DNA of 28,254 nucleotides, taken from IMG/VR virus record IMGVR_UViG_3300042868_005174, positions 1 through 28,254 of that record; one strand, given 5' to 3'. This DNA comes from a virus. Below the pieces are notes generated by a model, which was given only the letters and a program-made list of their open reading frames with translations, had not been told where the DNA came from and searched no databases. The position numbers and the translations under genes were made by a program. Positions within the stretch are counted from its first letter, which is position 1. Every line of letters starts with the position of its first letter. Below are positions 1-28,254 of the stretch, piece by piece.

Positions 1-126
1 CGGGGATGATTCCGTCTTTTTGTGATTTGTTATCCGAATATCCTTCGGCAATAACAACAACCGATCCACTTGGGATGCTTAATCCCGATGTCAAATTTAC
101 GGGGGTGTTAATTTGTATAAGTTTCA
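1..126 (-). CDS. Partial phage protein, N-terminal 42 residues
   Basis: A reading frame starts at the ATG read leftward from 126 and stays open to the window edge, so only the N-terminus is visible (begins MKLIQINTPVNLTSG, later VVVIAEGYSDN). The alternating hydrophobic and polar residues suggest a beta-rich structural protein, which fits its place downstream of the fibre genes. It is separated from the homing endonuclease by 5 nt. No family is recognised. The short length limits confidence; the sequence left of the window would settle it. Confidence 0.5.
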
Positions 127-131
127 TATTT

Positions 132-809
132 TTATGTATAAATAAATCTTGTTGTGTTTGGCATTTGTCCGTTCAATCTTGACCTCAATGTTGATTGTGT
201 TATGTTATACAAGTCGCTTACTTCTTTTGCGCAAGAATAGTAAACTCCAGTATATGTGTCTAAAACAATCTTTGCTTTTGGCGCACCTCCATAAGAACGA
301 ATTTTTGATAACTTGTTTTTTGTTTCTTGTGATACAATTGTTCCTTTTTTTGCTTGACTTAATTTTGGGAATTTTTTGCCAATTTTACTTAAACCCATTT
401 TATTCTTACTTTCATCCGAATGTTTTTTGCCAAAGAAGGCATTTTTTTCACCCCATAAATCACGATTCCTTGCACCTTGTCTAATTGCTTCTAATGCTGC
501 ACCTGTGTATATTCTACCCTTAGAACTTGATGCGGTTGGGCATAGATTACAACACCATTGATTCCCAAAATGCTCATCAATATATCTTTGTTCAAGAAAG
601 TCCAAATGTTCATTTCTGCAATGTACAATAATTTCAAATTTGAACATTCCGTATTTGTTTACGATGGCTTGAATCTTTGGATTTCTATGTTTGTTTTTAG
701 ACGCTGATTCTTTGTGAGTGCCTTTTCTACGCTGCAAATCAACGGCTTGACCATAATAATAATAATTATTATTGTCCCAATACAAACGATATATTCCACC
801 TTTATTCAT
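132..809 (-). CDS. GIY-YIG homing endonuclease with NUMOD-type DNA-binding repeats
   Basis: Free-standing homing endonuclease of about 225 aa. The N-terminal nuclease domain shows G5-I6-Y7, then Y18-Y19-G20 in place of YIG, the Arg pair R27/R28 (one matching the catalytic Arg) and the metal-binding Glu E73 in 'LEQRYI'. A NUMOD3-like segment follows (about 125-170, 'FGKKHSDESKNKMGLSKIGKK'-type, rich in Lys and Ser), then a C-terminal segment resembling NUMOD1/HTH ('CAKEVSDLYNITQSTL'). Such proteins cut intron- or gene-free alleles and copy themselves. It lies between structural genes, just after a tail-fibre gene. I use the internal ATG at 809, six codons after the first in-frame ATG: it overlaps the upstream stop codon and sits 5 nt from a TAGATTTG motif, the same layout as other genes here. 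The family call is strong; activity is inferred. Confidence 0.88.
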   Translation of the reverse strand: MNKGGIYRLYWDNNNYYYYGQAVDLQRRKGTHKESASKNKHRNPKIQAIVNKYGMFKFEIIVHCRNEHLDFLEQRYIDEHFGNQWCCNLCPTASSSKGRIYTGAALEAIRQGARNRDLWGEKNAFFGKKHSDESKNKMGLSKIGKKFPKLSQAKKGTIVSQETKNKLSKIRSYGGAPKAKIVLDTYTGVYYSCAKEVSDLYNITQSTLRSRLNGQMPNTTRFIYT

Positions 810-1918
810 TAATGCAAATCTACCCAAGAACTTCCATTATATACACACAATTTCAATGTAGTTATGTCCATTACCATCAAACCAGTGGCAGGTGATGCGA
901 TGGCGTTCTTTTGGGTTGTTGTCATTCGTGGTGGTAGAAATCCACGGGTTGTAGATGTCATCGTTACTAATGAACTTGCAACACCACTATAATTTCCAGA
1001 GTCATCAAAAGAACAGTCATAACCAGCGGGGGCTCTCCGAGAGTAAAACCCATTAAACGTTACATCGTGGTTATTGTCAATTCCCATTAAGAATTGATTA
1101 CCCGCATTTTGAAGGCGAAATGAAGATACAGTCCCCCCGCTACATATATTAAAAAAAGTACCTCCCGTAGTTACTACCAAATCGTCTGTAACCCTCAATC
1201 CTAATGCCCCCGCACTATTCTGCACCAAAAGCGATGTAGTGGCAGATGTAGTGCCACCGCCTTTGGCGTGTAGTCGTGCCGTTGGTGAAAGAGTACCTAT
1301 GCCGACACTTCCAGTAGTATCTGTATACAAAGAATAAGTACTTCCGTTTTTAATGCGTAAAATATTAGAAACATCAAATTCAAATACAGAAGGCGCATTT
1401 AAATATGAAAATAATGCCCTACGACCTGCTATACCACCGCTAATTTGAAAACTAGCATCGTCATTTCCTTTAATTTCTAATTGGCTTGCTGGTGCATTTG
1501 TACCAACTCCCAACCTATTATTGGTATCATCCCAAAAGAAGTTTGTAGCATCACTTGCAAACGCACTTCCATTGCTGAATTGAATCGCACCTGCAACACC
1601 GCTTGGGGTTGCCGCTAACACGATGTCACCACTACCAAGTAAGGAAACGGAGTTAAGCGTTTTGATATTCGTTCCACTTACAAGAGTTTCTTGAACTGCG
1701 ACATCACCCGAACCCAATAAAGAATTTGAGTTTACCGTCTTGATATTTGTTCCCGAAACAAGTGAATCTTGTTTGGTAGCAAGAGCCGTAAGAGCAGGAA
1801 GAGAGATAGGAAGGTTGTCTAGCTTTACCTTCTTAGTTAGGTCGTTAGCTATATCTACTGTTACAAGTAAGTCGTTACCTGTTGGAGCAATTAACTCTGG
1901 AAAGTCTGTTATTCTCAT
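809..1918 (-). CDS. Tail fibre / receptor-binding-type structural protein (369 aa)
   Basis: Fibre-type protein. Near residues 52-100 it carries two tandem copies of a segment 'LVSGTNIKT.NS.SLLGSGD', then motifs such as 'NNRLGVGTNAPASQLEIKG' and 'GSVGIGTLSPTARLHAKGG', common in Bacteroidota phage fibres. The C-terminal block reads 'TTRGFLPPRMTTTQKNAIA' then 'PATGLMV...LCVYNGSSW' and is paralogous to a block in the 1372-aa protein upstream. No peptidase S74 chaperone domain is visible. It is preceded by an A-rich leader (AAACTAAACTAA before the ATG) rather than a clear ribosome site. It probably forms or decorates a tail appendage; the receptor cannot be inferred. Confidence 0.75.
   Translation of the reverse strand: MRITDFPELIAPTGNDLLVTVDIANDLTKKVKLDNLPISLPALTALATKQDSLVSGTNIKTVNSNSLLGSGDVAVQETLVSGTNIKTLNSVSLLGSGDIVLAATPSGVAGAIQFSNGSAFASDATNFFWDDTNNRLGVGTNAPASQLEIKGNDDASFQISGGIAGRRALFSYLNAPSVFEFDVSNILRIKNGSTYSLYTDTTGSVGIGTLSPTARLHAKGGGTTSATTSLLVQNSAGALGLRVTDDLVVTTGGTFFNICSGGTVSSFRLQNAGNQFLMGIDNNHDVTFNGFYSRRAPAGYDCSFDDSGNYSGVASSLVTMTSTTRGFLPPRMTTTQKNAIASPATGLMVMDITTLKLCVYNGSSWVDLH
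815..822 (-). promoter_or_regulatory. TAnnTTTG promoter-like element before the homing endonuclease
   Basis: Read on the minus strand this is TAGATTTG, matching the Bacteroidota -7 consensus TAnnTTTG. It ends 5 nt before the ATG at 809 and lies inside the last codons of the fibre gene. It would let the endonuclease be transcribed separately, with a leader of almost zero length. Confidence 0.45.
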
Positions 1919-1940
1919 TTAGTTTAGTTTTTAATTATAC

Positions 1941-2588
1941 TTAAGCAGTATAGGTTCTAGTGTATGATGTTATTGCTGCTCCTTTAGCAAGAATAGGCAT
2001 TAGATTAGTTCTGTTGTAGAAGCTACTTGTTAGGCTTTTTCCTGAAGAGTCGCTTATAGGTACTCTAGCCTCGTAAGTATATGTAGGCATTTCTATAGGT
2101 TGGTAGCTTTGGGTTTGGATAGATTCGTTACTTTGGCTCTTCAAGGAGACAAAGGATGGGCCAGATTGGCTTTCTATAGTAACCTCTTCATAGGTTCCTT
2201 GTGTAGTTATAGTTAGGAAAGCCTGACTCTGTAATTCTCCTTCAGCATAGTTTCTTATTGCTTCTTCTACGTACTCACCCGGAGCATAGTTGCTCTGGAA
2301 CAGTACTGTGTTTAAGGATACTGAGTTATTTAAGGATAAGTTGGACTCTATGTAGGTCTCTATAAATAAATCAAAGTCCTTAGGATTTCTAATTGAATTT
2401 CCTGTTTTAACTATAATCTTAGTTCCCGTAGAGTCTAGTCTTATCTGTGGGTCAATGCTACTAAGTAAAGTAAATTTTAACCTGCTTAAATCGTGTCGAT
2501 TTAAATGTATAGACTTGGGCTTATAGCGTATAACTAGAGATATTAAATTCCCTAAAAAGTTATTACCTATAGCATATCTAGTAGACAC
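1941..2588 (-). CDS. Unknown structural-region protein (215 aa), GTG start
   Basis: Not recognised. The N-terminal half is mixed and basic ('RYKPKSIHLNRHDLSRLKF'); the C-terminal half is rich in Ser, Thr and Gln ('SQSGPSFVSLKSQSNESI'), as in virion decoration or fibre-adaptor proteins. The first plausible start is a GTG at 2588, and a TATATTTG element ends 5 nt upstream, supporting that choice. Its place between fibre genes suggests a tail or neck component, but this is inference from context only. Confidence 0.65.
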   Translation of the reverse strand: MSTRYAIGNNFLGNLISLVIRYKPKSIHLNRHDLSRLKFTLLSSIDPQIRLDSTGTKIIVKTGNSIRNPKDFDLFIETYIESNLSLNNSVSLNTVLFQSNYAPGEYVEEAIRNYAEGELQSQAFLTITTQGTYEEVTIESQSGPSFVSLKSQSNESIQTQSYQPIEMPTYTYEARVPISDSSGKSLTSSFYNRTNLMPILAKGAAITSYTRTYTA

Positions 2589-2593
2589 TTATA

Positions 2594-2601
2594 CAAATAT
2601 A
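2594..2601 (-). promoter_or_regulatory. Late promoter-like TATATTTG element
   Basis: Minus-strand TATATTTG, matching TAnnTTTG. A TTG (2621-2623 read leftward) lies 19 nt upstream, a plausible -33 partner. The element ends 5 nt before the GTG at 2588, so the predicted transcript would be almost leaderless. Confidence 0.55.
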
Positions 2602-2630
2602 ATAACTAATGAAATTAAATCAAGTAAAAG

Positions 2631-2657
2631 AAAAACCCCCAAGGAGGTACTTGGGGG
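2631..2657 (-). terminator. Rho-independent terminator
   Basis: On the minus strand CCCCCAAG pairs with CTTGGGGG around a 6-nt loop and is followed by TTTTTCTTTT. It ends the transcript of the 84-aa gene and its upstream neighbours, and lies just upstream of the next promoter element. Confidence 0.85.
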
Positions 2658-2672
2658 TAAATCGAGGGCCTT

Positions 2673-2730
2673 AATTTGGTAGAATTAAGTAGGTATACAA
2701 ATATACCTAAAAAAATTAATTTACCAAATT
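2673..2730. repeat. Nested inverted repeats in the 3' region of the 84-aa gene
   Basis: Outer arms AATTTGGTA (2673-2681) and TACCAAATT (2722-2730) match perfectly. Inside them AGGTATA (2691-2697) pairs with TATACCT (2702-2708) around the loop CAAA. The inner palindrome contains TATATTTG on the minus strand, identical to the late promoter element, so the motif sits across a hairpin. The strong terminator lies 15 nt further on in the direction of transcription. Confidence 0.6.
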
Positions 2731-2983
2731 ATTGTTGCACGTATTCAAAAGTATGTGGGTCTACTAGACCTTTACCATACTTCTGTTCTAGTGCACCAAA
2801 GAATTGGTTTTGCTCAGTAACAACTTGAGCCATGCCGTCTTTAATCTGCTCTTTTACATTGAGCAAATCAGACAACTGGAGTTCTACTTTACCCAAGTCA
2901 ATAATGACTTGGTGTACTTTCTTTTGGAAGTCTTGGAGAGCAGCTTTTTCTGTCTCGTCAAGAAGGATTCTAGATTCACTCAT
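2729..2983 (-). CDS. Small coiled-coil protein, unknown function (84 aa)
   Basis: Mostly helical, with heptad-like spacing of hydrophobic residues ('FQKKVHQVIIDLGKVELQL', then 'LLNVKEQIKDGMAQVV'), so a short coiled coil is likely. It is acidic overall. It starts 3 nt after the upstream 90-aa gene ends, as part of one operon, and its 3' end leads into an inverted repeat and a terminator. The position among virion genes hints at a small chaperone or structural accessory protein. Function not recognised. Confidence 0.7.
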   Translation of the reverse strand: MSESRILLDETEKAALQDFQKKVHQVIIDLGKVELQLSDLLNVKEQIKDGMAQVVTEQNQFFGALEQKYGKGLVDPHTFEYVQQ

Positions 2984-2985
2984 AA

Positions 2986-3258
2986 TTATGCAAGTACTTC
3001 TAACATCTGAGCCTTAGAAAGAATCGTGAGCTGGTCATGGTCCTTAATAAAGTTCTTCAAGGTTTCTACATCAGAAGGATCCAATTCCAAAGACTCTCCT
3101 GCATGCATTTTCAATGCCCAGGCCATGTACTTAAGTGCATCACCTTTGCTTGAAGATACGAGCATCTGGGCTACGATTTTGCCCATGTTAGATTCTTTGA
3201 TTTCGTTACCGTCTAGGTCGGTAAGACATTTGTTCAGGTCAATTTTTTTAATAGACAT
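2986..3258 (-). CDS. Unknown small protein of the structural block (90 aa)
   Basis: A soluble, mixed alpha/beta-looking protein ('MSIKKIDLNKCLTDLDGNEI' at the start; later 'LKYMAWALKMHAGESLELD'). No signal peptide, membrane span or known motif is visible. It lies 18 nt after the 95-aa gene and 2 nt before the 84-aa gene. The 'DLNGxEI'-like N-terminus recurs in small Bacteroidota phage proteins near tail genes, from memory; I cannot assign a function. Confidence 0.7.
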   Translation of the reverse strand: MSIKKIDLNKCLTDLDGNEIKESNMGKIVAQMLVSSSKGDALKYMAWALKMHAGESLELDPSDVETLKNFIKDHDQLTILSKAQMLEVLA

Positions 3259-3276
3259 ATAAGTTGGTTTTTAAGT

Positions 3277-3564
3277 TTAAACAGGTAGTGCAACAAAGCC
3301 TAATTTAGCCAATGCCCAGTTGATAACATAGGTATCGTCATCTCCCCAAGCAGCATACTCTGCTTGAGTCATGACAAGATTGCCATCTATTAAGCTAGAA
3401 CCTGGCTTGCTTGTAACTAATTCATTTTCAATCTCCTCTACCTCTGATAAAACCTGCCAATAGAAGGTTACAGAACTAGGGTTCATAGGAAAGTTCAAAG
3501 CAGTAATATTGAAGTACTTTGCAGTTCCTTTGGTTGGTACAACGACATCTTGAATCTTTATCAT
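3277..3564 (-). CDS. Unknown small structural-region protein (95 aa)
   Basis: Begins 'MIKIQDVVVPTKGTAKYFNI' and contains 'VTFYWQVLSEVEEIENELVT' and 'AEYAAWGDDDTYVINWALAKL'. The strand-rich N-terminus and the acidic 'WGDDDTYV' segment resemble small virion proteins encoded next to Bacteroidota phage fibres, but no named family is recognised. The start is backed by a TATATTTG element ending 4 nt upstream. It heads a three-gene run ending at the terminator near 2640. Confidence 0.7.
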   Translation of the reverse strand: MIKIQDVVVPTKGTAKYFNITALNFPMNPSSVTFYWQVLSEVEEIENELVTSKPGSSLIDGNLVMTQAEYAAWGDDDTYVINWALAKLGFVALPV

Positions 3565-3568
3565 ACTT

Positions 3569-3576
3569 CAAATATA
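3569..3576 (-). promoter_or_regulatory. Late promoter-like TATATTTG element
   Basis: Minus-strand TATATTTG ending 4 nt before the ATG at 3564, in the 22-nt gap after the large fibre gene. It would give the three small genes their own, effectively leaderless, transcript. Confidence 0.55.
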
Positions 3577-3586
3577 ATGCTTAAAA

Positions 3587-6500
3587 TTAAAAAGTAGTAA
3601 TTTTATAAGTAATGTCCACACCGTATGGATTCGGGTTGGTTATGTTAATATCCAAAGTGGGACCTCCTGTAATAGTAAAACTCAAAGGAGCAGTACTGTC
3701 GGGGGTTGTTGTTTGAACATCTAGCCAATAGTTAAATCCGCCTATAGGACCTGGGTAGTAAGTAACGTACAAAACACCTGTCTCTTGTTTACCTGAGGCT
3801 GGGTTATCAGTTGACCAATACTCAAACTTCATATGTCCAACAACTGAAGCAGAACTGTACACATTACTACTAGAAGTAGCACCTATACTTATCGTACTTG
3901 TAGAACCTCCACCTCCACTTCCATTAGAAGCAGCTGTGATTCTTCCCTGTGCGTCTACTGTTATATTAGCGTTTGTATAAGCACCTGCCGTAACTGCGGT
4001 GTTAGCTAGAGATATAGTTCCACTACCCGTAATTGTTCCTCCAGTCAGTCCTGTACCTGTTGCTACTGAAGTTACTGTTCCTACATTACTAGTATAGCCT
4101 TGTGCTGTTACCCAACTTTCAGTTGCTATGTTCTGCCAAGCAGTTCCGTTGTAGACTAAGTTTTTATTGTTTGTGGTGTCGTATGCTTGAAGACCAGTTG
4201 CAGGCGTAGTGATTGCTAACGCTTGAGCATTGGTCATTCTCGGTTGTAGGAATCCTTTTGTTGTAGATGCTATTTCTACTTGCGCAGAAGCATTAATAGT
4301 GGCATATGTAGTTCCAAATGTCGCAAATTTTGCAGATAAATTACCACTACCGTTAGCAGTTTGACCAGAATCGGTAATACTAAGCCAATCAGTTGTTGTA
4401 GCCGTTAATCTTGCAAGACCATTACCTACCAATACACGTACAACCCATACATAATCAGTTGCTGCCAAATTAGATGCGGTAAGTGCTCCTGATACATATA
4501 GTGTGTTGCCACCTCCAATACGTAAACTAGACGTTCCTGCGTTTGATGTAAGTGTAACTAAATTGCTTGCAAATGGAAATGATGAACTACCGATATTGAC
4601 ACTACCATTTACATCTAATTTATACCCAGCATCAGTAGTGGTTCCGATCAACACATTGTAAGTGTCTGCTGTAACCATAAAACGAGTATGTGCTGTAGAT
4701 ACTACAGTAGTATCTGTTGTATTTAACACAGCAATTCTAAAATCCCCTCTACCCCAAGAACCTACCGCACTACTAAACAAACCTACTTTAGCTTGTCCGT
4801 GATTCCAATACATAGAAAGAGTTCCACTATTACCAGTATCATTAATAAAAGATAAATTTTTATTATTGACACTTGTAGCTTTGTACAAATCTGTAGTTGT
4901 TCCAGTTAAAACAATATTACGGTCAGATTCTTGGACGTTGTAGTTATTATTACCAGTAGGAGAAGCTGCTAAAGTCAAAATTCCTCTATTCCACGCCCCT
5001 GAGTAGGTGCTAAAAATTCCAGTAGCATACCCTGCGGTAGTCGACTGTCCAAAAAGAATACTTAAAGCAGACGGATTGTTTATAGTTGCTACATTCTCTT
5101 GTAAAATAAGTTTAGGCCCACTTGCTCCGAATATTACATTACCACTAGTTGTCTCTATTGCTCTGTGAGTAACGCCTGTGGTTGATGTTAATGTTGGATT
5201 ATAGTAGATACCCCTTACAATCCCAGCATATGTACCTGTGGTATTTATTACAGGTACTACACTAAATAAATTATAAGTGGCATTTCCTGAAGCTGGTTGC
5301 CATGTTTCATTGGTGCCATCACCAACAACAACCGTATTTTGAATTCCAGAAGTAGCAGTAAATGCACCTTGGTTAATTGTATAGGATGCCAATCTAACAG
5401 ATGTACCTATTGTTCCTGCTCCAAATCCACCTAAAACTTGGAATGTTGTGTTTGGTAATCTAACAGCTACATTACCTGCCCCCAATTGGAAGTAACCACC
5501 ATTTGTTGTGAATATAACAGTGTTGTTCCTTGTCATTACAACATCCCCTGCTGCGTAGTTTCCTCCTGCACCAATCTCTATTGTGGCATAGTTTCCATTT
5601 GTATGTTCTACTCTAAATATACTCTCAACAGATGCTAATGCCCTTGTTTTACCTACTACATCTAGTTTGTAACCTGCGTCTATGGGGCTTGTTCCTATAA
5701 ATAAATTACCTGTTGAAAAGAACTTTGCTACAATTGAATTTGCTGTATAAAGTTGTAACCCTGATGGAGTTACTGCATTTGTAGTTCCAAATTCTGTATC
5801 GCCTGAACCAGCATTATATCTCCAAAATGAACTATCAGCTCCGTGGTTTATTTTAAAACCCATAATACCAGAAGATGATAGTCTACTGTGTACAAAATGG
5901 TTTAACTCACTAACCAATGCAGTAGTTCGAGCACTTGTAGCATAAACTCCACCTGAAGAAAATAATTGGTAGCCATTTAACCTCAACGCATAGTTCTGCA
6001 CCCCCGTAAACGCACCATTAGTAAAGGTAGGATTGATGTCTAGTCCTACTAATACGTCATTGTTTGCTGCTGCTACTAAAGTGTTGTTGAAGTATACTCC
6101 TTGTGCAAGTGCTGATGATGCTGTGATTGAGCCTCCTACTGTAAGTTTTGCTGTTGTTACAGTTGTTCCAGTACCAATTCCTACTGTTCCATCAGCATTT
6201 GTAATTTGAAATAAAGTTGTGGTATTTGTAGAATCTAAAATTCTAAAATAAGTACCTCCTGTTAAAATAGTACTTCCATTTGAACCTGGTCTTGTTAGAA
6301 TTAATTGAGTTCCCCAATATATTCCCATAGTAAGACCCATTGTCAAATTAGATTGCACTCTTACTGTTCCATTAACATCTAACTTATATCCTGCATCGGT
6401 ACTAGTGTTAATGAGGACGTTGCCTGTTGTATTTACATTTATAAATGATCCAACTACCAAACTTCCCATTGAAAAATACGGAAGAGTATCTCTGTAAAAA

Positions 6501-7705
6501 ACATGGCTATTTCTACTGTGGTATTGCCAAGCACTATTAGTACTTATAATTTGTTCTTGATAAGTTCCATCTGAAGCACGACTTACATAAAGTCCTTGAT
6601 ATGTTAATCTGCTTCTTAAGTTGGCATTGGTACTTGTTGTTACAAATATTTCACCGTCTCTTACATCTACCTTTCCAAATGGCGTTAACGTACCAATACC
6701 GACTCTACCGTTAACCGTATCTGTGTAGATGAGATTCGTAGCAACAGTCAACCCACCTACAGTAATCGCATTGGTGGTAGTATTGCCTGCTGTGGTTACT
6801 TGTGCTAGGGTAGGAGTGGGAACGGAAATATCCGAAAGCACTTGAGCAGCCGTCCTGCGATGGACTACACCGCCACTCAAGGTCAAGAAATCACCTGCTG
6901 CATTACTAACAGAAGACAACGCCAAATCAACTAGCGATGTTCTTCCACCGACTACGGTCATTGCGTTTCCGCTACCGCTTGTCTTATTTACATAAAGGGC
7001 CTCATTGGCACCGCCTTTAGTTACTATTATTCCATATCCACTACCACTAGTATGGTTGACAGTAAGCGTGTCACTGCTTCCGTTATTTGAAAATGTTCCA
7101 CGGGCAGCTAATAATTGATGAGTCCCTAGATTTACATCACCTGTAGCTCCTGTGTAAGGAACATACCCCGTCAACGCACTTCCGTAGTTAGGAATGTTAA
7201 GAACATTGCCTGCTAATGTAGCTGCCCCACTAGAGCCTGTGGTTGTAAGTGAGGTTATACGGTTTGTATAAGCTGTATCCCAGTTTGTCTGAGAAGCCGT
7301 AGTAGGAATAGCGTATCCTGCTGCATAAGTTATTGCAAAAGTACCTGAACTAGTAATTGTTGCAGGAGATACACTTAGTCCTGTAGGAACCGTTACGCCT
7401 ACTGACGTTACTGTACCGCCTCCTCCTCCTCCTCCTGAAACAGCTTTCCAAGTACCATCGTCAGCTAAGTAAAGATTACCTGCTCCTGTAGCTCCTGTTC
7501 CTAATCTATTGGGGTCGATGATACCGGTTTTAATGTAAGCAGCGTCAAACAACCTCCACTTAACAGGGCCATCTACGGTAGCAGGAGGCATAGTGATATA
7601 CCCGGCTGCCATATAAGTTTCAGTCGTAACTCCATCCCTAGGAGTAAGGCTACGATTAATTAATATATCGTACTGTTCTTCTGGAGTTATTGGATTACTC
7701 GGCAT
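3587..7705 (-). CDS. Giant tail-fibre protein (1372 aa)
   Basis: The largest gene in the window. The N-terminal region ('NPITPEEQYDILINRSLTPR' onward) may attach to the tail. A seven-Gly linker near residues 91-97 is encoded by a trinucleotide run. Next come 'YVPYTGATGDVNLGTHQLL' and at least five repeats of the type 'VLIGTTTDAGYKLDVNG', spaced irregularly, which suggests a long trimeric beta-structured shaft. Late in the protein, 'TTKGFLQPRMTNAQALAITT' plus 'PATGLQAYDTT' parallels the C-terminal block of the 369-aa fibre. The end ('DSTAPLSFTITGGPTLDIN') looks like a beta-sandwich tip. It likely sets host range. A TATATTTG element lies 10 nt upstream of the ATG. Confidence 0.88.
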   Translation of the reverse strand: MPSNPITPEEQYDILINRSLTPRDGVTTETYMAAGYITMPPATVDGPVKWRLFDAAYIKTGIIDPNRLGTGATGAGNLYLADDGTWKAVSGGGGGGGTVTSVGVTVPTGLSVSPATITSSGTFAITYAAGYAIPTTASQTNWDTAYTNRITSLTTTGSSGAATLAGNVLNIPNYGSALTGYVPYTGATGDVNLGTHQLLAARGTFSNNGSSDTLTVNHTSGSGYGIIVTKGGANEALYVNKTSGSGNAMTVVGGRTSLVDLALSSVSNAAGDFLTLSGGVVHRRTAAQVLSDISVPTPTLAQVTTAGNTTTNAITVGGLTVATNLIYTDTVNGRVGIGTLTPFGKVDVRDGEIFVTTSTNANLRSRLTYQGLYVSRASDGTYQEQIISTNSAWQYHSRNSHVFYRDTLPYFSMGSLVVGSFINVNTTGNVLINTSTDAGYKLDVNGTVRVQSNLTMGLTMGIYWGTQLILTRPGSNGSTILTGGTYFRILDSTNTTTLFQITNADGTVGIGTGTTVTTAKLTVGGSITASSALAQGVYFNNTLVAAANNDVLVGLDINPTFTNGAFTGVQNYALRLNGYQLFSSGGVYATSARTTALVSELNHFVHSRLSSSGIMGFKINHGADSSFWRYNAGSGDTEFGTTNAVTPSGLQLYTANSIVAKFFSTGNLFIGTSPIDAGYKLDVVGKTRALASVESIFRVEHTNGNYATIEIGAGGNYAAGDVVMTRNNTVIFTTNGGYFQLGAGNVAVRLPNTTFQVLGGFGAGTIGTSVRLASYTINQGAFTATSGIQNTVVVGDGTNETWQPASGNATYNLFSVVPVINTTGTYAGIVRGIYYNPTLTSTTGVTHRAIETTSGNVIFGASGPKLILQENVATINNPSALSILFGQSTTAGYATGIFSTYSGAWNRGILTLAASPTGNNNYNVQESDRNIVLTGTTTDLYKATSVNNKNLSFINDTGNSGTLSMYWNHGQAKVGLFSSAVGSWGRGDFRIAVLNTTDTTVVSTAHTRFMVTADTYNVLIGTTTDAGYKLDVNGSVNIGSSSFPFASNLVTLTSNAGTSSLRIGGGNTLYVSGALTASNLAATDYVWVVRVLVGNGLARLTATTTDWLSITDSGQTANGSGNLSAKFATFGTTYATINASAQVEIASTTKGFLQPRMTNAQALAITTPATGLQAYDTTNNKNLVYNGTAWQNIATESWVTAQGYTSNVGTVTSVATGTGLTGGTITGSGTISLANTAVTAGAYTNANITVDAQGRITAASNGSGGGGSTSTISIGATSSSNVYSSASVVGHMKFEYWSTDNPASGKQETGVLYVTYYPGPIGGFNYWLDVQTTTPDSTAPLSFTITGGPTLDINITNPNPYGVDITYKITTF

Positions 7706-7715
7706 ACTTATAATA

Positions 7716-7723
7716 CAAATATA
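7716..7723 (-). promoter_or_regulatory. Late promoter-like TATATTTG element before the giant fibre gene
   Basis: Minus-strand TATATTTG ending 10 nt before the ATG at 7705. It follows a CTTTAC / GTAAAG hairpin with a T8 loop (about 7727-7746). Confidence 0.55.
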
Positions 7724-7777
7724 CTCCTTTACAAAAAAAAGTAAAGAATTAACCTTTTAGATTATAATAGGCTAAGC

Positions 7778-8275
7778 TCAGTCCCAGTGCTTATTGTACT
7801 CTTCCCAGTAGAACGTAGGGACTTCATTAACGTAATCTCCTACTATCTTAGATTTGAAGACAGAGTCTTTATGTTCTACTAGGGCAAGGGTGAGGATATC
7901 TTCGTGTGCGAAGCCAACCTTTGTAAGCTCCTCTATAATCCACGTATAATTACCTCCTGTAAGGACCGCTGCTTCGACCAAAACAACCTTATCTATGACT
8001 TTCTTCATATGAGGTGCTGTAACCTCTAGAATCCGCCTAAACGCATCCTTCTTTTCTTGAGAGTCATCAGGGTACGCAACATCTAAGAACATATAGTGAG
8101 GAAGTTCTCCATCCCTAGAAAGACTGTGAAGGACTCTTAACCCTACAATACTGGAATAGTCAGGACTAACACAGATTACTCCTATCTTCAAAGCATCTTT
8201 CCACTCAGACGTTTCTTCCTTTACCTTACCTACTACCTCTAATAGTAATTTATTTTCTAACTCTTGGCTGATCAT
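7778..8275 (-). CDS. Phosphoribosyltransferase-like protein (165 aa)
   Basis: The segment 'KVVLVEAAVLTGGNYTWIIE' resembles the PRPP-binding loop of type I phosphoribosyltransferases (hydrophobic strand, acidic residues, then TGG), but the usual two adjacent acidic residues are reduced to Glu-Ala, so catalysis is doubtful. The C-terminal 'VPTFYWEEYNKHW' resembles the 'PW(E)' end of hypoxanthine/xanthine-type enzymes. At 165 aa it is near the normal size for the family. It could act in nucleotide salvage or be a non-catalytic relative. It is the first gene of the leftward block, with a TATATTTG element 4 nt upstream of its ATG. Confidence 0.6.
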   Translation of the reverse strand: MISQELENKLLLEVVGKVKEETSEWKDALKIGVICVSPDYSSIVGLRVLHSLSRDGELPHYMFLDVAYPDDSQEKKDAFRRILEVTAPHMKKVIDKVVLVEAAVLTGGNYTWIIEELTKVGFAHEDILTLALVEHKDSVFKSKIVGDYVNEVPTFYWEEYNKHWD

Positions 8276-8279
8276 TATA

Positions 8280-8287
8280 CAAATATA
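8280..8287 (-). promoter_or_regulatory. Late promoter-like TATATTTG element at the head of the leftward block
   Basis: Minus-strand TATATTTG ending 4 nt before the ATG at 8275. A TTTGG read leftward at about 8308-8312 could serve as the -33 partner. Spacing to the start codon implies a leaderless transcript. Confidence 0.55.
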
Positions 8288-8559
8288 ACCCTTGAGGGAG
8301 AATAACCAAATAACTTACCTACGGGTGAAGTTAGCATTAGATAAAGTTAATTTAATACCCCCGTATTTGAGAGATTTTTTTTTCTGAGCCCCCCGGTCAT
8401 CAGGTGTACGTGAGGGGAGGGGCCAAAATTTTCCTACCCCCGGAACTTAATCAGATATATATTGGCTTGGGGGTGTCCAAATTCATATACCCCGTAGCCT
8501 TTCGGCATCGACGCTATCCCCCGTCGGAGAGAAGCGATGCTCCCTTTACATATACAGAT

Positions 8560-9012
8560 ATGTCAAAAGTTACACAGAATGATGTTGACGTGGTCGAGAA
8601 CCAAATCAACTCACAGGCTGACGCACACACGCCTGTTCAACAAAGTGCTGATTCTTCGAATGCAAGTGCTCCGCTGGAGCCGAGAGCCGAGAGTCGCTAT
8701 GCTGTCGGTGATATACGCACGGAGCCTATTCGCACCTGCGTTGCTATCATCCCTACGTCTGGCTCCAATGCTGGGCGTCAGATGTACGTCATCAACGGCA
8801 CCCACTGGACTCGTCAGGAGCCTCAGCCTACGCACAATACGCTGGTGCTTCAGTACACTTCGTGGAAAGCCAAGGACGGCTCTACCGCCTTCGGCTGGAA
8901 CGTACAGGGCACGAACGTGGACGCTTTCTCGTTGACCATCGACCAGAAGATTGCGAAGGTCGTGGCTCACGATGCCTCTTATTCGCAGGCTCTGGCGCTG
9001 TTGCTGAAATAA
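8560..9012 (+). CDS. Orphan protein of a G+C-rich island (150 aa)
   Basis: Not recognised. The frame is open from 8404, but the upstream part is low-quality sequence, and the ATG at 8560 ('MSKVTQNDVDVVENQ') is the sensible start. Residues 15-50 are acidic and disordered-looking; the remainder ('RYAVGDIRTEPIRTCVAII' to 'QALALLLK') looks folded, with beta strands around 'MYVINGTHWTR'. Codon use is clearly richer in G+C than in every neighbour, so recent transfer is likely. It points rightward, between the divergent blocks, and is followed at once by a strong terminator, making it a one-gene unit. Confidence 0.75.
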   Translation: MSKVTQNDVDVVENQINSQADAHTPVQQSADSSNASAPLEPRAESRYAVGDIRTEPIRTCVAIIPTSGSNAGRQMYVINGTHWTRQEPQPTHNTLVLQYTSWKAKDGSTAFGWNVQGTNVDAFSLTIDQKIAKVVAHDASYSQALALLLK

Positions 9013-9022
9013 CTCCGTCACG

Positions 9023-9044
9023 GGGGGACTTTGTCCCCCTTTTT
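9023..9044 (+). terminator. Rho-independent terminator of the orphan gene
   Basis: GGGGGAC (9023-9029) pairs with GTCCCCC (9033-9039) around TTT and is followed by TTTTT. It begins 11 nt after the stop codon. Confidence 0.9.
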
Positions 9045-9223
9045 GCCTTCCGACAATGTCGCTGTGCGTGGTCTACGTGCGTTCTTCTCGGCAGTTGGTC
9101 TGCCTGTCGGCAGGTTTGTTTTGTGCTTACGCACTTGCTTACGCACGAGTTGCTGTCGCCAGACTTTGTGGGTTCTCAAACCCTTAAAATCTTATGAAAT
9201 AATACAAAAACTAAAGGTTTTTT

Positions 9224-9297
9224 TAGTTTTGTTTAACTTTTGGGGTCTCAGCACGGTGATTTGGGAGACCTTCCTTGTAAAAAGTTAAACAAAACTA
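9224..9297. repeat. Nested perfect inverted repeat (18-bp outer arms)
   Basis: TAGTTTTGTTTAACTTTT (9224-9241) is an exact inverted match to 9280-9297. Inside it, GGTCTC (9244-9249) matches GAGACC (9265-9270), extendable by two G-U pairs in RNA, around a 15-nt loop. It lies in the non-coding divergence zone and is not followed by a T-run, so it is not a simple terminator. Candidate roles are a replication origin, a protein-binding site or a recombination end. Confidence 0.75.
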
Positions 9298-9338
9298 TAG
9301 TTTTTCATAATAATTTGGGTGAAAAAGAGGGTGAAAAT

Positions 9339-9586
9339 GGGGGTCAACACCCCTCAGCTCCCTTTCTCTGGTCAAAAAAACCCCAAAAACAGGGAACTAA
9401 CTATATAGAAATAGTAAAACCTTAACCTTTACTCATTAGTATTAAGGGTTATTACCGTTACTATAGAGAGTATAGAGGTATACATCTTCTTTATTCAGAA
9501 GATGTCCTTTCTATTGCTAAGCAAAACTTTTGCTTGGTCGACTATGCGACCTTAAATAGCCTTTAGGCATAGTGCGTCGCTCTATG
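9339..9586 (+). other. Hairpin-dense leader region of the rightward block
   Basis: The 581 bp between 9013 and 9593 carry no convincing gene. After the large inverted repeat, this part shows a series of perfect short hairpins: GGGGGT/ACCCCT (9339-9354), CCTTAA/TTAAGG (9420-9447), CTATA/TATAG (9461-9475), ACATCTTC/GAAGATGT (9482-9505), AAGCAAAA/TTTTGCTT (9519-9535), GGTCG/CGACC (9536-9551) and CATAG/CTATG (9568-9586). It precedes the first small gene of the rightward block. It could be a structured 5' leader or an origin region. Confidence 0.55.
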
Positions 9587-9593
9587 AGTGGGT

Positions 9594-9791
9594 ATGGACA
9601 AAATCACATTAATCGCATCTAATTACGACGAACAAACAGGAATATTCACTTTCTTCTTTCATAACACTGAAACTAATTGGTATTATGAAATGTCTTGTAG
9701 AAATTCATTTGGTACTAGGGATATGCATAGTAGAGTTCCTACAATGACAAGAGAAGAGTTTGTACGTATTGCAGGTGAAAGACTTGCTTAA
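9594..9791 (+). CDS. Small unknown protein (65 aa)
   Basis: Begins 'MDKITLIASNYDEQTGIFTF' and ends 'MTREEFVRIAGERLA'. The pattern suggests two or three beta strands followed by a helix. The ATG at 9594 is preferred over the GTG two codons upstream. No motif is recognised. It starts just after the hairpin series and is followed 3 nt later by a hairpin, so it may be expressed as its own short unit from the divergence zone. Confidence 0.6.
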   Translation: MDKITLIASNYDEQTGIFTFFFHNTETNWYYEMSCRNSFGTRDMHSRVPTMTREEFVRIAGERLA

Positions 9792-9794
9792 TTT

Positions 9795-9820
9795 AAGGGG
9801 GCTTAAGCTCCCTTTACTTT
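9795..9820 (+). terminator. Terminator-like hairpin after the 65-aa gene
   Basis: AAGGGGGC pairs with GCTCCCTT (one G-U pair) around TTAA, followed by the imperfect T-run TTTACTTT. Confidence 0.65.
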
Positions 9821-9849
9821 AATGCATCATTCTATCTTCACAAGGGATA

Positions 9850-10046
9850 GCAGTAGTAATTGAGCTAAGGGAAATCCTTAGTAATATCAGAGTAATATCT
9901 GATGTAGACAGTAGGATACTCTCTGAAATAAGTGAGTCCAAGAAACCTTAAGTGATTAGGTCTGTCATTACTACTGAATGCAGAGTGGAGTAAACTACAA
10001 GGTATGGTTATCCTACTAACACAACTAGAGGACCTTGTAGTTTTTT
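9850..10046 (+). ncRNA. Multi-branched structured RNA of unknown family
   Basis: No gene fits in 9792-10073. Instead a closing stem CAGTAGTAAT (9851-9860) / ATTACTACTG (9967-9976) encloses hairpins CTAAGG/CCTTAG (9865-9881) and ATCAGA/TCTGAT (9886-9903), plus an inner stem GACAG/CTGTC (9907-9911 with 9962-9966) that stacks directly on the closing stem. The inner stem holds two more hairpins (GG..ACTC/GAGTCC at 9914-9939; ACCT/AGGT at 9945-9961). A terminator hairpin follows at once. All helices are mutually compatible apart from minor contact at 9961. I do not recognise a known family. A trans-acting sRNA, a riboswitch-like element or a ribozyme are all possible. Confidence 0.6.
9993..10046 (+). 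terminator. Rho-independent terminator of the structured RNA
   Basis: AACTACAAGGT (9993-10003) pairs perfectly with ACCTTGTAGTT (10032-10042) around a 28-nt loop, followed by a T-run. Confidence 0.8.
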
Positions 10047-10073
10047 AATTGAACTAAACTAAACAGATATAAA

Positions 10074-10271
10074 ATGGAAAACTCTTTCGAACTCACTGAA
10101 GCACATACTATCATGCTAGATGGTATGGATGATGAACTTAAAGCTGCTGCTAAGCAAGTTGTTGACACCCTTGGTTACTATGTAGCTATTCAGTTCTTTG
10201 TGGCTGAATTTAAAATGACTGAAGATAACGCAAAAGTTCTTGCTGATCTTGGGTGCTATGTAATTGAGTAA
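10074..10271 (+). CDS. Small acidic unknown protein (65 aa)
   Basis: Begins 'MENSFELTEAHTIMLDGMDD' and ends 'NAKVLADLGCYVIE'. It is helical and acidic, with no known motif. The leader just upstream contains repeated ACTAAAC units and is A-rich with no clear Shine-Dalgarno site, as with other genes in this block. It starts 27 nt after the terminator of the structured RNA and is 3 nt from the next gene. Confidence 0.65.
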   Translation: MENSFELTEAHTIMLDGMDDELKAAAKQVVDTLGYYVAIQFFVAEFKMTEDNAKVLADLGCYVIE

Positions 10272-10274
10272 ACT

Positions 10275-10487
10275 ATGGGTAAGTTTATAGTATTCTCTAC
10301 CTTAAGTCAAGCTAAAAACTATATTAAGCGCAAACTTCCCAGGTATTCTTGGAGTGAAGGTTGTGGCTGTTGTTATAGTTACTCTTATCCTTCAATACAG
10401 GGTAAGCGAATTCTTTACGTGCAGCATTATTCTTCTGCAGGTAGTCCCACTACTGAAGTAACTGTCATTGGCAGATACAAAAGATAA
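10275..10487 (+). CDS. Small basic, Cys-containing unknown protein (70 aa)
   Basis: Basic and Tyr-rich, with 'LPRYSWSEGCGCCYSYSYP' in the middle; the C-x-C-C cluster (around residues 33-36) could bind metal. The C-terminal part ('RILYVQHYSSAGSPTTEVTV') looks like beta strands. It lies 3 nt after the 65-aa gene, so the two are probably co-translated. Not recognised. Confidence 0.65.
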   Translation: MGKFIVFSTLSQAKNYIKRKLPRYSWSEGCGCCYSYSYPSIQGKRILYVQHYSSAGSPTTEVTVIGRYKR

Positions 10488-10490
10488 GCA

Positions 10491-10620
10491 TTCTACTGGC
10501 CATAGAGTGTAGAAAATTCGTGATTGGCCACACGTCAAGGCAAATGAAGATGTCTTTGAAATCCAAGAGAGGTTTCTAAAGGGGGTTAGTGAACAAATGA
10601 TCTAATCCCTCATCTTTTTT
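10491..10620 (+). ncRNA. Second structured intergenic RNA with terminator
   Basis: Between 10488 and 10632 there is no gene but good RNA structure: TTCTAC/GTAGAA (10491-10514); a bulged 10-bp helix CTTT-GAAA-CC with GG-TTTC-AAAG (10554-10581, loop AAGAGA); and GGGGTTAG/CTAATCCC (10582-10609) followed by T6, which looks like a terminator. It may be the processed 3' end of the upstream operon or an independent sRNA. No promoter motif of the TAnnTTTG type was seen. Confidence 0.45.
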
Positions 10621-10632
10621 AATTATTAAACT

Positions 10633-10857
10633 ATGAAACCAATTATATATTTCGGGAAAGCATTGTTGATGATAGTGCTCCCAATCGTCTTTATTGTGAT
10701 AAGCTCTATTATCATAGCCGGTTTGTTCGCTCTATTAGGCACTCTTATGGGGCAGAATACTTTTGCTAATTGCTTCCAGAATCTTTTAGGTAATGTAGCC
10801 TTTGTAATGACCATCATTACTTTGCTTTTGTGGTTGATAAACCAAGTAACAGATTAA
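10633..10857 (+). CDS. Small two-span membrane protein (74 aa)
   Basis: Two strongly hydrophobic stretches are visible: residues about 9-38 ('LLMIVLPIVFIVISSIIIAG' and beyond) and about 52-69 ('VAFVMTIITLLLWLI'). There is a short N-terminal basic/aromatic cap ('MKPIIYFGKA'). It looks like a holin-sized membrane protein, but the lysis genes are 3.5 kb away, so a holin role is only a possibility. It lies 3 nt before the small Cys protein. Confidence 0.7.
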   Translation: MKPIIYFGKALLMIVLPIVFIVISSIIIAGLFALLGTLMGQNTFANCFQNLLGNVAFVMTIITLLLWLINQVTD

Positions 10858-10860
10858 GCT

Positions 10861-11016
10861 ATGACGTTCGAAGAAGCCTCGGATATGTTTGCTATGCATA
10901 GCATCAGTCCAGATTTAACCTGTCAGTGTGATGAAGAACTACAAGTTCTTTGTCAACAGTGCATGGAAGATGAATCAGATCTTAATGCATTTGAGAATCA
11001 AACTTATGAGGGGTGA
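10861..11016 (+). CDS. Small acidic four-Cys protein (51 aa)
   Basis: A short gene starting 3 nt after the membrane protein. It reads 'MTFEEASDMFAMHSISPDL' and then has C21-x-C23 and C31-x2-C34 ('CQCDEELQVLCQQC'), spaced like a zinc knuckle or mini zinc ribbon. The rest is acidic. Its stop codon lies inside a hairpin (GGGTGA/TCACCC), typical of a unit end. The function is unknown; metal binding is inferred from spacing only. Confidence 0.6.
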   Translation: MTFEEASDMFAMHSISPDLTCQCDEELQVLCQQCMEDESDLNAFENQTYEG

Positions 11017-11034
11017 GTAATCACCCTTCTTCTT
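11011..11034 (+). terminator. Hairpin at the end of the four-Cys gene
   Basis: GGGTGA (11011-11016) pairs with TCACCC (11021-11026) around GTAA and is followed by the pyrimidine run TTCTTCTT, so termination may be weak. Confidence 0.55.
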
Positions 11035-11077
11035 ACTAAACTAAAATTAAACTAAAGATAAACTTAATTAATGAACT

Positions 11078-11461
11078 ATGAGAACCAGATTTACCAGACA
11101 GACACAAGTGGTCGAAAAGGTTAGCCTTTCACACTTACGAGCCTTCAGAATTGAAGCCAGACACAAACAAGATGCTTTACCTCGTCAGGAAAGACTTCTT
11201 ACTTATGAGATTCGAGACATGTTCAAGAATCTCTCGTATGAAACTATGCTGAACGAGAAGCGAGACTTACGTCATTTAAGTAAGCCTCCAGTCAAAGAGC
11301 AGATTGTCTCTTTTAAGAAAAGAATAGTTTATGCTACATCTTATGATGTACTACAAGATACTATTCTTGGAACCTATCGTAGAGGTAAGAACTACGTTAA
11401 GCGTAAAATTGATGCGATGGAAGTAGTTCCAGTCATTGACTGGGATTCATTCGCAAAGTAA
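11078..11461 (+). CDS. Basic unknown protein (127 aa)
   Basis: A strongly basic, helical protein, beginning 'MRTRFTRQTQVVEKVSLSHL' and containing 'SFKKRIVYATSYDVLQDTIL' and 'GRRGKNYVKRKIDAM'-like basic stretches. The charge suggests contact with nucleic acid, but no HTH or zinc motif is clear. The leader holds several ACTAAA units. A symmetrical hairpin follows 6 nt after the stop codon, so it may be a single-gene unit. Confidence 0.65.
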   Translation: MRTRFTRQTQVVEKVSLSHLRAFRIEARHKQDALPRQERLLTYEIRDMFKNLSYETMLNEKRDLRHLSKPPVKEQIVSFKKRIVYATSYDVLQDTILGTYRRGKNYVKRKIDAMEVVPVIDWDSFAK

Positions 11462-11467
11462 CCAACA

Positions 11468-11485
11468 GGGGATAGAGATATCCCC
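11468..11485 (+). terminator. Hairpin after the 127-aa gene
   Basis: GGGGATA (11468-11474) pairs perfectly with TATCCCC (11479-11485) around GAGA, followed only by TTCATT, so it may protect the 3' end rather than terminate. Confidence 0.55.
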
Positions 11486-11539
11486 TTCATTAAATCAAAA
11501 AACCAATTCAAAAACCAAACTAACTTAAATTAAAAAATT

Positions 11540-12067
11540 ATGTCACAAGTAAAAGTAGTTGCAATGCAAGACGGATCGATTGTTAAACAATCAAGTAACC
11601 CTGAATTCGGATTTATCCGTGTATCACAGGAAACTGTATCTATTGTTAATGGTTGGATTCGCAAGAATTCTCGTAGTGCATTGTTCAATGGTAATTTCAA
11701 AGACCTTCAGTCTATGGGATTGCGTGCAGGTTCTGTATTTCCAGGTAAACTTGTTATCGACGAAGCATTAGAAGCATTTAATCCTGGTCCTTACCAAGAC
11801 AGAGACTTGAAGTATGCTTTCGAAGGCGGTCCATTGTGTGTATTCGAGGACATGCCTATCTATCGCAGAACTCGTTACACTGAGAATGTAAACGAAATGG
11901 ATACGCTTATCCAACACACCAACACTGAAGAGATTCGTGCTGCTGTAGAAAAGCGTAAGCAGGCTGTTACCAGCTTATCAGAGAACCTTACTAATGTAGA
12001 GGTAGCTGAAGCAGTTGAAACACCTGCTGTAGTATCCGAGGTTGCTGAAGTAGAAGCACCCTTTTAA
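11540..12067 (+). CDS. Conserved-type phage protein of unknown function (175 aa)
   Basis: The N-terminal 'SNPEFGFIRVSQETVSIVNG', central 'LPGK'-like 'VFPGKLVIDEALEAFNPG' and 'MPIYRRTRYTENVNEMDTLI' followed by 'QHTNTEEIRAA' form a pattern I associate, from memory, with a family common in Bacteroidota phages and prophages, without a named function. The last 35 residues are Glu/Val/Ala-rich and acidic, a tail type often found on nucleic-acid-binding proteins. It has its own A-rich leader and a strong terminator, suggesting an independent, well-expressed unit. Confidence 0.75.
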   Translation: MSQVKVVAMQDGSIVKQSSNPEFGFIRVSQETVSIVNGWIRKNSRSALFNGNFKDLQSMGLRAGSVFPGKLVIDEALEAFNPGPYQDRDLKYAFEGGPLCVFEDMPIYRRTRYTENVNEMDTLIQHTNTEEIRAAVEKRKQAVTSLSENLTNVEVAEAVETPAVVSEVAEVEAPF

Positions 12068-12076
12068 TTTTATTGA

Positions 12077-12102
12077 AACCATAGTGTAAAAGCTATGGTT
12101 TT
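12077..12102 (+). terminator. Terminator before the tRNA-Glu gene
   Basis: AACCATAG (12077-12084) pairs with CTATGGTT (12093-12100) followed by TT; the tRNA begins 5 nt later. Confidence 0.6.
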
Positions 12103-12106
12103 ACTT

Positions 12107-12178
12107 GGCCCGTTCGTCTAACGGTTAGGACAGCAGGATTTCATCCTGAAGACAGAGGTTCGATTCCTCTACGGGCTA
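12107..12178 (+). tRNA. tRNA-Glu (anticodon UUC)
   Basis: A complete cloverleaf: acceptor GGCCCGT/ACGGGCT (12107-12113 with 12171-12177), D arm GTCT..GGAC, anticodon arm with loop ATTTCAT giving UUC, and a T arm GAGG-TTCGATT-CCTC. The discriminator is A12178, and the CCA end is not encoded (CT follows). The first anticodon-stem pair is a G-A mismatch. It resembles bacterial tRNA-Glu. It would support decoding of GAA, which is abundant in these genes. Confidence 0.92.
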
Positions 12179-12192
12179 CTAAACTAATTACA

Positions 12193-12681
12193 ATGATTCA
12201 AAAACTAAAGAACAACTGCTGTTTAATTGTACTTGCAATGCTACTGTGTAGCTTCTATCAAAAGATAATAGTATTAGTGCTTATGGTAGGCGGGTTCTTT
12301 GTATCACCTGAAGGATCTAAAATACTTTATCACTACTGTTTTGGAAATGGAGACACTCTCTATCTAGACGGATCTTATTTAAGTAAATCACCGGTAATAC
12401 TACGACAAGCAAAAAAATTAAAAGTTAGCCAATCAGTTAAAAACTTTGGCTTCAAACAACACGAAGATTGGAGATTGTCTTACGCATTAAACCCATTTAC
12501 TATCAAAAGAACTCGTAAAGAGTACATTGTTAGTCAGTGGATAGAATTCGATAAGACTCGTAAAGTTAAAACTAAACTAAATCTGTTTTTATTTACTATT
12601 ACAATACCAGATGCTATAGTTCATACTTACGACTGCACTCCATTCCTAGTAGTATTTAAATTTAAACTAAGCCAAACTTAA
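12193..12681 (+). CDS. Membrane-anchored unknown protein (162 aa)
   Basis: A hydrophobic segment at residues about 9-38 ('CLIVLAMLLCSFYQKIIVLV' and onward) would anchor the protein, with a basic, mixed-structure domain after it ('YHYCFGNGDTLYLDGSYLSK', 'WRLSYALNPFTIKRTRKEY'). The C-terminal part is beta-like, and the overall charge is basic. The start lies 14 nt after the tRNA. It is not recognised; a role in the envelope, such as lysis or exclusion, is conceivable but unsupported. Confidence 0.65.
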   Translation: MIQKLKNNCCLIVLAMLLCSFYQKIIVLVLMVGGFFVSPEGSKILYHYCFGNGDTLYLDGSYLSKSPVILRQAKKLKVSQSVKNFGFKQHEDWRLSYALNPFTIKRTRKEYIVSQWIEFDKTRKVKTKLNLFLFTITIPDAIVHTYDCTPFLVVFKFKLSQT

Positions 12682-12688
12682 AATTTAT

Positions 12689-12696
12689 TACTTTTG
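12689..12696 (+). promoter_or_regulatory. TAnnTTTG promoter element ahead of the tmRNA region
   Basis: TACTTTTG matches the Bacteroidota -7 consensus. No clear TTG was seen at the -33 position. It would drive the RNA gene cluster (small RNA, tmRNA, tRNA-like gene). Confidence 0.5.
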
Positions 12697-12732
12697 TACT
12701 GAACCTCTTTTGGGATAGTATCCCTTAACCGA

Positions 12733-12776
12733 AAGTTCCCACCTGCATACCGTAGGATCTGCTTGTGGGACTTTTT
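12733..12776 (+). terminator. Terminator-like hairpin between the promoter and the tmRNA
   Basis: AAGT-CCCAC (12733-12742, one bulged T) pairs with GTGGGACTT (12665+100 to 12773) around a 22-nt loop and is followed by T5. With the promoter at 12689 and a GGGA/TCCC hairpin at 12712-12724, it could define an RNA of about 75 nt, or act as an attenuator or processing site ahead of the tmRNA. Confidence 0.55.
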
Positions 12777-12795
12777 CTTAAGTTCTTAAATTTAT

Positions 12796-13147
12796 GGGGA
12801 AGAATTGGAATCGACAGGATTGATTGGGTTTAATGTTCACGCAGAGAGATGGTACTGTTCTCTTTAATCACGTATCAAAAAATTTAAACGGCAACGTTGA
12901 GAAATCAAACATGACTTTTGAGAGTGCTATTGAATTCGTTAGCGAATATCAAATGGCTGCCTAAGTCTCGGGGAGTCATCCCTTGGAACAGAAAATGGCA
13001 ATTTAAGGTTCTTGGACCTAAACCAAGTGGTGGAATTTGACTTCGGTCAACTCTTTACGGTGCAGAGTTTACTCAGTACTAAGCGTGTAAATAAAGACAT
13101 TGAATTGCGACTTTATCTGGACGGGGGTTCGAGGCCCCCCTTCTCCA
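12796..13147 (+). ncRNA. ssrA: Phage tmRNA (transfer-messenger RNA)
   Basis: It rescues stalled ribosomes by acting as tRNA-Ala and then as a short mRNA. The acceptor stem GGGGAAG (12796-12802) pairs with CTTCTCC (13140-13146), including the G3-U70 alanine identity pair. The 5' end has the conserved GGAATCGACAGG-type segment, and the 3' end has a T arm GGGGG-TTCGAGG-CCCCC. The tag frame most likely resumes at GGC 12890 and ends at TAA 12962-12964. The 24-residue tag starts GNVEKSN and ends SEYQMAA, compared with about nine residues in the usual Bacteroidota tags. CCA is not encoded. It is 352 nt, normal for a one-piece tmRNA. It is followed 6 nt later by a tRNA-like gene. Confidence 0.93.
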
Positions 13148-13153
13148 CAAAAT

Positions 13154-13262
13154 AGTCAGGTGGCGGAATTGGTAGACGCACATTAGAAAGTTCCTATAAA
13201 CCAATGGTTAATATCGTGGAGCTTTGGTATTAACATAACAGGTTCGAATCCTGTCCTGACTA
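13154..13262 (+). tRNA. Malformed tRNA-Leu-like gene, anticodon not assignable
   Basis: The acceptor AGTCAGG/CCTGACT (13154-13160 with 13255-13261), the D arm GCG-GAATTGGTAGA-CGC, and the T arm ACAGG-TTCGAAT-CCTGT are all intact and Leu-like. Length is 109 nt, over 20 more than normal. The middle folds as CATT/AATG with an 18-nt loop (13181-13206), then GTTAATA/TATTAAC with a 14-nt loop (13207-13234) as the variable arm. No 7-nt anticodon loop with U33 fits. It may be a pseudo-tRNA, a decoy, or a tRNA with a short insertion. Confidence 0.6.
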
Positions 13263-13300
13263 CAAAGGGCTGCCAACACAGTCCCGGTTCGCAAGGAACC
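13262..13300 (+). repeat. Stem-loop module, copy 1
   Basis: ACAAAGGGCTGCCAACACAG followed by TC, then a hairpin GGTTC/GAACC (13286-13300). GGGCTG pairs with CAG-T-CCC (13267-13285). It is repeated 120 nt downstream, and AAAGGG occurs further on in both copies. Confidence 0.5.
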
Positions 13301-13340
13301 AAACATATCTGTTCATATTAATTAAAGGGATCACCAAAGA

Positions 13341-13369
13341 AGGAGCAAATGTTGGTTTGCTCCTTTTTT
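13341..13369 (+). terminator. Rho-independent terminator of the RNA gene cluster
   Basis: AGGAGCAAA (13341-13349) pairs perfectly with TTTGCTCCT (13356-13364) around TGTTGG, followed by TTTTT. Confidence 0.9.
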
Positions 13370-13381
13370 ATTTAGATAAAG

Positions 13382-13442
13382 ACAAAGGCTGCCTATAACA
13401 GTCGGTTTTCATAGCAATCAAAGGGTTTTATAGGGACCCTTT
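13382..13442 (+). repeat. Stem-loop module, copy 2
   Basis: ACAAAGGCTGCCTATAACAG followed by TC matches copy 1 closely (same hairpin with one G-U pair). It is followed by GGTT and then AAAGGG/CCCTTT (13420-13442), a hairpin without a T-run. It ends 26 nt before the next gene, so it could be a leader element. Confidence 0.5.
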
Positions 13443-13468
13443 ATCTAGAACCAAATAATCCTAATTAT

Positions 13469-14146
13469 ATGACTCACAGAAAATCAGTAACATCAACCCA
13501 GATTTTGGCTAAAATGCCAAAGAATCAGTTAATTCAAACCAGTGAATTGCTGAAGAGTTTCCCAGACATGCAGTTAGCTGCACTTACATCTCAATTAATG
13601 CGTCTTACAGACAAAGGCATTATTGACAAACTAGGTGCTAGCATCTACCGACTTCCAGTAGATTCAGCCCCTAAACAACGTTACCGTGTTAGTAGGTACG
13701 TTGTACTTCCTATGGATTTATTTAATGTAGTAGCCAAGTATTTAAAAGAAGGCTACACCATGAAGGATGTTCATCTTATTACAGGTATTCCATTTGAGAG
13801 CGTTAAGTTCGTAAGAAAGGTTATCAATAATGAGATTAGTCCTGACATCGAAACTAAATCTCCCTTGGAATTAAAGAAGCAGGAACTGCGTTCTTTGCTA
13901 GCTAACGATGCAGAAGCACCAGTACAGGAACTAGAAGAAGTAGAAGAACTAGAAGAAGTAGAAGAAGTAGAGGAAGTAGAAGAAGTAGAAGTTGCTAAAC
14001 CTGAAGTAACGAAGGTAGTTGTAAGTGAGACTGAAACTGACAGAGTCCCTAATTACTTTACTATTGTAGTACAAGGTGTGACTCTTAAGGTAGCAGAAGG
14101 ACTACAACTACGCTTTAAAGATGAGGCAGTTTTTATTGACCGTTAA
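13469..14146 (+). CDS. Winged-helix-like protein with a Glu-Val repeat (225 aa)
   Basis: The N-terminal ~70 residues ('TSTQILAKMPKNQLIQTSEL' then 'LAALTSQLMRLTDKGIIDKL' and 'GASIYRLPV') have the layout of a winged-helix DNA-binding domain, including a wing-like end. A second helical section follows ('GYTMKDVHLITGIPFESVKF', also HTH-like). Residues about 155-176 are a low-complexity ELEEVEE-type repeat encoded by 6- to 9-nt DNA repeats and prone to slippage. The C-terminus ('YFTIVVQGVTLKVAEGLQLR') looks like a small beta domain. It is probably a phage regulator or DNA-binding structural protein. It overlaps the lipoprotein gene by 26 nt. Confidence 0.65.
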   Translation: MTHRKSVTSTQILAKMPKNQLIQTSELLKSFPDMQLAALTSQLMRLTDKGIIDKLGASIYRLPVDSAPKQRYRVSRYVVLPMDLFNVVAKYLKEGYTMKDVHLITGIPFESVKFVRKVINNEISPDIETKSPLELKKQELRSLLANDAEAPVQELEEVEELEEVEEVEEVEEVEVAKPEVTKVVVSETETDRVPNYFTIVVQGVTLKVAEGLQLRFKDEAVFIDR

Positions 14147-14492
14147 CATTATGCTGATTATGACTACCATGGCCGTTGGCTGTGGTAGTTATCAGTCAGT
14201 AAAACACAGTCCAATCGATACCTGTGAGTTAGTATCTTATGTTAATCCTTACAAGATTGTAATGGATACAATGTCTGACACACTTGATATCGACGATACT
14301 ATGTTTGTTGACGAGTTGATAGTATTCGACTCACTATTCTGTGAAGAACCAGTAATAGACTCTGCTTACGTTTATAAGAACGCAGACTACACCTTCTACA
14401 TTGAGTATTATTTTAAGTCAAAGACCATCACTTACTTTATATGTGAGGGTTACATTAGAAAACGTCAAGTAATTTATTATGAACGCATTTAA
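14121..14492 (+). CDS. Putative lipoprotein (123 aa), possible lysis or exclusion role
   Basis: Begins 'MRQFLLTVNIMLIMTTMAVG' with Cys at position 21: a short basic start, a hydrophobic core and a lipobox-like A-V-G-C, so export and lipid attachment are likely. The mature part is acidic ('DTMSDTLDIDDTMFVDELIV') and ends in a Tyr-rich, basic segment. The later ATG at 14151 would leave too short a signal, so 14121 is chosen. It overlaps the endolysin-like gene by 14 nt. An outer-membrane spanin subunit or a superinfection-exclusion lipoprotein are the two plausible roles; neither is shown. Confidence 0.7.
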   Translation: MRQFLLTVNIMLIMTTMAVGCGSYQSVKHSPIDTCELVSYVNPYKIVMDTMSDTLDIDDTMFVDELIVFDSLFCEEPVIDSAYVYKNADYTFYIEYYFKSKTITYFICEGYIRKRQVIYYERI

Positions 14493-14985
14493 ATTAAACG
14501 AACATCTAGAGTTAGTTAAGATTAGAACCTACAGACAATGGTTCCAGTTATCTACTGTAGTTAATTTGATTTTACTTGGGTCATTGATCTACGCAAGCGT
14601 ATTAGGGCCTACAATCAGAGAAGTTGTCAAGTATGTACCTTTCCACTCAATTAATGAGCATGACATTCAGCCTAGTGATTCAACTGTATTAGCAGAATTG
14701 ATGAAGGAAGGCTGTGTTCTGCCTACTGTGGCAGTAGCTCAAGCAAAAATTGAGTCAGGTAACTACAAATCAGAAGTATGTGTAAAGAATAAGAATATGT
14801 TCGGTATTAAGTATCACAAGTGCCAGTTTGTATCAGGCCAGAATCTTAATCATGCAACTTATAATTCTTTTCGTGATAATATTAAATGTTATATTCACGT
14901 ACAAAACCGTTACTTAACAAACATTGATGGTGTGTATGCAGAATCACCTGTATACATCAGCACCCTTAAGAGTTTGAAAAAATGA
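14479..14985 (+). CDS. Membrane-anchored glucosaminidase-type endolysin (168 aa)
   Basis: A single hydrophobic segment at residues about 24-44 ('LSTVVNLILLGSLIYASVLG') precedes a peptidoglycan hydrolase domain of the glucosaminidase (FlgJ-like) family: 'VAVAQAKIESGNYKSEVCVK' contains the catalytic Glu (E92), followed by 'NKNMFGIKYHKC' and 'ATYNSFRDNIKCYIHV'. It would cut the glycan backbone of the cell wall at lysis. The anchor could be a signal-anchor-release type. At 168 aa the domain is compact but holds all expected blocks. The overlap with the lipoprotein gene supports a lysis cassette, and a terminator follows. Confidence 0.85.
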   Translation: MNAFKLNEHLELVKIRTYRQWFQLSTVVNLILLGSLIYASVLGPTIREVVKYVPFHSINEHDIQPSDSTVLAELMKEGCVLPTVAVAQAKIESGNYKSEVCVKNKNMFGIKYHKCQFVSGQNLNHATYNSFRDNIKCYIHVQNRYLTNIDGVYAESPVYISTLKSLKK

Positions 14986-15021
14986 ATTGTCTAGTCGTAT
15001 TGGACAGTAGCCAGATAAACC

Positions 15022-15051
15022 AAGGGGAAAGATACGACCTTTCCCTTTTTT
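15022..15051 (+). terminator. Rho-independent terminator after the lysis cassette
   Basis: AAGGGGAAAG (15022-15031) pairs with CTTTCCCTT (15039-15047, one G-U pair) around a 7-nt loop and is followed by T's. Confidence 0.9.
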
Positions 15052-15056
15052 AACTT

Positions 15057-16157
15057 ATGGATTCACAGAATAAACGTTCCGAAATACAAGCAGAAGCCCT
15101 TGAAACTATCCTACGTCACAGAAGGTGCGGTATTTCAGTATCAATGGGCGTAGGTAAAACTTACATAGGTCTTCAGTATATGGAGTCCTTAAGCACGCTT
15201 GTAAGCAAACCTTTGAGGTTTTTGGTAGTAGCACCCAAGGTAGACATTTTTAAGTCCTGGACAGAGGACGCAGATAAGTTCCATCTTAAACATTTAATTG
15301 ACCGAATTACTTTCAGTACTTACATCTCACTAAATAAGCACAATCCTTTAGATTATGACGTGCTTATCCTAGACGAGGCTCACACAGCTAAAGAAAGCCA
15401 TAGAATGTTCTTAGAAGTATTCCATGGTAGAATTTTAGGCTTGACAGGTACACCACCTAAATGGCTTCAATCTGAAAAAGGTCAAATCATGGAAGAGTTC
15501 TATCCAATAGTATTCTCTTACAAGGTAGACCAAGCAGTAGACAGTGGTATTCTTAATGACTATAGAATCTTCATTCATAGTCTAGAACTATCTACAGCTA
15601 ACACAGTTAAGACCAAACAAGGCTGGTTTACTAGTGAGCGTAAGAACTATGAATGGCTTCGTAGGCAAATCGAGGAGGCTAGTAACGACAAGTTTAGGTT
15701 CATGAAGCAGATCATGTGTCTGACGGCCTTAAAAGGCTACGAAACCAAGCTAGAATACACTCGTAAGTGCCTCGAAAAGATTCCTATAGGAGACAAATGC
15801 TTAATTTTTGCTAATACAATCTCCCAAGCAGAAGAATTGTGTAAACATACACACCACTCTAAACGTAAGGACAAGGAAGACCTAGAGGCTTTCAAGCGAG
15901 GAGACATTACTAGACTAGCAGCAGTTGAGCAATTAAGTGAGGGTGTGACTATCCCTAATCTTAAACACATTATTATTCTTCACGCCTACGGTAACGAGAA
16001 GAAAACCAGTCAGAAAATAGGCCGTGTGTTACGCCTAAACCCAGATCAAGTTGCAAACGTTCACATACTTCAGTATGCAAACAGCATTGACGAGACGTGG
16101 GTTAAAAGAGCACTAGAAGGATTTAACTCAGAAAAAATTAAATACGTAAAACTATGA
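15057..16157 (+). CDS. SF2 DNA/RNA helicase (366 aa)
   Basis: A superfamily 2 helicase of the UvsW/SNF2-like compact type. Walker A is S29-MGVGKT-35, the DEAH box is D106-E-A-H109 ('DVLILDEAHTAKES'), and motif III is 'LGLTGTPP' (T130-P133). Motif VI near residue 320 is 'KTSQKIGRVLRL'. In phages such enzymes remodel replication forks, open origins or resolve recombination intermediates. No nuclease or extra domain is visible, and the length fits a minimal two-RecA-domain enzyme. It heads a rightward operon straight after a terminator; the next gene overlaps its stop codon (ATGA). Confidence 0.93.
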   Translation: MDSQNKRSEIQAEALETILRHRRCGISVSMGVGKTYIGLQYMESLSTLVSKPLRFLVVAPKVDIFKSWTEDADKFHLKHLIDRITFSTYISLNKHNPLDYDVLILDEAHTAKESHRMFLEVFHGRILGLTGTPPKWLQSEKGQIMEEFYPIVFSYKVDQAVDSGILNDYRIFIHSLELSTANTVKTKQGWFTSERKNYEWLRRQIEEASNDKFRFMKQIMCLTALKGYETKLEYTRKCLEKIPIGDKCLIFANTISQAEELCKHTHHSKRKDKEDLEAFKRGDITRLAAVEQLSEGVTIPNLKHIIILHAYGNEKKTSQKIGRVLRLNPDQVANVHILQYANSIDETWVKRALEGFNSEKIKYVKL

Positions 16158-16501
16158 CCAAGATGAATGTTAGAGGCGAAGTAAGAATAACTGAAGAGAT
16201 GCTTCAGGGGTTTGGCTTTAGAAAAATTAGCTACACTCAGGAAGAAACTGGCAAAGAATTTTATCATTACGAGTTACCATTAACTCAAGCTAATGATTAC
16301 TCTGATTTATTACTTATCACCAATGCAAGCGATGAGGATGATTTTCCGGTAGTTCAGTTATTTGGAGCTAACGAGTACGAGTTTCTTTATGCAGAACCTA
16401 TCATACTATTTATGAATATCTTACAGTCAAACTGTGTGGTAGAGGGCTTTCACCTAGATAATCAATTTAACGAACCTACCCAAGATGAAGACCAAGGATA
16501 A
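16154..16501 (+). CDS. Unknown acidic protein (115 aa)
   Basis: Begins 'MTKMNVRGEVRITEEMLQGF' and includes 'EFYHYELPLTQANDYSDLLL' and 'FMNILQSNCVVEGFHLD', with an acidic C-terminus. The fold looks alpha/beta. Small proteins of this shape occur with helicases in Bacteroidota phages, from memory, with no known role. It is translationally coupled to the helicase by an ATGA overlap, suggesting a partner or modulator. Confidence 0.7.
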   Translation: MTKMNVRGEVRITEEMLQGFGFRKISYTQEETGKEFYHYELPLTQANDYSDLLLITNASDEDDFPVVQLFGANEYEFLYAEPIILFMNILQSNCVVEGFHLDNQFNEPTQDEDQG

Positions 16502-16727
16502 AACTTTTGAGCAAGTTTTGCATGAGTTGGATGAACAAATTAAAGCTGATTTTGTTAAGTTCCGTGAAGATTTAAAAAAGCTATCAATTCAAGAAAAAAT
16601 GGATGATGTTTTTGAAAATCCTGAAAATAATATTAACTTAGCAGATGAATTATTGTACCAACCAATAGATCAACATGTCAGTACAGGATCCGATTACGCA
16701 GAGAAGGTTAAAGAAACTCAAGAGTAA
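16485..16727 (+). CDS. Small acidic helical protein (80 aa)
   Basis: Begins 'MKTKDKTFEQVLHELDEQIK'; helical and acidic, with 'KMDDVFENPENNINLADELL' in the middle. It is not recognised. It overlaps the gene before by 17 nt and the gene after by 53 nt, each time in a different reading frame. Confidence 0.6.
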   Translation: MKTKDKTFEQVLHELDEQIKADFVKFREDLKKLSIQEKMDDVFENPENNINLADELLYQPIDQHVSTGSDYAEKVKETQE

Positions 16728-16896
16728 GATAACTCCTGAGTTTATAGAGTACTGCACAGATCGTGGTATTAATCCTATTGAGTGGTACAAGTGGCAATTA
16801 CATTTAATTTGGCAACACAGAAAGTTAAGTAAAGAGATTCATGAACGCACTAGGAATGTACAAGGTAACTTATCAAGCTGGCAAAGGATTGGTTGA
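16675..16896 (+). CDS. Small basic helical protein (73 aa)
   Basis: Reads 'MSVQDPITQRRLKKLKSKIT' then 'EYCTDRGINPIEWYKWQLHL'. A basic N-terminus plus a Trp-rich helix could bind nucleic acid. It overlaps its predecessor by 53 nt and its successor by 56 nt. No family is recognised. Confidence 0.6.
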   Translation: MSVQDPITQRRLKKLKSKITPEFIEYCTDRGINPIEWYKWQLHLIWQHRKLSKEIHERTRNVQGNLSSWQRIG

Positions 16897-17089
16897 AATA
16901 ATCCAAGTAAGTAAAAAGGTTAATGATAGTTGGGAACTATTGAGAGATCCCGAATTGGTACAACAGTTAGAGGATAAGATTCTTAAAAATCCACTTCCTC
17001 AGAAATCATCTAATAAAATGGGCTATGGGGAGGCAGTATACAATGAGAACCTACGGTATATCACGGGTAGTTTTGAAGTTGTGGATTAA
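16841..17089 (+). CDS. Small unknown protein (82 aa)
   Basis: Contains 'MYKVTYQAGKGLVEIIQVSK' and 'WELLRDPELVQQLEDKILKN'. The start could equally be the Met at residue 6 (position 16856), which gives a more natural beta-strand opening. It overlaps both neighbours out of frame. Function unknown. Confidence 0.55.
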   Translation: MNALGMYKVTYQAGKGLVEIIQVSKKVNDSWELLRDPELVQQLEDKILKNPLPQKSSNKMGYGEAVYNENLRYITGSFEVVD

Positions 17090-17165
17090 GGCTAGGAGAA
17101 TCCTCCGGGAAGCAAACAAATCACTTACTTGGACGCAGAAGAACTCTGTGTTTCAGAAATTTTAA
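17043..17165 (+). CDS. Possible very small basic protein (40 aa)
   Basis: Reads 'MRTYGISRVVLKLWIKARRI' and ends 'WTQKNSVFQKF'. It fills the otherwise empty gap before the next gene and continues the pattern of out-of-frame overlaps (47 nt). It is strongly basic and amphipathic. With only 40 codons and no homologue I can name, it may be chance. Confidence 0.35.
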   Translation: MRTYGISRVVLKLWIKARRILREANKSLTWTQKNSVFQKF

Positions 17166-17171
17166 TTTATT

Positions 17172-17414
17172 ATGGGTTACGACGAATATTTATTTAGCTG
17201 TCTTCTTAAGGAATATGACGAAGACTTTGCTGCTATGCCTTATGACGAGCAGTTTGATCACTTACCAAGGCTCTTCAAAGAGTTTGACAAATCACCCTTT
17301 AACGAAAAAGAAGAACCTCTATACGCTTGTATAGAAAGATACTTACTAGATAAAGAAGCTAATCAAAATGATGAGCTAGATGTCGACTCAGAGGATCCTG
17401 AATACATCATCTAA
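17172..17414 (+). CDS. Small highly acidic protein (80 aa)
   Basis: Begins 'MGYDEYLFSCLLKEYDEDFA' and ends 'DELDVDSEDPEYII'. The strong acidity and small size resemble DNA-mimic or inhibitor proteins of phages, but this is only a resemblance of composition. It ends a unit: a clear terminator follows 2 nt after the stop. Confidence 0.6.
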   Translation: MGYDEYLFSCLLKEYDEDFAAMPYDEQFDHLPRLFKEFDKSPFNEKEEPLYACIERYLLDKEANQNDELDVDSEDPEYII

Positions 17415-17416
17415 TC

Positions 17417-17443
17417 AAAAGGCACTGGAAACGGTGCCTTTTT
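17417..17443 (+). terminator. Rho-independent terminator
   Basis: AAAAGGCAC pairs with GTGCCTTTT (17417-17442) around a short loop, ending in a T-run. Confidence 0.9.
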
Positions 17444-17454
17444 AATTTAAAGAC

Positions 17455-17862
17455 ATGGAACTATTAGTAACACACCCAGTAAAAAAGTCTGACATAGGCT
17501 TTCACGGTAATTTATTTGGAGGCACACTCCTTGCATGGGTAGACGCAGCATTAGCCGCCTACGCAATGGAAAAGTGCCACAGTCAAAATATGATTACCAT
17601 TGCCTTAGATCAGTGCGTATTTAAGAAACCGGCCAAAGAAAAGCATTTGGTCAAGATTTATGCTCAGATGATTCACGTAGGCAATACCTCAGCTCAGTTC
17701 AGAGTAGAAGCAAGGGCTTACAGTGTATTCAGAGAGGACGAAGTAGTCCTACTGCAGACCTGTATGACCTTTGTACGAGTAGACGGAGAAGGAGAGCCTA
17801 TTCCTATCTCTAAGCAAGTCAAAGAGAATTTTCTAAAATCAACTCAAAACAATGAAAGTTAA
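17455..17862 (+). CDS. Hotdog-fold acyl-CoA thioesterase (135 aa)
   Basis: Close in pattern to YciA/BACH-type acyl-CoA hydrolases, which release CoA from fatty acyl-CoA. 'DIGFHGNLFGGTLLAWVDAA' holds the conserved N19 and 'FGG', and D30 aligns with the catalytic Asp. The long helix then 'NMITIALDQCVFKKPAKEKH' and 'KIYAQMIHVGNTSAQFRVEA' complete the single hotdog domain; 135 aa is the normal length, so the gene looks intact. It is unusual in a phage: it might alter host lipid or CoA pools. It starts after a terminator and overlaps a membrane-protein gene by 11 nt. Confidence 0.88.
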   Translation: MELLVTHPVKKSDIGFHGNLFGGTLLAWVDAALAAYAMEKCHSQNMITIALDQCVFKKPAKEKHLVKIYAQMIHVGNTSAQFRVEARAYSVFREDEVVLLQTCMTFVRVDGEGEPIPISKQVKENFLKSTQNNES

Positions 17863-18136
17863 ACTAAAACTAGTAGCAATTTTTGCAATCGTAATTCTAT
17901 TCTCATTTATACCTGAAACATTCCCAGACTTCTTTGGAGACTGGACTTGTCAAGGAGGTAAAATTATTGGGGTCAAAAGAGGATACTATGAAATACAAGG
18001 ATGTTCCTACGGAAGTGACCTAGAACACATGCCTACTACACATTGGGGCTTCAGACATTGGATGTGGACACTGTGTGGCCTAACATTGTTTATTTGGAAT
18101 GTAGCAGAGTTAATTGGTAAGGAGTACAGACTATGA
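17852..18136 (+). CDS. Small two-span membrane protein (94 aa)
   Basis: Hydrophobic segments at residues about 6-21 ('LVAIFAIVILFSFIPE') and 68-86 ('WMWTLCGLTLFIWNVAELI') flank a short middle part with two Cys (C32 and C51) that could pair outside the cytoplasm. It overlaps the thioesterase gene by 11 nt, so the products may work together at the membrane. Function unknown. Confidence 0.65.
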   Translation: MKVKLKLVAIFAIVILFSFIPETFPDFFGDWTCQGGKIIGVKRGYYEIQGCSYGSDLEHMPTTHWGFRHWMWTLCGLTLFIWNVAELIGKEYRL

Positions 18137-18417
18137 GCAATAAACAACAAACGGCAATGAAACTATACACAGAAGAACAATTGCTAAACACTGCTGATGC
18201 AATTAGAGATTACCTTAAAAATTACCCAGAAAAATTCCACGAATCAATGATTGATAAACATCTAACAGCATTAATCCCCATTGAACTACCAAGCGATGAG
18301 GAGATTGATGAAAAAGCATTTCAAGTACCATATGATAACACGAAAGATTTTTATGATTTACAATTTATCAAAGGTGCAAAATGGATGCGTGATAAAATTA
18401 AAGGAGATGAGCAATGA
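18133..18417 (+). CDS. Mini-gene array member 1 (94 aa): KQQTA leader plus PIELPSD core
   Basis: Begins 'MSNKQQTAMKLYTEEQLLNT' and contains 'LTALIPIELPSDEEIDEKAF' and 'FIKGAKWMRDKIKGDEQ'. It is paralogous to the gene at 18867 (same 'KLYTEEQ', 'PIELPSD.EI' and 'F..GAK.M' blocks), and its first eight residues recur at the start of two neighbours. An alternative start at residue 9 (18157) would match the paralogue's start more closely. Soluble, acidic, function unknown. It is linked to its neighbours by ATGA overlaps. Confidence 0.7.
   Translation: MSNKQQTAMKLYTEEQLLNTADAIRDYLKNYPEKFHESMIDKHLTALIPIELPSDEEIDEKAFQVPYDNTKDFYDLQFIKGAKWMRDKIKGDEQ
18160..18180 (+). repeat. 21-bp direct repeat, copy A (copy B at 18879-18899)
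   Basis: AAACTATACACAGAAGAACA plus one A occurs identically in both array members 1 and 4, coding for KLYTEEQ. A second shared unit, ACAAACAATAAACAACA, occurs at 18659-18675 and 19118-19134. Confidence 0.8.
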
Positions 18418-18659
18418 AACACGAAAGAGTTTACACAGACGATTATGCACTTATTGTAAGTGATGAACAAATTGAAGATGTTAGACCATTTGTAGGTAGA
18501 TACCACCTTGAAAAAGGTCAAATGATTTTTCAATTTCCAACTTATTGGTCAGATTTGACTTATTGCAAATTAATCATTGCACACAGACCATTAACAGATG
18601 CACCTATTCTTGAAGGTGTCCCATTAATTAACGAAACCTACGGAGGAGGTGAGCAATGA
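18414..18659 (+). CDS. Mini-gene array member 2 (81 aa)
   Basis: Begins 'MKHERVYTDDYALIVSDEQI' and includes 'YCKLIIAHRPLTDAPILEGV'. Parts resemble, from memory, a family of small proteins frequent in flavobacterial phages. The opening 'xVYTDD' echoes the 'KLYTEE' start of its neighbours. It ends 'YGGGEQ' in the sequence GGAGGTGAGCAATGA, which provides a Shine-Dalgarno-like site and the start of the next gene. Function unknown. Confidence 0.65.
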   Translation: MKHERVYTDDYALIVSDEQIEDVRPFVGRYHLEKGQMIFQFPTYWSDLTYCKLIIAHRPLTDAPILEGVPLINETYGGGEQ

Positions 18660-18880
18660 CAAACAATAAACAACAGACGGCAGTGGAGTGGTTATTCAAT
18701 AAAATGTTTGACCCTACTTATCCCGCAGGAGAACAAATTAACTGGTTAGAACAAGCCAAAGCAATGCAAAAACAACAAGCAGAACATTACGCAACTTTCA
18801 TAACAAATTGTGTAATAAATAATTTACCAACTATAACTTTTAACGACTGGATTAATTTACATAACAATGAGCAACAATAA
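18656..18880 (+). CDS. Mini-gene array member 3 (74 aa)
   Basis: Begins 'MTNNKQQTAVEWLFNKMFDP' and has 'INWLEQAKAMQKQQAEHYAT'. This pattern (NNKQQTAVEWL, then 'EQAK.M.KQQ') is, from memory, a recurring small-protein type in Bacteroidota phages; no function is known. The first ten residues equal those of the gene at 19115. It overlaps the next gene by 14 nt. Confidence 0.7.
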   Translation: MTNNKQQTAVEWLFNKMFDPTYPAGEQINWLEQAKAMQKQQAEHYATFITNCVINNLPTITFNDWINLHNNEQQ

Positions 18881-19118
18881 ACTATACACAGAAGAACAAG
18901 TATTTAAGGCTATTCAAATGGCAGACAAATATCATTATCTAATAAAGTCAGAAGAATGTGATATTGTAAACTCACTAACCCCCATCGAACTACCAAGTGA
19001 TGATGAAATAGTTAAAAATGGAATTAAACCGCTTCATGGATTAATGGATGAATGGGACAAGGGATTTTTATTTGGTGCAAAATTGATGCATTTTCTAATA
19101 CAAGGAGGTAAGCGATGA
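18867..19118 (+). CDS. Mini-gene array member 4 (83 aa), paralogue of member 1
   Basis: Begins 'MSNNKLYTEEQVFKAIQMAD', with 'NSLTPIELPSDDEIVKNGIK' and 'FLFGAKLMHFLIQGGKR'. It aligns with member 1 over its whole length except the missing KQQTA leader. The DNA around 18879-18899 is an exact 21-bp copy of 18160-18180. The C-terminal GGKR is encoded by GGAGGTAAGCGATGA, which also forms the start of the next gene. Confidence 0.7.
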   Translation: MSNNKLYTEEQVFKAIQMADKYHYLIKSEECDIVNSLTPIELPSDDEIVKNGIKPLHGLMDEWDKGFLFGAKLMHFLIQGGKR

Positions 19119-19243
19119 CAAACAATAAACAACAAACGGCGGTTGATGCTCAAGAAGCAGCTCTAGACGAGTACAACAGAATGGAGGAGGAGTGGGAGAT
19201 GGAGAACTACAACGAAATGAATAATTTAGAAAATGCAGAATAA
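19115..19243 (+). CDS. Mini-gene array member 5 (42 aa)
   Basis: Begins 'MTNNKQQTAVDAQEAALDEY' and continues as a strongly acidic helix ('RMEEEWEMENYNEMNNLENA'). It overlaps both the preceding gene (ATGA) and thyX (11 nt). The shared ten-residue start with member 3, followed by unrelated sequence, suggests a truncated or recombined copy. Expressed small protein likely, function unknown. Confidence 0.6.
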   Translation: MTNNKQQTAVDAQEAALDEYNRMEEEWEMENYNEMNNLENAE

Positions 19244-19853
19244 AGTTGAACTACTAGGCTACTACGGTAGCGACCAAGTAATTGCACAGTCTGCTTGGAC
19301 ATCTACCTCACGTGAGTTGAGCGAGGATAAATTAGCACGCATCCCTAAATTAATTGAGATGCTTTGGACAGAGGGACATGAAAGTCCCTTTGAGAAAGGC
19401 AACGTACACTTTTTAGTTACGTGTGACATAGCTTCACACATCCACTTACTTAAACACAGGATAGCGTCTATCAATGCTGAATCGGCCCGGTACAAAGAAC
19501 TCAAAGAGGACAAGTATTTTATCCCAGAAGACTGGAGTGGTACACATTGGGACGCTATGTTGTACGGAAAGACAGTTGAGATGAATGCTCTTTATCACAA
19601 GTGTCTAGAAGAGTTAACACCTGTCTTAGGCCGTAAGAGAGCCAAGGAGAGTGCTAGATTCTTTAAAATGTACAACTCACAAATTACTGCTGACGTACAA
19701 TTCAACATGCGTTCATTCGCTAATTTTCTTAAACTTAGAGCTTCAGAACACGCTCAGGTTGAAATTAGAGACATTGCATGGACTATGTACAAGTTAGTAG
19801 AGAATATTGAAGGAAACCCTTTTGAACATACCCTACGAATGATTAAACCATGA
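19233..19853 (+). CDS. thyX: Flavin-dependent thymidylate synthase ThyX (206 aa)
   Basis: Converts dUMP to dTMP using FAD, NADPH and methylene-tetrahydrofolate. The signature RHRxxSx4SxRY appears as K74-H75-R76, S79, S84, R86-Y87 ('LLKHRIASINAESARY'), with the first Arg replaced by Lys. 'GHESPFEKGNVHFLV' near residue 48 and 'LRASEHAQVEIRDIAWTMY' near 170 are the FAD/dUMP-binding segments. At 206 aa it is typical of the family. It would keep dTTP supply up during phage replication. The start overlaps array member 5 by 11 nt, and the stop overlaps the next gene (ATGA). Confidence 0.96.
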   Translation: MQNKVELLGYYGSDQVIAQSAWTSTSRELSEDKLARIPKLIEMLWTEGHESPFEKGNVHFLVTCDIASHIHLLKHRIASINAESARYKELKEDKYFIPEDWSGTHWDAMLYGKTVEMNALYHKCLEELTPVLGRKRAKESARFFKMYNSQITADVQFNMRSFANFLKLRASEHAQVEIRDIAWTMYKLVENIEGNPFEHTLRMIKP

Positions 19854-20317
19854 AGCTTAACCTTAACGGACTCTCACCAAGACACTATGCGTTCTTGATT
19901 ATGCGAGATGAGTTAGGGTTAACCTTTGGTCAAATTGGTATCAGGACGGGTAAGAATTACGCAGCCGCACGACAGCTTTACTTGCGTGCAAAAGAAAAAC
20001 AACTAATCTTAGATCAAATGAGACTAATCAAAGACAAAGTAATCAGTTTACTAACAGCTGATGCTAAGTACAGGGAGGACGACAACAAATTAATTGCTCG
20101 TATCTGGTATCAAGAATCTTTATTACTTAACTGTAATACAAGTGTCGACCTCCTTACTGCTTTAGCTAAAGGTAAACTTAGTTCCGCTGAATCAATTAGA
20201 CGTAGTAGGCAAAAAGTTCAAGAAGAAATGCCTGAACTCAGAGGCAGGAATTACAAAGAACGCCAGGAAGAAGCTGGCCAAGTAAAAAAAGATTTAGGCT
20301 ATGGCAAAAACACCTAA
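19850..20317 (+). CDS. HTH protein of unknown role (155 aa)
   Basis: Residues about 12-45 ('FLIMRDELGLTFGQIGIRTG', then 'KNYAAARQLYLRAKEKQ') look like a sigma-region-4-type helix-turn-helix. The rest is helical, with 'LAKGKLSSAESIRRSRQKVQ' followed by 'EEMPELRGRNYKERQEEAG', a pattern I associate with small Bacteroidota phage proteins. DNA binding is likely; a regulator or replication accessory protein is possible. It is coupled to thyX (ATGA) and overlaps the next gene by 17 nt. Confidence 0.7.
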   Translation: MKLNLNGLSPRHYAFLIMRDELGLTFGQIGIRTGKNYAAARQLYLRAKEKQLILDQMRLIKDKVISLLTADAKYREDDNKLIARIWYQESLLLNCNTSVDLLTALAKGKLSSAESIRRSRQKVQEEMPELRGRNYKERQEEAGQVKKDLGYGKNT

Positions 20318-20579
20318 AGTAACTATCAGTATTGAAGCACAAGGACCTATGCTAGACATAGTCGTTCACTGTACTACAGAAGCTCAGGTAGTTAAAAAAC
20401 TCAAAGAGCTTAAAAACCTAGTGAATCCACCACGTACTAAAGTAGTAGAGACCTACCGAAAAAGATGGACTACTAAAAAACGTACTTACTATCTGGACAA
20501 TTCAGTAGGTAAGATTCAAGGTAAACACACATTCACTATTATTCACAATCACCCTCAACACCCAACAAACAAACTATGA
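20301..20579 (+). CDS. Small basic unknown protein (92 aa)
   Basis: Begins 'MAKTPKVTISIEAQGPMLDI' and has a Lys/Arg-rich middle ('YRKRWTTKKRTYYLDNSVGK'), then 'FTIIHNHPQHPTNKL'. The N-terminal half looks like a small beta-alpha-beta unit, and the basic middle suggests nucleic-acid contact. It overlaps its neighbours at both ends. Confidence 0.65.
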   Translation: MAKTPKVTISIEAQGPMLDIVVHCTTEAQVVKKLKELKNLVNPPRTKVVETYRKRWTTKKRTYYLDNSVGKIQGKHTFTIIHNHPQHPTNKL

Positions 20580-21289
20580 CAATTCAATCATTTCGAAACG
20601 CAGAACTAGACAACGTAATCCTAGAAGTAGGAGATCAAGACGAATGGAAGCAGTTAGCTGCTGAGATGGGCTTAGACAAACAAATGGAGTTTGTTCAACA
20701 AGCTAAATCTCCCCTCCCTTATCCATACATGAACCAAAGTATGCAAAACATCTTTGGTACTTTGTGTGGAACTAAAGTAGATTTCAAAGAGTACTCCAAG
20801 ACTCCCATACCTTTGGATGTTATGCGTGAGTTAGCCTTCTGCAGAGTAGAGAAGTACTTCAATGACATCAAGATCTGGTATGATGATAAGACTCCAGACC
20901 CTATTGCTGTAGGTACCTGCACTAGATTCTCTGCTAGTTACTATAAGACCCAAGAAGACAAAGACAAGGGTTCTTATTACAACAGAGAAAGCACAGCCTA
21001 TGACTTTACTTCTCGTGAGCAAGCAAAGGATTATGTTGAGACTATGGGCTTTGTGTTTAACGACACCAACACCCAAACCAACCAATACCTTATTGCTCGT
21101 TGGGCCGATGAGTTGCGTCCTATGGAAGAACTCAAGACATTGGCTTTAGATAGACTCCAAGACAAGTATGTGTCGGAGTGGAACAAAGCCATCAAAGACC
21201 TTCAGTCAAAGGTACTTTCAGCTAAAGAGACGCTTAATCTTTTCTTGATGGGCGAAATCTCCGAGTGGGACTTAAGAAGAAACTTGTAA
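20576..21289 (+). CDS. Unknown phage protein (237 aa)
   Basis: A mixed protein with 'FRNAELDNVILEVGDQDEWK', 'SPLPYPYMNQSMQNIFGTLC', 'AFCRVEKYFNDIKIWYDDKT' and a helical C-terminus 'ALDRLQDKYVSEWNKAIKDL'. No known motif is visible. It is coupled to the preceding gene by ATGA and followed by a strong terminator, so it ends the thyX unit. A role in nucleotide metabolism or replication is suggested only by position. Confidence 0.7.
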   Translation: MTIQSFRNAELDNVILEVGDQDEWKQLAAEMGLDKQMEFVQQAKSPLPYPYMNQSMQNIFGTLCGTKVDFKEYSKTPIPLDVMRELAFCRVEKYFNDIKIWYDDKTPDPIAVGTCTRFSASYYKTQEDKDKGSYYNRESTAYDFTSREQAKDYVETMGFVFNDTNTQTNQYLIARWADELRPMEELKTLALDRLQDKYVSEWNKAIKDLQSKVLSAKETLNLFLMGEISEWDLRRNL

Positions 21290-21311
21290 TTTAACTTAAA
21301 CTAATTAACTG

Positions 21312-21335
21312 AGGGGCCTAACAAGCCCCTTTTTT
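21312..21335 (+). terminator. Rho-independent terminator after the thyX operon
   Basis: AGGGGC (21312-21317) pairs with GCCCCT (21325-21330), followed by TTTTT. Confidence 0.92.
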
Positions 21336-21338
21336 ATT

Positions 21339-23234
21339 ATGCCAAACACAGAACTATTTTGCGATCCATTGGGTGTTGACTTCATTAATGAGGTACAACA
21401 GCCAGTAAGAGATAAAACCCTAGAGGAAAAGTTATCTCTTGTAACTGAAAATCTGTCTAATCGAACTAGGCAGAAAAAAGTAAAATTTTATTCAAGTCTT
21501 GAGCTAAGAAGAAGACTACAGATTTTAATTAGCAGCAACCCTGACCACGATGTAGTGTGCCGTATTGCACGTAATCTACTAGATCTTAAGTATGTAAGTC
21601 CAGAAAGTATCAATTACTTAGATTTATCTAATGACGACTACACCAAAATATCATTCATGAATCAAGAGAGGTATGAGAAAGTTAAGAACGATAGCTTTAA
21701 AACTTATTACTTTACCTCTAGATCCAGAATTCTTTGTGCACACAGAGGAAGAGTATTAGGTACTCACAGAGACGCAGAAGGTAACTTATACCATGGTTTA
21801 GGAGATAAAGAAATCTGTACTAGTTTCTACTTTAACAAAAATTTAGTACCGGAGCCTATTAAGCTGAAAACCATTAAAACTGTTACTGGTTTGAAGCATC
21901 ACGAGGATGGTACTCCTGAAGCTATTTGTGAATACTCCTACGAACTTCCAGAGGATTTTACAGTTGATTACCTAAAAACAAGTGACTTAGGGTCTAGGTA
22001 TAGATTTAGGATAGCTCAAGGTAAATTAATCCCAAGTGGCTATGGATATGAAAATCCTGACTTTGATTGGAAACTTGACAACCTTAAGGAAGTAATTAGA
22101 CCTAGTGTATGGAATCCTAACTTAAGATTTCATAGTAGTATTCACAAAGTCTTAAACAAGCTATTCCCTACAGAGTACACAGAACGTGAGAAGAATATGT
22201 TTGCCGAGTCTTACTATAGATTAGTAGTAATTAAAGATAAGAGCTATTCATTCTCAGTTGTTCAAGGTGAGGCAATTAAAGACGCATACCTAGAAGACAA
22301 CTACCTTAGACCTCTAAACGGAAGTACCTTGTGGCAGTCTTGTATGCGTTACCAACAATGTCAGAAGTATCTAGAAATCTATGTAGATAATCCTGACCTA
22401 GTAAGCTTGGCTGTACTTGAGAAACATGGTATGGTAGTAGCTAGGGCTATTATATGGACTTCACCAGATGGTAAGAAGCATATAGACCGTATCTACACCT
22501 ACAACAGTGAGGCAGAAGCGATTATGACTGCAAGCATAGGTACACTAGGTTATAGTGAACTTAGACTTTTCCACGGAGGACAAAAGTATGACCTAGAAAT
22601 TCCATTACCCTATGAAAAGTTCTTGGGTTATGGTTATTTCCCGTACATAGATAGCTTAAAGTACTACAACCTTAACAACTACAAGCTACAGAATCACTGT
22701 GAGAACACTAGTAATTACATTACATTTAACGAAACTGACGGTACTCACTCAGACTATGACCGTGACGAGGAGCAGTTTGAGTGTGACGAGTGTGGTAGTA
22801 CTAGTTCCAATGCAGATTTTTTAACAGAAATAACTGCAGGTAGACACAGAGGAAATTACGCTTGTGAAAACTGTAGAGTTTATTCCGAGGAATTAGATGC
22901 TGACATAGCAAGTGATTATTCTTATTACTGTGAATACTCAGAATCTTATTTCCCTCAGGATGACATGGTCACTCTAGCAGATGGTTCTAGATGTTGGGGT
23001 GCACACAATGAAATACAGTCGTACGAAAATAATTATGGATTCTTTCTAACAGGAGATAATAACTTTGAGTACAAAGAGTATGATGGTTTGTATTACCACC
23101 CAGAAGACCCTGCCTTCGCAGCATTACTAGAACAAATTGAAGAAAATTTACGAAATCAATCAAACCAAACAAATCAAGACAATGAACAAATCGAAACAAC
23201 AAACCGCCCACAAACCTACACTGGTGTACTCTAA
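21339..23234 (+). CDS. Large phage protein with zinc-ribbon-like C4 motif (631 aa)
   Basis: The middle block 'GSTLWQSCMRYQQCQKYLEI' plus 'YVDNPDLVSLAVLEKHGMVV' and 'ARAIIWTSPDGKKHIDRIYT' resembles a domain found in large phage proteins of unknown role (from memory, PcfJ-like). A C4 zinc ribbon follows: C482-x2-C485 and C509-x2-C512. More Cys, Tyr and acidic residues follow ('DYSYYCEYSESYFPQDDMVT'), perhaps a second finger. The tail is Asn/Gln/Glu-rich and disordered. It overlaps the peptidase-like gene by 53 nt. A nucleic-acid-linked role is likely; catalytic activity is unknown. Confidence 0.75.
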   Translation: MPNTELFCDPLGVDFINEVQQPVRDKTLEEKLSLVTENLSNRTRQKKVKFYSSLELRRRLQILISSNPDHDVVCRIARNLLDLKYVSPESINYLDLSNDDYTKISFMNQERYEKVKNDSFKTYYFTSRSRILCAHRGRVLGTHRDAEGNLYHGLGDKEICTSFYFNKNLVPEPIKLKTIKTVTGLKHHEDGTPEAICEYSYELPEDFTVDYLKTSDLGSRYRFRIAQGKLIPSGYGYENPDFDWKLDNLKEVIRPSVWNPNLRFHSSIHKVLNKLFPTEYTEREKNMFAESYYRLVVIKDKSYSFSVVQGEAIKDAYLEDNYLRPLNGSTLWQSCMRYQQCQKYLEIYVDNPDLVSLAVLEKHGMVVARAIIWTSPDGKKHIDRIYTYNSEAEAIMTASIGTLGYSELRLFHGGQKYDLEIPLPYEKFLGYGYFPYIDSLKYYNLNNYKLQNHCENTSNYITFNETDGTHSDYDRDEEQFECDECGSTSSNADFLTEITAGRHRGNYACENCRVYSEELDADIASDYSYYCEYSESYFPQDDMVTLADGSRCWGAHNEIQSYENNYGFFLTGDNNFEYKEYDGLYYHPEDPAFAALLEQIEENLRNQSNQTNQDNEQIETTNRPQTYTGVL

Positions 23235-24609
23235 ACCAACTGTACTTAGGAATGAGGAGCAATTATTAAAAATAAACGCAGTTAAAAGCTTTAACACTAA
23301 TTATGAGTTGTTGAAGGACATTATGTTATTCCAGTCCCCTACTTATGATACAGCACGTAACAAAGCTAAAGCTGCTTATTTGCTTGATTTAGTTTTTGAC
23401 TACACAGGTGTTGAGGGCATTAACCTTGACGGTAACTTGTACTTTACTAAAGGACTGGCAGAGTTTTATCCTACTGTCGTAGCTCATTATGACACAGCCC
23501 AAGATTACCACGAAGATTTGCAAATCATGCAAACAAAAGACTGGATTTATGGCTTCAACAATTACAAAGGTAAACAGTGTGGCATAGGTGCAGATGATTC
23601 TGTAGGTCTTTACTTTGCTATTGAGATGCTTAAGCGTCTTGACCACTGTAAGGTAGTTTTCTTCTATGGCGAGGAACGAGGCTGTATCGGTTCTAATGCA
23701 TGCAACATGCAGTTCTTTGACGATTCAATCATCGTAACTCAGTTGGACAGACGTTCTTACAGTACAGATTTCATCAAGTACACAAACGGACTAGAAGTAT
23801 TTCCAGAAGAACACTACAACTTAATCACCTCATTGATGGATGTTTATGGTTATTCGTTTAATGACGGTAGTTGTACTGACGTAGGTGCTTTGCGTAGAAG
23901 AGGTTTGAAGGTAGCGTCTCATAATTTGAGCTGTGGTTATCTGAACGAGCACATGGATGACGAGATAATCCACATCAACTCTATGGAAAATGCATTCTGC
24001 TTTGCCCAAGAGATGCTGGAAATGTTGTCAGAGCGTAACATACCTCTATCTTTTCCTGTAAAAATGCAAGTACAAGATGACTTGATATATTCAGGCCGTT
24101 CATCACACTATGATGTATTTGACGAGATCTATGAAAAAACCACAGGTACAGTAACTAGAGATACAATTTTATCAGACGGAGATTTTAGACATCGTGTTCT
24201 TGAGAATATGTATGGTAACTACGAAGTCTTTGTACCTGATGCTGAACTACTTGCTTATTACGAGGGTTATCATGGAGAAGAAAAAGATTACGAACTTGAC
24301 TTAGCTTGTGGTGAATTGAGTCCAGAGTTATTTGTATGCTTGACTAAAAAACAATACACAGAGCTCACTGGAGAAATACAGGAAGCTGATCCAGAAGAAC
24401 TAGTAGAGTCAAGATTAGTAAACAACTTATCTCCAGTTACAGGAAAACCATTACAAAAAGGCGTTGAGTACTACATAGATCACGGAGTTATTTATTGCAG
24501 AGATTCCCGTACCTATATTCCGTACGAAATGAGCCCTGAAGATTGTCTAAATTTTCCTGACGATGACAGAAATGCACTTAGTAGTATGTGCAATGAATTT
24601 ACTTTTTAA
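23182..24609 (+). CDS. M20-like zinc peptidase/aminopeptidase (475 aa)
   Basis: Metal ligands of the M20 family are in order: 'VVAHYDTAQDY' (H102, D104), 'GIGADDSVGLYFAI' (D138/D139), 'FFYGEERGCIGS' (E164-E165), D189 in 'TQLDRRSY', and a late His in 'YLNEHMDDEIIHINS'. That pattern matches di-zinc aminopeptidases such as PepT; the C-terminal ~180 residues are extra and unknown. The ATG at 23182 is chosen over an earlier one at 23137 because it gives the 'MNKSKQQTA' start seen in the mini-gene array. No signal peptide is visible, so the protein is cytoplasmic. It might process host or phage peptides. Confidence 0.8.
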   Translation: MNKSKQQTAHKPTLVYSKPTVLRNEEQLLKINAVKSFNTNYELLKDIMLFQSPTYDTARNKAKAAYLLDLVFDYTGVEGINLDGNLYFTKGLAEFYPTVVAHYDTAQDYHEDLQIMQTKDWIYGFNNYKGKQCGIGADDSVGLYFAIEMLKRLDHCKVVFFYGEERGCIGSNACNMQFFDDSIIVTQLDRRSYSTDFIKYTNGLEVFPEEHYNLITSLMDVYGYSFNDGSCTDVGALRRRGLKVASHNLSCGYLNEHMDDEIIHINSMENAFCFAQEMLEMLSERNIPLSFPVKMQVQDDLIYSGRSSHYDVFDEIYEKTTGTVTRDTILSDGDFRHRVLENMYGNYEVFVPDAELLAYYEGYHGEEKDYELDLACGELSPELFVCLTKKQYTELTGEIQEADPEELVESRLVNNLSPVTGKPLQKGVEYYIDHGVIYCRDSRTYIPYEMSPEDCLNFPDDDRNALSSMCNEFTF

Positions 24610-24614
24610 TTAAC

Positions 24615-24635
24615 GGGGGAGAAATCCCCCTTTTT
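24615..24635 (+). terminator. Rho-independent terminator
   Basis: GGGGGA (24615-24620) pairs with TCCCCC (24625-24630) around GAAA, followed by TTTTT. Confidence 0.92.
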
Positions 24636-24643
24636 ATTTTATT

Positions 24644-24868
24644 ATGACAGAATTTGAACACTACGGAGAGTCGTTAAGTACGCACCCAGACTACTTAATG
24701 ATGCAACGTCATTATCAAGAAGAATTGTTAATGGCTGAGTTGCAAATGACAGAAGAATTGAGTAAATTCGTAACCCCCGTTTCTGAAAACGAGGTCAATT
24801 TAATTGATACACAACAAGTTAAAGAAAATGAAGAAAACGTTTTACGAAGTACTCTGGGACCTGTGTGA
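24644..24868 (+). CDS. Small acidic unknown protein (74 aa)
   Basis: Begins 'MTEFEHYGESLSTHPDYLMM' and is largely one acidic helix ('QEELLMAELQMTEELSKFVT'), with a disordered end. It heads the DnaB-like operon after a terminator and overlaps the next gene by 41 nt. No family is recognised. Confidence 0.65.
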   Translation: MTEFEHYGESLSTHPDYLMMQRHYQEELLMAELQMTEELSKFVTPVSENEVNLIDTQQVKENEENVLRSTLGPV

Positions 24869-25373
24869 GAAGAGTGGCTTCATTGAAGAATGGAAGTCAG
24901 AGGGTCTACTGATACATAAAGATTCTAGAATGACTTGGCATCCAAGAGTTGCTGAGATTCTAGGTAAAGATGATTTATCAGTAGTAGGGAGTATTGCGGA
25001 TTCAACTCCAAAAGTAGTTACCAAACCTAAAGAACCTGAAGTTGATATCTCTTGGATTAAAGAGTACATGGTTAAGTTTTCAGCCAAGAATCTAGGTGTA
25101 ACAGCCAAGACTACTGACTTAGCTACTGTACAAACTAAAATGACCAAGTTTATTCAAAAGTACAAGTACACTAAAGAAGAGATTCTAGGTGGTACTGACC
25201 TCTATATAGATACCTTGCGTAGAAAAGGCTCTTTGAATTATGTAAGAGAGTGTGGCTACTTTATCTCTAAGCGAATTGATGGCATCGACCAAAGCGATTT
25301 AGCTAACTGGTGTCAGCAATTCAAGGATAATGGCAACCAATCAACAAACTATAACTCAAGGAACATTATCTAA
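24828..25373 (+). CDS. Unknown protein next to the DnaB-like helicase (181 aa)
   Basis: Begins 'MKKTFYEVLWDLCEKSGFIE'; central 'WIKEYMVKFSAKNLGVTAKT' and 'TKFIQKYKYTKEEILGGTDL'; C-terminal 'VRECGYFISKRIDGIDQSDL'. The helical C-terminal half plus the place just before a replicative-helicase-like gene suggests a loader or a DnaB N-domain partner, but no AAA motif is visible. The ATG at 24828 is preferred over one 8 codons earlier. Stop and next start overlap by one base (TAATG). Confidence 0.6.
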   Translation: MKKTFYEVLWDLCEKSGFIEEWKSEGLLIHKDSRMTWHPRVAEILGKDDLSVVGSIADSTPKVVTKPKEPEVDISWIKEYMVKFSAKNLGVTAKTTDLATVQTKMTKFIQKYKYTKEEILGGTDLYIDTLRRKGSLNYVRECGYFISKRIDGIDQSDLANWCQQFKDNGNQSTNYNSRNII

Positions 25374-26479
25374 TGCAAGACTTTGAGAGGGTACTAGGTC
25401 AAATTGAGCGAAATAAGGCCATTAAAGAAGGTGGAGGTATAACTTCTATCCTTCCTCCTTTCCCTCGCTTAGGTGAGAAGTATGGTGGCTTTACCAAGGG
25501 TTCTATCACTGCAATAACTGCTGGCTCTGGTGTAGGTAAGACCAAGTTTGTAAAATACTTCACTATTATGAATATTTTCAAGCGTACAGTCAACTCCAAC
25601 ATCAAACCCAAAGTATTCTATTTTGCACTAGAGGAATCCGAGACTGACTTCTGGTTATCATTCATTGCTATGTACTTGTACGAGAAGCATAAGATAACCA
25701 TAAGCGTATCTCAATTGAAGTCCATTGGTTCTTACACAGTAAATCAAGAACTACTTGAAAAGATTAAGGGAGCAGAGAAGTTCATTAAGGCTTTGCAGAA
25801 CAACGTAGAGGTTATTGATTACATCCGTAACCCCACAGGAATCAAAAAGCACATTAAAGCTTTCTTTGACAACCCAGAGATAGGTGATTATGAGTATAAA
25901 GAATACGATGGAAAACAAGTACCTGTTGCTTATCATTACAAATCAGACGACACCTGGGTATTTTTTATTTTAGACCACATCAGTCTATTGTCTAATGAGA
26001 TGATGTCCGAGACTAGAACTCGACTCAGTACTTATCAGACACTTGACTATATGGTCAAAGACATTACGCTGGAATTGTTTTCCAAGAAATTCAAGATGGC
26101 AAACATTATTGTTCATCAACAGACTCCGTCATCAGAAAAAGCCCAATACACTAACAGAGGCGCACTGATTGAGGAGATGTTGGAACCATCACTAGAAGAA
26201 CTCCATCTTAACAAAGGTGTACAACAAGACTACGAGATAGTGTTAGGCTTGTTTAATCCTTCTAGACATAACATACCTGTGCATAGTGGGTATGACGTAT
26301 CACTGCTAGGCCCTAAGTACCGTTCTTTGATATTTTTGAAGGACCGACACTTTGGCTTAGAAAATTCTGCAGTGGGATTATACTTCAACGGAGCTAATGG
26401 TGAGTTCCAAGAACTCCCTAGAGCCGAGGAGATGTCTAATCCAGTAAAGAATTACTACGAACACTTTATTAAGTTATGA
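25373..26479 (+). CDS. DnaB-like / RecA-fold ATPase, probable replicative helicase (368 aa)
   Basis: Walker A is A50-GSGVGKT-57, after 'FPRLGEKYGGFTKGSITAIT', a DnaB-type approach to the P-loop. Walker B is near residues 195-206 ('WVFFILDHISLLSNE'), and 'ANIIVHQQTPSSE' is like the sensor/H4 region. There is no DnaB N-terminal domain, so the neighbouring protein could supply it. It is typical of short phage SF4 helicases that unwind DNA at the fork; a KaiC-like RecA ATPase is the alternative. It is coupled both ways (1-nt overlap before, ATGA after). Confidence 0.82.
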   Translation: MQDFERVLGQIERNKAIKEGGGITSILPPFPRLGEKYGGFTKGSITAITAGSGVGKTKFVKYFTIMNIFKRTVNSNIKPKVFYFALEESETDFWLSFIAMYLYEKHKITISVSQLKSIGSYTVNQELLEKIKGAEKFIKALQNNVEVIDYIRNPTGIKKHIKAFFDNPEIGDYEYKEYDGKQVPVAYHYKSDDTWVFFILDHISLLSNEMMSETRTRLSTYQTLDYMVKDITLELFSKKFKMANIIVHQQTPSSEKAQYTNRGALIEEMLEPSLEELHLNKGVQQDYEIVLGLFNPSRHNIPVHSGYDVSLLGPKYRSLIFLKDRHFGLENSAVGLYFNGANGEFQELPRAEEMSNPVKNYYEHFIKL

Positions 26480-26769
26480 CCGAGCATTTGAAAGAAATTT
26501 ACACAGAGATGTGCAAGAGAGTAGGAACTGACCTTTCAGAGGTTGATCTTACAGAGAAGAACTGGTACCAGAAGTACCGTTGGCCAATCAAAGAAGAAGT
26601 AAGTTTCAGAGATTGGTTATTTAATTACCTAGAAACGAACCCAAACGCAATAGACGCAATTGTAAGTGTAGGCATCATTCGTCATGTAGACAAGAAGAAA
26701 ATGGCCACCGAGTTTGCTAGTTATTTTGGATGGGATCATTTAATAGAAACCGAACAATCGAAAAATTAA
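26476..26769 (+). CDS. Small unknown protein between the two ATPases (97 aa)
   Basis: Helical and acidic: 'MTEHLKEIYTEMCKRVGTDL', 'NWYQKYRWPIKEEVSFRDWL', 'KKKMATEFASYFGWDHLIE'. It is coupled to the DnaB-like gene by ATGA, 4 nt before the Sak4-like gene. Its place suggests a replication accessory factor, but nothing in the sequence proves it. Confidence 0.65.
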   Translation: MTEHLKEIYTEMCKRVGTDLSEVDLTEKNWYQKYRWPIKEEVSFRDWLFNYLETNPNAIDAIVSVGIIRHVDKKKMATEFASYFGWDHLIETEQSKN

Positions 26770-26773
26770 AATC

Positions 26774-27526
26774 ATGTCAAGCAAATTAATCGCTATCGTA
26801 GGCCCTAGTGGTACCGGTAAATCTACCAGTATCCGCAGCCTAAGTCCTAAAGAAACGTTTATCATTAACGTAGCCCGTAAAGAATTGCCATTCAGAGGTG
26901 CAGAGAAACTCTACAACACTGAAAGCAAAAACTACATGGAGGTTGATGATATTCCACAAATTACTGCTTTACTCGGAACAATCAACGAGAAAGCCCCACA
27001 CATCAAAAACATTGTACTAGACGATGCTATCTACTCAATGTCTTTCTTGATGATGAAGAAAGCTAACGAGGTTGGCTTTTCTAAGTTTACAAACTTGGCT
27101 AAAGATGTTACCAACATGCTTACCACAGCCCGTAAACTCAGAAACAACCTGAAGATTTTCTATGTCACTCACTCAGAGACAATTGAAGATGATGGCCGTA
27201 TAGTAGGTCAGAAGATCAAAACCATCGGCAAAGCATTGGATAACCAAATTGTGTTAGAAGGCTTGTTCACCATTGCTTTGTACACTCACGTAGACGAGGA
27301 CAAGAATGGTATGGCAACTTACAACTTTGTTACCAATCGCTACCGTAATTACCCTGCAAAGAGTCCTATGGATATGTTTGCAGACACTCTTATTCCTAAC
27401 GACTTGCAGTATGTGTGCAATGCAGTCGATGCATATTATGCAGATGAAGCAGCACCAGTTAACCCAGCTCCTAGAAAAGTAGAAGCTAAAATTGAAGAAC
27501 CCGAAACCAAATCAGAAACCATTTAA
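26774..27526 (+). CDS. Sak4-like P-loop ATPase, probable recombination protein (250 aa)
   Basis: The Walker A motif is G10-PSGTGKST-18, and Walker B is near residues 79-86 ('IKNIVLDDAIYSMSFL'). 'KIFYVTHSETIEDDGRIVGQ' and 'NRYRNYPAKSPMDMFADTLI' fit the RecA-core-only ATPases of the Sak4 group (AAA_24-like), which help phage strand annealing together with an SSB. The C-terminus is acidic and Ala/Glu-rich, perhaps binding the SSB. The next gene is a possible SSB, as in other phages. The family call is good; the detailed role is inferred. Confidence 0.82.
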   Translation: MSSKLIAIVGPSGTGKSTSIRSLSPKETFIINVARKELPFRGAEKLYNTESKNYMEVDDIPQITALLGTINEKAPHIKNIVLDDAIYSMSFLMMKKANEVGFSKFTNLAKDVTNMLTTARKLRNNLKIFYVTHSETIEDDGRIVGQKIKTIGKALDNQIVLEGLFTIALYTHVDEDKNGMATYNFVTNRYRNYPAKSPMDMFADTLIPNDLQYVCNAVDAYYADEAAPVNPAPRKVEAKIEEPETKSETI

Positions 27527-27536
27527 TTAAAGAATC

Positions 27537-28254
27537 ATGAACTTAAACGAATTAGAAACCAGAGAAGTATCAAACCGTAAGTATTATACCGGTTTTGCAC
27601 CCATTCAAATCATCGCAGTTAACCCTAATGAGGATAAACTGAAAGACATTTTAGGTCTAGATGAAGTTAAAACCCCAGTATATGAAGGCGAAAAGAATGT
27701 TCGTCTTGACTTCTGGTATGTAAACCACCCTTCTAGCAAAGTAGAGATGCGTGGTAAATTCTCTTTGTGGGTATCGAATAACACTCGTATCTCCAAGTCA
27801 GACAAAAAGCAATTCATTGATAACTTCACCAAGACTGCGTGGGCTGAGAACCTTGCAGGTTTGAGTGAGACTATGAGAAACTGGGACGAGTCACGTCGTC
27901 TTGACAAATCTAGTATCCGTGAAGCTAAAGAGGGCGAGGAGAATGTTTATTCTTTGATGAAAGCCTATGCTAACGCTAGTCCTAAAACCAAGCCATTTGT
28001 ATTGGATGACTGGAATGCATTAGCAAAAGGTAATGGTAGCGAGTTGGAAGCTTTCTTCAAGCACTTCAACAAACTTAACGGAGGTATCAAAGTATTGTTT
28101 GGTATCAAAGACAGCAAGTATCAAGATGTGTTCACTAATATTTTCTTGAACGTAGAAGGTCGTGTAACTGACTATGTGAAGAAAGTAGTAGAAGGTGAGT
28201 ATGGCTACAAGCATTACTATGCTAATTCTTACGACTTGAAAGAGTTTTCACCTG
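27537..28254 (+). CDS. Partial protein, possible ssDNA-binding protein
   Basis: It starts at ATG 27537, 10 nt after the Sak4-like gene, and runs off the right edge (239 codons visible). The N-terminal 'RKYYTGFAPIQIIAVNPNED' and 'VRLDFWYVNHPSSKVEMRGK' followed by 'FSLWVSNNTRISKSDKKQFI' resemble OB-fold openings of phage ssDNA-binding proteins seen next to Sak4 genes, from memory. Later parts are helical and basic ('FNKLNGGIKVLFGIKDSKYQ'). The end and any acidic tail are not visible, so the call is tentative. Confidence 0.5.
   Translation, partial: MNLNELETREVSNRKYYTGFAPIQIIAVNPNEDKLKDILGLDEVKTPVYEGEKNVRLDFWYVNHPSSKVEMRGKFSLWVSNNTRISKSDKKQFIDNFTKTAWAENLAGLSETMRNWDESRRLDKSSIREAKEGEENVYSLMKAYANASPKTKPFVLDDWNALAKGNGSELEAFFKHFNKLNGGIKVLFGIKDSKYQDVFTNIFLNVEGRVTDYVKKVVEGEYGYKHYYANSYDLKEFSP

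Follow-up and report, generated by a model that had tools for sequence, protein, structure and literature searches.

A candidate composite RNA in a phage genome: a twister-like core with a conserved domain on its P5 stem

The closest described counterparts of the RNA considered here are the twister ribozymes (Rfam twister-P1, RF03160, and the P3 and P5 types), whose architecture we have taken for comparison from a published review (PMC5408937), together with the twister sequence given in PMC12236469 (ctgtag-aa-cact-gc-caatg-ccgg-tcccaagc-ccgg-ataaa-agtg-ga-ggg-tacag, hyphens added in our analysis). What twister ribozymes do in nature is not established (PMC5052635). The same source records the suggestion that natural twister domains at P5 have a regulatory function, and that cleavage can be controlled by artificial aptamers inserted at this position.

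The window, that is, the whole stretch of viral DNA analysed (28,254 nucleotides; IMG/VR record IMGVR_UViG_3300042868_005174), appears from its gene content to come from a relative of the crAss-like phages, encoding a Sak4-like annealing protein, a DnaB-like helicase and a thymidylate synthase. Our essential contention, which we hold with about as much doubt as confidence, is that one intergenic region of this phage specifies a composite RNA, in which a divergent twister-type self-cleaving core carries a domain (hereafter D) on its optional P5 stem. The features of the locus are as follows.

9536-9597, plus strand: pistol ribozyme (RF02679, 46.7 bits), a neighbour and not part of the element
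9595-9791, plus strand: small ORF (open frame) between pistol and core
9815-9819, plus strand: 5' strand of P1, UACUU, pairing with GAGUA at 9988-9992; could reach 9813 and 9994
9820-9822, plus strand: UAA, present in all five core members, with a predicted cut between U9820 and A9821 (register from the published twister)
9823-9827, plus strand: 5' strand of P2, UGCAU, pairing with AUGCA at 9978-9982
9832-9850, plus strand: P4 hairpin, CUAUC-UUCACAAGG-GAUAG, with loop L4 at 9837-9845
9839-9841, plus strand: CAC strand of the T1 pseudoknot, pairing with GUG at 9985-9987
9851-9976, plus strand: domain D, conserved in contigs L085 and L083, with double changes in 12 of 36 pairs
9851-9860 with 9967-9976, plus strand: closing stem of D, which is P5 of the core
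9864-9882, plus strand: D hairpin 1
9887-9902, plus strand: D hairpin 2
9907-9911 with 9962-9966, plus strand: inner stem of D, enclosing hairpins at 9914-9939 and 9945-9961
9904-9966, plus strand: near-invariant core of D, GUAGACAGUAGGAUACUCUCUGA .. GUCCAAGAAACC .. GGUCUGUC
9977-9992, plus strand: 3' half of the core, consisting of A, P2' (9978-9982), GA (9983-9984), T1' (9985-9987) and P1' (9988-9992)
9992-10046, plus strand: terminator-like stem of this phage only, a perfect 12 bp (9992-10003 with 10032-10043) with six T (10041-10046)

Part of this structure had been noticed before. The initial annotation described positions 9850-10046 as a single structured RNA of no known family, and the minimum free energy fold of that segment does contain the 10-bp closing stem, the 5-bp inner stem and the four hairpins that it listed, at the coordinates given above. 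The fold has an energy of -58.8 kcal/mol against a shuffle mean of -43.2 (z -3.9; 0 of 200 shuffles as low), and when 9790-10080 is folded the plus strand scores z -4.2 against z -3.0 for the reverse strand. No plausible plus-strand gene overlaps the segment, as had been said, and a search of Rfam 15 gave no match. The boundaries, by contrast, were misplaced; the element starts upstream at 9815 and closes at 9992, while a start at 9850 falls inside the P4 hairpin and leaves out the pseudoknot. The helices first described make up an accessory domain, mounted on P5 of a larger element with a resemblance to twister. The terminator that it listed is present, as a stem with a run of T, but its inclusion in the conserved RNA is ruled out by the sister phage L002, which is 98.5% identical to the window over 9794-9991 and rejoins it at 10056, and which has between these points about 305 unrelated bases in place of 65. 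The terminator is therefore lineage-specific and lies outside the conserved RNA. The replacing stretch of roughly 300 bases (L002 4664-4966) itself folds strongly (z -4.8) without a match, and is possibly another structured RNA.

Two diverged homologues of D were found, in L083 and L085, by a scan with an 18-base string from its core, and three distinct lineages were compared, the contigs being metagenomic fragments. In L083 and L085 the layout runs from the closing stem through UGA, hairpin 1, AAUA, hairpin 2 and GUA to a stem, GACAG/CUGUC, around the hairpins GGA-UA-CUC..GAG-UCC and ACCY..RGGU and the joiner AAGAA. In the alignment 97% of cells are paired, against 30-39% when the partner is slid by 1-3 columns. 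Lack of covariation had been named in the initial annotation as an observation that would tell against a structured RNA, and the double-sided changes in a third of the pairs (12 of 36) are the opposite; the suggestion of ribozyme-like or riboswitch-like complexity is upheld by a fold that is kept with covariation and absent from Rfam 15. Compensatory changes are concentrated in the outer helices, L083 substituting other complementary bases in the closing stem and in parts of hairpin 1, while the inner stems contain one variable pair only and the inner core is nearly invariant; across the three lineages positions 9904-9966 differ only in hairpin-loop length, one P5-like pair and one loop base. 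Such a pattern is that of a functional core under conservation, with helices around it that can be exchanged for one another.

A covariance model of D (R1) was run on 1.9 Mb of loci, 62 whole phage records and 393 Bacteroidales genomes and matched only four contigs (the window, L002, L083 and L085), so that D is rare among the sequences searched. Named phages and plasmids contained no copy of D, nor did the 393 Bacteroidales genomes in a search that had no positive control, and pattern scans of viral and bacterial genome collections returned known members and chance matches in coding sequence only. When all members were compared with Rfam at gathering and permissive thresholds, only chance matches fell on the element; RAGATH-7 in L085, with 9.4 bits and an E-value of 9.5, is at chance level. 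The FMN aptamer, the hairpin ribozyme and the bulged-G motif were considered as possible likenesses of the D core and dropped for poor fit.

The flanks of D, 9815-9850 and 9977-9992, constitute a second element that had been missed. The lead to it was the end of a further relative, L181 (the contig of L005), where the same flanks surround another insert, and the core is now seen in five diverged examples with unrelated inserts: window/L002, L181, L004, L083 (at a second locus, on the minus strand near 2030) and L145. In all five lineages, again metagenomic contig fragments, UAAUGCAYCA is followed by a hairpin of 5 bp whose loop is UUCNNAAGG. Next comes a long and variable stem between CAG and CUG, and after it ARYGCA-GA and a triplet able to pair with three bases of the hairpin loop; ARYGCA-GA is kept throughout, and G9983 within it is the candidate active-site G. 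With an artificial GAAA loop in place of the long insert and one bulged base of L083 left out, 92% of cells pair, compared with 24-54% in slid controls, and nine pairs change on both sides. The pseudoknot T1 is 100% paired and two of its three pairs covary over the five members, as CAC/GUG in the window, CCC/GGG in L181, L083 and L145, and CCA/UGG in L004. Four of the five P4 pairs covary in the same set, with the loop kept, and P2 has five pairs (96% of cells paired), the outermost of which covaries from U-A to C-G. P1 is seen in the window, L002 and L004, and not in L181, L083 or L145 (55% of cells paired). A descriptor of the core order, run on both strands of 4.3 Mb of redundant locus sequence, gave 25 distinct matches, four of them members, and a 4-bp P1 only at the window locus (shared with L002) and in L004. 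The core was not found in named phages, or in the 393 Bacteroidales genomes by pattern search. A second core copy begins at L181 19977-20000 (TTAATGCACCACAACTC) and is cut off by the end of the contig.

This core has the twister order of P1, an unpaired nucleotide and AA with the cut between them, P2, the P4 hairpin, P2', GA, the T1 strand and P1'. It also shares a loop with U-NNN-AAG (U(U)NNNAAG in its members) and a three-pair T1 pseudoknot, an A at the putative cleavage site preceded by an unpaired nucleotide, a G right after P2' (both UAA and GA in five of five), and an optional P5 stem able to carry extra domains. There are also differences. P2 has four Watson-Crick pairs in twister but five in the core, where the fifth covaries. 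L4 retains U-NNN-AAG but is longer by one U, and the pair that closes P4, C-G or U-A in the core, is reversed relative to the invariant G-C that closes twister L4, a loop which in addition has a U-A trans pair. T2, formed in twister by a conserved GC in L2 with two L4 bases, is reduced to one pair at best; a single invariant C-G pair is possible in all five members and the GC dinucleotide is absent. P1 was not found in three of the five, and the window core has a conserved domain of 126 nt on P5. The Rfam twister models matched no core member, even at an E-value of 10, and a search of eight phage records with RF03160 (twister-P1) gave one match of 13.7 bits, elsewhere than the element. We have not filed the core as a twister because the defining features tested, an Rfam match and a four-pair P2, were not found; it appears from its sequence to be divergent and twister-like, and may work like a twister without being a formal member of the class.

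All members of the element are intergenic and lie on the same strand as the neighbouring genes. In the window, L002 and L003 the slot has the same order, a pistol ribozyme, a small ORF that differs in all three, and the core, of which L003 has the 5' part only. The pistol thus adjoins the core in a phage gene cluster, and the pair brackets a gene of changing identity among relatives. The pistol copies (window 9536-9600, L002 4264-4329, L003 5029-5097) have the 3' end GG/UAUGG, and the predicted pistol cut, between G and U at the stroke, falls one base before the AUG of the small ORF, which would yield a near-leaderless mRNA. RF02679 matches at 9536-9597 only and not at 9815-9992. Rfam also matches a tRNA and a tmRNA in the window, the latter (12796-13150, tag GNVEKSNMTFESAIEFVSEYQMAA) being conserved in L003. 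Window 13157-13264, L003 8265-8373 and L181 19825-19928 in addition hold genes resembling tRNAs in which the anticodon arm is enlarged or interrupted; the window copy is missed by ARAGORN and Rfam, and in the copy of L181 the insert measures 32 nt. At window 9224-9297, GGGGTCTCAGCACGGTGATTTGGGAGACC is surrounded by a perfect inverted repeat of 18 bp that is conserved in L002, L003 and L082.

In proposing how the composite RNA might act, we note that the window P1 (UACUU/GAGUA) leaves exactly one unpaired U before AA, from which a cut between U9820 and A9821 is predicted. An early operon would be transcribed on the plus strand, and the core would fold through P2, P4 and T1 and then cut its own strand at this position, parting the upstream mRNA (ORF 9595-9791) from a 3' RNA of ~225 nt that would run from A9821 to the terminator and carry D. 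The mRNA, with a 5' end probably made by the pistol, would end just past its own stem-loop (9795-9814). The downstream RNA would have its 5' end set by the cut and, in the window phage, its 3' end set near 10046 by the terminator. D could then be the working part of this small RNA, or a control on cleavage; self-cleavage and RNA release are predictions, and so is any role of D.

Conservation of both folds, covariation of T1 and several stems, and differing combinations of D and core are direct observations, and the last of these bears on how the two parts are related. In the window and L002, D sits on the core. In L083 it is free, with a separate core carrying another insert ~1.9 kb away, and the cores of L181, L004 and L145 bear inserts other than D. 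L085 keeps D in a scaffold with the 3' half of the P4 region only (the remnant AAGGGTGARCAGTTGTAA matches L004 at 17 of 18 positions; 0 of 500 shuffles), the UAA-P2 part being gone and the 3' flank showing no significant similarity; a clean deletion within the core was considered for this contig, but the alignment supports no more than the kept half of P4. These combinations indicate that D is maintained independently of the core and that P5 acts as a place where domains dock. Repeated GGGTGGGA motifs occur around D, in L083 (3900-4200 and 4803-4814) and near D in L085.

A possible though less likely account is that the RNA is a structured small RNA that does not cleave, the core being a scaffold for stability, derived from a twister or resembling one, and D the functional part, acting in trans or binding protein. 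The failure of the Rfam twister models is consistent with this, as are the lack of P1 in three of five core members, the terminator that closes the unit in the window phage and the retention of D in L083, where it has no core, and in L085, where the core is broken. Should P1 be truly absent from those three members, their cores probably do not cleave, and the role common to all may be non-catalytic. However, the putative catalytic positions (UAA, and GA after P2') and T1 are kept in five of five members, and a scaffold would not need them. We consider it unlikely that the RNA is a natural allosteric ribozyme, in which D would sense a ligand or protein from its position on P5 and switch self-cleavage of the core, so controlling the release of RNA or mRNA; a sensor role for D is an option suggested by analogy with other P5 domains.

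Also unlikely, in our view, is a riboswitch or attenuator acting in cis, in which D would sense a ligand and the terminator at 9992-10046 would control the downstream gene. The order in the window, an aptamer-like conserved core and then an intrinsic terminator, would suit such a device, and nine bases of the D core (AGTAGGATA) complement the terminator loop (p about 0.05), but this complement is not conserved and we have set it aside. The terminator itself is absent from L002, and in L083 and L085 no terminator was recognised immediately behind D; no known aptamer class was matched and no Rfam match recurs. The downstream genes, moreover, are not the same among members, and in L082 a homologue of the downstream gene occurs with no copy of the RNA, which disfavours an obligatory leader. 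That the conservation is not RNA-based at all, and reflects instead a short coding region or an element acting as DNA, for example a recombination site, is very improbable. D and core do occur in varied contexts and one plus-strand frame is open through D in the window for about 43 codons, but this frame lacks a start codon, stops before the conservation does and is interrupted in L085 by an indel of 10 bases, and the D core shows no silent changes (a coding D was rejected on these grounds). A plus-strand RNA is indicated both by the constant orientation along neighbouring genes and by pairs such as the one that is G-U or G-C at the foot of hairpin 1.

Our preferred reading, a twister-type core bearing D, would if active be a tangible example of a phage transcript being divided into units by ribozymes, and the element could serve in trimming phage messages or in releasing a small RNA. 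Since Rfam misses the element, more such variants probably exist. The neighbouring pistol lies ~220 bases upstream and has the same transcript direction, but it is unrelated in sequence and fold, a neighbour and not a relative. The HDV-like theta ribozymes of gut phages (PMC10879173) are similar in that they are encoded in phage genomes where cleavage would define an RNA end; they have another fold, however, and lie beside tRNA 3' ends, whereas the window element follows a small ORF. Engineered twister aptazymes (PMC5052635) likewise attach a structured domain at P5 of a twister-type core, but these are artificial and use known aptamers, while D is natural and has no assigned ligand; an active element would be a natural counterpart to the aptazymes that have been built on twister P5.
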